A DNA stretch of 64,000 nt from an uncultured bacterium (GTDB taxonomy: Bacteria > Elusimicrobiota > Elusimicrobia > Elusimicrobiales > Elusimicrobiaceae), in assembly GCA_949294085.1 (NCBI GenBank), contig CASFFX010000006.1, forward strand, positions 166,256 through 230,255, in the 5' to 3' direction. The notes beneath the pieces are model-generated. The model was not told the DNA's origin. It did not search any database and saw only the letters and a program-made list of their open reading frames with translations. A program made the position numbers and the translations under genes. Below are positions 1 to 64,000 of this stretch, piece by piece (position 1 is the stretch's first letter; the number at the start of each line of letters is the position of its first letter).

Positions 1-1401
1 CTTGCCGAAAAAGACAAAGACCCGCTTCGCGCTTGGCAGTATTATTCCACGCTTTACAGCCTGGACCCGGACAATAAAACCCTGGCCAAAAAAATAGACA
101 AATACGCCAAAAAACTGGGCGACAAAAGCATAGACTATTTATTTTACCTGCGTTTGGAACAGCCCATCGTGCACGAAATGGTTTCCACCCCGTCGGAAAA
201 AGTGAAAATGGCCCTGTACGCCAACCGCGAGCAGGTGCCGCAGGTGCTGCAGTCTTTGTCGCTGATGCCTTCCGGCACGATGCGCGTGGACGACGAAAAA
301 CTGGGCACGGTGCTGCGTTCGCCTTCGTATATAGAAAAGCACATCGTTTTTAACCCCGAAACGGGCGGCGTGGATTTTACCAACGACAAAGGCCATGTGG
401 AATTTTCGGCCAAGCGTCCGTTTACCGTCTCGCTGGAAAACGCCAACAAAACGCTGTTGGTGCGCAATCCGCGGGCGGCCAATATTTTCGCGGCCGATTT
501 GAGCGACAAAGAGCTCAAAGGCGCGCTGATTGTGATTCCAACCCCGCAGGGGATTAAGCTGGTCAACGAAGTGTATGCCGAGGATTTGATTCCCGCCCTG
601 CTGGCTACCCAAGTGCAGGACATTACGCACGACTCCGCCCTGGAGGCGCTGGCGGTGGTGTTCCGCTCGGCCCTGCTGGCTGCGGTAACCGACCGACAAG
701 ACCAGCCGTACCACATTACGGATAACGACGAACATTTCAAATTCAAAGGAATCAACCTGATTTTTAAGAAGCTTTTGGACGCGTCTAAAGAATCTTCCAA
801 AATCCGCCTGACCGAAGCCCAAGCCGGCGCCTATGCCAACTGCGGCGTGCTGACGGCGGATTCGTTGGAAAATACCGCGCACAAACCGGGTTATGTATTC
901 TCGCCCGCCAACGTAAGCAAATACATCCTTTCCAATCCGCCGGCGGATTTGTACTCCCGCCCGCAGGACCCGACCCGCTGGGCCGGCATTAAGTGGATTT
1001 ATCTGTACGATGGGAAAGAGATAGAGGACCGCATCGCCTACAAACAAGACATCGGCAAACTGCGTGCCATTATGCCCACTTCGTTCACGCCGCAGGGGCG
1101 CATTTTGTCCATACGGTTTGAAGGCAGCAAAGGTTCGTACGAAGCCAAAACCCCGCAGGAGGCCGCGTTTATTTTAAGCGCGGGCACAATGCGCTCCAAC
1201 CTGTTTGATATCGTGCCTTTGTACAAAGGGAAAAATATCAAAAGCGTCTTGGTGCGCGGGTATGACACGGGGCTGGGCTACGGGCTTTGCCTGCAGGGGG
1301 CGGACGGTTTGGCCAAGAAGGGGGCGGACTATATGGCTATTATCAAGTATTATTTCCCGCAAGCCCGCATCCTCAATACTACCACAGGAACGATTAACTA
1401 A
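1..1401 (+). CDS. SpoIID/LytB-domain protein (5' truncated by window edge)
   Basis: The frame is open from the first base, so the true start lies upstream; 466 codons are visible. The first 50 residues look like a TPR-type helical repeat. The C-terminal ~150 residues carry a SpoIID-like core: a segment on sequence-dependent polysaccharide processing around residues 360-400, then the glycine-rich stretch GYDTGLGYGLCLQGADGLAK and the ending YYFPQARI, which match the usual GHGVGMSQ...G...YYPG pattern of SpoIID/amidase-enhancer proteins. The family acts on cell-wall glycan or stimulates amidases. The stop codon abuts the start of the next gene, so both are probably co-transcribed. The glutamate/catalytic details of SpoIID are not clear here, so activity is inferred only from the family. 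Confidence 0.7.
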   Translation, partial: LAEKDKDPLRAWQYYSTLYSLDPDNKTLAKKIDKYAKKLGDKSIDYLFYLRLEQPIVHEMVSTPSEKVKMALYANREQVPQVLQSLSLMPSGTMRVDDEKLGTVLRSPSYIEKHIVFNPETGGVDFTNDKGHVEFSAKRPFTVSLENANKTLLVRNPRAANIFAADLSDKELKGALIVIPTPQGIKLVNEVYAEDLIPALLATQVQDITHDSALEALAVVFRSALLAAVTDRQDQPYHITDNDEHFKFKGINLIFKKLLDASKESSKIRLTEAQAGAYANCGVLTADSLENTAHKPGYVFSPANVSKYILSNPPADLYSRPQDPTRWAGIKWIYLYDGKEIEDRIAYKQDIGKLRAIMPTSFTPQGRILSIRFEGSKGSYEAKTPQEAAFILSAGTMRSNLFDIVPLYKGKNIKSVLVRGYDTGLGYGLCLQGADGLAKKGADYMAIIKYYFPQARILNTTTGTIN

Positions 1402-2634
1402 ATGGAAAAGACAAAAATACTTTATTTCATTACCCGTATGGATCAGGGCGGCGCGCAAGCCAGCGTGCTGATGACGATAAAGACCATCAACAAACAGCAG
1501 TTTGAAACCTACCTGGCCACCGGCCCCGGCGGCCGCTTGGACGGACGGCTGAAAAACGATTCGCGCAACGTGTTTTTTATTTCCGCTTTGCGCCATGATA
1601 TTCGCCCGAAATATTTCTTTCACGATTTGGTGGCCCTGGTGCAAATGGGCCGCGTGCTGCGCCGCGTCAAGCCCGATATCGTGCATACCAACGCTCCCAA
1701 AGCCGGGGTGCTGGGGCGCCTGGCGGCGCGGATTTTTTGGCGCAAGGCCAAAGTGGTGCACACGTTCCACGGGCTGGGATTTGCCAAAGAACACGGCGAA
1801 AAACAATTCAAATTTTTTGTGGCGGTGGAAAAGTTCTGCGCCAAATTTACCGATGTGCTGGTGTTTGTTTCCCGCCGCAACGCGGCCGAAGCCAAACAGC
1901 TGGGCATTGGCAAAGGCGTCCGTACGGAGCTGATTCGCGCGGGGGTCAATTTCAATCCCATTTTACCGCTTAAGTTTGACCCCGTTGCCAAGAAAGCTTC
2001 CCTGAAAATTCCGGCCAACGCCAAAGTGGTGCTGGCTTTGGCCAATTTCAAACCGCTTAAGAACCCAATTCACTTTGTGCTGGCGGCCTACAAGGTGCTG
2101 AGCCAAATGAAAAACGTGTATTTCATTTTCACGGGGGAAGGCCCGCTGAAGGAAACGGCGGAAAACCTGGCTAAAAATTTGAGCATTGAAAAACAGGTCC
2201 TCTTCCCGGGGTGGCGCAATGACCCGCTGGAATTGTTGGCCATCAGCGATGTATATGCCAGCGTTTCGCTGCGGGAAGGGCTGCCGATGTCGCTTTTGGA
2301 AGCGATGTCTATGCGGGTGCCGGCCGTGTGTTATGACGTGGACGGCATTGGCGAAGTGGTAACCAACAACAAAACGGGCTTTTTGGTGGCGCCCAACGAC
2401 ATTAATACGTTTGCCGATAAATTAAAAGTGCTGCTGCGCCACACGGCGCTGCGGGAACGGTTTGAAGCCGCCATAGACCACCGCGATTTTTCGGAATTTA
2501 CGGCGTCCACCATGGTCAAAAAACAGGAACGCCTGTACAGAAGCTTGGTGCCGCCCACCAAAAAGAACGGCGGGAAAAGACGCTTTTTTAGAAGACGCAG
2601 ACATTTCAAAAAATTTAACCCTGGAGAAAAATAA
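1402..2634 (+). CDS. GT4-family glycosyltransferase (GT-B fold)
   Basis: A 410-residue GT-B glycosyltransferase. The N-terminal domain begins with ITRMDQGGAQAS, the usual glycine-rich acceptor-side loop of GT4 enzymes, followed by HTNAPKAGVLGRLAAR. The C-terminal domain has the nucleotide-sugar binding pattern EGLPMSLLEAM, an EX7E motif, followed by PAVCYDVDGIGEVV. It starts directly after the preceding stop and overlaps the next gene by one base (TAATG), so it is translationally coupled. The C-terminus is very basic (KKNGGKRRFFRRRRHFKK), which may aid binding to the acidic membrane face. A role in envelope polysaccharide or glycolipid synthesis is inferred; the sugar is unknown. Confidence 0.85.
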   Translation: MEKTKILYFITRMDQGGAQASVLMTIKTINKQQFETYLATGPGGRLDGRLKNDSRNVFFISALRHDIRPKYFFHDLVALVQMGRVLRRVKPDIVHTNAPKAGVLGRLAARIFWRKAKVVHTFHGLGFAKEHGEKQFKFFVAVEKFCAKFTDVLVFVSRRNAAEAKQLGIGKGVRTELIRAGVNFNPILPLKFDPVAKKASLKIPANAKVVLALANFKPLKNPIHFVLAAYKVLSQMKNVYFIFTGEGPLKETAENLAKNLSIEKQVLFPGWRNDPLELLAISDVYASVSLREGLPMSLLEAMSMRVPAVCYDVDGIGEVVTNNKTGFLVAPNDINTFADKLKVLLRHTALRERFEAAIDHRDFSEFTASTMVKKQERLYRSLVPPTKKNGGKRRFFRRRRHFKKFNPGEK

Positions 2635-3869
2635 TGGATTACGCGATTAACGAAATGGAGCAGGAAGTCCTAAACGCGACGCGGGAATTTGCCCAAAAAA
2701 AGCTCAAACCGCTGCGCGCGGAAATGGACGCCAAAGAACAATTTTCCAAAGAGATGTTGGAAGAATACCGCAAATCCGGCATGATGGGCCTGTGGCTGCC
2801 CGAAGAATACGGCGGCTTGGGCGGGGGGATTACCTGCCTGGCTATGGCTTTTGAAGAACTTTCCCGCGTGTGTGCGGGCTTGGCGCTTACGCCCGGCACG
2901 AGTGCGCTGGGGGGAATCCCGATGTTTTTGGCGGCCACGAAGGAACAGCGCGAACGCTGGTGCCCCGATTTGGCCAGCGGCAAAAAGCTGTGGGCCTTTG
3001 CCTTAACGGAGCCCGAAGCCGGGTCGGACGCGACCTCCCTCAAAACGACCGCCATTAAAGACGGCGATTTTTACGTGGTAAACGGTACGAAACATTTTAT
3101 TTCTACCGGCAAGGAATCCGATTTCTACACCGTGGCCGTCAACACCAATCCGGCCCGCGGTGCGCGCGGCATTTCGCTGTTGGTAATTGAAAAAGGAACG
3201 CCCGGTTTTTCCTTTGGCAAAAAGGAAGAAAAAATGGGGATTCGCTCCAACCCGACGTATGAATTGATTTTTGAAAACGTCCGCGTACCGAAGGAAAATC
3301 TGCTCGGCAGTGAGGGGCGCGGGCTGTTGTATTTGCAGGAAACCCTGGATTATTCCCGCCCCGGCGTGGCGGCCCAGGCCGTGGGGATTGCGCAAGGCGC
3401 GCTGGACGAGACGATTCCCTACCTGCGCACGCGCAAACAGTTTGGCCAGCCGATTATTACGTTCCAGGCGCTGGGGCACAAAGTGGCCGAATTGGCCGCC
3501 AAGACGGAAGCCGGCCGCGCGCTGGTGTACAGCCTCACGCACCGCATGGACCTGGAGTACCTGCCCGCGGTCAAAAACGCGCTGGCCAACGGTACCACCG
3601 TGCATGACGAGCTGAAAAAACTCAAAGGCCAACGCTGGACCAAGTACAGCGCCGAAGCCAAGCTGTTCTGCTCCAATGTGGCGATGGAAGTGGCCGACGA
3701 GTGCGTTACGCTGTGCGGCGGGATTGCCTATATGCGCGATTTCCCGCTGGAAAAATACATGCGGGATGCCAAAATCACCCAGATTTACGAAGGAACCGTG
3801 CATATTCAAAAGAACGAAATCATCACGGCTCTTATCAAAGAATACGCCGCAAAAGGCGACGAGGAGTAA
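2634..3869 (+). CDS. Acyl-CoA dehydrogenase (butyryl-CoA dehydrogenase type)
   Basis: A 411-residue FAD flavoprotein with the full ACAD layout: helical N-terminal domain, middle beta domain with ALTEPEAGSDATSLKTTA (FAD/substrate loop), and C-terminal helical domain. The catalytic-base region IYEGTVHIQ keeps the conserved Glu of short-chain ACADs. An insertion of about 30 residues lies near residues 305-335. It is followed directly by etfB and etfA, so electrons from the enzyme go to, or come from, ETF. In anaerobes this trio often runs butyryl- or enoyl-CoA reduction, possibly by electron bifurcation; the direction cannot be told from the sequence. Start ATG overlaps the upstream TAA and follows a GGAGA ribosome site. 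Confidence 0.9.
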   Translation: MDYAINEMEQEVLNATREFAQKKLKPLRAEMDAKEQFSKEMLEEYRKSGMMGLWLPEEYGGLGGGITCLAMAFEELSRVCAGLALTPGTSALGGIPMFLAATKEQRERWCPDLASGKKLWAFALTEPEAGSDATSLKTTAIKDGDFYVVNGTKHFISTGKESDFYTVAVNTNPARGARGISLLVIEKGTPGFSFGKKEEKMGIRSNPTYELIFENVRVPKENLLGSEGRGLLYLQETLDYSRPGVAAQAVGIAQGALDETIPYLRTRKQFGQPIITFQALGHKVAELAAKTEAGRALVYSLTHRMDLEYLPAVKNALANGTTVHDELKKLKGQRWTKYSAEAKLFCSNVAMEVADECVTLCGGIAYMRDFPLEKYMRDAKITQIYEGTVHIQKNEIITALIKEYAAKGDEE

Positions 3870-3874
3870 TTTTT

Positions 3875-4672
3875 ATGCATATTGTAGCTTGCGTGAAGCA
3901 AACCCCCAAATCGGATAATGTGAAGATAGACCCCGCCACCGGCTGTCTGATTCGCTCCGGTGCGGCGAGTGCCATGAACCCTTTTGACGAATACGCCCTG
4001 GAAGAAGCCGTTACGCTCAAGGAACAGCAAGGCGGTACGGTGTCTGTAATTACCATGGGCCCGCCGCAGGCCGAAGCCGTCCTGCGCGACAGCATTGCCC
4101 GCGGGGCGGACGCCGTGTATCAATTGGGTGATATGGCGTTTGCCGGGTCGGACACTTGGTCCACCAGTTATGCGCTTTCCAAGGGGATTGAAAAAATCAA
4201 TTCTATTTGCCCCGTGGATTTAATCATCTGCGGCAAGCAGACCAACGACAGCGACACCGGCCACATCGGTCCGCAAATTTCCGCTTGGCTGAAAATGCCC
4301 AATGCGGCATTTGTGAAGAAAGTGGTGGAAGTGAAGGAAAAATCCATCGTGGTGGAACGCCTGACCGAGGACGGAAGCGAAGTGCTGGAACTGCCGTTTC
4401 CGTGCGTGATTTCGGTGGTAAAGGAAATTAACAGCCCGCGCGTGCGCAGCGTAAAAGGCCGCATGGCGGCCAAGCGCGCCGTGGTAACCAAATGGACCGC
4501 CGACGATATCGGCGCGGACAAAACCATGCTGGGCGTGAAAAATTGCCCCACGCACGTGGTCAAATCCTTCGTGCCCAAACGCGAAGTGTGCGCCGTAGCC
4601 GTAGAAGGCGCCAACGGCAAAGAAAAAGCCGCCAATTTGGTGCGTCTGTTAAAAGACGGCAAATACATTTAA
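3875..4672 (+). CDS. etfB: Electron transfer flavoprotein subunit beta
   Basis: A 265-residue EtfB. It opens with MHIVACVKQTPKSDNVKIDP, the typical beta-subunit N-terminus, and has DLIICGKQTNDSDTGHIGPQ, the AMP/FAD-binding loop of the family. The start at 3875 was chosen because an in-frame upstream extension has no homology and would run into the ACAD gene; GAGGAG lies 9 nt upstream. The gene lies 5 nt after the ACAD stop and 10 nt before etfA, forming a three-gene operon. It pairs with EtfA to carry electrons between the ACAD flavin and other redox partners. Confidence 0.93.
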   Translation: MHIVACVKQTPKSDNVKIDPATGCLIRSGAASAMNPFDEYALEEAVTLKEQQGGTVSVITMGPPQAEAVLRDSIARGADAVYQLGDMAFAGSDTWSTSYALSKGIEKINSICPVDLIICGKQTNDSDTGHIGPQISAWLKMPNAAFVKKVVEVKEKSIVVERLTEDGSEVLELPFPCVISVVKEINSPRVRSVKGRMAAKRAVVTKWTADDIGADKTMLGVKNCPTHVVKSFVPKREVCAVAVEGANGKEKAANLVRLLKDGKYI

Positions 4673-4682
4673 GGATAGAGAA

Positions 4683-5669
4683 ATGAAAGATTGTAAAAAC
4701 GTTTGGATCTTCGCCGAGGTACAGCGCGGCAAATTAAGCCCCACTGCCTTGGAACTTTTAACCGCAGGCCGCCGGCTGGCCGACGATTTGGGCGAGAAGC
4801 TCTGCGCCGTATTGCTGGGTTATCAGGTAAAACAGTTTGCCAAAGATTTGTTTGAACACGGGGCGGACGTGGTGTACGTGTGCGACGATAAAGCCCTGGA
4901 AAACTATTTGGACGACGTGTACGCCAAAGTGCTGGCGGATATGGTGGCGGAGTATAAGCCCAATAAATTTTTGCTTCCGGCCACCAACTTGGGCCGCTCG
5001 CTCTCGGCCAAGACGGCCATTTTTGTCGGCACGGGGCTGACGGCCGACGCCACGGAAGTCATCATTAACAAAGAGGACGGCCAGCTGCATGCCACGCGCC
5101 CGACCTTTGGCGGCAACCTGATGGCCACCATCACCTGCACGCACACGCGGCCGGAGATGTGCTCCCTGCGGCCGATGTCGTACGAAAAAGCGCCCTTGCA
5201 GGCGGGACGGAGCAGGGAAACGGTCCAATTTCCGTTCAACCCGGCCAAACACACCACGCTGGCGAAATTTTTGGAATTTATCAAAAGCAAAGGCGACGGG
5301 ATGGACCTGTCGGAAGCGGAAATTATCGTGGCCGGCGGGCGCGGCGTGGGCAAGGCGGAAGGATTTGCCCTGCTGCACAAATTGGCCGACCGCTTGGGCG
5401 GTGCGGTGGCGGCGTCCCGCGCGCCGGTGGACAGCGGGTGGATTGACTACCGCTACCAAATCGGCCTGACGGGCCGCACCGTAAAACCGAAATTGTATAT
5501 CGCGTGCGGTATTTCGGGCCAAATCCAGCATATGGCCGGTATGAGCGGCTCCGACGTGATTGTAGCCATTAACAAGGACCCGGAAGCCCCCATGATGAAA
5601 GTGGCCAACTATGCCGTGCAGGGCGACTTGTACGACGTAATTCCCGCTATGCTGGAAGCGCTGAAATAA
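4683..5669 (+). CDS. etfA: Electron transfer flavoprotein subunit alpha
   Basis: A 328-residue EtfA. The N-terminal half is the adenine-nucleotide alpha-hydrolase-like domain; the C-terminal FAD domain carries [44 protein letters not shown] and [10 protein letters not shown], all canonical for the alpha subunit. Length is normal for the family and no domain is missing. It is the last gene of the ACAD-etfBA operon; a strong terminator follows at 5688-5719. The FAD domain resembles that of bifurcating ETFs in general layout, but discriminating residues could not be assessed by eye. Confidence 0.93.
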
Positions 5670-5687
5670 TCTGGCATATATAAAAGG

Positions 5688-5719
5688 GCGGACAAGCAAA
5701 AGCTTGTCCGCTTTTTTTT
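5688..5719 (+). terminator. Rho-independent terminator after etfA
   Basis: Perfect 10-bp stem GCGGACAAGC/GCTTGTCCGC with an AAAA loop and an 8-T tract. The T tract runs directly into the -10 box of the next gene. Confidence 0.93.
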
Positions 5720-5721
5720 GG

Positions 5722-5727
5722 TACAAT
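5722..5727 (+). promoter_or_regulatory. -10 box of a probably leaderless prepilin gene
   Basis: TACAAT lies 6 nt before the ATG at 5734 with no Shine-Dalgarno between. No good -35 is visible at 16-18 bp; TTGTCC from the terminator stem is only 12 bp away, with the T tract in between. Confidence 0.6.
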
Positions 5728-5733
5728 TTTGGT

Positions 5734-6207
5734 ATGAACCAAAACACACAAACCCTCTTTCCGGCAGGGACAAAGACCGGATTTACGCTGATTGAGCTTT
5801 TGGTGGTGGTGTTAATTATTGGCATACTGGCGGCGGTGGCGCTGCCGCAGTATGAAAAAGCGGTTATGAAGGCACGGGCCACAGAAGGTTTTACGATTCT
5901 AAAGGCCTTGGAGAAAGCCCAAGAAGAGTATTATTTGGCTAACGGAAGCTATGTTGATTTGACGGATGTGGATAATTTGGATTCTTTAACGCTGGATGTT
6001 TCCAAGCAGAAAGGGCACTTGCATTGTGGTACCACCTATTGCCAATACCGAGCTGGAAATGATGGGTTGGCCTTGGAATTGAGTTGGCCTTCCAAAAAGA
6101 TGTATTGCCTCGCGCCTACGGGGACCAAAGCCGTGCAGGCGTGTGCTACCTTTCGTGGCCAAAAAATGTATGACAAAGGTGGTTTTTCCTATTATACGGT
6201 TCCCTAG
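5734..6207 (+). CDS. Type IV prepilin-like protein (orphan pilin)
   Basis: A 157-residue prepilin. A 16-residue leader ending in G precedes FTLIELL, with Glu at +5, then the hydrophobic assembly helix [21 protein letters not shown]. The globular part has a pair of cysteines near HCGTTYCQY and another pair near the end (CLAP, CATF), suggesting disulfide loops. The prepilin peptidase would cut after KTG. The start at 5734 was chosen because upstream in-frame codons lie within the terminator. A 44-nt block (5821-5864) is identical to the pilin at 51426. It stands alone, flanked by terminators, far from the main pilus locus. Confidence 0.9.
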
Positions 6208-6227
6208 TGAAAATTTGATAGTAATAC

Positions 6228-6263
6228 AAAACCCCGTTTCTAAAAACGGGGTTTATTTTTTTG
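6228..6263 (+). terminator. Terminator after orphan pilin
   Basis: Inverted repeat AAACCCCGTTT/AAACGGGGTTT with a short loop, followed by ATTTTTTT. Confidence 0.85.
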
Positions 6264-6305
6264 ATGCAATTTCCGTCTGGATGAAAGCTGGAAACATTAT
6301 TGCCA

Positions 6306-6330
6306 AACACCCCGGAATTTCCGGGGTGTT
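6306..6330. terminator. Hairpin between convergent pilin genes
   Basis: Perfect 10-bp stem AACACCCCGG/CCGGGGTGTT with loop AATTT. Neither side has a long T tract, but it lies just beyond the stop of the minus-strand prepilin and probably ends that unit. Confidence 0.6.
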
Positions 6331-6362
6331 TTGCAAAAGGAATCTTACCGGCCAGCAAGGGA

Positions 6363-6821
6363 TTAGCGTATCAGATAGGCTTCTTCGCCGTCTAATTCCA
6401 CCGGGGAATCTTCGCCCGATTGGCTTTGGCAAAAATCTTTCCCGGCGTTGTTTACGCCAATGCAGGCCAGGCGCATAAAGTTGTCCGTCGTGGTCAGTTT
6501 ATAAGCGATGTGGGGGGAAGCGTCGGTTTGCGTGAACAAAATTTCCCAGCAGGGTTTGCTGGCGTCTGCCCCGGGGCGGCAAATCACTTGGCCCGTAAAA
6601 TCTTTGAGCTTTGCTTTTTGCAGACTGGCCGTCATCCGGTCGGCTTGGGACTGGGTCATAAATCGGCCGGTGGCAAAGTTTTTCTGCCGGCCCCACAGCA
6701 GCACCACCTCCGTCATCCGGGCGCTTTCCACCGCGTTGAAATAGGACGGCACGGCAATCGCCGCCAAAATGCCGATAATCAGTATTACGACCAAAATTTC
6801 TATCAAGGTAAATCCTTTCAT
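6363..6821 (-). CDS. Type IV prepilin-like protein
   Basis: A 152-residue prepilin with a minimal leader: MKG followed by [25 protein letters not shown], Glu at +5. The globular domain has four cysteines (VICRPG, PCWEIL, LACIGV, DFCQSQ). It ends acidic. The gene is the last of a four-gene minus-strand operon that starts with an AlbA_2 protein; it begins 10 nt after the stop of the 50-aa membrane protein and has a GAGG ribosome site. Why a pilin would sit with a SUI1 factor is unclear. It is more like a minor pilin or T2SS GspH/GspG-type pseudopilin in length, but cannot be assigned. Confidence 0.88.
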   Translation of the reverse strand: MKGFTLIEILVVILIIGILAAIAVPSYFNAVESARMTEVVLLWGRQKNFATGRFMTQSQADRMTASLQKAKLKDFTGQVICRPGADASKPCWEILFTQTDASPHIAYKLTTTDNFMRLACIGVNNAGKDFCQSQSGEDSPVELDGEEAYLIR

Positions 6822-6831
6822 ATGTAATCCT

Positions 6832-6984
6832 CTATGCTTTGGGTTTGGGGGCCAGCCAGCCGCCCAGTATCACTAACAGCAAAAGTATGGGCCACTCCTG
6901 GGACGGGCGGGACTGAAACAGCCAAATCACCCCTAGCCCGCACCCCAGCGTCGCAATCAGTAAAATGCCGGACGGTATTTTCAT
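6832..6984 (-). CDS. 50-residue membrane protein, coupled to SUI1 gene
   Basis: A short gene encoding 50 residues: Met-Lys-Ile-Pro start, then two hydrophobic stretches (SGILLIATLGCGLGVIWLF and WPILLLLVILGGWLA) joined by the polar QSRPSQE, ending in PKPKA. This is the shape of a small hairpin membrane protein. Its ATG overlaps the TGA of the SUI1 gene as ATGA, so it is translationally coupled, which is the main argument that it is real. The next gene, a prepilin, begins 10 nt after its stop. No family recognised; function unknown. Confidence 0.65.
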   Translation of the reverse strand: MKIPSGILLIATLGCGLGVIWLFQSRPSQEWPILLLLVILGGWLAPKPKA

Positions 6985-7307
6985 AAAATGCGCACCTTGT
7001 ACCCTTCTTTTTCCAGCGCGGCCGCCGCGGGCATTTTTTTATCGCCCTGCAGTTCCAGCCGTCCTTCTTTAAGCGTGCCGCCGCACCCCAGCGATTTTTT
7101 TAGCTTTTTAAGCAACGTTTCCTTCCCTTCCGGGTGCAGGGGCAGCCGCTCCACAACGGTCATCCCGCTGCCTTTGGCGTTTTTCACAAACCGCACCCGC
7201 ACGGGTTCCGTTTGCTTTTTGGCCGAGCCCAGTTGATTGCAAATGCAGGGAATATGCCTGCAATGCGGGCAGAAGGCCGGATCCGTGGAGAAGAAAATTT
7301 CGCTCAT
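6981..7307 (-). CDS. SUI1/YciH-family translation factor
   Basis: A 108-residue protein with a zinc-finger-like N-terminus (FCPHCRHIPCIC, four cysteines) and a C-terminal SUI1 domain: RVRFVKNAKGSGMTVVERL, then LKKSLGCGGTLKEGRLELQGD. The Gly-Gly-Thr motif is the core of eIF1/YciH proteins, which influence start-codon selection in initiation complexes. The start at 7307 was chosen because it makes an ATGA overlap with the upstream gene; an in-frame start 7 codons earlier would lie inside that gene. It is co-transcribed with the AlbA_2 gene and the small membrane protein. Interest comes from many leaderless genes in this window, since start selection factors may matter there; that link is only a guess. 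Confidence 0.88.
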   Translation of the reverse strand: MSEIFFSTDPAFCPHCRHIPCICNQLGSAKKQTEPVRVRFVKNAKGSGMTVVERLPLHPEGKETLLKKLKKSLGCGGTLKEGRLELQGDKKMPAAAALEKEGYKVRIL

Positions 7308-8491
7308 CAGCGGGCCTCCGTCAGGCACGTTTGGACCAGGGCTTTTATGTCCGCTTCCTGCGGCTGCAGCCCCAGGGACCAGGCGGCCTCGTGCAGAATA
7401 TTTTCCAAAATTTCGGGCAAATGCGCTTCCATTTCCGTCAGCGATAGGTTGCGGTCCATCCGCAAGTAGTCTTCCAGCACGGTGGCTTGGCTGCGGCCCA
7501 ACAGCGCGCGCAGGGCGCGGGTGTTGTTCATCTTAAAGCGGAAGTACAGCGGCCCGCCAAACGAAAGCTGGGTCAAAAATTTACGGGCCGTGAGCATAAA
7601 AAGCGTCAGATTTTGGGCCAGCTGTTCAATGCGCACGGTTTTGGCGGCGTGCCCGTTGACGATTTCTTCCTGCGTGATGATTTGCTTGCTCATCACCAGG
7701 CCGTAGGCGTTAAATTCCGTCATGCGGTATAAGCCCCGCTTGTTGGAGATGACGGCGGCCCCGTCCTGCACGGGCTGGAGCGGAAATTGCGGGTCCGCCA
7801 GGATGCCGTACGGCGCGCGGGAGCAAGCCGCGTGAATCAGCCCCGGGAGCTGTTTGTAATCCGTCAGCGGTTCCTGCGGATAGAGCGGCATGACGGACAC
7901 GGCGCATACGGTTTGCCCGTCGGACGAAAGGTTCATCGTCTTGAGGTAATTGTCAAAATGGCTTTCGGCTTTGTCGTACAAAATATGGCGGAGCCGTTCG
8001 GATTTGCGGCGGTGGTCCAGCAGCCAGGGCAGTTTTTCCGGGTGGACAATCGCTTCCGGCCGGCTGCTTTGCCCGGTGCGGATGTAGGCCCGCTTGGACT
8101 TGCCCACCAAATGCGGGGTCAAGTTGCTTTGCGGAATATTGATGACGATAAACATCCGGTCCCCGCGGTCGTTGACGCAGACGTTAATGTCCACAAAGAC
8201 AATCGGGTCTATATACACTTGGATAATGTCTTCTATGGAATTGCGGATTTTTTCGTGGTAGGGAATTCCCAAAAAAGGCGGACGGGGTTTGTCGTTCTTG
8301 TCGTCCTGCACGCCGATGATGATGGTGCCGCCCATCGCGTTGGCAAAGGAAGCGATGGTCTTGGCAAATTTTTCGTGGTTTTTGGGCAGCATGTATTTGT
8401 AGTCCAGCTGCTTGCCTTCGGGCAATTCCCGTCGGCAAAACTGCACCACGTCGTGAAAAGTAAGGTCGTTTAAGGGCTTGTCAAAAAACAT
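7307..8491 (-). CDS. AlbA_2 (Schlafen-type) domain protein
   Basis: A 394-residue protein. Residues 1-150 form an AlbA_2/Schlafen-like domain: LDYKYMLPKNHEKFAKTIASFANAMGGTIIIGVQD is the usual nucleic-acid-binding core, followed by NVCVNDRGDRMFIVINIPQS and KRAYIRTGQSS. The C-terminal half is not recognised and lacks the ATPase module of some relatives. AlbA_2 proteins are generally transcription regulators or RNA/DNA-binding nucleases. It is first in the operon with SUI1, has a GAGGTG ribosome site, and is divergent from the gene at 8589. Substrate unknown. Confidence 0.82.
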   Translation of the reverse strand: MFFDKPLNDLTFHDVVQFCRRELPEGKQLDYKYMLPKNHEKFAKTIASFANAMGGTIIIGVQDDKNDKPRPPFLGIPYHEKIRNSIEDIIQVYIDPIVFVDINVCVNDRGDRMFIVINIPQSNLTPHLVGKSKRAYIRTGQSSRPEAIVHPEKLPWLLDHRRKSERLRHILYDKAESHFDNYLKTMNLSSDGQTVCAVSVMPLYPQEPLTDYKQLPGLIHAACSRAPYGILADPQFPLQPVQDGAAVISNKRGLYRMTEFNAYGLVMSKQIITQEEIVNGHAAKTVRIEQLAQNLTLFMLTARKFLTQLSFGGPLYFRFKMNNTRALRALLGRSQATVLEDYLRMDRNLSLTEMEAHLPEILENILHEAAWSLGLQPQEADIKALVQTCLTEAR

Positions 8492-8540
8492 AGCTGCACC
8501 TCGTTTGCGGGCCGGAAGGCGTTTTGATTAATAAATTTAT

Positions 8541-8546
8541 TATAAT
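8541..8546 (+). promoter_or_regulatory. -10 box for the MgtE-N/CBS gene
   Basis: TATAAT in an AT-rich divergent spacer, predicted start near 8553, giving a leader of about 36 nt with AAGGA before the ATG at 8589. Confidence 0.5.
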
Positions 8547-8588
8547 AAAATTATGCTTCCTTAAACGGAAACTTTCAAGGACTATTTT

Positions 8589-9335
8589 ATGAATTCTCCC
8601 ATGCATGCGCTGGCGGGCGTAATTACCGAAAAATTTATCGCGGCGGATCCCGCCGCCGCTGCCCGCGCCTTGGAAACGCTGGCCACCCACGAAGTGCTCC
8701 TGCTGGTGGGCTCGCTGAAAGCCCAAACGCTGGTGGCGTGCCTGAACCCGATGAACCCCGCCAAAGCGGCGGCGGTGCTGCGGCGGCTGCCGTTGCGGCA
8801 GGCGTCGTACGTGCTGGCCCGGCTGGAAGTACCGCAGGCGGCGCGGCTGATGAAGGAATTTTCCGCCCCGTACCGGGAGCGGATTGCCGCGGTGCTGGAG
8901 CCAGCTTTTGTGCGGGTGCTGGAACAGGCCGGCGCGTATGCGGCGGGCAGCGTGGGCCTGCTGATGAATACCGATGTGATTGCGGTGCGGACGGAGAGCA
9001 AATTGGCCGCGTTGATTGAGCGCTTGAAAGCCTTGCCGCGCAAAAAATTGCCGTTGGTGTGTTTTGTAACGGGCAAAGACGGCGAACTGAAGGGCGCCAT
9101 ACGCACGGCGGAACTGGCGTTTTATGCGCCGCAGTCCGTGTGCGGGTCGGTCATGAATCCGACAGCCTCTCTCTTGCCGCAGACGGACGCGCAAACCGCC
9201 CGGCAGACTTTCTTGAAAGAGGAAGCGGACGTCCTGCCCGTAACCGACGAAAAACACATTTTGCTGGGCGTGTTGGCCAAAACGGCGCTCCCGGCAGATG
9301 AAAAAAAGCCGTTCTGGCGCCGCCTGGCCGATTAG
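8589..9335 (+). CDS. Soluble MgtE N-domain / CBS-domain protein
   Basis: A 248-residue protein. Residues 1-115 are helical repeats like the MgtE intracellular N domain (MNPAKAAAVLRRLPLRQASYVLARLEVPQAARLMKEF). Residues 125-240 form a CBS pair: LLMNTDVIAVRTESKLAALIERL, LPLVCFVTGKDGELKGAI, then VCGSVMNPTASLLPQTD and ADVLPVTDEKHILLGVL. The transmembrane channel part of MgtE is absent, and no channel gene lies nearby. It resembles the regulatory half of a magnesium transporter acting alone, or a FliG-like scaffold. It may sense Mg2+ or adenine nucleotides. Single-gene unit. Confidence 0.8.
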   Translation: MNSPMHALAGVITEKFIAADPAAAARALETLATHEVLLLVGSLKAQTLVACLNPMNPAKAAAVLRRLPLRQASYVLARLEVPQAARLMKEFSAPYRERIAAVLEPAFVRVLEQAGAYAAGSVGLLMNTDVIAVRTESKLAALIERLKALPRKKLPLVCFVTGKDGELKGAIRTAELAFYAPQSVCGSVMNPTASLLPQTDAQTARQTFLKEEADVLPVTDEKHILLGVLAKTALPADEKKPFWRRLAD

Positions 9336-9392
9336 TGCCGCGCCTGGTGCGGAAATTTCAAAATTTTCCTTTTCCTATCTCTTCTAAAAAAC

Positions 9393-9398
9393 TACAAT
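9393..9398 (+). promoter_or_regulatory. -10 box for the Wzy/TPR gene
   Basis: TACAAT 28 nt upstream of the ATG at 9427; no clear -35. Confidence 0.45.
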
Positions 9399-9426
9399 AT
9401 AACCAGTTTATTGTAGTGGGGATTTT

Positions 9427-12036
9427 ATGCTTAATTTAACCAAATCTGCCAAAGAAACCGTCTATATGAAAATTTTGCGGGTGTTGCTGGCGATGTGTTT
9501 TCTCGTCGTGCCGCTGGTGTTTTTTACCGATTTAACGGCAAACCCGTTTTTTGTGCAAAACACGCTGCTGTATATGCTGCTGGCCTTAATCTTCGGGACG
9601 CTGGCCGTCAAGTTTCTGCGTTCTAAAGACATAGACTTTACCAAAACGTTTTTTGATTTGGCGTTTTTTGTGTACGTCATTTCCTGCGTGGTGGGGTGGC
9701 TGTCGGCGGTGTCGTCGGCGCCGCAAGCCTTGCGCCAGACGTTGTTTTACGGGTTGCTTAACTACGGCAGTTTGTTGCTGATTGTGTCGCTGGGGGCGTA
9801 TATGATCAGCAAAAACGTGGTGTTTTCGGGCACGATAGAAAGCAAAACCAATTACATTTTGCTGTTTTTGGCGTGGGGCGCGGCGTGGTGCCTGCTGCCG
9901 CTGTTAAAGACCACGGTTTCTTCCCAAAATATGCTGGCGCATATGTTTGACTGGTACGCCCTGCTGTTGTGGGGGGTGGGCGTATGGCTGGGTGTGCGGG
10001 TGCTGCGCAAGCTGACGCAGGAAAATATTTTGGTGCTGATGTTTGTGGCGGTGTTTTTGGCTTGCTGTTATGGGGTGCTGCAAGCGTTGGGGCTGGAATT
10101 TTTGTGGCCGTTTGAAATCAATCAGTTTGCCACCAAGGCTTTTTCCACCTTCGGCAATCCGAACTTTTTGTCGTCTGCCGTGGTGATGCTGCTGCCGGCG
10201 CTGTTGGTGTATTTTATGCGCACCGACAGCAAAAAAGATTTTGTGGTGTACGGGCTGTTGGTGCTCGTATATATTTTGTTTTTATCGTTTGGGTTGGCGC
10301 GTTCCTGCTGGCTGGGGGCGGCGTGCGGGCTGATTATGATGTGGATGTTCGGCACGCTGCGAGCGCTGATTTGGAAACGCAAGGGCCGGGTGTTTTTGCT
10401 GGCGTTGCTGGCGGTGGGCGTGGGCTGGGGGTCCGTGTACGTGGACGGGGAGGACAAAGTAAGCCCCGTAGCCAAACGCGCCGCCGAGCTGACGCAGGTA
10501 ACGCCTTCCAATATCACGCTGAAAGTGGACCGCAACAAAATTTTTCAATCGCTTCATCAACGTTTGTTTATGTGGGACGTGGCCAAAGAAATCTTTTTGG
10601 AGCGCCCCGTATTGGGCAGCGGGTTGGGAAATTTTCAAATGGCTTTTGAACAGAACCAACCCAAAACCCTGCTGCGCTACCCCAATTTGCGCGAACTGAA
10701 AACCATCACGCCGGCCCCGCATAACGAGCTGTTCTTCCAGCTGGCGCAAGGGGGCATTGTAGGGCTGGGGCTGTTTCTGTTTATGTTCATGGTGCTGTTT
10801 TTGGAAGTGCGCGATTTTGCCGCCCATAAAAAAGAAGGCGATAAAAAACAGCTTTTGCAGGCGCTTTTCTGCGGGATTTTGGGTATGCTGGTGGACAATA
10901 TGCTCAACATTTCCCTGCATGCGGTGGTGCCGGCGTTCATTTTTTGGTGGATTGTCGGGGCGGAAGTAAGCGGCGTGGGGAAGGAAGAACGCCGTATTGC
11001 CATTACCGCCAACCCCGTTACCAAAACGGTGGCGCTGATGATTGTGGGCGCCAGCGCGGCGATTTTGGTGTGGCAGAGCCTGTGGCTGACGAGCGAATAC
11101 CGTTCGTTCTTGGGGCAAAAGGACATTGCCGAAAAGAAATACGACGCGGCGGTGGCCAATCTGTCGGCGGCGCTGTCGCTTTATCCGGCCAATACCGAGG
11201 CCGGCTTTCGGCTGGGCAACGTGCTGTTGGCGCAGGGAAAATACAAAGAAGCGCTGGCCGCGTTTGAAAAAACGATGTCCGCCGCTTCGTATTACGAAGA
11301 AGTGTATTTCCACGCCGCTTTGGCCGCTTTGGGCGCCAACGAGCCGAAAAAAGCCGTGCATTATCTGATGGACAATTTGCGTTTGCACCCGTACAATTTG
11401 CAGGCGTATGTGATGCTGTCGCAGCTATTGGACGAGGACGTGATTTATGCCGACGAGTCGGCCCTGTCGCTGATGGAACGGGGGCTGACGCTTTTCCCGT
11501 ACGAAACCAGCCTGTGGCGCATGGCGGGGGAAATTTATCAAAAACTGGGCGATACCGAATACGCCAAAAACACGTATAAACGCGGCTTGACCGTGGACAC
11601 GCTGGACCGCGAACTGCTGCGCCGGCTGAGCGCGCTGTATCCGGCCCAGTCGGCCGACCGGCCGGGGGTGATTGCCCAGGCCCAGCGTTTGCAGCGCTAC
11701 CAGGACAAGGCGGATAAATTCAACAAAATGTCGCCTTATTACCAACAGCGCCTTCGCCGGGATATAGAGGCCTACATCAAAGATTATCCCGACGACACCA
11801 ACGGCCGCATTTTGCTGGCGCGGGTGCTTTCGTTGGCGGGCAACGACATCAAGGCCGAAGAAGTGCTGGAAGGCGTGCTGAAGGAATTCCCCGACGATTT
11901 GTGGGCCAATTTGGCGCTTTCCACGCTCTACTACAAGGCGGAGGACGTACAAAAAGCCAAACAATGCTTGCAGGACGCGCTGTTTTATTACCCGCAAAAT
12001 GCGTTGGCCACGGCGCGTTTGAAGGCGTTGGAATAA
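9427..12036 (+). CDS. O-antigen ligase/polymerase (Wzy/WaaL type) with C-terminal TPRs
   Basis: An 869-residue membrane protein. About residues 15-520 hold 12 or so hydrophobic segments; the periplasmic loop includes RLFMWDVAKEIFLERPVLGSGLGNFQ and TPAPHNELFFQLAQGGIVGLG, the conserved Wzy_C pattern with the PHN histidine. From about residue 560 it switches to TPR units (AVANLSAALSLYPANTEAGFRLGNVLLAQGKYKEAL and others) to the end. Wzy_C enzymes polymerise or transfer lipid-linked glycans to lipid A or to pilins (PglL/TfpO). Being 150 nt upstream of the type IV pilus locus makes pilin glycosylation possible but unproven. It has its own promoter and no terminator was seen after it. Confidence 0.82.
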   Translation: MLNLTKSAKETVYMKILRVLLAMCFLVVPLVFFTDLTANPFFVQNTLLYMLLALIFGTLAVKFLRSKDIDFTKTFFDLAFFVYVISCVVGWLSAVSSAPQALRQTLFYGLLNYGSLLLIVSLGAYMISKNVVFSGTIESKTNYILLFLAWGAAWCLLPLLKTTVSSQNMLAHMFDWYALLLWGVGVWLGVRVLRKLTQENILVLMFVAVFLACCYGVLQALGLEFLWPFEINQFATKAFSTFGNPNFLSSAVVMLLPALLVYFMRTDSKKDFVVYGLLVLVYILFLSFGLARSCWLGAACGLIMMWMFGTLRALIWKRKGRVFLLALLAVGVGWGSVYVDGEDKVSPVAKRAAELTQVTPSNITLKVDRNKIFQSLHQRLFMWDVAKEIFLERPVLGSGLGNFQMAFEQNQPKTLLRYPNLRELKTITPAPHNELFFQLAQGGIVGLGLFLFMFMVLFLEVRDFAAHKKEGDKKQLLQALFCGILGMLVDNMLNISLHAVVPAFIFWWIVGAEVSGVGKEERRIAITANPVTKTVALMIVGASAAILVWQSLWLTSEYRSFLGQKDIAEKKYDAAVANLSAALSLYPANTEAGFRLGNVLLAQGKYKEALAAFEKTMSAASYYEEVYFHAALAALGANEPKKAVHYLMDNLRLHPYNLQAYVMLSQLLDEDVIYADESALSLMERGLTLFPYETSLWRMAGEIYQKLGDTEYAKNTYKRGLTVDTLDRELLRRLSALYPAQSADRPGVIAQAQRLQRYQDKADKFNKMSPYYQQRLRRDIEAYIKDYPDDTNGRILLARVLSLAGNDIKAEEVLEGVLKEFPDDLWANLALSTLYYKAEDVQKAKQCLQDALFYYPQNALATARLKALE

Positions 12037-12099
12037 TTTCCGAAAAAGGAAAATAGCGGCAGTTGGACGGGACGTAAAAAAACAAATGCAAAATTTGAC

Positions 12100-12127
12100 T
12101 TTACAAACCGCGCGAAATTGCTATAAT
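12100..12127 (+). promoter_or_regulatory. Promoter of the type IV pilus operon
   Basis: TTTACA at 12100-12105, 16-bp spacer, TATAAT at 12122-12127. The leader to the ATG at 12187 is about 53 nt and includes an AGGA site. Confidence 0.7.
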
Positions 12128-12186
12128 TCTAGTATCTGTGTGTTGCAGGGTATAGACGATATATCGCAAGGGACAGGAATACCGAG

Positions 12187-14151
12187 ATGATAAAAACGAA
12201 TAAATTCTTATACTATCTGATAGTTTCCGTTTTCTGCTTTTCTCTGACGAGCGGAAGCGTCGTTTTCGCGGCTTCTCCGGCCAAACAGCTGGCCCGAGGC
12301 ATCGCGCTTTATGAAGACAATAAAGACGAAGAAGCCTTGGACTACTTCGTTGATGTTATGCTTTCCGGCAACAAAGAACAAATTGCCGAAGCCAATAAGT
12401 ACGTGGAAAAGATCCACAACCGGATCGGCGGAATTCAAACGCCGGTAGAAGTGGACATCAATTTTAAGGAAGGCGAAGTAAAAAGCCTGGACGACGTAAC
12501 CGATGCCGCGGTGCTTGCCGCGCAGCAGCAGGCTCAAGCCCAAGCGGCCGAGGCGCAAGCCAAGGCCGAAGCCGCCAAAGCCGAAGCGCAAGCCCAGGCG
12601 GAGGCCGCCAAACAAAACGCCTTGGCCGAAGTGGAAGCTCAACAACAAGCGCTGACGGAACGCATTGAAGCCAATCGCTTGGCCGCCCAAGAACGCGCCG
12701 ATCAGTACCGCGAAGATATGGCCCAGCAGGCGGCCGTTTCCAACGAAGCGGCGCTGGAATCTTCTACTGTAGCCGCTACGGTAACGGAGCCTGGATTGAC
12801 CGCAACCGATCAGGCCGACCAAGCCGCCATCAATGCCCAAACGCAGGCGGAACTGGCCGCGGCTGATCAAGCCGCCAGCATGGAGCAGCCGCAGGAGGAA
12901 CCCCGCTCCGAAGAAGTCCTTAGCTCCACCTCGGAACCGTCCTCTTCTACCTTTACGGATTTGACTTCTCCCGAAGCGCTGGAAGCGCGCGAAATCTATA
13001 CCCAGCAAAAACTGGACAGCATGACGGCTGCCGCCGTGGATAAAATTTCCGCGGTCAAAGGCGTGCATTTGTATTTCCGCGACGGTTTGCCCGACGCGTT
13101 GGATATGGATGCGGACGTGATTTTCCAGGGCAACAAATTCCGCCCGGAAGCTTTGGCTTTGCTGGATAACATTTACGATTTGATGGCGCTGACGCAAAAT
13201 GCGGCGTACGTTATTTTGCCGCCCGGTTCTTATACCGATGATGTAACCCTGTCCGGTATTCGCCAGGCGATGGCGCTCAACTCCTATTTTGTCAACCGCG
13301 GTATTTCGCAGGGCAAACTGCACTACAATATGGGGTTGGTGGATCAGGAACCGCCGGCCCGGTTTGCCAATTTGAACGGGCTGTCTATCGTGTTTGACTA
13401 TACGGCCCAGCTTCCTACCCGCATGGAAAAGAATGAAGGCAACCAAAAAGCCCCGCTGTTGAGCATGGCCATTGTGCCCCAGTGCCACGCCATTGACCGC
13501 GCTCTGGGCGAAGCCTATGCGATTGATTTCTCCGTGTTGGAAACGGTCAACCCGGTGGACAACTGGGTGCTGCAAGTGGTCCAGCATGGGCGCGACGGCA
13601 AATTCTACGTGGTGCGCCAGCTGGAAGGCTTTACGCCCGTGTATCATCAGTTCCTGTGGAACGGCCGCAAAGGAATTATCGGGCCGGAACTGCCTTGCGG
13701 CAAATACACGCTGGTCTTGACGGCGACCGATTTGAAAGGCCAAAAACAAACGCTGCGCCGCCGCGTGATTGTGAAATGCTCCGAACAAAAAACGTCTTCT
13801 GCGTGCACGTCCGGTACGTGCCAGGCTGCGGCGGGTGATGAATATTGCCCCAACTGCAATTACAAAACGCAGCGCTTGTGGACAAAACCCGCCCGCTTTA
13901 TGAAAGCGGCGGCTCAAACGCAGGAAGCGGCCGCTCCCGCAGCGGATACCTACGGCGTGAGCACGACGCCCGATATGACGACGGATACAATGCCCGATAC
14001 CTTGGGCACGACCGACGGCGCCTACGCTCCGCTGCCGGACACCAATCCGTACGCCGCCCCGCAGGGAAGTACGGTGCAGCCTTCCACCGCACCGGCCGAA
14101 TTACCGGTAAACAATCCCTACGATATGCCGTATGAACAATACGGGAACTAA
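12187..14151 (+). CDS. Exported OmpA-like envelope protein, first gene of pilus locus
   Basis: A 654-residue exported protein. Signal peptide (MIKTNKFLYYLIVSVFCFSL...VFA) is followed by a TPR-like helix (LARGIALYEDNKDEEALDYF), an Ala/Gln/Glu-rich coiled coil at about residues 110-180, and an OmpA-like domain at about 295-400: DMDADVIFQGNKFRPEALALLDNIYDLMAL, then SGIRQAMALNSYFVNRGIS and PARFANLNGLSIVFDY. A beta-sandwich segment near residue 500 (GKYTLVLTATDLKGQKQTL) resembles FlgD-type Ig folds. A four-cysteine cluster (CTSGTCQ...CPNCNY) and a Pro/Thr-rich tail finish it. OmpA domains bind peptidoglycan, so it may anchor the pilus machine, like TsaP or FimV in other systems; no sequence link to those is claimed. 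Confidence 0.72.
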   Translation: MIKTNKFLYYLIVSVFCFSLTSGSVVFAASPAKQLARGIALYEDNKDEEALDYFVDVMLSGNKEQIAEANKYVEKIHNRIGGIQTPVEVDINFKEGEVKSLDDVTDAAVLAAQQQAQAQAAEAQAKAEAAKAEAQAQAEAAKQNALAEVEAQQQALTERIEANRLAAQERADQYREDMAQQAAVSNEAALESSTVAATVTEPGLTATDQADQAAINAQTQAELAAADQAASMEQPQEEPRSEEVLSSTSEPSSSTFTDLTSPEALEAREIYTQQKLDSMTAAAVDKISAVKGVHLYFRDGLPDALDMDADVIFQGNKFRPEALALLDNIYDLMALTQNAAYVILPPGSYTDDVTLSGIRQAMALNSYFVNRGISQGKLHYNMGLVDQEPPARFANLNGLSIVFDYTAQLPTRMEKNEGNQKAPLLSMAIVPQCHAIDRALGEAYAIDFSVLETVNPVDNWVLQVVQHGRDGKFYVVRQLEGFTPVYHQFLWNGRKGIIGPELPCGKYTLVLTATDLKGQKQTLRRRVIVKCSEQKTSSACTSGTCQAAAGDEYCPNCNYKTQRLWTKPARFMKAAAQTQEAAAPAADTYGVSTTPDMTTDTMPDTLGTTDGAYAPLPDTNPYAAPQGSTVQPSTAPAELPVNNPYDMPYEQYGN

Positions 14152-14163
14152 TCCGAGGTAAAT

Positions 14164-15786
14164 ATGAGTCTTTCTGAAACGTTAATCGGCAAAAATATGA
14201 ATGCGCACCCGGACTGCCTGGGTATCTATATTGGCATTGACGAAATGTACGTGGCCCAAAGCTCCAAAAAAGACAGCGGCACCGTGTTGGAATCGCTGGT
14301 GCGCGTGCCGATTAATTCCGTGGATAAAACGGCGTTGAAACCTTTGGATTTGAACGAAACGTTTTTTTCTATGAACAACTGGCTGGAAGCGCTGGGCAAG
14401 GTAACTTCCAAGAAAAAATGGAAAACCAACCGCGTCGTCGTCAGTTTGGCGCCGGCCTTTTGTCTGCTGCGCCACTTTGTAATTCCGGCCGCCATTGAAC
14501 GCAAAATGTGGAAGAGCTCCATCCCGCTTCAAGCGCGCAAATACATCCATTTCCCGTTTGAAAAAGCGGAATACGCTTACCACGTGTATGAATTTGAAAC
14601 GGCCGCTACCAAACAAAAACGTTTGGGTGTCGTGTTCGCCATGACCACCAAACTGATTATTGAGCGTTTGCAAAAAGGGCTCAAATCGGTTGGATTGGAA
14701 TTGGTGTCGGTGGAACCGTCCAGCCTGTCTTTGGGCCGTGCGTTTAACGACAGCGACAAGGAAGCCATCGGCAACGGGGGGAGAATTTATTCTTTCTTCG
14801 GCAAAGATTTGGCCAGCTTTGTGTTTTTGAACGAAAACGCCCCCGTGTTGCTGCGGGACGTGGAAATTTCGGGTTCTCTTCCCGCCGAACGCCGCCGCTT
14901 TGAAATTACCAACTGCACGGAATTTATTGCCAAACAGCTGGAAAAAGACCCGTTTGAAGAGGCCGTCATTGTGGGGCACGATACCGAGCAATGGATTCCC
15001 GCCCTGGAAGCGGATTCCAAAAAGCCGGTGCGCAAATGGGATTTGCACGAAGTGTATGGTATTGAAACCAAATCCGTGGGTGAGATTGCGGCCATTGGCG
15101 CCAGCATCAAATTCTACGACCATAAAACCCCGGATTTGGACTTTGCCAAAGGCACGCGTTTAAGCGATTATGAATTTAACGCCAGTGTAACCGCGTGGAA
15201 AGTGGCCGCGGTGCTGATTGTGATTTTGTTGCTTTTGATTGGCAAAGGCTGGCTGGGCGTGCAAAGCAAAGCGGACGAATTGGCTAAGGCCAAAGCGTCC
15301 AATAAAATGAAAATTGCGGATTTTGAAGGACTGACCGCCAGCAAAATTCAAAGCAATTTAAGCAAGATGAAAACGCAGAATACCAATCTGCGCGCTTTGC
15401 TGGAGCAAGGCGGGGAATACATTACGCCGCTGTTGGTGGAATTGGTGGATACGATTCCGCAGGAAATTTGGATTAACAAATTGGAATATGCGGCGCCGTT
15501 TCCGGCCAAAAGCAGCAGTGTTCCTACCCTTACCATAGAAGGCACCATTAAAACTGGCCGCGACGGCCGTGCGGATTTGGCCTTGGGAAACCAATTCAAA
15601 GACGCATTGGTACAGCAGCCTAATTTTAAGAAGATTTGCGGCGATTCCGCTAATATCCAGTATGTAAATGTGGCCGGTACGGGAAAGGCAAACACTAACT
15701 CTACCGTCGGTTCTGGCGGAAGCTCCAGCGCCGGGCAGGAAACCAGTTTCGTGCTGAAATGCGGCACCACAGCGAGGGGGCGTTAA
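14164..15786 (+). CDS. PilM-PilN fusion protein
   Basis: A 540-residue protein joining two pilus platform parts. Residues 15-320 are the actin-like PilM fold: CLGIYIGIDEMYVAQ (phosphate-1 loop), VVVSLAPAFCLLRHFVIP, ARKYIHFPFEKAEYAYHV and a closing IAAIGASIKFY. A single transmembrane helix at about 345-365 (VAAVLIVILLLLIGKGWLG) leads to a coiled coil and a PilN-like ferredoxin-fold domain (ITPLLVELVDTIPQEIWINKLEY). In most T4P systems pilM and pilN are separate, and PilM binds the cytoplasmic tail of PilN. Here they are one chain. A Gly/Ser-rich linker lies near the C-terminus. Followed one base later by pilO. Confidence 0.85.
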   Translation: MSLSETLIGKNMNAHPDCLGIYIGIDEMYVAQSSKKDSGTVLESLVRVPINSVDKTALKPLDLNETFFSMNNWLEALGKVTSKKKWKTNRVVVSLAPAFCLLRHFVIPAAIERKMWKSSIPLQARKYIHFPFEKAEYAYHVYEFETAATKQKRLGVVFAMTTKLIIERLQKGLKSVGLELVSVEPSSLSLGRAFNDSDKEAIGNGGRIYSFFGKDLASFVFLNENAPVLLRDVEISGSLPAERRRFEITNCTEFIAKQLEKDPFEEAVIVGHDTEQWIPALEADSKKPVRKWDLHEVYGIETKSVGEIAAIGASIKFYDHKTPDLDFAKGTRLSDYEFNASVTAWKVAAVLIVILLLLIGKGWLGVQSKADELAKAKASNKMKIADFEGLTASKIQSNLSKMKTQNTNLRALLEQGGEYITPLLVELVDTIPQEIWINKLEYAAPFPAKSSSVPTLTIEGTIKTGRDGRADLALGNQFKDALVQQPNFKKICGDSANIQYVNVAGTGKANTNSTVGSGGSSSAGQETSFVLKCGTTARGR

Positions 15787-15787
15787 T

Positions 15788-16474
15788 ATGGCTGTCAATT
15801 TGAAAACCAACAAATACGTGGAAGATTTGAAAAAAGGCTTTCAGGATATCCAAACGGTAGCCCAGGAAGGCAATTTCAAATTGTTCCTCAAGCAGTTCAT
15901 TGCCGTGTTATTGGTCTTTTTGCTGTTCCGGTATTTGGGCGGAAAGTTTGACGCAAAGATTTCCAACTATGTGGGCCAAATGGACGCTATCCGCGTGCAG
16001 CAAACGAGTGAACGGGAATACGAGGCCAACAAAAGGGAATTGATTTCGCTGGAACCGCGCTTTCCGGACGCCGATTCCAAAAACGAGTGGCTGCTGAGCC
16101 AAATTTTGGGTATTTTTAAGGGAGCCAATTTGACGCCGCAGATAGAAGGGACGCAGTCGGAAGATTCTTCCAATTCGTCTTACGTGGCGGCCTCCTTGAA
16201 AGTCAACACGGAGATGAATTTCCTGCAATTTGCGGATTTCTTGGCCAGCGTGGAGAACCGAAAAGCTTTTGTAAAAGTGTCGGAAATTTCGGTGATTAAA
16301 TCTACCGAGTCCGACAAATTGGGTTCCAACAAAATTTCGCTTCGTTTCAACACGATTTTCCCGAAAGAGAAAATTGCTAAATCCTTGTTCAAAGATTATG
16401 ATAAAATAATCAAGGAACAAAAGGCCGCCGCCCAAGCCAAAAAGCAACAAGCGGCCGCCCAGGAGGGTAAATAA
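15788..16474 (+). CDS. pilO: Type IV pilus inner-membrane protein PilO
   Basis: A 228-residue bitopic protein: cytoplasmic N-terminus of about 35 residues, one transmembrane helix (QFIAVLLVFLLFRYLGGKF), then a coiled coil and a periplasmic ferredoxin-like domain (SYVAASLKVNTEMNFLQFADFLASVENRKAFVKVSEI), as in PilO. The C-terminus is Ala/Gln/Lys-rich. Position between the PilMN fusion and the PilP-like gene fits the pilMNOPQ order. It would pair with the PilN half of the fusion to align PilP and PilQ. Its stop abuts the next start. Confidence 0.85.
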   Translation: MAVNLKTNKYVEDLKKGFQDIQTVAQEGNFKLFLKQFIAVLLVFLLFRYLGGKFDAKISNYVGQMDAIRVQQTSEREYEANKRELISLEPRFPDADSKNEWLLSQILGIFKGANLTPQIEGTQSEDSSNSSYVAASLKVNTEMNFLQFADFLASVENRKAFVKVSEISVIKSTESDKLGSNKISLRFNTIFPKEKIAKSLFKDYDKIIKEQKAAAQAKKQQAAAQEGK

Positions 16475-17233
16475 ATGAACAAGAAAGTTTGGACGCTTTT
16501 TGCCCTGCTTGGCGTAGCGGCGCTGCCTTTGGCGCAAGCGCAGCAGGCTTCGGCCAATAATGAAAATTTGGTGGGGAAAACGGCCCCCGGCGTGAAGGAA
16601 ACGCTGGCGGCTCAGGCGGACGTATCGGTGGAAGCGGTAGAAGCCCCGAAGGAAGCGGCTGCCCCGGCACAAGCCGCCGCGGGAACAACGGAAACGGGTG
16701 CTCCTGCCTCTGAAGCGGGTGCGGCTTCTGCCGAAGGAACAGCCCCGCAGGCTGCTGCGGAAGGCCAAGCGGCTTTGCCTGAAGCCAAGGAAGGGGAAGG
16801 TTTTGTGGCGGCGCGGGAAGAACTGCCCGAAGCACCGCAGGAAGCCGAAGCGCCTAAAGTAACGTTTAATCCCAAAAACCGCCGCGATCCGACGCTCTCT
16901 CCGGACGATTTCCTGTTGCTGCAATACCGGGAACAGCAGCGTCTGGCCGCGTTGGAAGCCGAACGCCAGCGCAAACTGGCCGAAGAAAGACGCCGCCGGG
17001 AAGAAGCGGAACGCCAGCGCCAGCTGGAATTGGCCCGCATCAAAGACCCGACCCGCGAAGTGCGCAATAAAATTCGGGTAACGGGGATCATCGGCAACGA
17101 AATTTTTATTGGCAGCAAAATCTACACTATCGGCAACAGTATTTACGGTGCCCGCATAGTGGAAGTACGGCCCGAAGAAGTGGTATTCTCTTATAAAGGG
17201 CACAAATTTGTACGGAAAGTTCAGTTGAATTAA
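16475..17233 (+). CDS. pilP: PilP-like periplasmic pilus protein
   Basis: A 252-residue exported protein with a signal peptide (MNKKVWTLFALLGVAALPLAQA). The middle is low-complexity Ala/Glu/Pro-rich, then NRRDPTLSPDDFLLLQ, an Arg/Glu-rich helix (about 145-190), and a C-terminal beta domain: VTGIIGNEIFIGSKIYTIGNSIYG, AEIVEVRPEEVVFSYKGH. The last part matches the PilP beta-sandwich that binds the secretin N-domain, although PilP is usually a lipoprotein and no lipobox Cys is seen here. Identification leans on this domain and on gene order just before pilQ. Confidence 0.78.
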   Translation: MNKKVWTLFALLGVAALPLAQAQQASANNENLVGKTAPGVKETLAAQADVSVEAVEAPKEAAAPAQAAAGTTETGAPASEAGAASAEGTAPQAAAEGQAALPEAKEGEGFVAAREELPEAPQEAEAPKVTFNPKNRRDPTLSPDDFLLLQYREQQRLAALEAERQRKLAEERRRREEAERQRQLELARIKDPTREVRNKIRVTGIIGNEIFIGSKIYTIGNSIYGARIVEVRPEEVVFSYKGHKFVRKVQLN

Positions 17234-17265
17234 AACGCATTTAGCAATAAATTACAGGAGGACAG

Positions 17266-18834
17266 ATGACCAATCGTTTAGCAGTTGTGCTGGCGTGTGT
17301 TGCCGCCTTGGGTCTTGGGGGGGCGGCTTCGGCTCAGCAAACCCTTCCCAGCGACAATACCATCGCCGTGACGGAGAGCACCACGGTAAAGCTGACGGGC
17401 GAATCCGATTTGTACAAGGAAACCGAAGTTTCTTCGCCTTTGGACCGCAAAGTGTCCATTCGCGTTTCTAACGTACCGATATCGGCGTTTTTGAACAGCA
17501 TTACCACGCAAGCCAAAATTAACTTTATTATGAGCGAAGAATTCGCGAATAAGAAAGTAACCGCTTCGTTGACCCGCGTAACGGTAAGAGAAGCGTTGGA
17601 CACGTTGCTGCGCGTGCATGGGCTGACCTATCAGCGCATCGGCAAGAGCGACAGCTACGTCGTTACCAAACGCTCCAACGACGCGCCGGATACGATTACC
17701 AAAATCTATACGTTAAGCTATATTTCGCTGCAGGGCATCGGCTCCGCGCAGAGCGAGCTTAACAGCATTATGCCGCAGGACGTATCCACCGGCGGTTCTT
17801 CCGATTCCTCTATGGACAGCGGAATCAGCATGGGCGGCGGCTCTTCGGATTCGTACAGCGGCGGCGCGGAAATTACCGCGATTGTAAAGAGCATGCTGTC
17901 TCCTGTGGGTAAAATTGCGGTGGACCCCCGCACCAACAAACTGATTATTACCGACGTGGCCGAAGTATTCCCGCAGGTAGAAAACATCTTGGCGGAATTG
18001 GACATCAAACCTCCGCAGATTTTGATTGAAGCGCAAATCGTGGAAGTCAGCAAGACCAGCGGTTTGAACTTGGGCTTTGAATACGGCGGAGACGGCGGAA
18101 CGCTGGTCTCTATGACGGGGCCGAGCCGTGTGGTGGATTTTGACTACATTAAAGGCAACGGCGTCAAAGGCTGGAACTTCATCTTCCCGACCAAAGAACA
18201 GATGAACAGCGATTCCAGCGAATCCGGCAGCGGCAGCGGTAGCGGCAGCTCTTCTTCGTCCAGCTCGGATTCCGACCAGAGCGATGAAGGCGGCTTGTTG
18301 GATTTCTCGGCGTTTAACATTGTGCTGAAAAGCTTGCTGACCCGCGGGGAAGCCAAGTATTTGGGTAAACCGAAAGTGGTAACCTTGAACAACAAAACGG
18401 CCACCATCACCACCTCTACGGACGCTACCGTCGGTCAGACGATGAGCCAGTCCGGCAGCGGATCCGGGGAAGGGATGACCACCACCTCGGCCGAAAGAAA
18501 GAGAGTCGGTTTGACCTTGCAGGTAACGCCGCAGGTAAACCGCGAAGGCTATGTAACGCTGTACGTGCAGCCTTCGTACTCGGACGTGGTGAGCTCTGGG
18601 TTTGACTTCTCCAAAGACACCACCACCCGCGCCGCTTCTACGCTGGTGCGTGTGAAAAACGGGCAGACGGTGGTTATCGGCGGGTTGTTGACCTCGCGCG
18701 AAACCGACCAGACCCGCAAAGTACCGCTGTTGGGTGATATCCCGATATTGGGCTGGCTGTTTACCAGCAAGACCAAATCCAAAACGACCACCGACTTGGT
18801 CATCTTTATCACCCCGACCATCTTGGCGGAATAA
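17266..18834 (+). CDS. pilQ: Type IV pilus secretin PilQ
   Basis: A 522-residue outer-membrane secretin with signal peptide. Residues 45-125 form an STN/N0-like domain (VSIRVSNVPISAFLNSITTQ), then a short NolW-type N1 domain (TKIYTLSYISLQGIGSAQSELN) and the secretin core: ILIEAQIVEVSKTSGLNLGFEYG and the C-terminal VRVKNGQTVVIGGLLTSRETDQT...VPLLGDIPILGWLF. The core carries two Ser/Gly-rich low-complexity inserts, one after QMNSD (about 25 residues) and one near SMDSGISMGGGSSDS. The AMIN domains of longer PilQ proteins are absent. A strong AGGAGG ribosome site precedes the ATG. Confidence 0.92.
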   Translation: MTNRLAVVLACVAALGLGGAASAQQTLPSDNTIAVTESTTVKLTGESDLYKETEVSSPLDRKVSIRVSNVPISAFLNSITTQAKINFIMSEEFANKKVTASLTRVTVREALDTLLRVHGLTYQRIGKSDSYVVTKRSNDAPDTITKIYTLSYISLQGIGSAQSELNSIMPQDVSTGGSSDSSMDSGISMGGGSSDSYSGGAEITAIVKSMLSPVGKIAVDPRTNKLIITDVAEVFPQVENILAELDIKPPQILIEAQIVEVSKTSGLNLGFEYGGDGGTLVSMTGPSRVVDFDYIKGNGVKGWNFIFPTKEQMNSDSSESGSGSGSGSSSSSSSDSDQSDEGGLLDFSAFNIVLKSLLTRGEAKYLGKPKVVTLNNKTATITTSTDATVGQTMSQSGSGSGEGMTTTSAERKRVGLTLQVTPQVNREGYVTLYVQPSYSDVVSSGFDFSKDTTTRAASTLVRVKNGQTVVIGGLLTSRETDQTRKVPLLGDIPILGWLFTSKTKSKTTTDLVIFITPTILAE

Positions 18835-18850
18835 CAGACAACCGTTTGAA

Positions 18851-18876
18851 CCTGCCCCCGAATTTTCGGGGGCAGG
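18851..18876 (+). terminator. Intercistronic hairpin between pilQ and pilB
   Basis: Near-perfect 11-bp stem CCTGCCCCCGA/TCGGGGGCAGG without a T tract. It may stabilise the pilQ mRNA end or dampen read-through to pilB. Confidence 0.5.
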
Positions 18877-18928
18877 AATATAGTAGCAGGAAGCAGGACA
18901 AAACAGGGTTTAGAAAGAGGATTAGGAA

Positions 18929-20662
18929 ATGGCAAAACAGTTAAGTGAGATTTTGGTAGAACAAGGCACGCTGAAGGAAGATCAGGTAAAACGGGCCCAA
19001 CTCTATGCCAAGCAGAACAATGTGCCGCTGTCGGAGGCGATTGTAAAGTTTGGCTTTGCCACCGAAGAACAAGTAACGGCGGCCCTCTCCAAACATTTTT
19101 CCGTTCCCTACGCTTCTAAGGAAAACGGCATTTTGGTGCCGGAAAGAGAGCAGAACTTACAGGAAATTATTCCCGAAAAATTTGCCCGCGAGAATATGGT
19201 CGTTCCGTTGTTTGTAGAAGACGACGAATTGGCCGTTGCCGTGCTGGACCCGACGAACCTGTTTTTGCTGGAAAACATCAAAATGATGTCCGGCAAGCAG
19301 GTGCAGCCGTTTATTGCCAGCAAAAGCCAGCTGCTGCGGGTAATTGATTCTTTTTATTCCAACAAAAACTTGCTGGAAGAGGTAATGACCGAAGCCGCCA
19401 AACACCCGGAAGCGGCCAATGCGGAAAGCGACGAAGATGTGGATGTTTCCGGCTATTTGGATTTGGATAAAATCTCGCCGAATTCCTCCCAGTACGTCAA
19501 ACAGGTAAACGCCATTTTGCGCCAAGCCATTGCGGAGCGCACCTCCGATATTCACTTGGAAATGTTTGACGAACGCGTCAGCTTGCGTTTCCGTATTGAC
19601 GGTTCGCTGTACGAACGTACGGCCCCGGCCAAGGAATCCGTAAACGCCATTATTTCCCGTATTAAAATTTTGTCCAAATTGGACATTGCCGAAAAGCGTC
19701 TGCCGCAGGACGGCAGCTTTACGATTCACTACCAGAACCGCTCCATTGAAGTCCGTGTGTCTGTGTGCCCGGCCGTATATGGGGAAAAGCTCGTGCTTCG
19801 TATTTTGGATAAAGGCACCGGCGAAATGAACATTGATAAACTGGGGTTTGAGCCGGACCAGAAAAAAGCCTTCTTGGAAGCAGCCAATCTGCCGCACGGT
19901 TTGATTTTCTTGACGGGGCCTACCGGTTCGGGTAAATCCACCACGTTAAACGCGGTGCTGACCACGATTCGTACGCCGGAACTCAACTTTATGACGTTGG
20001 AAGACCCGGTGGAATACAAACTGGCGGGTATCAGCCAGGTGCAGGTAAAACCATCCATCGGGCTTACGTTTGCGGCGGGGTTGCGCTCGTTCTTGCGTCA
20101 GGACCCGGACGTAATTCTGGTGGGGGAAGTGCGCGATAACGAAACGGCTGAAGCCTGCTTGAAAGCGGCCTTGACCGGCCACCTGGTGCTTTCCACCTTG
20201 CACACCAACGACGCGTTGGGCGCCGTTCCCCGTTTGATTGACATGGGGATGGAGCCGTGTTTGTTGGCCAGTTCGTTGGCGTTGGTAGCGGCCCAGCGCT
20301 TGGTGCGTATCTTGTGCCCGTACTGCAAGGTGCCGCATATTCCGGACCAGGCGGTCTTGGCGCAAATTGCCAAGGAAGGGCATTTGAATTTGCGCGATCA
20401 AAACTCGTGGACGTTTTTTAAGTCAGTCGGCTGCCCGAAGTGTTTTGGAACGGGCTTTATGGGCCGGCGGGCTATTTACGAAGTGTACCGCATAACGGAA
20501 GAAATGCGTAATATTATTTATAAAACGCAGGATTTGGTGGAACTGAAACGGGCGGGTGAACGGTCCGGTGTACTGAACTTGCGCGCCAACGGCTGGCACA
20601 AAGTGATCCGCGGGCTGACGACAGTAGATGAAATTCTGAGCATTACGACGGCGGACGAATAA
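18929..20662 (+). CDS. pilB: Type IV pilus extension ATPase PilB
   Basis: A 577-residue GspE/PilB-family hexameric ATPase. N-terminal T2SSE_N domain (LSEILVEQGTLKEDQVKRA), then N2 domain (SDIHLEMFDERVSLRFRIDGSL) and RecA-like domain: Walker A GPTGSGKSTT near residue 330, Asp box, Walker B DPDVILVGEVRDNETAE near 395, His box LSTLHTNDA near 420. A zinc tetracysteine module (CPYC ... CPKC) is near 463 and 501, typical for extension ATPases and absent from PilT. No PilT gene lies in the window. Confidence 0.95.
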   Translation: MAKQLSEILVEQGTLKEDQVKRAQLYAKQNNVPLSEAIVKFGFATEEQVTAALSKHFSVPYASKENGILVPEREQNLQEIIPEKFARENMVVPLFVEDDELAVAVLDPTNLFLLENIKMMSGKQVQPFIASKSQLLRVIDSFYSNKNLLEEVMTEAAKHPEAANAESDEDVDVSGYLDLDKISPNSSQYVKQVNAILRQAIAERTSDIHLEMFDERVSLRFRIDGSLYERTAPAKESVNAIISRIKILSKLDIAEKRLPQDGSFTIHYQNRSIEVRVSVCPAVYGEKLVLRILDKGTGEMNIDKLGFEPDQKKAFLEAANLPHGLIFLTGPTGSGKSTTLNAVLTTIRTPELNFMTLEDPVEYKLAGISQVQVKPSIGLTFAAGLRSFLRQDPDVILVGEVRDNETAEACLKAALTGHLVLSTLHTNDALGAVPRLIDMGMEPCLLASSLALVAAQRLVRILCPYCKVPHIPDQAVLAQIAKEGHLNLRDQNSWTFFKSVGCPKCFGTGFMGRRAIYEVYRITEEMRNIIYKTQDLVELKRAGERSGVLNLRANGWHKVIRGLTTVDEILSITTADE

Positions 20663-20687
20663 CGCGCCGCGTACCGAAAGAGGGTTT

Positions 20688-21911
20688 ATGCAAAAATATA
20701 CGTATATAGTTAAGGATTCTAACGGGAAAACCTTACGTGGGTCCGTGTCGTCCGATAACAGAGAAAAAGTCATTTTGGCTTTGCAAAACAAGGGTTATTT
20801 GGTGCTGGAAGTGAAGGAAGGCACCGGAGGCCTTTTTGGCGGGGCAAAAGCTTCCCACAAAAAAGGCGGCAAAGTGCCTGGCCACGTGCTGGCCTTCTTC
20901 GCCGAACAGCTTTCCACGCTGATTGCCGGCGGTGTACCGCTGGTGCGTGCCGTGTCGCTGTTGGGGGAATATTCTTCCAACCCGACGTTGGGCTACGTGC
21001 TTACGCAGGTGGCTAAAGACATTGCGGGCGGTCAGTCGCTGCATGCGGCGCTGGCGCATCACCCCAAGACGTTTAGCCATATTTGGATTTCGCTGGTGCA
21101 AGCCGGGGAAGTGGGCGGCCAATTGGCTGATACGTTGATGCAGGTGGCTCTGTACACCAAAACGCAGGAATCCATGAAAAGCAAAATCATCACGGCCATT
21201 ACGTACCCGGCCATTTTGGCGTTTGCTTCGGTGGGCGTATTGATTTACTTTATTTTGGGCATCGTGCCGACGTTTGCGCAAATCTTCAAAGATTTCAACA
21301 TTGATTTGCCGATGATTACCGTGGTGGTATTGAACGTATCCAGCTTGCTGATTAACAACGGGGTGCTGATTATCGTTACGGCGATTTTCCTGTTTGTGGC
21401 GTTTCGCTACTACATCAAGACGACGGACGGAAGAAAACGCTGGCACTCGTTTTTGCTGACCATGCCGATTTTTGGCAATTTCCTCAAAAACATTTATTAC
21501 GACCGCATGCTTTCCACGCTTTCTACCCTGCTTAGAAGCGGTGTAACGATTTTGAACGCCATTTTGGTGTTGGAAGAATCGTTTGACGGCAACGTGATTA
21601 TTCAAAACGCACTGAAGCACGTCCGTACGGAGGTAGCGGCCGGGAAATCCATTTCGGAATCGTTCCGTTCCACGGGGGTGTTCCCCGGGCTGATGACGGA
21701 AATGATGCTGATGGGGGAAGAATCTGGTAAGCTGCCGGGCATTATTGCTACGCTGTCTAAATTCTATTCGGATAACGTGGACCAGTTTATCGCCCGTTTT
21801 TCGGCGGTAATTGACCCGATTCTTATCTGCGGTGTAGGTGCGCTGATTGGTATTATTGTGGCGTCCATTTTCTTGCCGATTTTCAAACTTTCGCAGATTG
21901 GCGGAAGCTGA
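20688..21911 (+). CDS. pilC: Type IV pilus platform protein PilC
   Basis: A 407-residue GspF/PilC platform protein. It has an N-terminal segment (YTYIVKDSNGKTLRGSVSSD), two T2SSF domains in tandem (AFFAEQLSTLIAGGVPLVRA and YDRMLSTLSTLLRSGVTILNA), each with a following glycine/glutamate motif (QAGEVGGQLADTL and MGEESGKLPGIIA), and three or four hydrophobic segments. It couples PilB motion to pilin polymerisation. It begins 25 nt after pilB and ends 12 nt before the first prepilin gene. Confidence 0.95.
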   Translation: MQKYTYIVKDSNGKTLRGSVSSDNREKVILALQNKGYLVLEVKEGTGGLFGGAKASHKKGGKVPGHVLAFFAEQLSTLIAGGVPLVRAVSLLGEYSSNPTLGYVLTQVAKDIAGGQSLHAALAHHPKTFSHIWISLVQAGEVGGQLADTLMQVALYTKTQESMKSKIITAITYPAILAFASVGVLIYFILGIVPTFAQIFKDFNIDLPMITVVVLNVSSLLINNGVLIIVTAIFLFVAFRYYIKTTDGRKRWHSFLLTMPIFGNFLKNIYYDRMLSTLSTLLRSGVTILNAILVLEESFDGNVIIQNALKHVRTEVAAGKSISESFRSTGVFPGLMTEMMLMGEESGKLPGIIATLSKFYSDNVDQFIARFSAVIDPILICGVGALIGIIVASIFLPIFKLSQIGGS

Positions 21912-21923
21912 GCGGGAGTGCCT

Positions 21924-22439
21924 ATGCAAACAAAAAAGGGGTTTACCTTACTAGAAGTGTTGATTGTGGTGGTGATTGCGGTGTCGGTAATGGCGTTTTC
22001 GGTGCCGGCTTATAAAAAAACGCAGGACCGCAACCGCTTTATGGCGGCCCAAGGGGTGCTGATGGACTTGGGAAGCGGCTTGCGCTCCTTGCGCGCGGAT
22101 CTTAACTTCAATTATCCCACCGAAGCCAAATTGGTCCAGGCTTCTTGGCAGACATTGACGATGACGCAGGACGCCGATATTACCTCCACCAATGCCAATG
22201 CCGCGTTGTTTGCGCGGAAATATATGTCCCCGATTCCGTTTGACTACGCCAATTCCTACAAAGGGTATCACTACTACTTATGCCCGGAAAAAACGGCTTC
22301 TTCCACCGGGTGCTGCCAAAGCAACTCGGATGTAGTCGCCTGTATGTATGATTCGGAATATGCTTCCCGCGCCACGAAGGGACAATACTATGGCGCCGTC
22401 TATTTGACCGACGGAACCGTACAGCGTGTCAGTAAATAG
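21924..22439 (+). CDS. Type IV prepilin-like protein 1 of pilus locus
   Basis: A 171-residue prepilin. Leader MQTKKG is cut before FTLLEVLIVVVIAVSVMAFSVPAY, with Glu at +5. The globular domain contains a CC pair (STGCCQSNSDVVAC) and a nearby YYLCPE cysteine. ATG at 21924 was chosen over the in-frame GTG at 21918 because it is followed by the basic leader and sits 5 nt after GGGAG. First of six prepilin-like genes in series after pilC. It may be the major pilin or a FimT/PilE-type subunit; length is typical of major pilins. Confidence 0.88.
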   Translation: MQTKKGFTLLEVLIVVVIAVSVMAFSVPAYKKTQDRNRFMAAQGVLMDLGSGLRSLRADLNFNYPTEAKLVQASWQTLTMTQDADITSTNANAALFARKYMSPIPFDYANSYKGYHYYLCPEKTASSTGCCQSNSDVVACMYDSEYASRATKGQYYGAVYLTDGTVQRVSK

Positions 22440-22446
22440 TTTTTGC

Positions 22447-22475
22447 TTGACAAAGCCCCAAAATAGCGCAATACT
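22447..22475 (+). promoter_or_regulatory. Possible internal promoter before prepilin 2
   Basis: TTGACA at 22447-22452, 17-bp spacer, AATACT at 22470-22475. The -35 is perfect, the -10 poor; it would allow extra pilin expression. Confidence 0.45.
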
Positions 22476-22495
22476 GTAAAGAAGGAATACTTGTT

Positions 22496-22957
22496 ATGAA
22501 GAACAATCGGAAAGGCTTTACGTTGTTGGAATTGCTGATTGCCGCTACCATTATTGGCATTTTGGCGGTATTTGCCACCATTGCCTATCGCAACGGTGCG
22601 GCGGATACGCGTTTGGCTGGGGCTAAGGCTAAATTGGAAATGCTGGCCGGTGCGGTGCAAAAGTATCAGTTGGATCCGGCGGCCTGCCCCTCCCTGAATT
22701 CTTCCAGCGTATTGACTATTTCCGGTTTGATTAATTGCGGCTTTTTGGAAGAAGGTACCTGGTTTAACGCAGACCAGCATTTTGTGTTCTATATTTGTGC
22801 CGGGAACCCCAGTTCAAGCTACACCTGCCCGACGAGTGCGCTGGCGTGTATGACGGGTGATAGTGCCAAACTCCCGGGTCGGTACAATAAAAGCAACGGT
22901 TATTTTTATTGCGTGAACGCAAACGGAACAATTCGTGAAAATATGGGTGCGGAGTAA
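22496..22957 (+). CDS. Type IV prepilin-like protein 2
   Basis: A 153-residue prepilin: leader MKNNRKG, then FTLLELLIAATIIGILAVFATIAY with Glu at +5. The helix continues to a short globular domain with five or six cysteines (AACPS, NCGF, YICAGN, TCPT, ACMT, YCVN), suggesting several disulfides. It has an internal promoter candidate upstream and an AAGGA ribosome site. A candidate for a highly expressed pilin because of that promoter, but this is inference. Confidence 0.88.
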   Translation: MKNNRKGFTLLELLIAATIIGILAVFATIAYRNGAADTRLAGAKAKLEMLAGAVQKYQLDPAACPSLNSSSVLTISGLINCGFLEEGTWFNADQHFVFYICAGNPSSSYTCPTSALACMTGDSAKLPGRYNKSNGYFYCVNANGTIRENMGAE

Positions 22958-22963
22958 ACGAGT

Positions 22964-23536
22964 ATGAAGAAAGGGTTTACGCTGATGGAAATGCTGGCGG
23001 TTATTTTGCTGATTGCGGTGGTGGTATCTATGGCGGTGCCGGTTTTCCGCACGGTACGCTATGAGGTAAAAAACAGCCAAGCCAAAACGGCGGCCCGCAA
23101 ATTGGCCGAAGCCATGCGTTCCTATTATCAAGTAAGCCGCGGGTTAGGGGTGAAGCAAGAGTGTTTTTCGCCCACCACCAGCTCGGGGAAGAGCTTGGTT
23201 TTGACGGCGGCTTCGAATTGCGCGTCTCCCACATCGGATGGAATTCCCTACCAAAACACCAGCGTAACCAATGCTTCCCGCCCCTCGGTGGGGCAGTTGT
23301 TTGCATGCGGGTATTTGTCCTCGCGGGATTTTTTAGGAATTCCGTATGAATTTTGTACCTGTAACCCCATAGCGGGAGGGGCCCAGCCTACCCAATGCCA
23401 AATTTCCGAAGCCACGGGTACGAATACGCCGTTTGTGGTGCTGCGCGGGGTAAGCGGGGCCGGTAGTCAATTTACCAAAGCTTCTTATCATATTTATGTG
23501 GATCAAAGCATGGTGGCACAAGACACGGCCGAATAG
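22964..23536 (+). CDS. Type IV prepilin-like protein 3
   Basis: A 190-residue prepilin: MKKG leader, then FTLMEMLAVILLIAVVVSMAVPVF with Glu at +5. The globular part has Cys at QECFSP, SNCASP, FACGYL, FCTCNP and QCQIS, and a long Ser/Thr-rich middle. It starts 6 nt after the previous gene and is followed 10 nt later by the PilV-like gene. Probably a minor pilin. Confidence 0.85.
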   Translation: MKKGFTLMEMLAVILLIAVVVSMAVPVFRTVRYEVKNSQAKTAARKLAEAMRSYYQVSRGLGVKQECFSPTTSSGKSLVLTAASNCASPTSDGIPYQNTSVTNASRPSVGQLFACGYLSSRDFLGIPYEFCTCNPIAGGAQPTQCQISEATGTNTPFVVLRGVSGAGSQFTKASYHIYVDQSMVAQDTAE

Positions 23537-23546
23537 GGGTGTAGCT

Positions 23547-24044
23547 ATGAAACGTATTTTAAGGCAAAAAGCGGGTGTAACCATTTTGGAAGGATTGATT
23601 TCGATGGGGCTATTGGCCATGGTAGCGGCAGCGACGTTTGGCGTGCTGCTTTCGGTGTCCCGCAAGGCCAGCAGCCCGGATTTGCGGGAATCCATGGTCT
23701 TGGCGGTGGAACGCGCGTATGAACAGCTGCAAATGTACACGCCGGATTTGACCTCGGTCAACAACCCGAATATCCCGTCGGATTTTCAATACGGTTTGTG
23801 CGGGGGGGATTCTTCGCCGCTGGCCACCGGGCAGACGCATATGATTAATTGCCTGCTCCCGCCGATTTGTGATAAAGCCACTTCCAGCTTTTCTTATACC
23901 ACGGGGACGGATCAAACGAGTGTGAATATTCCGTTTGTGGCCAAGTATGGCGTTAACGGTATGGTAACAGATTGGGGCTCCGCTTCCAACGCAACGGTGC
24001 GAAGCGTTAAATTTTCTATCACGTGCAATGGGTTTACGCTATGA
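23547..24044 (+). CDS. PilV/GspI-like minor prepilin
   Basis: A 165-residue prepilin-like protein with leader MKRILRQKAG then VTILEGLISMGLLAMVAAATFGVLL, Glu at +5. Val at +1 rather than Phe is common in PilV/GspI-type minor pilins. The position, first of three consecutive genes with PilV, PilW and PilX-like N-termini, supports a tip-complex role. Its stop overlaps the next ATG (ATGA). Confidence 0.75.
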   Translation: MKRILRQKAGVTILEGLISMGLLAMVAAATFGVLLSVSRKASSPDLRESMVLAVERAYEQLQMYTPDLTSVNNPNIPSDFQYGLCGGDSSPLATGQTHMINCLLPPICDKATSSFSYTTGTDQTSVNIPFVAKYGVNGMVTDWGSASNATVRSVKFSITCNGFTL

Positions 24045-24775
24045 GAAATAAAAAAGGTTTTACGTTAACAGAGATTTTGCTGGCGGTGATGATTGTAGGC
24101 ATCATTGGGGTGGCGCTTGCGTCTCTGACGACGGCCGCTTCGCGCGAATCGGGGGTAGGCCGCAGTAAAGTCATCTTGCGCAATAATCTTTCGTTAGCCA
24201 TGCGTCAGCTGCGGGAAGACATCCACACTTCTTCCCGAGTTCTGTATGTACGCGGGGTGATAGACTCTATTTCTCCAGGGGCTGTTACGCCGTTGCTGGT
24301 GTTGGTCAAAAATATGGATGTGGACGGTAATAAATACCGAAGCTCTATCAATATTCAGTATATTACCTATTGTTTTGAAGCGGGCTCTACGACGGCTACG
24401 CCTTCGGGGGCGCTCTCCGGCGGGACGATTTACCGCCGTGAAAGTTATTCTGCCCCTAGCTGGAATTCTACGACGCCTGCGTGCGGAGTGCCTTCGTCCG
24501 ATTCAACTTTTGAAGTATTTTTGCATAACGTTAAATTTATTCCGCCCAATGGAGTTTCCGGCTATTCTACGTATTATCCGGTGCCCTTGTTCCGCCTGCC
24601 TGGGTTGACGGGCGTGTATAGCGACAAAGACGATTCAGCCTATTACGACCGCCACAAAGACCTGGGCAGCGTGCTGCGGGTAAATTTGATTACGGAACTG
24701 AACAGCAAGCCGATTGTCAATGATGTAGTAGAAGAAACTTTTGTGCTGCCCAACGGTTTTTGGGTAGAAATATAA
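24041..24775 (+). CDS. PilW/GspJ-like minor prepilin
   Basis: A 244-residue prepilin-like protein, the longest in the series. Leader MRNKKG, then FTLTEILLAVMIVGIIGVALASLTTAASRESG with Glu at +5, and an early SLAMRQLREDIHTSSR segment that is characteristic of PilW/GspJ proteins. The start at 24041 was chosen because it gives an ATGA overlap and leaves the short basic leader; earlier in-frame ATG would add MQWVYA only. Likely a pilus-tip subunit. Confidence 0.78.
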   Translation: MRNKKGFTLTEILLAVMIVGIIGVALASLTTAASRESGVGRSKVILRNNLSLAMRQLREDIHTSSRVLYVRGVIDSISPGAVTPLLVLVKNMDVDGNKYRSSINIQYITYCFEAGSTTATPSGALSGGTIYRRESYSAPSWNSTTPACGVPSSDSTFEVFLHNVKFIPPNGVSGYSTYYPVPLFRLPGLTGVYSDKDDSAYYDRHKDLGSVLRVNLITELNSKPIVNDVVEETFVLPNGFWVEI

Positions 24776-24786
24776 GGGGATTTAGT

Positions 24787-25215
24787 ATGTGGAAGAACAA
24801 AAAAGGGGCCGCCTTATTGCAAGTGTTGCTGGTTACCGCCATTTTGGCCGGTATGGCTACGATGTTGCTGCGGGCCAGCCTGTCGCGCACGACGGCTGCA
24901 CGCAAAACACGCCGTACGGTTTCGGCCCAGCTGTTGGTCCAGTCGTGCATGGCGGAAGTGAATACGCTGTGGTCGCTTAAATCAACGGAAACTTTTGCAC
25001 GGGATCTCAGACAATGCCTTATGTACTGCGATTCCTCGGATGTTACTTCCACCTGCCCGGCCGCCAACTCGGTCCGGACGCATGAGTGCTCGTATGATTT
25101 GAACGGCGAAACGTATAAGGTGTTGGCGGAATTTACGACGACTTCTCCCACCGAGGACAGCAGTACCAAGTGCAAACTGGTCTATACCATTACTTCCGAT
25201 AACGATACATTGTAG
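24787..25215 (+). CDS. PilX/GspK-like minor prepilin lacking Glu5
   Basis: A 142-residue protein with leader MWKNKKG followed by AALLQVLLVTAILAGMATMLLRASLS. The +5 residue is Gln, not Glu; loss of Glu5 is known for GspK/PilX-type subunits that cap the tip. The remainder has six cysteines in SCMAEV, QCLMYCD, TCPA, ECSYD and KCKLVY. It completes a PilV-PilW-PilX-like trio. Shorter than most GspK proteins, so assignment is by order and N-terminus only. Confidence 0.68.
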   Translation: MWKNKKGAALLQVLLVTAILAGMATMLLRASLSRTTAARKTRRTVSAQLLVQSCMAEVNTLWSLKSTETFARDLRQCLMYCDSSDVTSTCPAANSVRTHECSYDLNGETYKVLAEFTTTSPTEDSSTKCKLVYTITSDNDTL

Positions 25216-25223
25216 AGGGCATT

Positions 25224-26741
25224 ATGAAAAAGAGTCTGCTCGGGGTACTTTTGTTGCTGCTGGGTGCGGCTGCCTGGGGGCAGACGGACAGCAAAGGCGT
25301 GTCCTCTTCTATTCAGGTATCCACAGCGGTTGAAACGCCTCAATCCAATATTGATTTATTAAAACAATCGTTGCAAAAGTCGTCCCCGGTAGCGGGGACG
25401 GCGGCTTCCCTTTCTATTCCGGCGCCGGAGCCGGCTGTTTCTGCAACTCAAAAAACGACACCCGTTGCGGCCGATACGCTGGATATGCCGCTTGAAATGG
25501 GGGGCACGGTGCAGAGTGTGCAAACCAAGGTCGCCCCGGTAAAACAGGCCGCGCCGACGCCCACCCCGCTGGAAAAAGACATTGAAAAATCCAATGCCCT
25601 GCTGCCCAAAGCGCAGCGGGCCGCGGCGGAAGCAAAAGCGGCGCAAGAGGAAACCTCGGCCGCGGATGCAGCCGCCGATGCGGAATTGGAATACGCCGTC
25701 AAAATGATGGAAAAATCCAAGGAAGCCCTGCAAAGCTCCGGCCGCAAAATTCCTCCTTCTGCCGCGCAGAACCGGCCGAAAACGGTGCCGGCTCCCAACA
25801 AAAAATTTAATCCCAATGCCTACCGTCCCGGCGTAACGTGGGTGCCGTCCAAAAGCACGCATTTTGACATCTATACCCAAAAGCGCTCGTCGGGTATCAG
25901 CTCTTCCAATATGGCCATGACGTTTGAGTCCGCCTACCAAACGCTGCGGCGGTTTATCCCATGGATGATGTCCGACCGGGTGCGCGTGTTTGTGTATCAG
26001 GATTACCAATCGTATTTGCGCCACGAACCCAATGCCAAAGCCTGGACCCGCGCCCTGGCGTATCCGACGCGGGGGGAGATTGTGGTGTATGACGAGCCGG
26101 GCAAAACGCAGGAATTGAAGGAAGTTTTTACGCACGAGCTGACGCACATTTTTACCCAGAAGTTTTTTGACAGCCACGACACCGGCCGTATCATGACGCC
26201 CACCTGGCTGGACGAGGGCTTGGCCGTACTCTTGGAGGACCAGGCCTACAACGGCCTAAACGGAGGCCCGTGGAATAACGACTTTAAGACGCTGAATTTC
26301 CAGCGTGATCCTTCCAGCACGGTGGCGACGTTTGGCTCGTCTGCTATGTTTGGATCCGCCAAAAAATTTACGTCCTCCCGCCGCGGCAAGCCGATTTATT
26401 TGCAGCCCTTTGCCGAGTTTATGGAAGAAGGCTCCCTGGCGGCGGCGGAAGGCCGCGGCAAAACGCAGGATTGGTATTTCCAGGCTTATGTAATGGTGCG
26501 CTTTTTGCTGAACCCGGCGGGGGGAGCCTCTCCTTCCAATCGGATGCAGTTTGAGCAATTCACCCGGCTGTTGGCCCAGGGCGAAGCCGTGCGCAACCCT
26601 TCTACCGGGTTTTTGGTAAAAGACGCCCGCGGCAAAACGGTTTATCAGCCCTATTCAGTGGAAAAAGCGCTGGGCCGCGCGTACCGTTATAATACCATCG
26701 CCAATTTTGAAGACAATTTCTGGCGTTGGACCGACCAATAG
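25224..26741 (+). CDS. Secreted gluzincin metallopeptidase (peptidase MA type)
   Basis: A 505-residue exported protein with signal peptide (MKKSLLGVLLLLLGAAAWG). About 25-210 is low-complexity, Ala/Lys-rich and probably disordered or coiled. The C-terminal part is a zinc peptidase domain: VFTHELTHIFTQKF (HEXXH near residue 303) and TPTWLDEGLAVLLED about 25 residues later, the gluzincin pattern with the third ligand Glu. It is the last gene before a terminator and starts 9 nt after the PilX-like gene, so it is part of the pilus operon. It may process pilins or be secreted by the system; neither is shown. Confidence 0.8.
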   Translation: MKKSLLGVLLLLLGAAAWGQTDSKGVSSSIQVSTAVETPQSNIDLLKQSLQKSSPVAGTAASLSIPAPEPAVSATQKTTPVAADTLDMPLEMGGTVQSVQTKVAPVKQAAPTPTPLEKDIEKSNALLPKAQRAAAEAKAAQEETSAADAAADAELEYAVKMMEKSKEALQSSGRKIPPSAAQNRPKTVPAPNKKFNPNAYRPGVTWVPSKSTHFDIYTQKRSSGISSSNMAMTFESAYQTLRRFIPWMMSDRVRVFVYQDYQSYLRHEPNAKAWTRALAYPTRGEIVVYDEPGKTQELKEVFTHELTHIFTQKFFDSHDTGRIMTPTWLDEGLAVLLEDQAYNGLNGGPWNNDFKTLNFQRDPSSTVATFGSSAMFGSAKKFTSSRRGKPIYLQPFAEFMEEGSLAAAEGRGKTQDWYFQAYVMVRFLLNPAGGASPSNRMQFEQFTRLLAQGEAVRNPSTGFLVKDARGKTVYQPYSVEKALGRAYRYNTIANFEDNFWRWTDQ

Positions 26742-26758
26742 GCTAAGCTGGTTTTGAC

Positions 26759-26787
26759 GAAACCCCGCTTGATTCAAGCGGGGTTTT
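26759..26787 (+). terminator. Terminator of the pilus operon
   Basis: Stem AACCCCGCTT/AAGCGGGGTT, GATTC loop, followed by TTTTTT. Confidence 0.92.
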
Positions 26788-27036
26788 TTGTGTTTGGAAA
26801 ACCGCGGTAAGACCGGCGTGTACTCAATAGAAAACCAGCAAACGGAGGCTAAAAAGCCTCAAAAACGGGCCAAAATGCCCTAAAATGCGTTCCAATGAGG
26901 GCAAACCGTATAGCAAACGGGAGAAAAAGCCGCTGGAAGAATCTAGCGAAGATTTTTAACGTTGTGTGAGGAAATGTATGGGTACTTTTGGACGGTAAAC
27001 AAAACCGAGGGTGAAATAATTTTTTTGGGAATAAAA
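26788..27036. other. Intergenic region between pilus operon and glnA
   Basis: About 250 nt between two convergent terminators. Only a small hairpin (GAGGCTAAAAAGCCTC near 26847) and AT-rich tracts are visible. No convincing gene, tRNA or repeat was found. Confidence 0.6.
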
Positions 27037-27064
27037 AAACGCCCCGTTGGAACGGGGCGTTTTG
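27037..27064 (-). terminator. Terminator of glnA
   Basis: Perfect 10-bp stem AAACGCCCCG/CGGGGCGTTT, followed on the minus strand by a T7 tract. Confidence 0.92.
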
Positions 27065-27079
27065 GAGCAAAAGGGCCCA

Positions 27080-28429
27080 TTACAGCACGGACAGGTATTT
27101 TTCCAGTTCATAGCTGGAAACGTGCGTGCGGTAATTATCCCATTCAATGTCTTTATTGGCAATGAATTTTTCAAACGTATGGTCGCCCAATACTTGGCGC
27201 ACCAGTTTGGAATGACGCGTGCAGTTGACGGCTTCGTACAAATAGGCCGGCAGCGTGTCAATGCCGCGGTTGCGGCGTTCTTCCGGCGTCATTTGGAAGA
27301 TGTTCTCTTCGGTAATCGGCGGCACTTGCAGTTTGCGTTTGACTCCGTCCAACCCGGCGCCCAACATGACGGCAAAGGCCAAGTAGGGGTTGCAGGCCGG
27401 ATCCGGGAAGCGGCACTCAATGCGGGTGGCATTGGGTTTGCCCTGTTTGGCTTGCGGAATACGTACCAGCGCGCTGCGGTTTTTGCGGCCCCAGGCAATG
27501 TAGGCCGGGGCTTCGTAGCCGGGCACCAAGCGCTTGTAGGAGTTGACCCACTGGTCCGTAACCGAGCAAATTTCTTTGACGTTGGCCAAAATACCGGCAA
27601 TGTAGTGGCGTGCCGTCTGCGAGAGATACAGCGGATCTTTGGCGTCAAAAAACGCGTTGGAGCCGTTGGCAAACAGCGATTGGTGCACGTGCATACCGCT
27701 GCCGTTGATGCCGGCAATGGGCTTGGGCATAAAGGTAGCGTAAATGCCGTGCGAGGCGGCTACCTGCTTGACCACGGTGCGATAGGTGATTACCTGGTCG
27801 GCCATTTTCATTGCTTCGTCGTAGCGCAGGTCAATTTCGTGCTGGGAAGGGGCCACTTCGTGGTGAGAATATTCCACGTGAATGCCCAGTTTTTCCAGCA
27901 TTTGCATCGTTTCGCGGCGGATAGCGTAGGAAGAATCCAGCGGAATCGTGTCAAAATAACCGCCGCAGTCCAGCGTTTCGGGATGTTTGTTGTCTTTGAA
28001 GTAGAAGTATTCCAGTTCCGGCCCTACCATAAATTGATCAAACCCGGCTTTTTTCATTTCGGCCAGGTTTTTCTTCAAGATATAGCGGGGGTCTCCTTCA
28101 AACTGTTTTCCGTCGGTCGTTTTGATGTCGCAAAAAAAGCGGGCAATCGGCGCGCCGGTAAATTCGGCCGGGAACATCTGGAACGTATCCAAATCCGGCA
28201 GGGCCACCAAATCCGATTCATACAGCCGGGCAAACCCTTCCACGGAAGAACCGTCAAACCCCATCCCTTCGTTCATGGCGTATTCAAATTCCCGATACGA
28301 AAGGGAGAGTGATTTTAGATTTCCCAAAATATCTACAAACCACAATTTAATAATTTGAATATTATTCCGTTCGGCCGCGGCCAGAATCTCTTTGATTTTT
28401 TCTTTTTCTTCAGCATTTCTTTGGATCAT
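27080..28429 (-). CDS. glnA: Glutamine synthetase type I (alpha)
   Basis: A 449-residue GSI. Beta-grasp N-terminal domain (NIQIIKLWFVDILGNLKSL), then catalytic domain with MGFDGSSVEGFARLYESD, GPELEYFYF, GINGSGMHVHQSL, and NRSALVRIPQA, all standard active-site loops. At the place of the adenylylation tyrosine of GSI-beta the protein reads ENIFQMTPEER, so Tyr is replaced by Phe and control by adenylylation is not expected. Start at 28429 was chosen because of the GAGGAA site and normal family N-terminus; an earlier in-frame start adds 36 non-homologous residues. Single gene; ammonia assimilation. Confidence 0.95.
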   Translation of the reverse strand: MIQRNAEEKEKIKEILAAAERNNIQIIKLWFVDILGNLKSLSLSYREFEYAMNEGMGFDGSSVEGFARLYESDLVALPDLDTFQMFPAEFTGAPIARFFCDIKTTDGKQFEGDPRYILKKNLAEMKKAGFDQFMVGPELEYFYFKDNKHPETLDCGGYFDTIPLDSSYAIRRETMQMLEKLGIHVEYSHHEVAPSQHEIDLRYDEAMKMADQVITYRTVVKQVAASHGIYATFMPKPIAGINGSGMHVHQSLFANGSNAFFDAKDPLYLSQTARHYIAGILANVKEICSVTDQWVNSYKRLVPGYEAPAYIAWGRKNRSALVRIPQAKQGKPNATRIECRFPDPACNPYLAFAVMLGAGLDGVKRKLQVPPITEENIFQMTPEERRNRGIDTLPAYLYEAVNCTRHSKLVRQVLGDHTFEKFIANKDIEWDNYRTHVSSYELEKYLSVL

Positions 28430-28536
28430 CTTTTCCTCTTTTGGTGCCCGCTTAAATTGGGTACAATTCGGGCAACAAGTTTTTATTTTACATTTTTTTG
28501 CTGTATGCGGTAAAAATTTTTCAGTCCGTTTTTGCA

Positions 28537-28569
28537 CAAAAAACCCCCGCTTGGGGTTCCAAGCGGGGG
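28537..28569 (-). terminator. Terminator of Cys-rich protein gene
   Basis: Stem CCCCCGCTTGG/CCAAGCGGGGG with a short loop and, on the minus strand, a T6 tract. Confidence 0.9.
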
Positions 28570-28590
28570 AATTGAAAACGTTACGAGATG

Positions 28591-29301
28591 TTATTTTTGC
28601 ACTTTTTTGGCCGGTACCGGCGTCAGGCGGGATTTGAATTTGCAGCGGTGTTCGCCGTTAATCAAATTCTTTTCATCGCGCAGGTTTTTGCCGCAGTCCG
28701 GGCAGTTTACGGTGCAGTCAGCCCCTTGTACGGCGGAGCATTTTTGGTTGTTCTCCACAATAGCTTCCCCGCAGTAAATGCAATATTTGGTTTCTTCTTC
28801 TACTTTGCACTCGTGCGTGGCGCCGTGGTAGCGTTCATCCGTCGTGTAGGCGTGGCCGCATTTCGGGCAGTGAGAAGGAAACGTTTCGTCTTGTTGTTTA
28901 GCCGGTTGCACTTGGTGGCTGGTGCAAAGCCCCGTATAATGCGCGGCCGGGCAATGCTGACCGTTGCCCTCAATGGCTTGGCCGCAGCGGGTGCATTTGG
29001 GCCAAGAAGGATCTTGCGCTTTGTTTTTGAGCAATTTGTAGTAGTAAGCTAAATCGTGCTGAGCGTACCCTCTGTGGGCGTCTCTGTCTTGCTGGAGCAG
29101 CACTTCCGCTTGCGTGAGCAAGGCCGGATCGTATTTGGGGGTTACGGCGCGTTTTACGGCGCGCTTTACGCCGCGTTCAATGGCGGCAGAAATTTGTTTG
29201 CTTGCCTTTTGGTCTCTGGCGTGGGTGTCTGCTTGGGCAAAGGCCGGAGCGGTAAAAGCTACGGCGGTTAGTATGGCTAACATACGGGTAATCGTTTTCA
29301 T
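28591..29301 (-). CDS. Exported Cys-rich zinc-ribbon-like protein (P1)
   Basis: A 236-residue protein with a clear signal peptide ending AFA|Q. A helical basic segment (about 30-100) is followed by four cysteine modules: CTRCGQAIEGNGQHC...C (B type), CPKCGHAYTTDERYHGATHEC (C type), CIYCGEAIVENNQKC...C, and CPDCGKNLRDEKN...HRC. Each has CXXC plus a second Cys/His pair, the geometry of zinc ribbons, yet it is exported. The B and C modules are close relatives of those in the neighbouring P2 protein. No known family recognised; metal binding or disulfide-linked folding is inferred. Upstream lies copy A of the AGGYCC array; the ribosome site is GGAGG. Confidence 0.8.
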   Translation of the reverse strand: MKTITRMLAILTAVAFTAPAFAQADTHARDQKASKQISAAIERGVKRAVKRAVTPKYDPALLTQAEVLLQQDRDAHRGYAQHDLAYYYKLLKNKAQDPSWPKCTRCGQAIEGNGQHCPAAHYTGLCTSHQVQPAKQQDETFPSHCPKCGHAYTTDERYHGATHECKVEEETKYCIYCGEAIVENNQKCSAVQGADCTVNCPDCGKNLRDEKNLINGEHRCKFKSRLTPVPAKKVQK

Positions 29302-29351
29302 TTTTCCTCCAATAGTTTTGGTACGGCAAATTAGTTTCTTTCCTTACAACT

Positions 29352-29379
29352 AGTCTAAATAAATTTCGCTTTTTTGCAA
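29352..29379 (-). promoter_or_regulatory. Candidate promoter of P1
   Basis: On the minus strand TTGCAA (29379-29374), 16-bp spacer, TAGACT (29357-29352); the -35 overlaps the end of array copy A. Confidence 0.45.
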
Positions 29380-29437
29380 AGGGCCTTTGGGCCTAGGCGT
29401 AAGCGGGAAAAGGACCTAAATCAAAAATGGGCCTTTT
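29377..29437 (-). promoter_or_regulatory. AGGYCC-box array, copy A
   Basis: Read on the minus strand from 29437, AGGCCC/AGGTCC/AGGCCC/AGGCCC boxes start at offsets 4, 21, 44 and 52. Copy B has its boxes at the same four offsets without a gap. The array ends 20 bp before the candidate -10 of P1. Looks like a multi-site operator; weak RNA pairings are also possible. Confidence 0.7.
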
Positions 29438-29446
29438 ATATCCGGC

Positions 29447-29472
29447 AAAGCCCCCGCGAAACGGGGGCTTTG
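29447..29472 (-). terminator. Terminator of P2 gene
   Basis: Stem AAAGCCCCCG/CGGGGGCTTT with a TTTCG-type loop; no long T tract on the minus strand. Confidence 0.75.
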
Positions 29473-29480
29473 CAAAAGGC

Positions 29481-30416
29481 TTAGCGGTGCGTGCAATTGT
29501 GCGTGGCGCCGTGATATTTTTCGTCCGTCGTGTATTGGTGGCCGCAGTTCGGGCAAAAGGAGGCTTTGGCCGCTTGCTCGGCGCGGGCAGCTTCGGCTTT
29601 TTTAATGGCTTGCTCTTGGGCGGGCGTGGCGGCACAGGGGGCCGTATAGTCGGCCGCTTGGCAATGCTGGCCGGCTACAAAGCTTTTCCCGCAGCGGTAG
29701 CAAGTGGGCGCTTGGGAGATGGGCGCGGCGTAGCAATGGGTGTCCAAATCGGCCGGGCATTTGGCGTTTTTATCGGTAATGGGGTTGCCGCAGCGGGCGC
29801 ATACGGGTTTACCTGTGGCGGGAGCGGCATAGCAATGGGTGTCCAAATCGGCCGGGCATTTGGCGTTTTCATCGGTAATAGGGTTGCCGCAGCGGGCGCA
29901 GGTTTGATAATTGGCGGCGTTGTGCGGATCCCCGCCTTTGAAATAGGAATTAACAGCAACTTCCGTTTTCGGGGTTTCTTTGACCACGGTGCAGAGGGCC
30001 GCATAGTCGGCCGCTTGGCAATGCTGGCCGGGGAAAACTTCCTTTCCGCAGCGCACGCACACCGGCGTTTGTGCGGCGGCGTAGCAATGGGTGTCCAAAT
30101 CGGCCGGGCATTTGGCATTTTTGTCGGTAATGGGATTGCCGCAGCGGGCGCATACGGGTTTATCTGTGGCAGGCGCGGCGTAGCAATGGGTGTCCAAATC
30201 GGCCGGGCATTTGGCGTTTTTATCGGTAATGGGGTTGCCGCAGCGGGCACAGGTTTGGCCGCGGCGGTGCGCTTGTTGGGCGCGGACGGCAGCGCGTTCT
30301 ATTTTAGCCTGCAAAATTTTTGTTTTTTGAGCGGCATTTGCCTCTTGCTGAGCAAACGCCGGGAACGACAAGACCAAAGTCAGTACGGCGAGTATAACCT
30401 TCGTGGTGTTTTTCAT
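29481..30416 (-). CDS. Exported modular Cys-repeat protein (P2)
   Basis: A 311-residue protein with a signal peptide ending AFA|Q and a basic helical stretch. The rest is modules in the order A-A-B-A-A-B-C. Module A is CARCGNPITDKNAKCPADLDTHCYAAP (shown here in two pieces: CARCGNPITDKNAKC and PADLDTHCYAAP), about 33 residues per repeat. Module B is C-x-RCGK...GQHCQAADY...C. The C module is CPNCGHQYTTDEKYHGATHNC, shared with P1. In total 27 cysteines, nearly all in CXXC-type pairs. The A-A-B super-unit is duplicated within the gene. No known family recognised. It could store or bind metal, or form a disulfide-rich surface layer. Copy B of the AGGYCC array lies upstream. Confidence 0.8.
   Translation of the reverse strand: MKNTTKVILAVLTLVLSFPAFAQQEANAAQKTKILQAKIERAAVRAQQAHRRGQTCARCGNPITDKNAKCPADLDTHCYAAPATDKPVCARCGNPITDKNAKCPADLDTHCYAAAQTPVCVRCGKEVFPGQHCQAADYAALCTVVKETPKTEVAVNSYFKGGDPHNAANYQTCARCGNPITDENAKCPADLDTHCYAAPATGKPVCARCGNPITDKNAKCPADLDTHCYAAPISQAPTCYRCGKSFVAGQHCQAADYTAPCAATPAQEQAIKKAEAARAEQAAKASFCPNCGHQYTTDEKYHGATHNCTHR
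29722..30258 (-). repeat. Tandem DNA repeats encoding module A of P2
   Basis: Four near-identical copies of about 80 nt (about 29722-29801, 29822-29900, 30081-30159, 30178-30257), with the two in each pair spaced 99 nt apart. Only a few third-position changes separate them, so the duplication is recent or homogenised. Confidence 0.85.
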
Positions 30417-30494
30417 AAATCTCCTTAGAATTTGACAGCTTTTACGTCTATTTACTGCTTCTTACCCATACTGTAAATCTTTTCCGGGGCAAGA

Positions 30495-30555
30495 AAAAGG
30501 GCCTTAAGACCTATATTTTCCTCAAAAAAAGACCTAGGTTATGCCTGGGCCTTTT
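30495..30555 (-). promoter_or_regulatory. AGGYCC-box array, copy B
   Basis: From 30555 on the minus strand: AGGCCC at offset 4, AGGTCT at 21, AGGTCT at 44, AGGCCC at 52, the same spacing as copy A. It ends 20 bp before a TACAGT (30475-30470) that could be the -10 of P2. Its first half can also fold into a hairpin followed by T7. Confidence 0.7.
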
Positions 30556-30556
30556 T
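30522..30556 (-). terminator. Possible terminator overlapping array copy B
   Basis: Minus-strand GGCCCAGG CATAA CCTAGGTC with one mismatch and one wobble, followed by TTTTTTT, just after the stop at 30575. Confidence 0.55.
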
Positions 30557-30574
30557 GCTGTTTTAAGGAATATT

Positions 30575-31093
30575 TTATTGCATCATGGCGGATTGAATTT
30601 CCGTATTCAAAATTTCCGTTACTCTGCCCAACAGCAACCCTTTGCCCTGGGCATAGACTACGGCGGAAATCATCGTCATATAGACGCCGGTTTCTTCGTC
30701 CACGGACGAAGCCGGATAAACGGTCTGATTCTTAAGCAGCAGCTTGGTCAAGTTGGACAGTTGCGGCGTCAGCTCTTCGTACACTTCGTCGGACGTTTTT
30801 TGAATTTTGTTCAAAATCGCCGGGATTTTGCTTTCCAGCAGCTGTTCAATTTCTTTATCCGTGTCCGTCATGGATTTCAAATCGCGGTGCGCGTCAAACA
30901 CCATGAGCCCCATGGTAAGTGCCTGCTGGGTGTTTTTCAGCACCTGCGGGTCAATGTCCTCTTCGTTCACGGCGGAAGCCGCGGTAGAAACCGATTCTTC
31001 AATAAGCGCACTGTTGCTGGACGAATTGCCGGCAAAAGCGGCGGTAGAAACGGCTAGAACGGCAAACAACGCAAAAAGCTTTTTGAATTTCAT
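30575..31093 (-). CDS. Exported helical protein of unknown function
   Basis: A 172-residue protein with a signal peptide (MKFKKLFALFAVLAVSTAAFA). The mature part is predicted helical, with no cysteine, and shows no family pattern that I recognise. It contains LESKIPAILNKIQKTSDEVYEELTPQLSNLTKLLL, an amphipathic helix. The start at 31093 follows GGAGGG and is far better than an earlier in-frame start. It is the first of three consecutive exported-protein genes with AGGYCC arrays and is divergent from clpP. Likely periplasmic. Confidence 0.72.
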   Translation of the reverse strand: MKFKKLFALFAVLAVSTAAFAGNSSSNSALIEESVSTAASAVNEEDIDPQVLKNTQQALTMGLMVFDAHRDLKSMTDTDKEIEQLLESKIPAILNKIQKTSDEVYEELTPQLSNLTKLLLKNQTVYPASSVDEETGVYMTMISAVVYAQGKGLLLGRVTEILNTEIQSAMMQ

Positions 31094-31124
31094 ACAGCCC
31101 TCCAAGATGCAAGTTCCTTCTTTC

Positions 31125-31153
31125 CTAATATATCTTAATAAATAGCCGTTCAA
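31125..31153 (-). promoter_or_regulatory. Candidate promoter of the 172-aa exported protein
   Basis: Minus-strand TTGAAC (31153-31148), 17-bp spacer, TATTAG (31130-31125), immediately downstream of array copy C. Confidence 0.55.
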
Positions 31154-31156
31154 AAA

Positions 31157-31217
31157 ACCAGGGGCTTTTGGACCCAGAGGACCTATTTGCCAGGACCCAA
31201 AAAATTTGGGTCTTGCA
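31157..31217 (-). promoter_or_regulatory. AGGYCC-box array, copy C (divergent clpP region)
   Basis: From 31217 on the minus strand: AGACCC near offset 5, GGGTCC 20, AGGTCC 34, GGGTCC 43, AGCCCC 52. The GACCCAAA/TTTGGGTC pair forms a perfect 8-bp inverted repeat. The other edge lies 24 bp from the clpP -10 box, so it could serve both genes. Confidence 0.62.
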
Positions 31218-31241
31218 CAGCCGCCGCCCGGCAAAATATAC

Positions 31242-31247
31242 TACAAT
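31242..31247 (+). promoter_or_regulatory. -10 box of leaderless clpP
   Basis: TACAAT ends 7 nt before the ATG; no Shine-Dalgarno; no -35 at normal spacing, which would fit activation from array copy C. Confidence 0.55.
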
Positions 31248-31254
31248 GTAAAAT

Positions 31255-31842
31255 ATGATTATACCTACTATTATTGAAAAGAACGTCGGTTACGACATTT
31301 TTTCCCGCTTGCTTAAAGACCGCATTATCTTTGTAGGCGGGCGCGAAGGCGAAGTGGATACCGCCAGCGCGAATATGATTATCGCCCAGCTCTTGTACTT
31401 GGACGCGGACGACCCCACCCGGGAAATTAACCTCTACATCAATTCGCCCGGCGGCTTGGTAACGGCCGGCTTGGCCATTTACGACACCATGCAGTTTATC
31501 AAAGCGCCTATCACCACCATTTGCATGGGTCAGGCCATGAGCTTTGGCGCCGTGTTGCTGGCGGCCGGTTCCAAGGGCAAACGCTATGCGCTGCCGCATG
31601 CGCGCATTATGATCCACCAACCCTTGATTTGGGGCGGCGGCATTTCCGGGCAGGTAACGGATATTGAAATTGAAGCCCGCGAACTGCGCGACAATAAGGA
31701 GCATTTGCTGGATATTTTGGCCAAACATACGGGGCAGGATAAAGAAAAAATCCGCCGCGACAGCGAACGCAACTACTATATGTCGGCCCAGGAAGCCAAA
31801 GAATACGGATTAATTGATGAAGTGCTGGAACTGAAAAAATAA
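31255..31842 (+). CDS. clpP: ATP-dependent Clp protease proteolytic subunit
   Basis: A 195-residue ClpP. Catalytic triad Ser96 ([14 protein letters not shown]), His121 (ARIMIHQP) and Asp169 (IRRDSERN) is complete. The usual Ala-Ser-Met-Gly is Met-Ser-Phe-Gly here, and the loop after HQP is WGGG rather than GG, small deviations. It works with a Clp ATPase, but clpX is not adjacent; lon follows instead. The gene starts directly at a probable transcription start (leaderless). Confidence 0.94.
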
Positions 31843-31852
31843 CGCAGGGCTT

Positions 31853-31887
31853 TTGAAATTCCGGTCCACAAAGGCCGGGATTTTTTT
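31853..31887 (+). terminator. Terminator of clpP
   Basis: Imperfect stem AAATTCCGG/CCGGGATTT (with a wobble) and a T7 tract. Confidence 0.75.
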
Positions 31888-31958
31888 GCCTTTCCGGCCG
31901 GGTGCGACGCGAAAAATGCCGGGACTTCTGCTTCAAAACTAGCAGACAAACAAAACAT

Positions 31959-31987
31959 TTGCTAATTTTAATCCAATTTGCTACAAT
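31959..31987 (+). promoter_or_regulatory. Promoter of lon
   Basis: TTGCTA (31959-31964), 17-bp spacer, TACAAT (31982-31987). Leader about 70 nt with AAGGGAG before the ATG. Confidence 0.7.
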
Positions 31988-32063
31988 CTATAAAACCAGA
32001 GGCAGGGGACCTGATAAAAACGCTTCTGGAAAAAAGATTTACCCACTTGGTAAGGGAGAAACT

Positions 32064-34604
32064 ATGGAAGAAATTAAAAAAACAACGCTTTCGTTACCGA
32101 CGGTAGTGCCGGCAGTCGCCATACGGGATGTGGTGATGTTTCCGGGGATGTCGCTTCCGCTTTCGGTGGACCGCGAAAAATCCATCGCGGCGGTGGAGCT
32201 GGCGCTCAACACGCCTGAAAAGTACATTTTGGCCGTTTCGCAAAAAAATGCGGAGATTGAAGATCCCAAAGAATCCGACATTTATCATTTTGGCGTGATT
32301 GCCCAAATTACCCAGAATTTGAAAATGCCCGACGGCTCAATGAAAATTTTCCTGCAAGGGTTGGCCCGCGCCCGCGTAACCAAACTGGAAATGAACCATG
32401 TGGCCGGTTCGTGGTTTGCCTCGGTGGAATACATAGAGGAAGAGGAGGACGATTCCCCCGTGGTGCAGGCGCTGATGCGCAAAGTGCTAGACGAGTTTGA
32501 CCACTATGCCCGCGTGTCGCACCGGATTGCGGTGGAAGGAGTGTCGTTCCTGCGGCAGATTAACGATCCGTCCAAGCTGGCCGATACGGTGGCTTCCAAT
32601 ATGTTGGTAAAGGCTTCCCAGCGGCAGGAAATTTTGGAAGCGGTGCACATTAAAGACCGCCTGGAAAAAATCCTGAAGCTCATCACCAGCGAAGTGGAAA
32701 TTTTGGGATTGGAAGAAAAAATCCACTCCAAAGTGCGCGCTCAGATAGAAAAAAATCAAAAAGAATACTATCTTAACGAGCAGATGAAGGCCATCCAAAA
32801 GGAGCTGAGCCAAAAGGACGATTTCCAGAAGGAATTGGACGCGCTGCGCGCCAAAATTAAAAAGAACGGCCTGCCGCCGCACGCCAAAGAAGCGGCCGAA
32901 AAAGAATTGGACCGCTTGGCCAAGATGGCTCCGTTCTCGCCGGAAGCGACGGTTTCGCGCACGTATTTGGATTGGCTCGTCAATATGCCGTGGAACAAAA
33001 CCACCGAGGACGTGCTGGATTTGAAGGAAGCCAAGCGCATTTTGGACGAGGACCACTTCGGCCTGGAAAAACCCAAAGAGCGCATTTTGGAATATTTGGC
33101 CGTCAATAAACTGACCAACTCGCTGCGGGGGCCCGTGCTGTGTTTTGCGGGGGCGCCGGGCGTGGGGAAAACGTCGCTGGCCAAGTCCATTGCGCGGGCG
33201 ATAGGGCGCAAGTTTGTGCGCATGTCGTTGGGCGGCGTGCGGGATGAAAGCGAAATCCGCGGCCACCGCAGAACGTACATCGGTTCCATGCCGGGGCGCA
33301 TTATCCAGGGTATCAGCAAAGCCAAAAGCTCCAACCCGGTGTTCTTGTTGGACGAAATAGACAAAATGGGTTCCGACTGGCGCGGGGATCCGGCCGCCGC
33401 TTTGCTGGAACTGCTGGACCCGGAACAGAATAAAGAGTTTACCGACCACTTTTTGGACGTGCCGTTTGACGTGTCCAAAGTGATGTTTATCACGACGGCC
33501 AACTCGCTGGCCAATATTCCCAGCACGCTGCGGGACCGGTTGGAAATCATTGATTTTGACGGGTACACCGAGTATGAAAAACACGACATTGTGGATAAAT
33601 ACCTCCTGCCCAAACAGATGAAAATGCACGGGCTGAAGGAAGGCCAGCTGGAAGTAACCCACGATGCCGTGGCCCTCTTGATGCGCGACTACGTGCGCGA
33701 GGCGGGCGTGCGCAACTTGGAGCGGGAAATCGGTTCCTTGTGCCGCAAAGCGGCCAAAATGATTGTGGACGGAGCGCAAAAAGTAACCGTTACGCGCGAA
33801 AACCTGCATGACTTTTTGGGCGTGCCGAAATATTCCAACTTTGCCACCGAAGAAAACGGCGTAGGCATTGCCACGGGCTTGGCCTGGACGAGCGTGGGAG
33901 GGGAAACCCTGTCCATAGAAGCCACCAAACTGCCCGGCAAAGGCCAGCTGATTTTGACGGGTATGCTGGGCAACGTGATGAAGGAATCCGTCCGCGCCGC
34001 GCTGACCTATGCTCGCAGCCACGGCTATGGCGAAGGCATTGACTTTGACAAGACGGACTTCCACGTCCACTTCCCCGAAGGCGCCGTACCGAAAGACGGC
34101 CCTTCCGCGGGCAGCGTAATTACCACGGCCTTAATCAGCTTGCTGACGGGGCTGCCGGTTAAAAAGCACCTGGCGATGACGGGCGAAGTTACCATTACGG
34201 GCCGCGTGTTGCCGGTGGGCGGCATTAAGGAAAAATTCCTGGCCGCATACCGCGAAGGGGTCAAAACCATCCTCTATCCGCACACCAACGAGAAAGACGT
34301 TTCCGAAGTGCCGGAACGCGTGCGCAAAGAGATGACGTTAATCCCCGTCAAACACATGGACGAAGTCCTGCCGCTGGCGTTGGAAGGCTGGAAAGAGTTT
34401 GAAGCCAAACTGCAAAAGAAAGCCAAACACAAAAAGGCTTCCAAAACGCACAAAAAAGCGGCCAAAACGGCCGCGGCTAAAAAGCCGTCTAAAACCGTGC
34501 GTGCCGCGCACCGCGTAAAGACGGCCAAGCCAGCCGCCAAAACTGCTAAAAAGGCGGTTAACAGCCGCAGAAACAAGGCGAAAAAAACGGCCAAACGCAA
34601 ATAA
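32064..34604 (+). CDS. lon: ATP-dependent protease Lon with basic C-terminal tail
   Basis: An 846-residue Lon. LON substrate domain (about 10-205), helical neck, AAA+ module with Walker A GAPGVGKTS near residue 363 and Walker B VFLLDEIDKMG, sensor region, and a protease domain with DGPSAGS (catalytic Ser near 680) and the partner Lys in PVGGIKEKFLAA. After the normal end (about 784) it continues for roughly 62 residues of Lys/Ala-rich sequence (KKASKTHKKAAKTAAAKK... ARRNKAKKTAKRK type), resembling histone H1 or HU tails. This suggests nucleic-acid or polyphosphate binding. Start at 32064 was chosen from the AAGGGAG site and family N-terminus. Confidence 0.94.
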   Translation: MEEIKKTTLSLPTVVPAVAIRDVVMFPGMSLPLSVDREKSIAAVELALNTPEKYILAVSQKNAEIEDPKESDIYHFGVIAQITQNLKMPDGSMKIFLQGLARARVTKLEMNHVAGSWFASVEYIEEEEDDSPVVQALMRKVLDEFDHYARVSHRIAVEGVSFLRQINDPSKLADTVASNMLVKASQRQEILEAVHIKDRLEKILKLITSEVEILGLEEKIHSKVRAQIEKNQKEYYLNEQMKAIQKELSQKDDFQKELDALRAKIKKNGLPPHAKEAAEKELDRLAKMAPFSPEATVSRTYLDWLVNMPWNKTTEDVLDLKEAKRILDEDHFGLEKPKERILEYLAVNKLTNSLRGPVLCFAGAPGVGKTSLAKSIARAIGRKFVRMSLGGVRDESEIRGHRRTYIGSMPGRIIQGISKAKSSNPVFLLDEIDKMGSDWRGDPAAALLELLDPEQNKEFTDHFLDVPFDVSKVMFITTANSLANIPSTLRDRLEIIDFDGYTEYEKHDIVDKYLLPKQMKMHGLKEGQLEVTHDAVALLMRDYVREAGVRNLEREIGSLCRKAAKMIVDGAQKVTVTRENLHDFLGVPKYSNFATEENGVGIATGLAWTSVGGETLSIEATKLPGKGQLILTGMLGNVMKESVRAALTYARSHGYGEGIDFDKTDFHVHFPEGAVPKDGPSAGSVITTALISLLTGLPVKKHLAMTGEVTITGRVLPVGGIKEKFLAAYREGVKTILYPHTNEKDVSEVPERVRKEMTLIPVKHMDEVLPLALEGWKEFEAKLQKKAKHKKASKTHKKAAKTAAAKKPSKTVRAAHRVKTAKPAAKTAKKAVNSRRNKAKKTAKRK

Positions 34605-34617
34605 AATATGAAGCCGT

Positions 34618-34653
34618 CAAAAGCCCCGGGTGAAATGCCCGGGGCTTTTTTTG
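34618..34653 (+). terminator. Terminator of lon
   Basis: Stem AAAGCCCCGGG/CCCGGGGCTTT, TGAAATG-type loop, T7. Confidence 0.92.
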
Positions 34654-34976
34654 CCGTTCAATCGGCCCCAAAGCAAGCTTGCCGGGAGAAAAAACCGGGA
34701 ACAACCGCTCGGGTGAGAAATTCCTGTTGCGGGCGCGTTTGAACTGAAAAATGGAAACGGAGGGTGGCACCCGGCCGAAGAGAAAAGCCAAATGCCCTGC
34801 GGGGCCAAGGTTCAAAATAACGGGGAAGGATAGCTAAATTGGCGCGTTAGGCAGGGGGAGAAAGCGCGGCAGGCAGCGCGATTAAGAATCTGGCAAGCAA
34901 GCAGCCCGGAAAGTGGAAACACCGCGGCGGGGGAGGCCGATGGAAACCTGGAGCCCCGGGGGGCGCGGAAAGACAT
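34654..34976. other. Gene-free, purine-rich gap between convergent units
   Basis: About 320 nt with no plausible ORF. The plus strand is rich in A and G with runs such as GGGGGAG and GGGGGG. I looked for RNase P, SRP, tmRNA, 6S and tRNA signatures and saw none. It may be a decayed gene or an unrecognised RNA. Confidence 0.5.
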
Positions 34977-35002
34977 CAAAAACCCCGGCGCCGGGCCGGG
35001 GT
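34977..35002 (-). terminator. Terminator of the LPLAT operon
   Basis: Stem ACCCCGGC/GCCGGGGT with T5 on the minus strand. Confidence 0.85.
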
Positions 35003-35006
35003 GAAA

Positions 35007-35699
35007 TTAGGCTTTGGTATTGTCAAAATGTTTTTTATTGATAAACATTTCCGATTGGTCGGTGGCCCAGTTGAGCTGTTCTTCCAACTCTACGGCGGCT
35101 TTTTCCATATCGGCGTCCGACTTTACATACACGGCCTTTCCGTACGTCAGGGCCGTTTTGCCAAACGGCAGCGGCACGCGCATTTTGTCCCACGAGCCCA
35201 CCTTTATTTTGTGGCTCAACGCCGTTCCCACCGGGATAATGGGCAGGCCCGTTTTAAGCGCTAAAAACAAAATGCCGTGCTGTACTTTGTAAATGGGGCC
35301 GCGCGGACCGTCCGGCGTGAGCATGGGGCAGTAGCCGGCTTCGGCGATGTTTTTCAGCTTGATTAAAGCGCGCACGCCGCCGCGGGTGGTGCTGCCGCGC
35401 ACGGCCTTCATCCCAAACTTGGGCAGACAGCGGGCAATGTATTCCCCGTCGTCGCTCAGGCTGATTAACGCGCAGATTTTCTGCCCGCGGTACGGGTAGA
35501 GCAAAAACAGCTGTTGGTTGTGCCATACGGCAAAAATGTAGTTCTTCCCTTCTTTTTCAAATTGCAGAGCTTCTTGCGTTTTGAACCAGTAGATGCGGGT
35601 CGTCCAGCCCAAAAAGAGCGTGTACCAGTACGCCAGCGTGGAGCCGATGACGTGCTTCCAGGAAATCTTTTTCTTTTCCAGCGAGGTGGGTCTAAACAT
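35007..35699 (-). CDS. DUF374-type lysophospholipid acyltransferase
   Basis: A 230-residue LPLAT/DUF374 protein. One membrane segment near the N-terminus (VIGSTLAYWYTLFLGW), then AVWHNQQLFLLYPYRG with the WH dyad of the family, SDDGEYIARCLPKFGMKAVRGSTTRGGVRAL, LTPDGPRGPIYKVQHG (the DGPRGP motif) and LKTGLPIIPVG. Such proteins acylate lipid A or phospholipid precursors. The start at 35699 overlaps the upstream TAA (TAATG), marking an operon with the 211-aa gene. Confidence 0.88.
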   Translation of the reverse strand: MFRPTSLEKKKISWKHVIGSTLAYWYTLFLGWTTRIYWFKTQEALQFEKEGKNYIFAVWHNQQLFLLYPYRGQKICALISLSDDGEYIARCLPKFGMKAVRGSTTRGGVRALIKLKNIAEAGYCPMLTPDGPRGPIYKVQHGILFLALKTGLPIIPVGTALSHKIKVGSWDKMRVPLPFGKTALTYGKAVYVKSDADMEKAAVELEEQLNWATDQSEMFINKKHFDNTKA

Positions 35700-36334
35700 T
35701 ATTTTCTTCCTTTTTTCCGGGTTTTTTGCCACGGAATCAAAAATACCGTACTGATGTGCGGGCGCAGGGTGCCGTCGTCCCCTAAAGAAAGCGAAATCTT
35801 TTCGGCGTTTAATTTTTCCAAAATCACCGGCAGCGCCTTGGCCGCCAGCGCGGGCTCCAGCCGTACGGCTTCCCGCAGCAGTTTGGGGGCAATTGCCGCA
35901 CCGAAAGGGGGAATAAAAACAAACTGCAAATCCAGCGTTTCGCACTCTTCTTTTTCGGCCTGCTCTTTGACTAGTTCGGCCACAAAAGTAACGGCGCTTC
36001 GCAAAAATTCCAAAATCACAATCATCGCGGCGGTTTTGCGGTCCTCGTTAGTGAGGGTTTGCAAAAAGGGCTCCAGCTGTTCGCCCAACGTTACCGCGCA
36101 GGCGCTGAACATTTCTTTATACAGTACGTTTTGGTCGTCCAGCTCCCAATGGGCGTCTTGGTTAAATTCGTACACCACGCCCGGGTCCAGCAGTTTGAAA
36201 ATGCTTAAAATAAAGGCCGTTACTTCCGCTTCGCTGGCAAATCCGGCACGGCGCAACAGCGGCAGTTCGCGCAGCAGTTTGCGCAGAATTTCGCGTTGGC
36301 GGGACGGAATTTTGAAGCGTTTAATTTTTCTCAT
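35699..36334 (-). CDS. Conserved-looking protein of unknown function
   Basis: A 211-residue soluble protein with no signal peptide and no recognised domain. The N-terminus is basic (MRKIKRFKIPSRQREILRKLL), then mostly helical with LLRELPLLRRAGFASEAEVTAFILSIFK and a beta-rich C-terminal part. It is translationally coupled to the LPLAT gene, so a role in lipid or envelope metabolism is possible. It lies upstream of the terminator-like hairpin following secF, in the same direction. Ribosome site AAAGGA. Confidence 0.6.
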   Translation of the reverse strand: MRKIKRFKIPSRQREILRKLLRELPLLRRAGFASEAEVTAFILSIFKLLDPGVVYEFNQDAHWELDDQNVLYKEMFSACAVTLGEQLEPFLQTLTNEDRKTAAMIVILEFLRSAVTFVAELVKEQAEKEECETLDLQFVFIPPFGAAIAPKLLREAVRLEPALAAKALPVILEKLNAEKISLSLGDDGTLRPHISTVFLIPWQKTRKKGRK

Positions 36335-36400
36335 GCAGGGGTCCTTTCAAACGGTTTGCGCAGGAGTCCCGCTTCGGGGCTGCCGCGTAAAACGCCTGGC

Positions 36401-36426
36401 GGGACCTTTCCTTTCGGAAAGGCCCC
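36401..36426 (-). terminator. Hairpin after secF
   Basis: Eleven-base-pair stem (GGGGCCTTTCC/GGAAAGGTCCC, one G-U) closed by a GAAA tetraloop; no T tract. Confidence 0.6.
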
Positions 36427-36440
36427 GCTGTGGGTAAAAC

Positions 36441-37457
36441 TTATTTTCTGTTTCTGCGCGTGCGTTTAATTTTGGTTACGGTCTTTTTGGGGGCGTAACC
36501 TTCCGCCGCGGCTTCTTCGCGTTTCACGGCCACCGAAAGTTTGGCGGCGGGTTTGTTCAATTCGCTCCCGTCGTTCATTTCGCCGTGGCTCCACGTGTAC
36601 ACCAGCGGGGTGGTGAGGGCAATGGTGCTGTACACACCGGAAATGCAGCCCACCAACATGGCAAACGCAAACGAGTTAATCACTTCTCCGCCAAACATAT
36701 ACAACACCAATACCGCAAAAATTACCGTAAGGGTGGTAATGATGGTGCGGGAGAGGGTTTCGTTGATGGAGAGGTTGATCAGCTCCCCAAATTTCATTTT
36801 GGGGTGCAGGTGTCTGTTTTCGCGCATGCGGTCAAAAATGACGATGGTGTCGTTGATGGAGAAGCCGGCCACCGTCAGGAAGGCGGCTACAACGACCAGG
36901 TCAATTTCGCGCTGCGTAAGCGAGAACGCAAACAGCATGGCAAACAAATCGTGGAACAAGGCGATTACGCCCGATACGCCCCACAAAATGTTGCTGAAGC
37001 GAAACGCTACGTAGATGATGATGAACACCAGCGACAGCAAGATAGACCACAAGGCTCTTTCCGTCATATTTTCGCCGACGGCCGGGCCTACGGAGTTGGT
37101 CATCAGCACGGTGTAGGGCACGTTGAGCGTATCCAACGCTTTTTCAATGCGGGCCTGCACCACGCCTACTTCGCTGGAGGTACTTTTTTCGCTGATGGCG
37201 AAGGAATTATCCCCGAACGACTGCAGTTCGGATTCTGCGCCGGTAGCGGAAAGCGCATCGCGAATTTCGCTCATTTCTACGGGGGCGTCAAATTTTACCT
37301 GCACCATGGTGCCGCCGGTAAAATCAATGCCCATGTTGAATCCTTTGGTAAAAAAGCAAATTACGCCGCCGATGAGCACCAGCGCAAACAGGATGTAATA
37401 AGCTTTTCTGTATTTAAGGAAATCAATGTTTGTTTTGGGAAGTAGCTTTAACATCAT
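36441..37457 (-). CDS. secF: Protein translocase subunit SecF
   Basis: A 338-residue SecF. Six transmembrane segments and the motif IDFTGGTMVQVKFD after the first helix, then AAFLTVAGFSINDTIVIFDRMREN, the RND-like core motif. It forms a complex with SecD and YajC that uses the proton gradient to finish Sec export. Its ATG overlaps the secD stop (ATGA). The C-terminus is basic and extended by about 40 residues. Confidence 0.95.
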   Translation of the reverse strand: MMLKLLPKTNIDFLKYRKAYYILFALVLIGGVICFFTKGFNMGIDFTGGTMVQVKFDAPVEMSEIRDALSATGAESELQSFGDNSFAISEKSTSSEVGVVQARIEKALDTLNVPYTVLMTNSVGPAVGENMTERALWSILLSLVFIIIYVAFRFSNILWGVSGVIALFHDLFAMLFAFSLTQREIDLVVVAAFLTVAGFSINDTIVIFDRMRENRHLHPKMKFGELINLSINETLSRTIITTLTVIFAVLVLYMFGGEVINSFAFAMLVGCISGVYSTIALTTPLVYTWSHGEMNDGSELNKPAAKLSVAVKREEAAAEGYAPKKTVTKIKRTRRNRK

Positions 37458-38869
37458 AAACTGATCTCCTTGGTGTTGGAAGTAAGGATCAACTCGTAGA
37501 TGGCACGCGTTACAAACACGGCGGTGAACAAGCTGACCGTCAGGCCGATAATCAACGTTACGGCAAAGCCCTTAACCGGGCCGGTGCCAAATTGCAGCAA
37601 GCACGCACCCACGATGATGGTGGTGATGTTGGAGTCAAAAATGGCGGACCAGGCTTTATCGTAGCCCAGGTTGATGATTTCGTACACGGGTTTGCCCAGC
37701 AGTTTTTCTTCGCGCATACGTTCAATAATCAGCACGTTGGCGTCAATCGCCATCGCCAAGGACAGAATCATACCCGCGATACCGGGCAGCGTCAGCGTGG
37801 CGGAGAAATAGCTCATAATGGCGACCGTAAACACAAAGTTGAGCAAGAGGGCAATGTCGGCGATGAAACCGGCGGCCTTGTAGTAAATCATCATAAACAG
37901 CAAGATGATTACCAACGCATAGAACGAGGCCGAAAGACCCGATTTAATGGAGTCTTCACCCAAGGTGGGGCCGATGGTTTTCTTTTCAATCACGCGCACC
38001 GGCGCGGGCAGCGCACCGGCTTTGAGTACGATGGAAAGGGAGCGGGCTTCTTCGGGGGTAAACGTACCGGAGATGCGGCCGTCTTTCGTAATGCGGGACT
38101 GTACAACCGGGGCGGACTGGACCGTATTGTCCAGCACGATGGCCAGTTGTTTGCCGATGTTGGCACCCGTCAGCTGGCCGAACTTGCGGCTGCCTTCGGC
38201 GTTAAAGCTGAAGGACACTTCGGGGTAGCCGTTTTCGCCCATCATCACGACGCGGGCGTTTTCCAAATCGGCACCGGTTACGGGGGCCTCGGCCGTTACT
38301 ACGCTGTAGCCGCCGTCCTTATTGCGCATAATTTGGTAACCTTCCGGCACCAGTTTGGCAATTTCGGGGATTAACAGGCCGTTATCGTCAAACGGTTTTT
38401 CGGTCGTTTCAATTTTTTCCAACGCTTTTTGAGCGGCGGTGGTGTCGTTCTTGACGATGCGGAATTCCAACATGGCCGTTTTGCCAATCAGTTCTTCCGC
38501 GCGCTGCGGGTTGGAAACGCCGGGCAGCTGGACCATAATCCATTTGTCGCCCTGGCGGGTGATTTGCGTTTCGGCCAGACCGTATTGGTCAATGCGGTTG
38601 CGGATGATTTCCACCGCGCGGGCCATCGCTTCGTTAAGCGGCTCTTTGGCGCTTAATTTGGAAACGTCCAGCTCCAACAGCAGGCTGGAACCGCCTCTTA
38701 AATCCAAGCCCAAATTGAGCATTCTTTTGGGGCGTTCGCCCAGCGTGTCCAATTTTTCACGTTCGGCGAGCGGCTTGGAATACCACTTGTAGTTGGGGTA
38801 AATTAAATACAAAGACCCCAGCAAAATGGCGATGATGAGTCCCCATTTTACGGCTAACTTGTTAGACAT
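37454..38869 (-). CDS. secD: Protein translocase subunit SecD
   Basis: A 471-residue SecD, shorter than the E. coli protein because the first periplasmic domain is compact. It starts with one transmembrane helix and LNLGLDLRGGSSLLLELD, has P1-domain features (GVSNPQRAEELIGKTAMLEFRIV) and ends in five helices with IAGMILSLAMAIDANVLIIERMREE. Located between yajC and secF with one- to four-base overlaps. Confidence 0.95.
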   Translation of the reverse strand: MSNKLAVKWGLIIAILLGSLYLIYPNYKWYSKPLAEREKLDTLGERPKRMLNLGLDLRGGSSLLLELDVSKLSAKEPLNEAMARAVEIIRNRIDQYGLAETQITRQGDKWIMVQLPGVSNPQRAEELIGKTAMLEFRIVKNDTTAAQKALEKIETTEKPFDDNGLLIPEIAKLVPEGYQIMRNKDGGYSVVTAEAPVTGADLENARVVMMGENGYPEVSFSFNAEGSRKFGQLTGANIGKQLAIVLDNTVQSAPVVQSRITKDGRISGTFTPEEARSLSIVLKAGALPAPVRVIEKKTIGPTLGEDSIKSGLSASFYALVIILLFMMIYYKAAGFIADIALLLNFVFTVAIMSYFSATLTLPGIAGMILSLAMAIDANVLIIERMREEKLLGKPVYEIINLGYDKAWSAIFDSNITTIIVGACLLQFGTGPVKGFAVTLIIGLTVSLFTAVFVTRAIYELILTSNTKEISL

Positions 38870-39180
38870 TACTTGGCGCCTCCTTCTTGGGCTGCGGGTT
38901 GCATGTCGGCAGGAAACCCGACGATGGCGGTTTTCAGCACGGTCAGTTTCACGTTCTCGGCGATTTTCACTTCAATCGCGTTGCCTTTGAAACCGGCCAC
39001 GGTGCCAATAATCCCGCCGGGAATGATAACCTGGTCGCCTTTTTGGAGCGCGTTGACTTTCGCCATCAGCTCCTGCTCGCGTTTTTTTTGGCTGCGCGCG
39101 GGCAGAAAAATCACCACGAACGCAAATACGAGCAAAAGCAGCCAGAAGAACATTCCTCCTCCTTGGGCTGTCGTTTCCAT
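38869..39180 (-). CDS. yajC: Preprotein translocase subunit YajC
   Basis: A 103-residue YajC: one transmembrane helix (FFWLLLLVFAFVVIFLPARSQKKRE), then LQKGDQVIIPGGIIGTVAGFKGNAIEVKIAENVKL, the typical cytoplasmic fold. First gene of yajC-secD-secF, with a GGAGG ribosome site. Ends in a gene overlap of one base with secD. Confidence 0.93.
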   Translation of the reverse strand: METTAQGGGMFFWLLLLVFAFVVIFLPARSQKKREQELMAKVNALQKGDQVIIPGGIIGTVAGFKGNAIEVKIAENVKLTVLKTAIVGFPADMQPAAQEGGAK

Positions 39181-39289
39181 AGGTTAAATCCTCCGGTTAA
39201 GAATAAAAATACACAAAGTTATTTTAGCATATTTCCCGTCGTTTCGGACGGGCGTTTGCCCCGCGGTCCCGCGCCGTTTGGCAAAACGC

Positions 39290-39322
39290 AAAAAAACCGG
39301 CCGTTTGGGGCGGCCGGTTCAA
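39290..39322 (-). terminator. Terminator of the sulfatase-family gene
   Basis: Stem AACCGGCCG/CGGCCGGTT with CCCCAAA loop and T7 on the minus strand. Confidence 0.9.
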
Positions 39323-39354
39323 ACACCACAATATGCAGCCAACCGCAAACACAC

Positions 39355-41091
39355 CTAGCGCGGGAAGGACGTCATCAGCCCAATCAGGGCCTTGTCCTGC
39401 GGGTTGGAAGAATTCAGCTTCAGCACGCGGGTTTCGTCCTTCGTGGTAACGACGGCATAATCTTCCTTGATGTCAAACACGCTGCGCCGGGCGTCCCGGT
39501 CAAACAGACTGTGCCCAAAGAACGCTTTGGGCTGCGGCAGGTTGAGCAAATCCATCACCGTGGGGGCGATGTCCAGCTGCGAAACCAGCGCGTTTTGGGC
39601 CAGGGGTTTTTCAATCGGCGTGCGGGTGATGAGCAGGAACGGCAAATTGTCGTATTCCGGCCGGTAGGGCTTAAAGAGTTTGTTGGTGGGCGTGTTGGAG
39701 TAGGACGGGTGGTCCGCCGTTACGATAATCAGGGTGTTTTCGTCAAACAGGCCTTTTTCGTCCAACTCTTTCAGAAATCGCCGCAGGTCCTGCCCGAAGC
39801 GGGCGAAGGCGCGCGGCAAGGTGGGCACGTCGTAAAATTCGGCGTCAATTTCTTCGTAAGGCTGGCCCAGGTAATCCAGGCGCCCCAGCGGCACGTGCGA
39901 GTCCACCGTCAGCAAAGTAAGGAACAGCGGTTCCTGGGCGTGTTGGGCCACGTATTGCGCGGCGTATTGGAACAATTTTTGGTCCGTCAGGCCCCACCAG
40001 TCTATGTAGTCCTTGTATTCGGGCAGCTGGGCAAAGCGGGTTGCCCCGATGACTTCGTCAAACCCCGCCTGCTTAAACAGCAGGTTTTCGTCCATGTACG
40101 TTTCATCGGCCCCGCGCAGGAACACCGTTTTGAAGCCGTGCTTTTTCAGTTCTTTTACAAAGGACACGGGGTAGCCGTTTTCAAACGACAGTTCCGCATA
40201 CGGGTGGGAAGAAAAAATGACCGTCAGCCCATACAGCGTGGAAAGCGTTACGTGCTGGAGCGAAGCGGAAGGATATCGGTCCATTAATTCGTCCAGCGGG
40301 CGGCTGGCCTGCGGGGAAATACGGGGGTTAAAGCGGTGGAGATATTTGTTGGAAAGCGACTCGGACGCCACCAAAATCACGCGCGTGTATTTTTTGCCTA
40401 CGCCCGTATTGCGGGCGGAAAACACGTTGTAGCGGCGGGCCAGCTGTTCTTCCTCGGGCGACAGCGTTTTATTCAGCTGCGCTTGGGGGTGCTTGGCCAG
40501 CAAGGCGTTTAGGGTGTAAACGGGGGAAGGGGGAATTAAATAAGAAGTGTAAAAATCGTTGGGTGCGGGCAGCAGCTGCAGCGGATTGCACACGTATAAT
40601 ACCGCAAGCCCCGCCACACACACGGCCCCGCGGTGCAGAGCGGTTTTGCGCGCGGCCGGCACAAAATAGCGCCGCACCGCAATCCCGCAGAAAAGCGCCA
40701 ATACCGCAAAGTACGAAAGCACCCGCCAATCGGTCAGAAAGGCGTAGTCGCCTCCTTCCATCGTATCCAGGTATTTGGCGCCGAAGCGTTCCTTGAAGTA
40801 CCACAACAGCACCAAATCGGCCGTGAGGGTAAGGTAATAGATAAAAGCCAGCGCGCCCACCAGCCACTTGTTTTTAATGCCGGCCAGGTTTAAGAGCGAA
40901 AGGAGCGCTCCCAAAAATAAAAATTCACACACGAGTTTCGTGCTTTCCGCCGCCAAAAAATTGACGGCCGTCAGCCGGCCCAGCTGGCTTAAACCAAACA
41001 GCCCCAGCAACAACGCCGGGACCGACAGCACCGCCAGCAATTTCCAATCGTTCTTAAAAGGAGTCAAAATGTATTTCTTTATGAAGGTCAT
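39355..41091 (-). CDS. LTA synthase-like / phosphoglycerol or pEtN transferase (sulfatase fold)
   Basis: A 578-residue membrane enzyme: four or five N-terminal transmembrane segments (to about 175), then an extracytoplasmic alkaline-phosphatase/sulfatase domain with VILVASESLSNKYL (metal-binding loop with Glu), HVTLSTLYGLTVIFSSHPY, FKTVFLRGADETYMDENLLF, VDSHVPLG and VTADHPSYSNTPTNKL. The family adds phosphoglycerol or phosphoethanolamine to glycans or lipid A. Which donor is used cannot be told. Its promoter shares a palindrome with thrS. Confidence 0.82.
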   Translation of the reverse strand: MTFIKKYILTPFKNDWKLLAVLSVPALLLGLFGLSQLGRLTAVNFLAAESTKLVCEFLFLGALLSLLNLAGIKNKWLVGALAFIYYLTLTADLVLLWYFKERFGAKYLDTMEGGDYAFLTDWRVLSYFAVLALFCGIAVRRYFVPAARKTALHRGAVCVAGLAVLYVCNPLQLLPAPNDFYTSYLIPPSPVYTLNALLAKHPQAQLNKTLSPEEEQLARRYNVFSARNTGVGKKYTRVILVASESLSNKYLHRFNPRISPQASRPLDELMDRYPSASLQHVTLSTLYGLTVIFSSHPYAELSFENGYPVSFVKELKKHGFKTVFLRGADETYMDENLLFKQAGFDEVIGATRFAQLPEYKDYIDWWGLTDQKLFQYAAQYVAQHAQEPLFLTLLTVDSHVPLGRLDYLGQPYEEIDAEFYDVPTLPRAFARFGQDLRRFLKELDEKGLFDENTLIIVTADHPSYSNTPTNKLFKPYRPEYDNLPFLLITRTPIEKPLAQNALVSQLDIAPTVMDLLNLPQPKAFFGHSLFDRDARRSVFDIKEDYAVVTTKDETRVLKLNSSNPQDKALIGLMTSFPR

Positions 41092-41118
41092 CCAAGCGTT
41101 CCAGTCCGTGTCAATTTG

Positions 41119-41134
41119 ATATAATATTATATCT
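41119..41134. promoter_or_regulatory. Palindrome giving divergent -10 boxes
   Basis: GATATAATATTATATC is a perfect 16-bp palindrome. It contains TATAAT on the plus strand (41120-41125, for thrS) and on the minus strand (41132-41127, for the sulfatase gene). Confidence 0.6.
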
Positions 41135-41198
41135 TAATTAAGGACCTTTGACTCCTGGCCCGGTCGTTGTGGCCGGCAGGATCATAGCGCAAACCCAC

Positions 41199-42950
41199 AT
41201 GGAAAATAAGGAATTAGAAACAAAGCGCCACTCGTGCGCGCATATTATGGCGCAGGCGGTGCAGCAGTTGTTCCCCGGTACGAAACTCGGTATCGGTCCG
41301 GCCATTGAAAACGGCTTTTATTACGATTTTGATTGCCCCCACCAATTCACTCCCGAAGATTTGAAGGCGATTGAAGCCAAGATGAAGGAAATCATCAAGG
41401 CCCGCCAGCCTTTTGAACGCAAGGAGATGAGCAAAGCCGAAGCCAAAGAATTTTTCACCAAACGCGGCGAAACGTACAAGTTGGAATTGTTGGACGAATT
41501 GCAGGACGGAACGATTACCGTCTATATGAACGGCGACTATGCCGACCTCTGCCGCGGCCCGCACGTGGAACACACGGGCAAAGTAAACAGTTTTAAGCTG
41601 ACTGCCATCGCCGGCGCGTATTGGCGCGGGGACGAAAAACGCCCCATGCTCCAGCGCATTTACGGCCTGTGCTTTGATACCAAAGACGAGCTGAACGCCT
41701 ATATCAAGCAGCAGGAAGAAGCCGCCAAGCGCGACCACCGCAAGCTCGGCCCGGAACTGGACCTTTTCAGCATCAACGAAAACATTGGTCCCGGGTTGAT
41801 TTTAATGCACCCCAAAGGCGGTATGCTGCGCAAAATTTTGGAAGATTGGATTAAAGACCAAAACTTAAAACGTGGCTACGATTTGGTGGTCAGCCCGCAT
41901 ATTGCGCGGCTGCACTTGTTTGAAATCAGCGGCCACGCGGGTTTTTATTCCGACAGTATGTTCCACCCGATGGAAGTGGACGGCGAAAAATACCAAATCA
42001 AACCGATGAACTGCCCCTTCCACGTGGAAATTTACAAAACCCACTTAAGAAGCTACCGCGATTTGCCGCTGCGCCTGTCCGAACTGGGCACGGTGTACCG
42101 CTACGAACGCTCCGGCGCGTTGCACGGCTTGCTGCGCGTGCGCGGGTTCACGCAGGACGATGCCCACATCTTCTGCACGCCCGAACAAGTGGAAGACGAA
42201 GTGAAACAATGTTTTGAATTTGCCATGCACATTTTCAAAACCTTCGGCTTTGAAAAATACGCCGTGGAACTTTCCACCCGCGACCCCGAACACCCGGAAC
42301 ATTTTACCGGCGACGTGAAGGACTGGGAACGGGCCGAAAACGCCTTGCGCCACGTGTTGGAGACCAATCACATTCCCTACACCACGCACGCGGGCGAAGC
42401 CGCCTTCTACGGGCCGAAAATTGATATCAAGGTGATGGACGCTATCGGCCGCCTGTGGCAGCTGTCCACCATCCAGTTTGACTTCAACCTGCCCCAGCGC
42501 TTTAACCTGGAATACGTGGCTCCCGAAGGGCGCAAGCGCCCCATTATGGTGCACCGCGCGATGTTTGGCTCGCTGGAGCGCTTTACGGGCTTGATTATTG
42601 AGCATTACGCGGGGTGGTTCCCGCTGTGGCTGGCCCCGGTGCAGATTAAACTCTTGACGCTGACGGACGACCAAATTCCGTTTGCCAAAGAGGTGTATGC
42701 CAAAATGCGCGAAGCCGGCCTGCGCCCCGAACTGGACGTAAGACCCGAAAAACTGGGTCTGAAAATCCGCGAAGCGCATATGCAGCGTATTCCGTACACG
42801 GCCATCATCGGCGCCAAAGAAGCCGCCGAAGGCAAGCTGACAATTCGCTTGAAAGGCGGCGAAAATACGGCCGCTTTGCCGGTGGACGAGGTGATTGCCA
42901 AAATGAAGGAAGAAGTCGCTTCGTTTAGTTTGACCAACTTGCTGAAATAA
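41199..42950 (+). CDS. thrS: Threonyl-tRNA synthetase lacking the TGS domain
   Basis: A 583-residue ThrRS. It begins at the editing domain (KRHSCAHIMAQAVQQLFPGTKLGIGPAIENGFYYDF, with the HXXXH of SAD domains), then the class II catalytic core (IKPMNCPFHVEIYK with zinc-ligand Cys, VRGFTQDDAHIFC, VHRAMFGSLERF) and the anticodon domain. The N-terminal TGS domain of about 60 residues is absent. ATG at 41199 was chosen for homology, but it lacks a Shine-Dalgarno. An in-frame TTG at 41148 preceded by AAGGA could be the real start and would add 17 residues, still no TGS. Confidence 0.93.
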   Translation: MENKELETKRHSCAHIMAQAVQQLFPGTKLGIGPAIENGFYYDFDCPHQFTPEDLKAIEAKMKEIIKARQPFERKEMSKAEAKEFFTKRGETYKLELLDELQDGTITVYMNGDYADLCRGPHVEHTGKVNSFKLTAIAGAYWRGDEKRPMLQRIYGLCFDTKDELNAYIKQQEEAAKRDHRKLGPELDLFSINENIGPGLILMHPKGGMLRKILEDWIKDQNLKRGYDLVVSPHIARLHLFEISGHAGFYSDSMFHPMEVDGEKYQIKPMNCPFHVEIYKTHLRSYRDLPLRLSELGTVYRYERSGALHGLLRVRGFTQDDAHIFCTPEQVEDEVKQCFEFAMHIFKTFGFEKYAVELSTRDPEHPEHFTGDVKDWERAENALRHVLETNHIPYTTHAGEAAFYGPKIDIKVMDAIGRLWQLSTIQFDFNLPQRFNLEYVAPEGRKRPIMVHRAMFGSLERFTGLIIEHYAGWFPLWLAPVQIKLLTLTDDQIPFAKEVYAKMREAGLRPELDVRPEKLGLKIREAHMQRIPYTAIIGAKEAAEGKLTIRLKGGENTAALPVDEVIAKMKEEVASFSLTNLLK

Positions 42951-42967
42951 ATCAGTGGTTTTTCCCG

Positions 42968-42999
42968 GCCCCGCGCCCAACGCGGGGCCATTTTTTTAT
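42968..42999 (+). terminator. Terminator of thrS
   Basis: Stem GGCCCCGCG/CGCGGGGCC, CCCAA-type loop, T7. Confidence 0.88.
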
Positions 43000-43035
43000 A
43001 TACTAAAAGCAGGCCGTAACAAAGAGAGGATATGC

Positions 43036-44742
43036 ATGAAAAAACTGATGTTGTTGGCGGTAGGGTTAGTGGGGACGGTTTCGCTTTGGGCGCAGGCGCC
43101 CGTAACGGCGGACCAGCTCTCCCTGCGGGAACAGGTGGGCCAAACCATTATGCCCCGCGTGATGATTGGGGAGCAGAAACAGTTTAAGAAAGCCGTGCTC
43201 AACGGCGAAGTAACCGGGTTTTTTATCAAGGCCAAGGAAGGCTTGCTGGTGCAGCCGAAATTAAATGCCAAAAACCAGGCGCGCTTTGTGGCCAAACAGC
43301 GCAAAAAATTGTTGAAAACAATTCGCGATTTGCAAAAGTGGGCGGCCAAAAGCCCGCATAAAATCCCGCTGTTGTTAAGCATAGACTATGAAGGCGGCAC
43401 CGTTACGTCGCCCATGTTTTTGGGGCTGAAACAAATGCCGTCCAATATGCTGCTGGCCGCCTCGGGCGACGAAAAAATCGTTTCGGATATGTACGCGGCG
43501 CAGGCCCGCGAAATTTTGCTTTCCGGCGCCAATACCGCCCTGGGCCCGGTAACGGACGTCAATTCCAATCCGGCCAACCCCATTATTCAAACCCGCTCGT
43601 TTGGCGACAACGCCGCCCAAGTTGGCAAGTTTTCCGCCGCGGCGGTGCGCGCCTTGGAACAAAACGGCGTGCCGGCCTTTGTAAAGCATTTTCCGGGGCA
43701 TGGGGATACGTCGGTAGATTCGCACTACGAACAGCCGGTTACGTCCTTGCCGGCGGACCAGTTGTGGAAAACCCACATTTCTGCTTTTCAGGTGCCGGTG
43801 GACGCGGGCGTAACGGGCGTGATGAGTGCCCATGTGGTGTATCCGGCGCTGGACGCGGAAAATTCGGCCCTGTTCTCGCCTAAAATTTTGAAGGAACTCC
43901 TGCGCGGCAAAATGGGCTTTAAGGGGCAGATTGCCACCGACGGGCTGGATATGGGAGCGGTGAAAGGCGTGAGCGTGGAAGAAATCGTGCGCCGCACGTA
44001 TGCCGCGGGCAACAATATTTTGCTGTTAAGCGGGGAGGTGCGCGACGTAAAAACCGCCCGCACCTATCCCAAACGCGCGGCCGATTATGTGGTGCAGGCG
44101 CAGGCGGAAGCCCAGCCGGCCGTATCGGCGCAGCACATCCGCGAATCGGCCCAAAAAGTATTGGATTTGAAGGCCAAGCTGGGGCTGTTTGGCCCGGCCG
44201 CCGCCCCGCAGGCCGATACGGGCTTTGACGAAGCTTCCCAACGGGCGGCCGAAGCGGGCGTAACCCTGGTGCGCGACGAACAAAAATTAGTCCCGCTGGG
44301 TACAGAGCGCCAAACGGTGTGCGCCGTGTTTTTTGCAGACGGGATTTTCAGCCTGCAGTTAAAAGCGTTTACCGACACGCTGGCCCAAGGGGGGAAAACG
44401 GTCCGCTCCGTCTTTGCGCCGCTTACCCCGGCCGAGCAAACCGCCGCCCAGGCGCAAGCCTGTATGCAGGGGGCCGATGCGGTGGTGTTGGGCACGTCCC
44501 GCACCAGCGCGATGAATCAAAAGCAATACGAATTGGTACAGCAGCTGCTGGCCCAGGCCGTACAAAATGGGCAGCCGGCGGTTTTGATTTCGCTGCTAAA
44601 TCCGTATGAAATTCCGCTTTATCCGCAAGCCAAAACGGTGCTGGCCCTGTATGGCCCGACGGAGTACACCGCCCAAACGGCGGCCCAAATTCTTTTGGGC
44701 CAGGCGCAGGCCAAAGGGCGTTTGCCCATTGAACTCAAATAA
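43036..44742 (+). CDS. Exported glycoside hydrolase family 3 (NagZ-like, with C-terminal domain)
   Basis: A 568-residue exported GH3 enzyme with signal peptide (MKKLMLLAVGLVGTVSLWA). The barrel has LLLSIDYEGGTVTSP, GPVTDVNSNPANPIIQTRSFG, KHFPGHGDTSVDSHYEQP (the His/Asp general acid-base motif of NagZ) and IATDGLDMGAV (nucleophile Asp). A further 200 residues form the GH3 C-terminal sandwich. Likely hydrolyses beta-N-acetylhexosamine bonds in peptidoglycan in the periplasm. Start at 43036 follows AGAGAGGA. Confidence 0.9.
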   Translation: MKKLMLLAVGLVGTVSLWAQAPVTADQLSLREQVGQTIMPRVMIGEQKQFKKAVLNGEVTGFFIKAKEGLLVQPKLNAKNQARFVAKQRKKLLKTIRDLQKWAAKSPHKIPLLLSIDYEGGTVTSPMFLGLKQMPSNMLLAASGDEKIVSDMYAAQAREILLSGANTALGPVTDVNSNPANPIIQTRSFGDNAAQVGKFSAAAVRALEQNGVPAFVKHFPGHGDTSVDSHYEQPVTSLPADQLWKTHISAFQVPVDAGVTGVMSAHVVYPALDAENSALFSPKILKELLRGKMGFKGQIATDGLDMGAVKGVSVEEIVRRTYAAGNNILLLSGEVRDVKTARTYPKRAADYVVQAQAEAQPAVSAQHIRESAQKVLDLKAKLGLFGPAAAPQADTGFDEASQRAAEAGVTLVRDEQKLVPLGTERQTVCAVFFADGIFSLQLKAFTDTLAQGGKTVRSVFAPLTPAEQTAAQAQACMQGADAVVLGTSRTSAMNQKQYELVQQLLAQAVQNGQPAVLISLLNPYEIPLYPQAKTVLALYGPTEYTAQTAAQILLGQAQAKGRLPIELK

Positions 44743-44757
44743 CTTGCGGCGCATTAC

Positions 44758-44793
44758 AAAAAAACCCCGGTTCGTTGGAACCGGGGTTTTTTG
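44758..44793. terminator. Bidirectional terminator
   Basis: Eleven-bp stem AACCCCGGTTC/GAACCGGGGTT with A and T tracts on both sides, serving the GH3 gene and the minus-strand yggU. Confidence 0.92.
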
Positions 44794-44809
44794 ACAGACG
44801 TCCAAATTT

Positions 44810-45076
44810 TTACGGAATAGAATCCATAATTTTGCGAAGTTCTTCTTCGCTTTTGTCCCGCACTTCTACGGTTTTTTCTTTTCCCTTGGCGCCTTTGACG
44901 ATGATAATGCTTTCTTCGTGCACGTTGAAAAAGTCCGCCAGGAAGGTTCTCATGATGGCGTTGGCGGCGTCATCGTCCACTTTTTTGTTTTTAATCTTGA
45001 CGCGCAACACGCTGCCAATGCGGCTGATGACTTCGTTGCGGCCTGCGGTCGGGATTAAACGGACTTTTATAATCAT
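44810..45076 (-). CDS. yggU: DUF167 / YggU family protein
   Basis: An 88-residue DUF167 protein: IIKVRLIPTAGRNEVISR, DDAANAIMRTFLADFF and EESIIIVKGAKGKEKTVEV, all in the family pattern. Function in the family is unknown. It follows yggS with a 4-base overlap, as in many bacteria, so the pair is conserved here. Confidence 0.9.
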   Translation of the reverse strand: MIIKVRLIPTAGRNEVISRIGSVLRVKIKNKKVDDDAANAIMRTFLADFFNVHEESIIIVKGAKGKEKTVEVRDKSEEELRKIMDSIP

Positions 45077-45780
45077 AAACCCTCCAAATTTTCGGCAAAC
45101 AATTTGCTGCCTATTCTGGGCAGGGAAGACCCTTCTTCCACCGCCGTTTCAAAATCTTGGCTCATTCCCAGCGAGAGGTATCTTTCCTCTCCGGCGGGAA
45201 AATCTTCGTCAAACGCCTGTTTTACGCTGCGGAACAACGCCCGCAATTCTTCCTGTGCCGCTCCCTGCGGCGCAATGGCCATGTACCCGCACACCCGCAC
45301 GCCGGAAAGCGTTTTTTTCAGTTCCCGGGCCAAGGGCCGCGCCTGCGGCAGCGCCAGGCCGGATTGGGTGTCTTTATCCGTCAGCTTCACCTGCACCAGC
45401 GCGCGCAGGGTTTTGCCAGGCGGCAGGGCCCGTTCCAGCGCGTGGGCTGTTTCGGGGCAGTCCAGCGAGTCCACAAAATCAAACAGTTGGGCCGCTTTGG
45501 CGGCTTTGTTTTTTTGCAAATGCCCGATGAAGTGTTTTACGGTGTCAAAACGAGCGAAATCGGGGCGGGTCCACCGGGACAGGGCCTGCTGCACGCGGGA
45601 TTCCCCCACGTGGCGGATTAAACCTTTTTCCAGCAGCGTCAAAACGTCTTGATCTTGGGCGTATTTGGTTACGGCCAACAGGGTAATATCCTGCAAGCGG
45701 CGCCCGCTTCTTTGGCACGCGGCCGCCAGGGCGGCCTGAACGGTTTGAAAGTTGTTTACGAGCGCTTCTTCCCTGTTCAT
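45073..45780 (-). CDS. yggS: YggS/PLPBP pyridoxal phosphate homeostasis protein
   Basis: A 235-residue PLP-binding protein. The PLP lysine lies in LLAVTKYAQ, and HVGESRVQQAL, FIGHLQKNKA, LGMSQDFETAVEEGSSLPRIGSKLF are family motifs. It has no catalytic activity known; it keeps PLP pools balanced. The minus-strand TATAAT at 45802-45797 with AAGGGA near the ATG gives a short leader. Confidence 0.93.
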   Translation of the reverse strand: MNREEALVNNFQTVQAALAAACQRSGRRLQDITLLAVTKYAQDQDVLTLLEKGLIRHVGESRVQQALSRWTRPDFARFDTVKHFIGHLQKNKAAKAAQLFDFVDSLDCPETAHALERALPPGKTLRALVQVKLTDKDTQSGLALPQARPLARELKKTLSGVRVCGYMAIAPQGAAQEELRALFRSVKQAFDEDFPAGEERYLSLGMSQDFETAVEEGSSLPRIGSKLFAENLEGL

Positions 45781-45889
45781 AAAATTTCCCTTGACATATT
45801 ATACCAAAATATACTTTAATTGACCAATTTTTTTCCGTTTTATTCCGTCGGGGCTCCGCCTGACGCTTCCGCCGCGCGTACAGATTTAA

Positions 45890-45895
45890 TACAAT
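45890..45895 (+). promoter_or_regulatory. -10 box of a probably leaderless MFS gene
   Basis: TACAAT ends 8 nt before the ATG at 45904; no ribosome site. Confidence 0.5.
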
Positions 45896-45903
45896 ATACG
45901 CAT

Positions 45904-47148
45904 ATGCAAGCACAAACCAGACGCGGGATGATCATCATCGCCCTGGCCAACGGGCTGTTGCTGTTTGGCTACGGATTGTCCCTCCCGTTTTTTACCATTT
46001 ATCTGATTTCGCAGCGCGGCCTGAGCTCGGCCATGGCCGGGCTGGTCATTGCGCTGGCGGGGCTTTCCCGCTGTGTGTCCAGCGCCATCAGCGGCGAATT
46101 GGCCGACGCCTTCGGCCGGAAAACCGTGATGATGTGGGGGCTTTTTTCGCAGATTGTGGCGATGTTTGCGCTGGGGCTGTGTATAGAATTTAAGGTCCAG
46201 GTGGGCTGGATGCTGACGTGTTATTTTTTAACGACGTTTTTGGGGGCGTTTTTCCGCCCGGCCTCCAATGCCTGGGTAACCGACAACACCACCCCCAAAG
46301 ACCGGGTGGAAGCGTTTGGCATTATTCGCATCGGGCTCAACATCGGCTGGGCGCTGGGGCCGGCCGCGGGAGGCTTTTTGGTGCGGTATTCCTACAGCAT
46401 GGCCTTTTTCTTTACGGCGCTGTTGTACGCGGTAACCATTTTGTATCTCTCCCGCCAGGTGCAGGATAATCACCTGCCGTGCAAATCCCGCAAGCCCAGT
46501 TTTGTGTCGGCCCTGCTTTCCTTAAAAGACACCCGTTTGGCCAAAATTTGTTTTTACGTGGTGGTCATTACGGCCGTCAATTCGCAGTTGGTGGTGGGGC
46601 TTTCTATCCATTGCAAGCAGTATTTGCATATGCCGGAATATTACATCGGCTGGTTTTTTACCATCAACGGATTGGTGGTGGTGTTTTTGCAGTACTGGGC
46701 CACGAAACTGATGTCCAAAATCCGCCTGTCCACGGCTATGTTTATCGGGTGTGCGCTGTATGCGGTGGGGTTTGGGTCGGTGGGGTTTTTTGACGGTTTT
46801 ACCCTGATTGCGCTGGGCGTGTTTTTGGCGGGGCTGGGGGAACTGATTGTTTCGCCCGGGGAGCAGACGTTGGTGTCCAACATTGCTTCGCGCGAAACGC
46901 GCGGGCGCTACCTGGGGATGCTGATGGTGTTTTATAATTTGGGTTCGGCGGCGGGCTTCTTTGGCGCCGGGGTGCTGAGCGATTACATCGCCCCGCACTA
47001 CCTGCCCGGCCCGTGGCTGATTGTGGGCGCGGCCGCACTGTTGGCGGGGTGGGGGTTTTGGCGCATGCGCCACAGCCTTTCGGACGCCGAGGACGGCAAA
47101 ACCAATGTGCCCGTTCCTATTAAAAAAGATACAATAACCTTAAACTAA
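45904..47148 (+). CDS. Major facilitator superfamily transporter
   Basis: A 414-residue MFS permease with 12 hydrophobic helices. The loop between helices 2 and 3 has GELADAFGRKTVMMWG, the MFS signature, and helix 5 has GLNIGWALGPAAGGFLVR. The substrate is unknown; it resembles drug/sugar exporters of the MDR type. The start at 45904 is followed by a basic N-terminus (QAQTRRG). It lies 18 nt upstream of the DUF4321 gene. Confidence 0.87.
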   Translation: MQAQTRRGMIIIALANGLLLFGYGLSLPFFTIYLISQRGLSSAMAGLVIALAGLSRCVSSAISGELADAFGRKTVMMWGLFSQIVAMFALGLCIEFKVQVGWMLTCYFLTTFLGAFFRPASNAWVTDNTTPKDRVEAFGIIRIGLNIGWALGPAAGGFLVRYSYSMAFFFTALLYAVTILYLSRQVQDNHLPCKSRKPSFVSALLSLKDTRLAKICFYVVVITAVNSQLVVGLSIHCKQYLHMPEYYIGWFFTINGLVVVFLQYWATKLMSKIRLSTAMFIGCALYAVGFGSVGFFDGFTLIALGVFLAGLGELIVSPGEQTLVSNIASRETRGRYLGMLMVFYNLGSAAGFFGAGVLSDYIAPHYLPGPWLIVGAAALLAGWGFWRMRHSLSDAEDGKTNVPVPIKKDTITLN

Positions 47149-47166
47149 TTGGAGGAGTCTTTTACC

Positions 47167-47385
47167 ATGAGAGGAATTATTTTTGCCGTACTGACGCTCG
47201 TTTGCGGCGCGTTGATTGGATTGGGGTTGGAAAAAATCGCTTCCTTCCTGCCCGTCCAGCTGGACCAAGCCCTCACCCGGGTGTACGGCATTGGAATTCA
47301 TCCCCTTTCTCTGCACGTCAGCATTTGCGGGGCGTTGGGGTTGGTGATTGGGTACATCATCATTTCTAAATTTGTGCGGAAATAA
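47167..47385 (+). CDS. DUF4321-like small membrane protein
   Basis: A 72-residue protein with two hydrophobic segments (IIFAVLTLVCGALIGLGL and VSICGALGLVIGYIIISKF). It resembles the DUF4321 family, which in clostridia also lies next to maf. GGAGGAG lies 9 nt before the ATG. It ends one base before maf starts. Role unknown. Confidence 0.75.
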   Translation: MRGIIFAVLTLVCGALIGLGLEKIASFLPVQLDQALTRVYGIGIHPLSLHVSICGALGLVIGYIIISKFVRK

Positions 47386-47386
47386 T

Positions 47387-47944
47387 ATGCGGCTGATTTT
47401 GGCTTCCAAATCTCCCCGGCGGATTGCCCTGCTGAAAGAACTGGGGCTCCCGTTTGAAATTATCCCTTCGCAATCGCCCGAAAAAAGCGACAAAAAACGC
47501 CCCGCCGCCCGCGTGAAGGAATTGGCTATTCAAAAAGCGTTTGACGTGGCACGCAAGTATCCGGCCGCGGTAGTGATTGGCGCGGATACGCTGGTGTATT
47601 GCAAAGGGGAAATTATCGGCAAACCCAAGGACCGGGCCGACGCGCTGCGCATTTTGCGCAAGCTCAACGGGGCGTGGCAGTCCGTCTATACCGGGGTGTG
47701 CGTGATGAATTTGGAAGAGCAGAAAATGCTGTTTGGACACGATGTGTCTAAATGCAAAGCGCGCCGCCTCTCTGACGAAGAACTGCAGCATATGGCGGGC
47801 AAACACATGGACAAAGCCGGCGCTTACGCCGTGCAGGACCGCGACGACCACTTTATTGAACGGATTGTGGGAAGCCGCACCAATGTAGTGGGGTTTCCGG
47901 TGGAATTTTTTCAAAAATTATTTAAGGAGTTTTTAGCGTTATGA
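47387..47944 (+). CDS. maf: Maf-family nucleoside triphosphate pyrophosphatase
   Basis: A 185-residue Maf protein: LILASKSPRRIALLKELG is the opening signature, then VIGADTLVYCKGEIIGKPKD (catalytic Asp), and AYAVQDRDDHFIERIVGSRTNVVGFPVE. The family hydrolyses non-canonical dNTPs/NTPs such as modified pyrimidine nucleotides. Its stop overlaps the trxB ATG (ATGA). Confidence 0.93.
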   Translation: MRLILASKSPRRIALLKELGLPFEIIPSQSPEKSDKKRPAARVKELAIQKAFDVARKYPAAVVIGADTLVYCKGEIIGKPKDRADALRILRKLNGAWQSVYTGVCVMNLEEQKMLFGHDVSKCKARRLSDEELQHMAGKHMDKAGAYAVQDRDDHFIERIVGSRTNVVGFPVEFFQKLFKEFLAL

Positions 47945-48867
47945 CAGAAACGGATTTGCTGATTATCGGCGCGGGCCCGGCGGGCTGCAGCGCGGCTATT
48001 TATGCGGTGCGTGCCGGCATTAAAACGGTGATGGCCGGGGGCGCCGTTCCAGGCGGGCAGCTGCTGCAAACCAGCGATATTGAAAATTATGCCGGGTTTG
48101 TGGATCCGGTGGGCGGGTTTGAACTGATGGACAATATGCACAAGCAATGCAAACGGCTGGGCGTGGAATTTACGTCGGACGAAGTGGTGAAACTGGAAGG
48201 GGAAAGAACGCCCTTTACCGTTACCTGTGCCGACGGGAAACAATACCGCGCGGCCAGCGTGATTGTGGCTACCGGCGCCAAGGCGCGGTGGCTGGGGCTG
48301 CCCGAGGAAGAAAAATTTAAGGGGCATGGTCTTTCCGCCTGTGCCACGTGCGACGGTTTTTTTATGCGCGGCAAAACGGTGTGCATTGTGGGCGGCGGCA
48401 ATACCGCGTTTGAGGACGCGCTGTTCCTGTCCCAATTCTGCCCGCAGGTGTATTTGATTCACCGCCGCGATGCGTTCCGGGCGGACCAAGTAACCGTAGA
48501 AAAAGTAAAAAATACGCCTCATATTCACCTGGTGCTCAACAGCGTGCCGGTGGAAATTTTGGGTACGGACGCCGTGGAAGGCGTGCGCGTGAAGAACGTA
48601 AAAACCAACGAAACAACCGATATTGCCTGCTCGGGCCTGTTTGTGGCGGTGGGGGCAATTCCTCAGACGGAATTTTTGAAGGATTCGCTGGTGGCCTTGG
48701 CCGACAACGGCCTGGTGCTGGCGGACGACCGCACCCACACCACGGTGGAAGGCGTGTTTGCCGCGGGCGACTGTGCGGACAAACACTACCGCCAGGCCAT
48801 TATTGCGGCCGGGTCGGGCGCCAAAGCCGGGATTGAAGCGGCGGCGTTTGTGAATTTGCACCGCTGA
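47941..48867 (+). CDS. trxB: Thioredoxin reductase
   Basis: A 308-residue TrxB. FAD motif IIGAGPAGCSAAIYAVRAG, redox-active CATC in SACATCDGFF near residue 135, NAD(P)H motif VGGGNTAFEDALFL and IHRRDAFRADQ, and C-terminal VFAAGDCADKHYRQ. Reduces thioredoxin in the cytoplasm. It is the last of a DUF4321-maf-trxB unit. Confidence 0.95.
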   Translation: MTETDLLIIGAGPAGCSAAIYAVRAGIKTVMAGGAVPGGQLLQTSDIENYAGFVDPVGGFELMDNMHKQCKRLGVEFTSDEVVKLEGERTPFTVTCADGKQYRAASVIVATGAKARWLGLPEEEKFKGHGLSACATCDGFFMRGKTVCIVGGGNTAFEDALFLSQFCPQVYLIHRRDAFRADQVTVEKVKNTPHIHLVLNSVPVEILGTDAVEGVRVKNVKTNETTDIACSGLFVAVGAIPQTEFLKDSLVALADNGLVLADDRTHTTVEGVFAAGDCADKHYRQAIIAAGSGAKAGIEAAAFVNLHR

Positions 48868-48883
48868 GGTTTTTGCCTTCCGT

Positions 48884-48915
48884 ACCCCGGTTCCGTGCGG
48901 GACCGGGGTTTTTTG
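48884..48915 (+). terminator. Terminator of trxB
   Basis: Stem CCCCGGTTCC/GGGACCGGGG with GTGC loop and T6. Confidence 0.92.
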
Positions 48916-48920
48916 TCCCC

Positions 48921-48949
48921 TTGAAACGGGCTTTACGGGAAGTTATAAT
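48921..48949 (+). promoter_or_regulatory. Promoter of flavin reductase gene
   Basis: TTGAAA, 17-bp spacer, TATAAT; a near-consensus sigma-70-type promoter. AAGGGGG lies before the ATG at 48970. Confidence 0.8.
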
Positions 48950-48969
48950 AAAAAAAAAGGGGGAATTGT

Positions 48970-49476
48970 ATGCAAAGAGTACCGTATAATTTTAATGCAC
49001 AAAAAAATTTGGAAATTCTTGCCAAGAACGCTTTTTTGACGACGAAGTCCGGCAATAAAATCAACACGATGGTCATTGGGTGGGGCAGCCTGGGCGTGAT
49101 GTGGCGGCTGCCGGTGTTTAGCGTTATGGTGCGCGAGAACCGCTTTACGCACGAACTTTTGGAAAAATCGCACGAGTTTACCGTAACGATTCCCTACGGC
49201 AATGTGGAACATTTGATTCCGGTGTGCGGCGGCAAGTCCGGGCGGAATATGGACAAGCTGGCCGCCTGCGGATTAAAAACCCTCAAAAGCCACAAAATTG
49301 CCACCCCGGTGCTGGATTTGCCCGGTATGCACTTTGAGTGTTCCGTCGTGTACGCCCGCCTGATGGGAAAGGAGAATCTCAACAAAGCGCTGGACGAACT
49401 GTGGTACAACAAAGAACCGGAAGATTACCACGTGTTCTATTTCGGCGAAATTTTGGACAGCTACATTACCGAGTAG
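48970..49476 (+). CDS. Flavin reductase-like FMN-binding protein
   Basis: A 168-residue split-barrel flavoprotein: FLTTKSGNKINTMVIGWGSLGVMWRLPVFSVMVRENRFTHELLE is the FMN-binding start, with EFTVTIPYGN. The family reduces flavins or binds FMN in anaerobes. Its 3' end overlaps the convergent dipeptidase gene by 11 bp. Confidence 0.87.
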   Translation: MQRVPYNFNAQKNLEILAKNAFLTTKSGNKINTMVIGWGSLGVMWRLPVFSVMVRENRFTHELLEKSHEFTVTIPYGNVEHLIPVCGGKSGRNMDKLAACGLKTLKSHKIATPVLDLPGMHFECSVVYARLMGKENLNKALDELWYNKEPEDYHVFYFGEILDSYITE

Positions 49477-50146
49477 CGTGCTTCTTTTGCGGTTGTTTTG
49501 GACGGCCTCCTCTCTTTTCCGAGGGGAGGCTTTTTGGCGGGATAAAATCCAGCAGGGGTTTTTCCTTCCAGCCGGTTTTGTCAAAGTGCCACCACTCGGT
49601 GCGGGTGTAGGTAAAGCCGGCGGCGGTCATAATTTTTTTAAGGGCTTCCCGCCGCTCCAAAATGGCCGGGGGCAAATCGTAAAAATCCATATGGGCACGG
49701 GGGGAAAAGTCGTCAAAATCCGTTGGCATGGGCAGGGGATTGCCTTGAAAGTCGCACGGAGTTAAATCCACCGCCATGGCGCGGGTGTGGCGGGAGCCCT
49801 TTTTAGGCGGGGCCACATAGCTGGGGTTGGGGACGGCCTGCCACAGCTTCTGCTGGGCGTACGGCGGGCGGTAGCAATCCCACAGGCAAAAGGTAAAAGG
49901 TTCTTTTTGCCGGGCAGCCAGCCGGACGGCTTTTTTAAGGGCGGAGATAACTTCCGGGTGCAGGTAGCACTGGGAAAAATCGTATATCGTTTTGCCCGTA
50001 AAATTGCGCGGGGTGGCATAGCGCAGGCGGACGAAAACCTGTAAGTCTTTTTCGTCGGCTACGTTTTTTAGTTCGGGGGCGGCCCAGCCCGGCCCTGCGG
50101 CCAGCAAAAGGGCGGCGCACACCAAGCGCCAGCGGGTATGTTTCAT
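49466..50146 (-). CDS. Exported D-Ala-D-Ala dipeptidase (VanX/DdpX family)
   Basis: A 226-residue exported VanX-like zinc peptidase with signal peptide (MKHTRWRLVCAALLLAAGPGWA). Zinc/catalytic residues: His120 and Asp127 in SRHTRAMAVDL, Glu184 and His187 in EWWHFD. Arg in DCYRPPYAQ matches the VanX substrate-binding segment. It splits D-Ala-D-Ala, here likely for periplasmic turnover rather than vancomycin resistance, since no vanA/H is nearby. Basic tail. Divergent from era, likely leaderless. Confidence 0.88.
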   Translation of the reverse strand: MKHTRWRLVCAALLLAAGPGWAAPELKNVADEKDLQVFVRLRYATPRNFTGKTIYDFSQCYLHPEVISALKKAVRLAARQKEPFTFCLWDCYRPPYAQQKLWQAVPNPSYVAPPKKGSRHTRAMAVDLTPCDFQGNPLPMPTDFDDFSPRAHMDFYDLPPAILERREALKKIMTAAGFTYTRTEWWHFDKTGWKEKPLLDFIPPKSLPSEKRGGRPKQPQKKHATR

Positions 50147-50152
50147 ACGGGT

Positions 50153-50158
50153 AGTATA
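50153..50158 (-). promoter_or_regulatory. -10 box of a probably leaderless dipeptidase gene
   Basis: Minus-strand TATACT ends 6 nt before the ATG at 50146. Confidence 0.55.
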
Positions 50159-50170
50159 GCAGTTTACGCA

Positions 50171-50199
50171 TTGGCGAAGCAGCAAAAAATAAGTACAAT
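50171..50199 (+). promoter_or_regulatory. Promoter of probably leaderless era
   Basis: TTGGCG, 17-bp spacer, TACAAT ending 6 nt before the ATG at 50206; no ribosome site. Confidence 0.65.
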
Positions 50200-50205
50200 A
50201 CTTCT

Positions 50206-51117
50206 ATGGACGATAAAAATTTCAAAAGCGGTTTTGCCGTGCTGGCCGGCTTGCCCAATGCGGGCAAGTCCACGCTGCTGAACAATTTGGCGGGCGGGTT
50301 GCTTTCCGCCGTTACGTACAAGCCGCAGACCACGCGCCAAAATATTTTGGCCATCGCCGAGGGAGACCACTACCAAGTCGTCTTTGTGGACACGCCCGGC
50401 TTTTTGACGGCGCAGTACAAATTGCAGCAGACCATGGTGGGCTGTGTGGACCGGGCCGTGCGCGAGGACGCGGACGTGGTGGTGTTTTTGGTGGACGCAA
50501 CCGCCGATTACGCGCTGAACGCAAAATTGGTGGAAAAACTGAAAACCGTGTATTGTCCGATATTTTTGGCCATTAACAAAATCGATTTAATTAAAGATTC
50601 TGCCGTTTTGGACGCGCTGGAAGCGCGCGTGAAGGCCGATTTGAAAGTGGAGCAGGTGTTCCGCATCAGCGCCGCCAACGGGACGGGGACGGACGCATTA
50701 AAACAGGCCGTCATAGAGGCCATGCCCTACAGCCCGGCCTATTTCCCGCACGGCCAGTGGACCGACCGCTGGGAACGCTTTTACGTGGGGGAATTTATCC
50801 GCGAACAAATTTTCCTGCTGTACAAAAAAGAAATTCCGTACAGCACGTATGTGGAAATTGAAAAATTTACCGAAGATTTGGGCCCCAAAAATTACATCCG
50901 GGCCAATATCCACGTAGAGCGCGAAAGCCAAAAACCCATTATCATCGGCAAAGGCGGCAGTGCCATTGCCGAGCTGAGAAAGCGCGCCCAAAAACGCATT
51001 GAAGAATTTTTGGGCCGCAAATACCGCCTGGAGCTCAATGTGGTGGTATCGCCCAATTGGCGCAACGATACCAAAATGCTGGAAGAGTTCGGCTACATCG
51101 TGCGCGACGAGCAATAA
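50206..51117 (+). CDS. era: GTPase Era
   Basis: A 303-residue Era. G1 GLPNAGKSTLLN, G2 TTRQN, G3 VDTPGF, G4 NKID, then a KH domain with IIGKGGSAIAELRKRAQKRIEEFL. Era binds 16S rRNA and supports 30S assembly. A 59-bp divergent spacer separates it from the dipeptidase gene. Confidence 0.95.
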   Translation: MDDKNFKSGFAVLAGLPNAGKSTLLNNLAGGLLSAVTYKPQTTRQNILAIAEGDHYQVVFVDTPGFLTAQYKLQQTMVGCVDRAVREDADVVVFLVDATADYALNAKLVEKLKTVYCPIFLAINKIDLIKDSAVLDALEARVKADLKVEQVFRISAANGTGTDALKQAVIEAMPYSPAYFPHGQWTDRWERFYVGEFIREQIFLLYKKEIPYSTYVEIEKFTEDLGPKNYIRANIHVERESQKPIIIGKGGSAIAELRKRAQKRIEEFLGRKYRLELNVVVSPNWRNDTKMLEEFGYIVRDEQ

Positions 51118-51143
51118 CCGTATTTTGTGTGTCAAAAGAAAGC

Positions 51144-51172
51144 AAGCCCCCGCTTTAGGCGGGGGCTTTTTG
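51144..51172 (+). terminator. Terminator of era
   Basis: Stem AAGCCCCCGC/GCGGGGGCTT with TTTAG-type loop and T5. Confidence 0.9.
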
Positions 51173-51262
51173 ATTACAAAGGGGGCAAACGCCGGGCGGC
51201 CGCGCCGTATTTTTCAAACAAGCAGTTTGGTCAATCGGACAAAGTGGGCGACCAAGGGGGGC

Positions 51263-51290
51263 TTGATTCGTTTTTTTTTTTTGATAAATT
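51263..51290 (+). promoter_or_regulatory. Candidate phase-variable promoter with T12 spacer
   Basis: TTGATT (51263-51268), 16-bp spacer made of CG, twelve T and GA, then TAAATT (51285-51290) 6 nt before an ATG. Confidence 0.5.
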
Positions 51291-51296
51291 TTGCGT

Positions 51297-51377
51297 ATGA
51301 GCAAAAAACATCAAAAATCCTTCCCGGCGGGGAAAAACGCCGGATTTACAAAGCCGGTTGCCAAAATGAAAGGATAA
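51297..51377 (+). pseudogene. Orphan prepilin leader mini-ORF (relic)
   Basis: Twenty-six codons reading MSKKHQKSFPAGKNAGFTKP then VAKMKG and stop. The first 18 residues resemble the leader and cleavage site of the pilin at 5734 (leader [16 protein letters not shown] followed by FT), then the frame leaves the pilin pattern. It has its own leaderless-type promoter and lies 48 nt upstream of an intact pilin gene. It may be a remnant left by recombination between pilin genes, or a coupled leader peptide. Confidence 0.6.
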
Positions 51378-51425
51378 TTATTACACTATTATTACGCCCA
51401 AATACGGGCGGAACAGGAGAAAACG

Positions 51426-51908
51426 ATGAAACAGGGTTTTACGTTAATAGAATTATTAGTCGTGGTGTTAATCATCGGCATACTGGCGGCGGTGGCGCTG
51501 CCGCAGTATGAAAAAGCGGTGCAGAAAGCCCGCGTAACCGAGGCGATGGGGATCCTCAAAAAGATGTCCGACAATGTGGATATGTGTTTGTTAGCTGGAG
51601 TAGAGGATTGTACGGATCCGGACATTGTATTTGAAGGGTTGGAACATTTACCGGGAAATTCCGGTTATTCCTTTTCTACCAAAAATTTTAATTATCTATG
51701 GACTCTTGCTCCAATTGCAATGGATAAGCAAGAAGATTATGCCTTGGTATTGGTTTCAAAGCCATTAGAAGAAGCTGTCCTGCATGAGATTGATTGGTCG
51801 GCGGGGCGTTGGTGTGAGCCTGCGACGGACAAAGGAAATTCTTTCTGTAAAAGTTTAAGCGGCCAGCCTTCTACTACAATGAACGGAATGACGGTTTACC
51901 CCTTCTAA
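51426..51908 (+). CDS. Type IV prepilin-like protein (orphan pilin)
   Basis: A 160-residue prepilin: MKQG then [36 protein letters not shown], Glu at +5. Four cysteines in [12 protein letters not shown] and [14 protein letters not shown] could form two disulfides. The 44-nt block 51477-51520 is identical to 5821-5864 of another orphan pilin, while the 3' two thirds are unrelated. AGGAG lies before the ATG. Confidence 0.9.
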
Positions 51909-51909
51909 T

Positions 51910-51938
51910 AAAAACCCCCGGCAAAACCGGGGGTTTTT
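51910..51938. terminator. Bidirectional terminator
   Basis: Stem AAACCCCCGG/CCGGGGGTTT with A and T tracts, between the pilin and the convergent DUF1015 gene. Confidence 0.9.
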
Positions 51939-51939
51939 G

Positions 51940-53181
51940 TTATTTGTTTTCGTATTTGTAGATGACGAGCCCGCTTCGTAACTTGGGTTCAAACCAGGTG
52001 GATTTGGGCGGCATAATTTTATGCGCGTCGGCCACCTTCATCAGCTCTTGCATAGACGTCGGATACATGGAAAAAGCCACCTTCCACTTGCCTCCGTCCA
52101 CCCGTTTTTTCAGTTCGCCAATGCCGCGTATCCCGCCCACAAAATCAATGCGTTTGTCGGTACGCGGGTCCCCAATGCCCAAAATGGGCCCCAGCAGGTT
52201 TTCCTGCAGGATGCTCACGTCCAGCGCGGCTACGGGGTCCGCCTCGTCAAACGAGCCCGTCTTCGCTTTCAGCGTGTACCATTTTCCGTCCAAATACATG
52301 CCGAATTCGTGGCGTTTTTGCGGTTTTTCAAGGCCGGTTTCGGCCACGTCAAACTTTTGGGAGACTTTGTCCAAAAATTCCGCTTTGGACAGGCCGTTCA
52401 AGTCCTTTACCAAGCGGTTGTAATCCATTACATACAATTGATTGGCCGGGAAAATAACGCTTAAAAAGAAATTGTAATTTTCCGTGCCCGTATGTTTGGG
52501 GTTATGCGCCTTGCGCTGGCGGGCCACGTTGGCCGCGGCGGCGGAGCGGTGGTGTCCGTCGGCAATATAGAGCGTAGGCACTTGGGCAAAGGCGTCCATC
52601 AAAAATTTAATGTCCTGCGGCGCGTCAATCACCCAAAACGTGTGTTTAATCCCGTCGTCCGCCGTAAAATCGTACACCGGGAACTCCGCCGCAATCTCGG
52701 CGATTTTGGCGTTGATTTCGTCGCGGTCGGGATAAGTCAAAAACACGGGGCCCGTGGTGGCGGAAAGCGCGGCCACGTGGCGGGTGCGGTCGTCCTCTTT
52801 GTCTTTGCGGGTCAGTTCGTGCCGGCGGACGATTCCCTTGTCGTACTCTTCGCAGGAGGCCGCCGCCACCAGCCCGTATTGGGTGCGGCCGTCCATCGTT
52901 TGGGCATAGAGGTAGAAACACGGCTTTTCGTCCTGTTTCAACACGCCCGTTTGAATAAAGTGCTCCAAATTTTCCTTGGCTTTTTGGTACACTTCGGGCG
53001 CGTACAAATCCGTTTCGGGCGGCAAGTCTATTTCCGGCTTGTCCACATGCAGAAACGAATACGGGTTCCCTTCGGCCATTTGGCGCGCTTCGGCCGAGTT
53101 AATCACGTCATACGGCGGGCAGGCGATTTTGTCGGCATGTCCGCTGGGGCGAAACCCCCGGAAAGGTTTAATCGTAGCCAT
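51940..53181 (-). CDS. DUF1015 family protein
   Basis: A 413-residue DUF1015 protein. It begins IKPFRGFRP, has ACPPYDVINSAEARQMAEGNPYSFLHV, and the marked motif YIADGHHRSAAAANVAR in the middle. DGHHR resembles the phosphate-binding motif of ParB/SerK-like proteins. It directly follows serA (stop and start abut) and is third in serC-serA-DUF1015, an association common in anaerobes. A link to serine or phosphoserine metabolism is inferred. Function undetermined. Confidence 0.85.
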   Translation of the reverse strand: MATIKPFRGFRPSGHADKIACPPYDVINSAEARQMAEGNPYSFLHVDKPEIDLPPETDLYAPEVYQKAKENLEHFIQTGVLKQDEKPCFYLYAQTMDGRTQYGLVAAASCEEYDKGIVRRHELTRKDKEDDRTRHVAALSATTGPVFLTYPDRDEINAKIAEIAAEFPVYDFTADDGIKHTFWVIDAPQDIKFLMDAFAQVPTLYIADGHHRSAAAANVARQRKAHNPKHTGTENYNFFLSVIFPANQLYVMDYNRLVKDLNGLSKAEFLDKVSQKFDVAETGLEKPQKRHEFGMYLDGKWYTLKAKTGSFDEADPVAALDVSILQENLLGPILGIGDPRTDKRIDFVGGIRGIGELKKRVDGGKWKVAFSMYPTSMQELMKVADAHKIMPPKSTWFEPKLRSGLVIYKYENK

Positions 53182-54135
53182 TTAGTTCACCCGAAATAAA
53201 AATTTGCCCGTGGCGGCGTATTGGTCAATAATTTCTACCGCGCGCTGGGCCACCGCGTCTTGGGCTTGCTCGGTGCTGGCCCCAATGTGGTGCGTGCCGT
53301 AAAAATTATCCGCACCTTCAAAGGGGGAATAGTCAAACGTTTTGTCGTTGGCTTTGGGTTCTTTTTCGTACACGTCCAGCGCGGCGCGGATGTGTTTGTT
53401 CTTCATGGCGTCCACCAAGTCTTTCGTAACCACCAGCCCGCCGCGGGCGGTGTTGATGAAGGTGGCGCCGTCTTTCATTGCGTCAAAGAATTTTTTGTTA
53501 AACAGGCCGTGTGTTTCGGGCGTGTCCGGCAGGTGGACGGTAATCACGTCGCACAGGGCGGCCAGCGTGTAAATGTCCGGTTCGGGCGTAATGTCTAATT
53601 GGCGGAAAAGCTCCGGCTTGTCATACGGGTCATACGCCACCACTTTCATCCCAAAAGCTTTGGCGCGTTTGGCCACTTCTTTGCCGATGTTTCCCAGGCC
53701 GATAATGCCCAGCATCCGCCCAAAAATTCCTTTGGCTTTGCTGTATTCGGATTTATTCCATACGCCGGCGCGCAAGTCCCGCGTGTTATGAAACAGCCGC
53801 CGGTCCAGCGCCAACATCAGTCCCATGGCCAGTTCCGCCACGGCGATGGAATTCGTGCCCGGGCAGTTGCACACGGCCACGCCCTTTTGCGCGGCGTGGG
53901 CAATGTCTATCGTGTCGTAGCCGGCCCCGGCGCGGATAATGAGCTTGAGGTTTTTGCCCGCGTCAATCACGGCGGCGGGAACCTTGGTGCTGCGCACAAT
54001 TAGGATGTCCTGATCGGCAATGGCGGCCGGGAGAGTGGTTTCGTCCAGGGCGGGATTGTCGGTAATTTGGTGCCCTTGCTGGGCGAGTACTTCCTTCCAA
54101 TGAGCGGGGAATTTATCTGCAATTAAAATTTTCAT
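53182..54135 (-). CDS. serA: D-3-phosphoglycerate dehydrogenase (no ACT domain)
   Basis: A 317-residue NAD-dependent 2-hydroxyacid dehydrogenase: RAGAGYDTIDIAHAAQKGVAVCN, the NAD motif MLGIIGLGNIGKEVAKRAKAFGMKV, and catalytic residues Arg (NTARGG), Glu and His (THHIGAST). No regulatory ACT domain, so no direct serine feedback through that domain is expected. Downstream of serC with a 4-base overlap. Confidence 0.9.
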   Translation of the reverse strand: MKILIADKFPAHWKEVLAQQGHQITDNPALDETTLPAAIADQDILIVRSTKVPAAVIDAGKNLKLIIRAGAGYDTIDIAHAAQKGVAVCNCPGTNSIAVAELAMGLMLALDRRLFHNTRDLRAGVWNKSEYSKAKGIFGRMLGIIGLGNIGKEVAKRAKAFGMKVVAYDPYDKPELFRQLDITPEPDIYTLAALCDVITVHLPDTPETHGLFNKKFFDAMKDGATFINTARGGLVVTKDLVDAMKNKHIRAALDVYEKEPKANDKTFDYSPFEGADNFYGTHHIGASTEQAQDAVAQRAVEIIDQYAATGKFLFRVN

Positions 54136-55304
54136 TTAGCGGCCTCCTGGCGCAGCTGGCGGACGATTTCGTCCACCGCGGCGGCGAGTTTTTCGTATTC
54201 GCCCGTGCCCTGGATGTCCACAAACGGGAAGCAGGCAATGCGCAGCGAATTTTGTTTGACGGAAGAATATTTTTTAATTCCATCGGCCAGGTTGGGCAGG
54301 CCGGTGGCTTTTAAGGCGGCGGAAATATCGGCGTCTTTGAGATTGGGGTCGGTTACTTCCAGCGTAAGCGTGGTGTAGGAGCGGAATTTTTCGTCCTTAA
54401 TCAGCGGGGCTAGATAATCGGTTTTGGCGGCCCAGTCCAGCAAATACTGGGCGTGTTTGCGGCACAGGGCGTCCATGGCTTTTAAGCCGCCGTTTTCGTT
54501 CATCCATTTGCACGCTTCGTTAAACATCCACAGGTTGGTGGTGGAAGGCGTGTTGACGGTTTGGCATTTTTCCTGCGCTTTGACAACGGCTTCAGTCAAG
54601 TCCAGCGCATAGGGCACGGTGCGGTATTTTTTTACTTCTTCCAAGCGTTTTACCGCGGCCGGGCTTAAAATAATTACGCTGGAGCCGCCGCCCACACCAA
54701 AGCATTTTTGCATGGAAAACACCATAACATCAAATTGATTTTTTGGCAAGTCGCGGCCGCCGGCGCAGGACGTGCAGTCCCAGGCGATCAGCGTGTCGGG
54801 CCCTTTGGATTTCCAGGCTTCTTCCAGGTACTCGTTGGGAATTTGCGTGCCGGTGGACGTTTCGTTGGGCGTCAAAATTACCAAGCTGGCGTTGTAGTCC
54901 GGTTTTTCGCGGGGGAAGAATTCCCCTTCGCCGGCTTCGCGGATGGTGCGCAGCACGTTGGGTTCCAGCCGGGAGGCGATTTTTTTGGACCACAGTTTGG
55001 AAAACGCCCCAAACGACAGACCGGACAGCGAATTTTTGGTCAAATTCCAGATAATGGCGTCCATCGCCGGCGTGGCGCCGCCCAGAAAGAAGATCACGGT
55101 GTAATCGGCCGGCAAGGATAATAAGTGGCGTAAATTTTCGGTGGCTTCTTTATACAAGCCGTCGGTGGAAATGTCTTTGGCGCGGTGGCTGCGTTCAAAT
55201 TTGGTTTGGCAGACGGGCGTCTGACGGATGACGGGATGCCCTTGGCTGGGCCCGCAGGTGAAGGTGGAGGCGGGCAGCTTGCTCGCATCTAATTGAATAC
55301 TCAT
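54132..55304 (-). CDS. serC: Phosphoserine aminotransferase
   Basis: A 390-residue class V aminotransferase. TCGPSQGHPVIRQTP at the start, FFLGGATPAMDAIIWNL, ILTPNETSTGTQIPNEY, IAWDCTSCAGGRDLP (PLP Asp) and SMQKCFGVGGG (PLP lysine). It converts phosphohydroxypyruvate and glutamate to phosphoserine. First gene of the operon with AAGGAG before the ATG. No serB phosphatase gene follows. Confidence 0.92.
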   Translation of the reverse strand: MSIQLDASKLPASTFTCGPSQGHPVIRQTPVCQTKFERSHRAKDISTDGLYKEATENLRHLLSLPADYTVIFFLGGATPAMDAIIWNLTKNSLSGLSFGAFSKLWSKKIASRLEPNVLRTIREAGEGEFFPREKPDYNASLVILTPNETSTGTQIPNEYLEEAWKSKGPDTLIAWDCTSCAGGRDLPKNQFDVMVFSMQKCFGVGGGSSVIILSPAAVKRLEEVKKYRTVPYALDLTEAVVKAQEKCQTVNTPSTTNLWMFNEACKWMNENGGLKAMDALCRKHAQYLLDWAAKTDYLAPLIKDEKFRSYTTLTLEVTDPNLKDADISAALKATGLPNLADGIKKYSSVKQNSLRIACFPFVDIQGTGEYEKLAAAVDEIVRQLRQEAAK

Positions 55305-55453
55305 GGTTGTGTCTCCTTATACGTCGTAATTCTCTTCGTCTAATAATTTAATCATTTTACAAAAGTTTGCAGGAAATGAAACGCATTTTTTTCTTCGGAA
55401 GGGGCAAACCTATATACAACGAAAAAATAAATGAAGAAAATTGATGAAAAATC

Positions 55454-55482
55454 TTGACGCTGCTTGGGTTATTTGATAAATT
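55454..55482 (+). promoter_or_regulatory. Promoter of a probably leaderless pilin
   Basis: TTGACG, 17-bp spacer, TAAATT ending 6 nt before the ATG at 55489; same TTTGATAAATT core as at 51280-51290. Confidence 0.6.
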
Positions 55483-55488
55483 GGGGCT

Positions 55489-55998
55489 ATGATTAACCAA
55501 GCAAACGTAAAATGGAAAAGAAATCGGCAGGGGTTTACTCTTTTGGAACTGTTAGTGGTGGTATTAATTATTGGCATTTTGGCGGCGATTACTTTGCCTC
55601 AATACAGGGTGGCGGTGGCCAAATCGCGTTATGTGCAACTGATGACGGCCGGCGACGCTATGGCCCGGGCAGAGGAAATGTTTTATATGGCAAACGGCAG
55701 ATATACGGCGGACTCGGAAGAGTTAGACGTTAGCATGCCGGAGGGCAAATTTGCTTTAGATTTGGCGGTTCATGAGGATAGGGGTCATGCGGCGGTAACG
55801 GTTACAAACCGGGATTTGGGGCTGGAACATGTGGTGTATTTTGAGCACCATGTGGGTTATCAGGCGGGCAGCCGCTTCTGCCGCGTGCGCGGCGCTTCCA
55901 GCGACAGCTATTTGCACAACCTCTGCAAATCCTTAACCAATACAACAACTCCTTCCGCAACGGCAGAAGGTATTTACGTAGAATATAAATTTCAATAA
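55489..55998 (+). CDS. Type IV prepilin-like protein (orphan pilin)
   Basis: A 169-residue prepilin with leader MINQANVKWKRNRQG then [36 protein letters not shown], Glu at +5. Only two cysteines (RFCRVRG, NLCKSL). It stands alone with its own terminator, like the orphan pilins at 5734 and 51426. Its leaderless-type promoter resembles that of the mini-ORF at 51297. Confidence 0.9.
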   Translation: MINQANVKWKRNRQGFTLLELLVVVLIIGILAAITLPQYRVAVAKSRYVQLMTAGDAMARAEEMFYMANGRYTADSEELDVSMPEGKFALDLAVHEDRGHAAVTVTNRDLGLEHVVYFEHHVGYQAGSRFCRVRGASSDSYLHNLCKSLTNTTTPSATAEGIYVEYKFQ

Positions 55999-56002
55999 AG
56001 AT

Positions 56003-56036
56003 ATTGAAATCCCCCTGCAAAGGGGGATTCTTTTTG
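56003..56036 (+). terminator. Terminator of orphan pilin
   Basis: Stem GAAATCCCCCT/AGGGGGATTC with GCAA-type loop and T5. Confidence 0.85.
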
Positions 56037-56133
56037 GGTTGAATGGGGCAAGCAACAGCCGGTGTGGGGCTGTTTGCCCGGGGACTTTATGCAGGGGCGC
56101 CAGCGGGTTTGCTATGCGGGAGGAGAAATTTTG

Positions 56134-56139
56134 TAAAAT
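56134..56139 (+). promoter_or_regulatory. Possible -10 of NifU-like gene
   Basis: TGTAAAAT with -10 TAAAAT; TTGCTA lies 19 bp upstream. Leader about 30 nt with AGGAG before the ATG at 56175. Confidence 0.4.
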
Positions 56140-56174
56140 ATAGTGAAAGATTTACTTTTATATAGGAGACTCTC

Positions 56175-56876
56175 ATGAGCTGCGAAAAATGCACCCCTGA
56201 AGTGATGAATATGTGCTGCGTCCGCAAAGGCGCCAAGCACGATCCGGCCCCGATTCCTGAAGAAGGCAAATGGGTCAAAGCCAAACAAATTACCGATATC
56301 AGCGGTCTTACCCACGGTGTCGGCTGGTGTGCCCCGCAACAGGGCGCCTGCAAACTGACGCTGAACGTCAAAAACGGCGTAATTAAAGAAGCGTTGGTGG
56401 AAACCCTGGGTTGCTCCGGCATGACGCACTCCGCCGCTATGGCCGCCGAAATTCTGCCCGGCAAAACCATTTTGGAAGCCTTGAACTCCGACCTCGTGTG
56501 CGACGCTATCAACACCGCTATGCGCGAATTGTTCCTGCAAATCGTGTACGGCCGCACGCAGAGCGCGTTTTCCGATGACGGCTTGCCGATTGGCGCCGGC
56601 ATGGAAGACTTGGGCAAAGGACACCGCTCTCAAATCGGCACCATGTACGGCACCGAAGCCAAAGGCGCCCGCTACCTGGAAATGGCCGAAGGGTATGTGT
56701 TGGAAATCGGCTTGGACAAAAACAACGAAATCATCGGTTATAAATTCGTCAACCTGGGCAAAATGATGGATGCCATCAAGAAAGGCGAAGACCCGAAGGC
56801 CGCGTTTGAAAAGAACGTCAGCAAATACGGCCGCTTTGACGAAGCCGTCAAGACCCTTGACCCCCGCAAAGAGTAA
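56175..56876 (+). CDS. NifU-like iron-sulfur scaffold protein (GGGtGRT partner)
   Basis: A 233-residue protein. N-terminal Cys-rich start (MSCEKCTPEVMNMCC), then a NifU/IscU-like core: GACKLTLNVKNGVIKEALVETLGCSGMTHSAAMAAEILPGKTILEAL with a conserved Cys. Members of this group are annotated as Fe-S assembly scaffold and are next to the GGGtGRT gene. It starts after AGGAG and stands 12 nt from its partner, so the two are co-expressed. The precise role of the pair is not established to my knowledge. Confidence 0.85.
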   Translation: MSCEKCTPEVMNMCCVRKGAKHDPAPIPEEGKWVKAKQITDISGLTHGVGWCAPQQGACKLTLNVKNGVIKEALVETLGCSGMTHSAAMAAEILPGKTILEALNSDLVCDAINTAMRELFLQIVYGRTQSAFSDDGLPIGAGMEDLGKGHRSQIGTMYGTEAKGARYLEMAEGYVLEIGLDKNNEIIGYKFVNLGKMMDAIKKGEDPKAAFEKNVSKYGRFDEAVKTLDPRKE

Positions 56877-56888
56877 GCCCAGGAGAAA

Positions 56889-57890
56889 ATGAATATGATT
56901 ACGTTTGAAGGATACGAAAGAAGAATTGATAAAATCAACTCCGTTTTGAAAGAAAACGGCATCGCCTCTTTGGAAGAAGCCAAAGAAATTTGCACCAAAA
57001 AAGGCATTGATGTGGAAAAGATCGTCCGCGGAATTCAGCCCATCGCGTTTGACAACGCGGTGTGGGCGTACACCGTCGGGGCGGCTATCGCCATTAAATC
57101 CGGCGTAAAAACCGCGGCGGAAGCGGCCGAAAAAATCGGCGTGGGCTTGCAGAGCTTCTGCATCCCCGGCTCCGTAGCCGACCAGCGCGCCGTAGGCTTG
57201 GGCCACGGCAATTTGGGCGCGATGCTCTTGTCCGAAAACACCAAATGCTTCTGCTTCTTGGCCGGGCATGAAAGCTTTGCCGCGGCGGAAGGCGCCATCG
57301 GCATTGCCCGCACCGCCAACAAAGTGCGTAAAACGCCGCTTCGCGTTATTTTGAACGGCTTGGGTAAAGACGCCGCCTACATCATCTCCCGCATCAACGG
57401 TTTTACCTCCGTGGAAACGGAATACAACTATAAAACGGGCGAACTGAAAATCGTGAGCGAAAGAGCGTTCTCCAATGGCGACCGCGCCAAAGTGAAATGC
57501 TACGGCGCCGACGATGTAAACGAAGGCGTTGCCATTATGCGCCACGAAGGGGTGGACGTGTCCATCACCGGTAACTCCACCAACCCCACTCGCTTCCAGC
57601 ACCCGGTAGCCGGCACCTATAAAAAATGGGCGACCGAACACGGCAAGAAATATTTCTCCGTGGCTTCCGGCGGCGGCACCGGCCGCACCCTGCACCCGGA
57701 CAATATGGCCGCCGGTCCTGCCTCTTACGGTATGACCGACACCATGGGCCGCATGCACAGCGATGCGCAGTTTGCCGGTTCTTCCTCCGTGCCTGCGCAC
57801 GTGGAAATGATGGGCTTAATCGGTATGGGCAACAACCCGATGGTCGGCGCGACGGTAGCCGTTGCGGTGGCCGTAGCCGAAGCCAAATAA
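56889..57890 (+). CDS. GGGtGRT protein
   Basis: A 333-residue protein with the family-defining motif SVASGGGTGRTLHPDNMAAG. Other parts include IKSGVKTAAEAAEKIGVGLQSF and GLGHGNLGAMLLSENTKCFCFLAGHESFAAAEGAIGIARTANKV. Found across anaerobes with the NifU-like neighbour; function unknown to me. The ATG at 56889 has GGAG before it; an ATG two codons later is an alternative. Six or more glycine-rich loops suggest ligand or nucleotide binding. Confidence 0.85.
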   Translation: MNMITFEGYERRIDKINSVLKENGIASLEEAKEICTKKGIDVEKIVRGIQPIAFDNAVWAYTVGAAIAIKSGVKTAAEAAEKIGVGLQSFCIPGSVADQRAVGLGHGNLGAMLLSENTKCFCFLAGHESFAAAEGAIGIARTANKVRKTPLRVILNGLGKDAAYIISRINGFTSVETEYNYKTGELKIVSERAFSNGDRAKVKCYGADDVNEGVAIMRHEGVDVSITGNSTNPTRFQHPVAGTYKKWATEHGKKYFSVASGGGTGRTLHPDNMAAGPASYGMTDTMGRMHSDAQFAGSSSVPAHVEMMGLIGMGNNPMVGATVAVAVAVAEAK

Positions 57891-57907
57891 ACGTTGTTTT
57901 GACGGTC

Positions 57908-57941
57908 TTAAGCCGCTCCCGCAAGGGGGCGGCTTTTTTTG
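57908..57941 (+). terminator. Terminator of GGGtGRT operon
   Basis: Imperfect stem AAGCCGCTCCC/GGGGGCGGCTT and T7. Confidence 0.85.
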
Positions 57942-58108
57942 TTTCCGTTTGCAAGGACTGGGCTCCTGGCACAAAAGAAAGAGAAATTTTCCACGGGAAA
58001 AAATCCGCTTTTTGGGGTGAGCTGTGTGCGGCGCCCGCGGAGTGCGGAAAAGTGCAATGCGACTTAAAAAACACTTAAAAAATAAATATTTTTTCTCCAT
58101 TTCCCGGC

Positions 58109-58136
58109 TTGAAAAAACGCCGTTTATGTGTACACT
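58109..58136 (+). promoter_or_regulatory. Promoter of 183-aa exported protein
   Basis: TTGAAA, 16-bp spacer, TACACT; leader with GGAGG before the ATG at 58166. Confidence 0.55.
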
Positions 58137-58165
58137 TAAAGTAAGGACGGGCAGGAGGTGGCATT

Positions 58166-58717
58166 ATGAAGAAGCTGGCAGGAAGATATGGCTGGGTGTT
58201 GGCGTTACTGACGGCGGCGGGCGCGTTGATGTTGTTGGGCTCGGCCCCGGTGGCGGCGGAACAGTCTGCTTTTGAAGTGCTTCGCCGTCAAATGCCCGCC
58301 AAGTTGGATTTGCTTCGGGAACGGGTGGACCAGGCGGGCGGAAAAGATTTAAGTTTGGCGCTGTTGTTAGCCGTACAAAACGAGGATGCCCACATCGTGG
58401 GTACAACGGTGCTGGTGTATCAGCAGTATCCGCGGGAGCGCAAGTTGGCGGTGTTGCTGGCGGCGGCCGTGCAGTCTCATAAGGAGATGAGCCTGATGCA
58501 GCGGGTGAAGGATTCGTCCCTCAAACAGGCTTTGCGCGAGGCCCCGCCGGAAATGGCCGGCATCAACGGGATGTTCCAAACGGTGCAGGACATGCTGGCT
58601 CTTTCGCAGCCGGCGCTGCAGCAGGCCGTCGGCCGGGCACAGCAATACAATATGCAGCGCAAATCAGCCGAGGCGGTGAAGCGTGCAGTCCGGCAGCAGT
58701 TCAGTCAACAAAAGTAA
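58166..58717 (+). CDS. Exported helical protein of unknown function
   Basis: A 183-residue protein with a signal peptide (MKKLAGRYGWVLALLTAAGALMLLGSAPVAA). The mature part is helical with no cysteine: LLRERVDQAGGKDLSLALLLAVQNEDAHIVG is followed by VLLAAAVQSHKEMSLMQRVKD and a basic tail. No family recognised. It is a single-gene unit with its own promoter and a bidirectional terminator. It has no AGGYCC array, unlike other exported proteins here. Confidence 0.65.
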   Translation: MKKLAGRYGWVLALLTAAGALMLLGSAPVAAEQSAFEVLRRQMPAKLDLLRERVDQAGGKDLSLALLLAVQNEDAHIVGTTVLVYQQYPRERKLAVLLAAAVQSHKEMSLMQRVKDSSLKQALREAPPEMAGINGMFQTVQDMLALSQPALQQAVGRAQQYNMQRKSAEAVKRAVRQQFSQQK

Positions 58718-58725
58718 TCTGACAA

Positions 58726-58763
58726 AAACGGGACGAAGCGGTAAACTTCGTCCCGTTTTTTTA
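58726..58763. terminator. Bidirectional terminator
   Basis: Fourteen-bp stem AAAACGGGACGAAG/CTTCGTCCCGTTTT with T tract on both strands, between convergent genes. Confidence 0.93.
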
Positions 58764-58774
58764 CGGTTAAAAAG

Positions 58775-59401
58775 TTACATCCACACGCGGATGGCGGCTG
58801 CAAGGGCCGCCGCGCAGGCCAGCGCGCCAAGGGCGGCCAAAATTTCCCGCGGGCGGGGGGATGCGGAAATGGGTTGATTGGGCAGCGCATTTAACCGCCG
58901 CTGCAGCACGGCCGGTGCCCCGCAAAAAAACAAATAGCCTATTATGCGTCCGGCGGCGGACGGGCTGGCTAGCGTGCCGGCTAAGCCGCCCAGCCACAGC
59001 GTGCCCCACACCCAGGGCGGCAGAGGGGCCGTGTGGCGCAAATAGGCGCAGGTGCGGCAAATTAACGCGTTCAGCGGGAAGAAGGAAATAAATCCGCCCA
59101 GCGCGCGAACCCACGCTCCGCCGCGCAGCGGTTTTCCGTCCAGCCTCCTAAATCCGTGCGCAACGGCCTGCCATTGGCGAAAGAGCCAGTAAAACGTGAA
59201 CAGGCCGCCGCTGGCCAGGTTCAGGCAAAACAACGTGCCGGCGTGAATAAAATAAAAAGTATTGGTCAGCCCCTGTTCTTTCCAGCGGGCGCGGCGGGCA
59301 TTACGTTTGGCTTCGGTATCGTAGTCCCATCTTTTCAGGCTCAGGGCATAAGCGGCATACAGCACCGCCACAATGCCCAGCATTTGGAGTAATCTTTCCA
59401 T
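58775..59401 (-). CDS. Multi-helix membrane protein (DUF4234-like segment)
   Basis: A 208-residue protein with four to six hydrophobic segments. TLFCLNLASGGLFTFYWLFRQWQAV resembles the DUF4234 core. No enzyme motif. The minus-strand TATAAT ends 6 nt before the ATG, so it may be leaderless. Function unknown. Confidence 0.65.
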   Translation of the reverse strand: MERLLQMLGIVAVLYAAYALSLKRWDYDTEAKRNARRARWKEQGLTNTFYFIHAGTLFCLNLASGGLFTFYWLFRQWQAVAHGFRRLDGKPLRGGAWVRALGGFISFFPLNALICRTCAYLRHTAPLPPWVWGTLWLGGLAGTLASPSAAGRIIGYLFFCGAPAVLQRRLNALPNQPISASPRPREILAALGALACAAALAAAIRVWM

Positions 59402-59407
59402 ACCGCT

Positions 59408-59413
59408 ATTATA
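59408..59413 (-). promoter_or_regulatory. -10 box of a probably leaderless membrane-protein gene
   Basis: Minus-strand TATAAT followed by AGCGGT and then ATG; no ribosome site. Confidence 0.55.
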
Positions 59414-59450
59414 ATAATTTTGCGGGCCAGCCGCTATGCGGGTACATCCT

Positions 59451-60176
59451 TTATTTTTTGATCCGGCGGAAATACACCATGTGCTGCGTATCGGAAAAGA
59501 AAAATTCCAGCCATTTGTGCGAATTGTTGACGGCGGGAAACCGCACCGAAAGCGACGCGGGCTGCAGGTTCATTTGCAAATGGCGCTTGGGAATCGTTTC
59601 GCCAAAATCGGGATCGCAAAAGAGCTGCTGGGCCAATTGGTACGCACTTACGGTGCCTTTGGGCGAGGCGTATTTTTCGGGGGCGAAAAATACCGACGCT
59701 TCCGGATTCAGCGCGAAGGTTTTGAGCTGGGGCTGGTTGTTTAAGCAGTTTTGCAGTTGTTTATAGCGTCCCAGCAGTTTATTTTGCACTTGAATACGGG
59801 TGTTGCGCGCCCGCTGGTAAAGGGCAATTTTTTCGGCCAGCGAGAGCCCTTTAGGGAACGGTTCCAAATTGCGTTCCATACGCAGCAAGTGGGCGGTCTG
59901 TTTGGAAACGGGGACCAGCTTTTCCAGCTTGCGGCGGCTTTGCAACCGCGCCAAAAGATGTTCGGACAAATTTTCCCGCACTTTAATCAACGCCGGCGTT
60001 ACGGTTTGGCGTTTCAAAAATTGTTGCCATTGGTAATGCGGGCGGCGGGCGATTTCGGCCTGTGTTTTGCGATAGGCGTTAAAAATCCAGCGCAGGATTC
60101 CATCGTCCGCCGGGGCAGCCTGGGCCGAAGAGATGAAGAAGAAGCACAAGGTAAAAAGTAATAATTTTTTCATCAT
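59451..60176 (-). CDS. Exported protein of unknown function
   Basis: A 241-residue protein with signal peptide (MMKKLLLFTLCFFFISSAQA). The mature part is basic and helical (FNAYRKTQAEIARRPHYQWQQFLKRQ) with a beta-rich C-terminus (PASLSVRFPAVNNSHKWLEFFFSD). Two cysteines (QNCLNN, LFCDPD). No family recognised. AGGYCC array copy D lies upstream, and TAAAAT ends 6 nt before the ATG, suggesting a leaderless, regulated mRNA. Divergent from typA. Confidence 0.7.
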   Translation of the reverse strand: MMKKLLLFTLCFFFISSAQAAPADDGILRWIFNAYRKTQAEIARRPHYQWQQFLKRQTVTPALIKVRENLSEHLLARLQSRRKLEKLVPVSKQTAHLLRMERNLEPFPKGLSLAEKIALYQRARNTRIQVQNKLLGRYKQLQNCLNNQPQLKTFALNPEASVFFAPEKYASPKGTVSAYQLAQQLFCDPDFGETIPKRHLQMNLQPASLSVRFPAVNNSHKWLEFFFSDTQHMVYFRRIKK

Positions 60177-60182
60177 TTTTTA

Positions 60183-60188
60183 ATTTTA
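60183..60188 (-). promoter_or_regulatory. -10 box of probably leaderless exported-protein gene
   Basis: Minus-strand TAAAAT, then TAAAAA, then ATG; array copy D ends about 21 bp upstream. Confidence 0.5.
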
Positions 60189-60208
60189 ACAAACGTTTCC
60201 CTTGTCGT

Positions 60209-60244
60209 TCCAGGGCCTTTTGGCCCAGAAGGCTCTGGGTCCCG
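60209..60244 (-). promoter_or_regulatory. AGGYCC-box array, copy D (divergent typA region)
   Basis: On the minus strand GGGACCC, AGAGCC, TGGGCC and AAAAGGCCCTGG occur in the spacing of copy C (offsets 27, 34, 43 and 50 on the same scale). GGGCC AAAA GGCCC is a perfect inverted repeat. Confidence 0.6.
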
Positions 60245-60275
60245 TATTTTCCAAGCAGAATACTTCAAAAAATAC

Positions 60276-60281
60276 TAAAAT
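60276..60281 (+). promoter_or_regulatory. Possible -10 of typA
   Basis: TAAAAT in an AT-rich stretch; -35 not clear. The start would precede a 100-nt leader with two hairpins. Confidence 0.35.
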
Positions 60282-60327
60282 ATATGTATCTGCAAAAAGG
60301 AATTTAATCAAAGGCATTTGCCTTTAT

Positions 60328-60361
60328 AAAATACCCCGCAGCCGTTTGTTGGGGTATTTTT
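60328..60361 (+). terminator. Terminator-like hairpin in the typA leader
   Basis: Stem AAAATACCCC/GGGGTATTTT, 13-nt loop, T5, only 30 nt before the typA ATG; a second small hairpin (AAAGGCA TTTGCCTTT) lies at 60310-60325. Confidence 0.65.
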
Positions 60362-60390
60362 GTGGAAATTAATTAGGAATACAGACTTAT

Positions 60391-62238
60391 ATGAACAATA
60401 CCCGCGAGGACGTACGCAACGTAGCCATTATCGCCCACGTAGATCATGGCAAGACCACTATCGTGGATTCCCTTCTTAAATTTGCCGGGGAATTCAAAGT
60501 AAAAGAGGATCAGGCGCAAGACACCGTTTTAGACTCCAACCCCTTGGAAAGAGAAAGGGGCATTACCATTTTGTCCAAATGCACTTCTATCAGCTACAAA
60601 GGCCACACGATTAACATTGTAGATACTCCCGGCCATGCCGATTTTGGCAGCGAAGTGGAACGCGTGCTGCGCATGGTGGACGGCGCCATTTTGATGGTGG
60701 ACGCCGTGGAAGGCCCCATGCCGCAAACCCGCTTTGTGTTAAGAAAAGCCCTGGCGCTTGGCTTGCGGCCGATTGTAGTCATTAACAAAATGGACCGCGA
60801 CCACGTGCGCCCCAGCGAAGTGGTGGACGAAGTATTCAACCTGTTTATGGAATTGGGCGCTACCGACGAACAGCTGGATTTCCCGATTATTTACGCTTCC
60901 GGCCGCGCCGGTTGGGCCAGCCTGAAAATGGAAGAAAAAGGCAAAGACATTGCCCCCATTTTGGATACGATTCTTTCGCACGTTCCCGCGCCGCAGGCCA
61001 TGCCCGATGCGCCGCTGCAAATGCAGGTTACCATGCTGGATTACAATAACTTTTTGGGCCATGTAGGGATTGGACGCATTTTGGCGGGCAGCATTAAAAA
61101 AGGGCAGCCGGTTACGCTGATTCACCCGGACGGCACCACCACCAACGCCAAAGCCGTTAAAATTGAACGCTTTTTGGGGTTGGGAAAAGTGGAAGTGGAA
61201 AGCGCCACGGCGGGGGACATCGTTTCCATTGCCGGATTGGAAGGCGTGGACGTGGGGGACACCCTCTGCCACCCCGACGCCTTAAAACCGCTGCCGCCCC
61301 TGGCCATTGACGCGCCGACGATGTCTATGGATTTTATGGTCAACGACAGCCCCTTCTCCGGCCGTGAAGGCAAATTTGTTACCAGCCGCCACTTGAAAAA
61401 CCGCCTGGAAAAAGAAGCCCAAACCAACGTGGGCCTGCGGGTGGAACAATTGGAAGGCGAAGGCAAATTTAAGGTGTATGGCCGCGGCGAACTGCATTTG
61501 ACCATTTTGATTGAAAATATGCGCCGCGAAGGATTTGAGTTGGCCGTATCGTCCCCGGAAGTAATTTATAAAGAAGAAAACGGCCAAATTTTGGAACCGA
61601 TGGAATACCTGATTTTGGACATCAAGTCCGAATTCCAGGGCCCGGTGTTTACGATGCTGGGCACCCGCGCCGCCAAGTTGGAAAATATGGTGTCCGAAGG
61701 GGAGGACCGCCTGCGCTTGGAATACCTGATTGCTTCGCGCGCGCTGATTGGTTTCAAAAACGAATTTTTGACCAACACCCGCGGCACGGGGATTATGCAC
61801 CACAGCTTTAAGGGCTATTATCCCAAAGTGAACCTGCCCGATTTGCGCCGCAACGGCGTGCTGATTGCCAAAGAGGACGGCGAAACGACGCCCTATGCCC
61901 TGTTTGCGCTGGAAAACAACGGCGAACTCTTTTTGGGGCCGGGCGTAAAGGTGTATGCCGGGGAAATTGTGGGGCAAAACTCCCGCTCCAACGATTTGGT
62001 CGTCAACCCCTGCAAAGCCAAACACTTAAGCAATATGCGCAGCAAAGCCAGCGACGAATCCTACGTGCTCACTCCGCCGCGCGTGATGAGTTTGGAACAG
62101 GCGGTGGAATACATCGCGCCGGACGAACTGGTGGAAATTACGCCCACTTCGCTGCGGCTGCGCAAGAAAATTCTGTCGCACCTGTTAAGAAAGCGCACGG
62201 AACGTGCCGCCGAAATGGCCGAGGAAGAAGAAGCCTAA
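60391..62238 (+). CDS. typA: Translational GTPase TypA/BipA
   Basis: A 615-residue TypA. GTPase domain: IAHVDHGKTTIVDSLL (G1), ERERGITILSK, VDTPGHADFGSEVER (G3), NKMDRDHVR (G4), then translation-factor domains II, III and V (RGTGIMHHSFKGYYP and SNMRSKASDESYVLTPPRVMSLEQAVEYI). Acts on the ribosome in stress and cold. The leader contains a terminator-like hairpin, suggesting attenuation. Weak ribosome site (AGGAA, 13 nt from the ATG). Confidence 0.95.
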   Translation: MNNTREDVRNVAIIAHVDHGKTTIVDSLLKFAGEFKVKEDQAQDTVLDSNPLERERGITILSKCTSISYKGHTINIVDTPGHADFGSEVERVLRMVDGAILMVDAVEGPMPQTRFVLRKALALGLRPIVVINKMDRDHVRPSEVVDEVFNLFMELGATDEQLDFPIIYASGRAGWASLKMEEKGKDIAPILDTILSHVPAPQAMPDAPLQMQVTMLDYNNFLGHVGIGRILAGSIKKGQPVTLIHPDGTTTNAKAVKIERFLGLGKVEVESATAGDIVSIAGLEGVDVGDTLCHPDALKPLPPLAIDAPTMSMDFMVNDSPFSGREGKFVTSRHLKNRLEKEAQTNVGLRVEQLEGEGKFKVYGRGELHLTILIENMRREGFELAVSSPEVIYKEENGQILEPMEYLILDIKSEFQGPVFTMLGTRAAKLENMVSEGEDRLRLEYLIASRALIGFKNEFLTNTRGTGIMHHSFKGYYPKVNLPDLRRNGVLIAKEDGETTPYALFALENNGELFLGPGVKVYAGEIVGQNSRSNDLVVNPCKAKHLSNMRSKASDESYVLTPPRVMSLEQAVEYIAPDELVEITPTSLRLRKKILSHLLRKRTERAAEMAEEEEA

Positions 62239-62296
62239 GGCGTTGGGGGCTCCGTATGGGGCCGCCCCCACAATTTTTTGATATACGAAAAGCACT

Positions 62297-62905
62297 ATGA
62301 ATCAAAAAGAACGTATGTTGGCAGGCCTTCCGTACCGGGCCAGCCAAGACGGTTTGCCGCAGGAGCAAATAGAAAATAAGCAAAAAATTTATGCTTATAA
62401 TCAATGCTTGCCCAACGAAGCGGAAAAAATGCGCCGTTTGTTGTTGCCTATCTTGGGTAAATGCGGGGAAAATGTTACGATTTTGCCGCCTTTTCATTGC
62501 GATTATGGCAAACAAATTGAAGTGGGCGACAACGTGTTTATCAATTATAACTGCGTGATTTTGGACGTTTGCCGGGTGCAAATTGGTGCCAATACGTTGT
62601 TTGGCCCCAATGTGTGTTTGGCGGCGGCGGGCCATCCGATTCATCCGCTTTCCCGCCGCAGCGGCTACGAATACGGCTCTCCCATTTGCATTGGCAGGGA
62701 TGTGTGGCTGGGGGCCAATGTGGTGGTTGCGCCCGGGGTGTCTATTGGTGATGGCAGTGTGATTGGCGCCGGCAGTGTGGTGGTGAAAGACATTCCGTCC
62801 GGCGTAGTTGCGGTGGGAAATCCGTGCCGTGTGCTGCGCCCGATTACCGAAGAGGACCGGCCCTTCTATTTCCGCAAAAAACGTTTTGACGTGTCCGACT
62901 ATTAA
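62297..62905 (+). CDS. Maltose/galactoside O-acetyltransferase family (hexapeptide repeat)
   Basis: A 202-residue left-handed beta-helix acetyltransferase of the Maa/LacA/NodL type. MLAGLPYRASQDGLPQEQIENKQ is the usual N-terminus, then hexapeptide repeats (IEVGDNVFINYNCVILD; ICIGRDVWLGANVVVAPGVSIGDGSVIGAGSVVVKDIP) and catalytic His in AAAGHPIHPLS. It acetylates sugars with acetyl-CoA; the substrate is unknown. TATACG lies 9 nt before the ATG, with no ribosome site. Confidence 0.9.
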   Translation: MNQKERMLAGLPYRASQDGLPQEQIENKQKIYAYNQCLPNEAEKMRRLLLPILGKCGENVTILPPFHCDYGKQIEVGDNVFINYNCVILDVCRVQIGANTLFGPNVCLAAAGHPIHPLSRRSGYEYGSPICIGRDVWLGANVVVAPGVSIGDGSVIGAGSVVVKDIPSGVVAVGNPCRVLRPITEEDRPFYFRKKRFDVSDY

Positions 62906-62921
62906 CCTTCCGGCGGAGCTT

Positions 62922-64000
62922 CTAAAACAATTCGCTTAAGCCCAGTTTATCCAAAATCCCGTCCAGCAGGCTGGGCTCTTTGGCTTTGGCCACGCCCATT
63001 TGCTGGTTTTCGCGGTCCAGCGCGTGGCGAATCAGCGCCAGCGCCCCACAGTAGGCCGGGTTATCGGCCGGGCAGTCGGCAATTAAATTTTCAAATGCTC
63101 CGATGCGCGCTTTGCGCAGGCCGAGGGATTTTTTGAGTGTTTTGAGCAAAATTTTGTTGGCTCCCGGCCCGCACAGCACCAAGCGTACGGGGGGATATTT
63201 TAAGAAGAAAAGCGATTGGCACAATTCCTTTACCAGCGCGTCTGCCAGCCGGGTTTCGGCGTCTTCCAGCACGTCGTCCATAATCGGGTCGTCCCCTGGT
63301 TCGTACTCGCGCAAAATTTCGCGTGCGGTTTCCGTATCGTTCTGCAGCAAATCGCCCACGGCTTCGGCCAGTTTGTCGGTACCGAACGAAATTTCCAGCC
63401 CGTCCATCAGCGTTCCTTTGTAATACCACAGGGCCGAGGATAAATTGCCGCTTACGTCCAGCATGAGGGTACCGGCTTGTTTTTCATCGGGGGTTAACAG
63501 CGTTTCGGCAATCGCTACCGAGGAAGGCAGCACCTGATAGTCCGGGCATTCACAGGCGGCCAGTACGCTGTTTAAGTTGTTTAAGTGCGAAGCCAGCGCA
63601 AAGGAAAGGAACGTTTCCACCTCCAGCGTGCTTCCGTACATCCCCTTGGGGTTCGTAATGCCAAAATTGCCGTCTATCGTATAGGATTGGGGCAGGATGT
63701 CCACCACTTCCAGCGTGTCGCTTAAATTGACGGGCACGGAGTTTTTGGCGGCGGCTTCTATTTCGCGCTCGCCGATTACATGGTTGCGCGATTCTACGGA
63801 TTGAAAGCCGCTCTCCCGCTTGAAAGACAGAAAACTGCCGCGCAGCCCTACCACTACGGACGGATTAAACGACACATATTCCGCCACTTCCGCAAACACT
63901 TTGCCCAGTTCTTCCTGGGCGCCCTGCATATCGCGCACAAACGCCCCCGAAAACGACCGGCACGGGCGGCGCAGAATATGGCGGATGCGCAGGGTGTCGG
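62922..64000 (-). CDS. ftsA: Cell division protein FtsA (5' truncated by window edge)
   Basis: The frame stays open to base 64000, so the start is outside the window. About 359 residues are visible. The SHS2/1C subdomain is present (VVVGLRGSFLSFKRESGFQSVESRN, EREIEAAAKNSVPV, LPQSYTIDGNFGITNPKGMYGSTLEVETFLSF), then TLMLDVSGNLSSALWYYKGTLM (phosphate loop) and DALVKELCQSLFFLK; the adenosine motif is VLCGPGANKILLKTL. The C-terminus DGILDKLGLSELF is the membrane-targeting amphipathic helix type. Anchors FtsZ at midcell. Confidence 0.85.
   Translation of the reverse strand, partial: DTLRIRHILRRPCRSFSGAFVRDMQGAQEELGKVFAEVAEYVSFNPSVVVGLRGSFLSFKRESGFQSVESRNHVIGEREIEAAAKNSVPVNLSDTLEVVDILPQSYTIDGNFGITNPKGMYGSTLEVETFLSFALASHLNNLNSVLAACECPDYQVLPSSVAIAETLLTPDEKQAGTLMLDVSGNLSSALWYYKGTLMDGLEISFGTDKLAEAVGDLLQNDTETAREILREYEPGDDPIMDDVLEDAETRLADALVKELCQSLFFLKYPPVRLVLCGPGANKILLKTLKKSLGLRKARIGAFENLIADCPADNPAYCGALALIRHALDRENQQMGVAKAKEPSLLDGILDKLGLSELF

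What the first reader, a model, noticed from the sequence alone, without database searches (positions are those of the whole stretch)
29377..31217. Multipartite AGGYCC-box array shared by consecutive exported-protein genes
Upstream of each of three consecutive minus-strand exported-protein genes lies an array of GGNCC boxes. In copies A (29377-29437) and B (30495-30555) the boxes start at offsets 4, 21, 44 and 52 of a 61-nt frame, an exact match with no gaps although the bases between differ. Copy C (31157-31217) has boxes at 5, 20, 34, 43 and 52. In A and B the array ends 20 bp before the likely -10. The fixed geometry implies a dedicated regulator, possibly an activator standing in for weak -35 boxes. 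A structured RNA is an alternative, since GGYC NNNN GGCC pairings are kept between copies.
Basis: partly seen in the sequence, partly recalled or inferred. Interest (0 to 1): 0.82.

Follow-up and report, generated by a model that had tools for sequence, protein, structure and literature searches.

The report
Shared on-switch for exported-protein genes
The repeated DNA boxes are a real promoter control site, found upstream of dozens of genes for exported proteins across gut and environmental Elusimicrobia, and they most likely bind one conserved signal-responsive regulator that switches these genes together.

Summary
Copies A and B share box spacings of exactly 17/23/8 bp; copy C follows the same rule (15/23/9). 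A model trained without box 1 finds about 24 sites (E<0.01) in the 1.5-Mb genome. 25 of 27 downstream ORFs have strict signal peptides, against 16 of 53 window genes. All 66 genomes of the genus carry 6-33 sites, as do most of two sister genera. A strict two-palindrome form occurs in three families of the class and never in backwards controls. Boxes 3+4 form a palindrome, TAGGYCY-WW-RGRCCY, centred near -42.5. A TANNNT -10 box begins exactly 37 nt from box 3 at 62% of sites (0-13% at other offsets). At many sites ATG begins at the predicted +1 (leaderless). RNA pairing is rejected: the two variable bases are independent (p=0.87). Best explanation: a class-II activator array bound by a NarL-type response regulator. 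The best candidate, RR-C6, is nearly universal in the order and keeps the DosR DNA-contact signature KTxKN; the operator resembles the DosR box. Regulator identity and signal are inferred, not shown. No earlier description was found in the library searched.

The parts
29429..29434 (-). Copy A, box 1 (AGGCCC; right-arm-like half-site GGCCCA)
29412..29418 (-). Copy A, box 2 (TAGGTCC), 17 bp from box 1
29389..29395 (-). Copy A, box 3 (TAGGCCC), 23 bp from box 2; left arm of the proximal palindrome
29381..29385 (-). Copy A, box 4 (GGCCC), right arm of the proximal palindrome, 8 bp from box 3
29352..29357 (-). Copy A, predicted -10 (TAGACT), 37 nt from box 3
28591..29301 (-). Gene under copy A: exported Cys-rich protein, 236 aa, zinc-ribbon-like
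30547..30552 (-). Copy B, box 1 (AGGCCC)
30530..30536 (-). Copy B, box 2 (TAGGTCT), 17 bp from box 1
30507..30513 (-). Copy B, box 3 (TAGGTCT), 23 bp from box 2
30499..30503 (-). Copy B, box 4 (GGCCC), 8 bp from box 3
30470..30475 (-). Copy B, predicted -10 (TACAGT), 37 nt from box 3
29481..30416 (-). Gene under copy B: exported protein, 311 aa, repeated zinc-ribbon-like CxxC units
31208..31213 (-). Copy C, box 1 (AGACCC)
   Evidence: alignment with G072
31193..31198 (-). Copy C, box 2 (GGGTCC), 15 bp from box 1
31179..31184 (-). Copy C, extra box (AGGTCC) not part of the common geometry
31170..31175 (-). Copy C, box 3 (GGGTCC), 23 bp from box 2
   Evidence: R1 hit E=0.11
31161..31165 (-). Copy C, box 4 (GCCCC), 9 bp from box 3
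31132..31137 (-). Copy C, predicted -10 (TAAGAT), 38 nt from box 3 (one extra base between boxes 3 and 4)
30575..31093 (-). Gene under copy C: exported protein, 172 aa, no Pfam match; orthologue in G072 has a perfect array

Best explanation
The array is the operator of a DNA-binding transcription activator at sigma-70-type promoters. Shown by sequence: boxes 3+4 form a 16-bp inverted repeat, TAGGYCY-WW-RGRCCY, centred about 42.5 bp upstream of the predicted start and next to the -35. A second half-site (box 2) or full palindrome lies 22-24 bp further upstream, and box 1 lies 15-18 bp beyond that. The -10 is at a fixed distance, and the genes downstream are almost all exported proteins, plus a few short terminated transcripts. 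Inferred: dimers of a NarL/LuxR-type response regulator bind the proximal palindrome and the upstream site side by side and recruit RNA polymerase from the class-II position, as DosR/DevR does. The best candidate is RR-C6 (G000:C6:94073-94768), phosphorylated by the neighbouring hybrid histidine kinase. The signal is unknown; an envelope or host-contact cue is a guess.
For: Motif reality: 60 matches against 14 backwards-control matches in 66 genus genomes; 66 double-palindrome hits against 0 controls in 341 genomes; a model that never saw box 1 recovers it in 10 of 27 non-training sites against 1% at random positions. Promoter phasing: TANNNT starts at +37 from box 3 in 62% of 156 thinned sites, 0-13% at other offsets; ATG offset 49 in 16 of 156 sites with none at 44-48, exactly leaderless. 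Regulon: strict signal peptide in 25/27 own-genome targets against 16/53 window genes, p=5e-8; 156/160 by a looser test across genomes. Conservation: all 66 genus genomes and sister genera g11, g14. Regulator: only two DNA-binding response regulators in the genome, both GerE type. RR-C6 is in 138/149 genomes of the order and, among listed matches, confined to the class that holds every motif-bearing family. Its nearest solved relatives are VraR and DevR/DosR. DosR contacts DNA through Lys179, Lys182 and Asn183 (PMC4082495), corresponding to the KTxKN kept in 19 of 20 sampled RR-C6 orthologues. The DosR box TTSGGGACTWWAGTCCCSAA (PMC2275270) shares the GG.CYWW frame, and DosR promoters have closely packed boxes with the proximal one overlapping the -35 (PMC3029386).
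Against: No binding or expression data exist. RR-C6 is also present in g12 and g13 of the family and in f9-f14, where no site passed the thresholds, so its presence is not sufficient. G113 and G142 have sites but no RR-C6 hit; in those genomes only the best-ranked candidates were scored, so this may be a false negative. Neither RR gene has an array of its own. Other transcription-factor families in the genome were not surveyed. Two of the six inner half-site positions differ from the DosR box. Activation rather than repression rests on position alone.
Confidence: 0.68

Rival explanations
1. Same operator and promoter, but bound by another regulator: RR-C3 (the other NarL-type regulator) or a non-response-regulator transcription factor.
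For: RR-C3 is also of GerE type, with a neighbouring kinase, and is orthologous across family f1 where sites are richest.
Against: Sites occur in f2 and f15, but f2 hits to RR-C3 are only about 40-50% identical, the level of paralogues. Its recognition helix reads NTIHV instead of KTxKN. Non-RR factors were not surveyed.
Confidence: 0.28
2. The site is a repressor operator or dual-use site rather than an activator site.
For: Sites close to the -35 can act by steric block; class-II position alone does not prove activation.
Against: The palindrome ends just upstream of the -35 instead of covering the promoter core. Two tandem sites upstream and a weak -35 (T at +14 94%, then degenerate) fit activation better.
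Confidence: 0.15
3. A structured RNA (riboswitch or leader) formed by the GGYC...GRCC arms.
For: Arms are complementary in many copies, and boxes 1+2 can form a hairpin in some.
Against: The array is upstream of the -10 and of leaderless starts. RNAalifold gave no double-sided change. Y and R are independent, with 23 C-A mismatches among 156. Minus-strand fold z-scores of A and C are near 0, B -1.7. No Rfam match reached its gathering score.
Confidence: 0.02
4. Boxes 1+2 are an intrinsic terminator of the upstream gene and only boxes 3+4 belong to the promoter.
For: Some copies read AAAAGGCCTA...TAGGCCTTTTTT, a terminator-like shape.
Against: Many copies have mismatched arms or A-runs instead of T-runs. 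Box 2 keeps 22-24 bp spacing to box 3. Spacing 24 goes with a full second palindrome (37/46 against 5/110). Copy A has a separate hairpin, apparently a terminator, at 29444-29479.
Confidence: 0.05
5. Chance or duplication: A and B resemble each other because the two zinc-ribbon genes are duplicates.
For: The products of A and B are related (53% identity over 74 aa).
Against: Boxes are kept while spacers differ; unrelated exported genes across the genus share the array.
Confidence: 0.01

Closest known systems
DosR/DevR box arrays of Mycobacterium tuberculosis (NarL-family response regulator, dormancy regulon)
   Same: Palindromic operator with a central WW and GG.CY half-sites; closely packed multiple boxes; proximal box next to the -35; regulator with KTxKN recognition helix (PMC4082495, PMC2275270, PMC3029386).
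   Different: Half-site TAGGYCY instead of GGGACT; upstream partner often reduced to a half-site plus box 1; targets are exported proteins, not hypoxia genes; different phylum; candidate kinase is a receiver-HisKA-HATPase protein without an evident sensor domain.
VraR/LiaR cell-envelope stress response regulators
   Same: Closest solved structures to RR-C6 by sequence (1e-39); envelope theme of the targets.
   Different: Recognition helix KTVKT rather than KTxKN; no LiaF/LiaS-like membrane kinase next to RR-C6.
ComA of Bacillus subtilis (from memory)
   Same: 6-N4-6 inverted repeat near the -35 with an additional half-site.
   Different: Different half-site sequence; membership not tested.
Sigma-E regulon with MicA/RybB small RNAs (from memory)
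   Same: Exported-protein control together with small RNAs.
   Different: Here the promoters look sigma-70-like and an activator is inferred, not an alternative sigma factor.

Membership tests
Class-II activator-dependent sigma-70 promoter | -10 element at fixed distance downstream of the operator | tested here: met
   TANNNT at +37 in 62% of 156 sites
Class-II activator-dependent sigma-70 promoter | Operator centred near -41.5 | tested here: met
   Palindrome centre about -42.5 by position; start inferred from -10 and leaderless ATG
Class-II activator-dependent sigma-70 promoter | Measured transcription start and activator dependence | not testable with these tools
   needs dRNA-seq and reporters
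NarL/FixJ-type response regulator regulon | Inverted-repeat operator in 7-2-7 format | tested here: met
   TAGGYCY-WW-RGRCCY
NarL/FixJ-type response regulator regulon | NarL-type regulator encoded in every genome with the operator | tested here: inconclusive
   RR-C6 in 138/149 genomes of the order; a few site-bearing genomes lack a hit, possibly by candidate cut-off
NarL/FixJ-type response regulator regulon | Regulator binds the operator | not testable with these tools
   needs a binding assay
DosR/DevR regulon | Operator matches TTSGGGACTWWAGTCCCSAA | tested here: not met
   Frame and WW centre shared, but the half-site reads TAGGYCY; 4 of 6 inner positions agree
DosR/DevR regulon | DNA-contact residues Lys179, Lys182, Asn183 | tested here: met
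   KTIKN/KTVKN in RR-C6 orthologues
Cis-regulatory structured RNA | Covarying base pairs | tested here: not met
Cis-regulatory structured RNA | Lies inside the transcript | tested here: not met
   Array is upstream of the -10 and of leaderless starts

The most novel reading that the evidence does not exclude
A single ancient two-component switch controls a fast-changing, lineage-specific set of exported proteins across the class Elusimicrobia, together with C-rich small RNAs, using tandem DosR-like palindromes, with many targets made from leaderless mRNAs. New exported genes join by gaining the fixed-geometry promoter.
Probability: 0.5. Interest if true: 0.85.

Novelty: new variant of a known kind. 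Interest (0 to 1): 0.74.

Why it matters
Almost nothing is known about gene regulation in Elusimicrobia, which live in rumen, gut, soil and groundwater and are mostly uncultured. This gives, from sequence alone, an operator, a promoter map with predicted starts, a regulon of mostly unknown exported proteins, and a named candidate regulator that can be tested in vitro. It also offers a way to pick out the exported proteins these bacteria switch on together, which may include those used on hosts or neighbours.

Tried and rejected
RNA structure: fold z-scores, RNAalifold, Rfam and independence of the variable bases all argue against it. A first alignment including box 1 misaligned sites with different box 1-2 spacing, so box 1 was left out of the model and used as a held-out test. 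Terminator reading of boxes 1+2: rejected by phasing. Simple duplication of A and B: rejected by genome-wide spread. Window-only statistics were weak at 3 mismatches (10 of 100 shuffles reach 2), so whole-genome and genus-wide controls were used. Literature searches for Elusimicrobi* with promoter motif, regulon, two-component, leaderless and NarL found no earlier description; only open-licence papers are held.

Full report
What was checked. The window is G000:C6:166256-230255 of a 1.5-Mb genome; DNA records with the same motif are named Elusimicrobiaceae, Elusimicrobium or Elusimicrobia. On the minus strand copies A and B have boxes RGGYCY at spacings 17/23/8, identical although the bases between differ. 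Two boxes of B are GGTCT, so GGNCC is too narrow. Copy C has 15/23/9 plus an extra box.

Is it chance? Within the window the exact four-box pattern occurs only at A and B; with three mismatches allowed shuffles give 0.55 on average and 10 of 100 reach two, so the window alone is not decisive. In the whole genome a loose three-box pattern hits only A, B and a third site D, spacing 16/23/8, again upstream of an exported-protein gene; the backwards control hit once per strand. Over 66 genomes of the genus a tighter pattern gave 60 matches against 14 control matches, six of these in a single genome. In the 60 sites, box 2 to box 3 is 22, 23 or 24 bp in all, and box 1 to box 2 is 15-18 (the pattern allowed 21-25 and 14-18).

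Anatomy. Alignment of 46 sites and 156 thinned sites shows boxes 3+4 as TAGGYCYWWWGRCYCT, an inverted repeat TAGGYCY-WW-RGRCCY. In deeper lineages the upstream box is also a full palindrome, TAGGYCYWWWGRCCTA, and lies 24 bp away; where the spacing is 22-23 the upstream right arm is lost (37/46 against 5/110). Among sites selected without any use of the -10, TANNNT starts at exactly +37 in 62%, with 0-13% at other offsets. A T at +14 (94%) followed by T/G marks a weak -35 at 17-bp spacing. Start codons peak at +49 in 16 of 156 sites, with none at +44 to +48: ATG then begins 6 nt after the -10, the expected start point, so these mRNAs are predicted leaderless. This fixes the promoter map without experiment; it remains a prediction.

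Regulon. A sequence-only model of box 2 to -10 (R1) finds 38 own-genome matches up to E=10, 24 below 0.01. A, B and D were in the training set; the others were not. In the 27 non-training hits among the top 30, box 1, which the model never saw, is present in 10, against 1% at random positions (p=7e-14). Of 27 hits with an ORF of 80 aa or more, 25 have a strict signal peptide and no further membrane helix, against 16 of 53 window genes, about half of those being pilin-like (Fisher 5e-8). The proteins are diverse: zinc-ribbon-like, M20/M28 peptidase, SpoIID, ChaN/Tiki-like, ankyrin, receiver-like, and mostly no Pfam match. Signal-peptide calls are from a home-made rule, not SignalP.

Distribution. 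With R1 at E<=0.001, all 66 genus genomes have 6-33 sites, g11 and g14 of the same family have 1-16, g12, g13 and g15 none, and the other family of the order has 0-4 per genome. A strict double palindrome occurs in 44 of 341 genomes of the phylum, in families f1, f2 and f15 of one class, with no backwards-control hit at all. Arrays at orthologues of A, B and C keep the boxes while spacers change.

Regulator. The genome has nine receiver-domain matches; only two proteins join a receiver to a DNA-binding (GerE) domain. RR-C6, next to a receiver-HisKA-HATPase kinase, is found in 138 of 149 genomes of the order, almost always once, at 60-99% identity, and among 336 genomes of the phylum its listed matches all lie in the class that holds the motif. 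RR-C3 is orthologous only in family f1. RR-C6 is closest to VraR and DevR/DosR among solved structures. DosR contacts bases through Lys179, Lys182 and Asn183 (PMC4082495; sequence in PMC5861037); the same KTxKN stands in 19 of 20 sampled RR-C6 orthologues, and the exception (G105, NTVKN) is a genome without detected sites. RR-C3 has NTIHV. The DosR consensus TTSGGGACTWWAGTCCCSAA (PMC2275270) shares the WW centre and the GG.CY frame. DosR promoters have closely packed boxes with the proximal one overlapping the -35 and cooperative binding (PMC3029386). The operator is therefore DosR-like in form but not a DosR box.

What is shown and what is inferred. Shown: the motif, its geometry, its promoter phasing, its distribution and its association with exported proteins. 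Inferred with good support: DNA operator and activator position. Inferred with moderate support: RR-C6 as the regulator. Guess: the inducing signal.

Small RNAs. Some arrays drive no protein but short C-rich transcripts ending in a strong hairpin: own genome near C6:247511 (L138), L084, L088, and a second type in L163, L204, L216. Hairpin z-scores are -4.9 to -6.3 and no Rfam family other than tRNA matches these loci. They contain stretches such as ACCCTCC that could pair with ribosome-binding sites. This is a lead only.

Noticed in passing
G000:C6 near 247511 (L138); L084, L088, L163, L204, L216: Short C-rich, hairpin-terminated transcripts (putative small RNAs with anti-Shine-Dalgarno-like stretches) lie directly under the same promoter array; no Rfam match.
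   Followed up: partly
L276:613-1824 and 1938-3125 (G000:C9): Two proteins with signal peptides and C-terminal receiver-like (PF00072) domains, an odd combination because receivers normally work in the cytoplasm; the second is directly under an array.
   Followed up: partly
own genome and loci, ATG at +49 from box 3: Many regulon genes appear to have leaderless mRNAs, with ATG at the predicted transcription start.
   Followed up: partly
window 29481-30416: Exported protein built of repeated CARCGNPITD(K/E)NAKCPADLDTHCYAA zinc-ribbon-like units.
   Followed up: no
window 21918-25215, 51426-51908, 55489-55998, 6363-6821: Several type IV pilin-like (GFTL) genes, some in a cluster.
   Followed up: no
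window 29444-29479: Strong inverted repeat between gene B and array A, likely the terminator of gene B, separate from the array.
   Followed up: no
L319 (G105:C15): The RR-C6 orthologue in this site-less genome has Asn in place of the first DNA-contact Lys (NTVKN).
   Followed up: no
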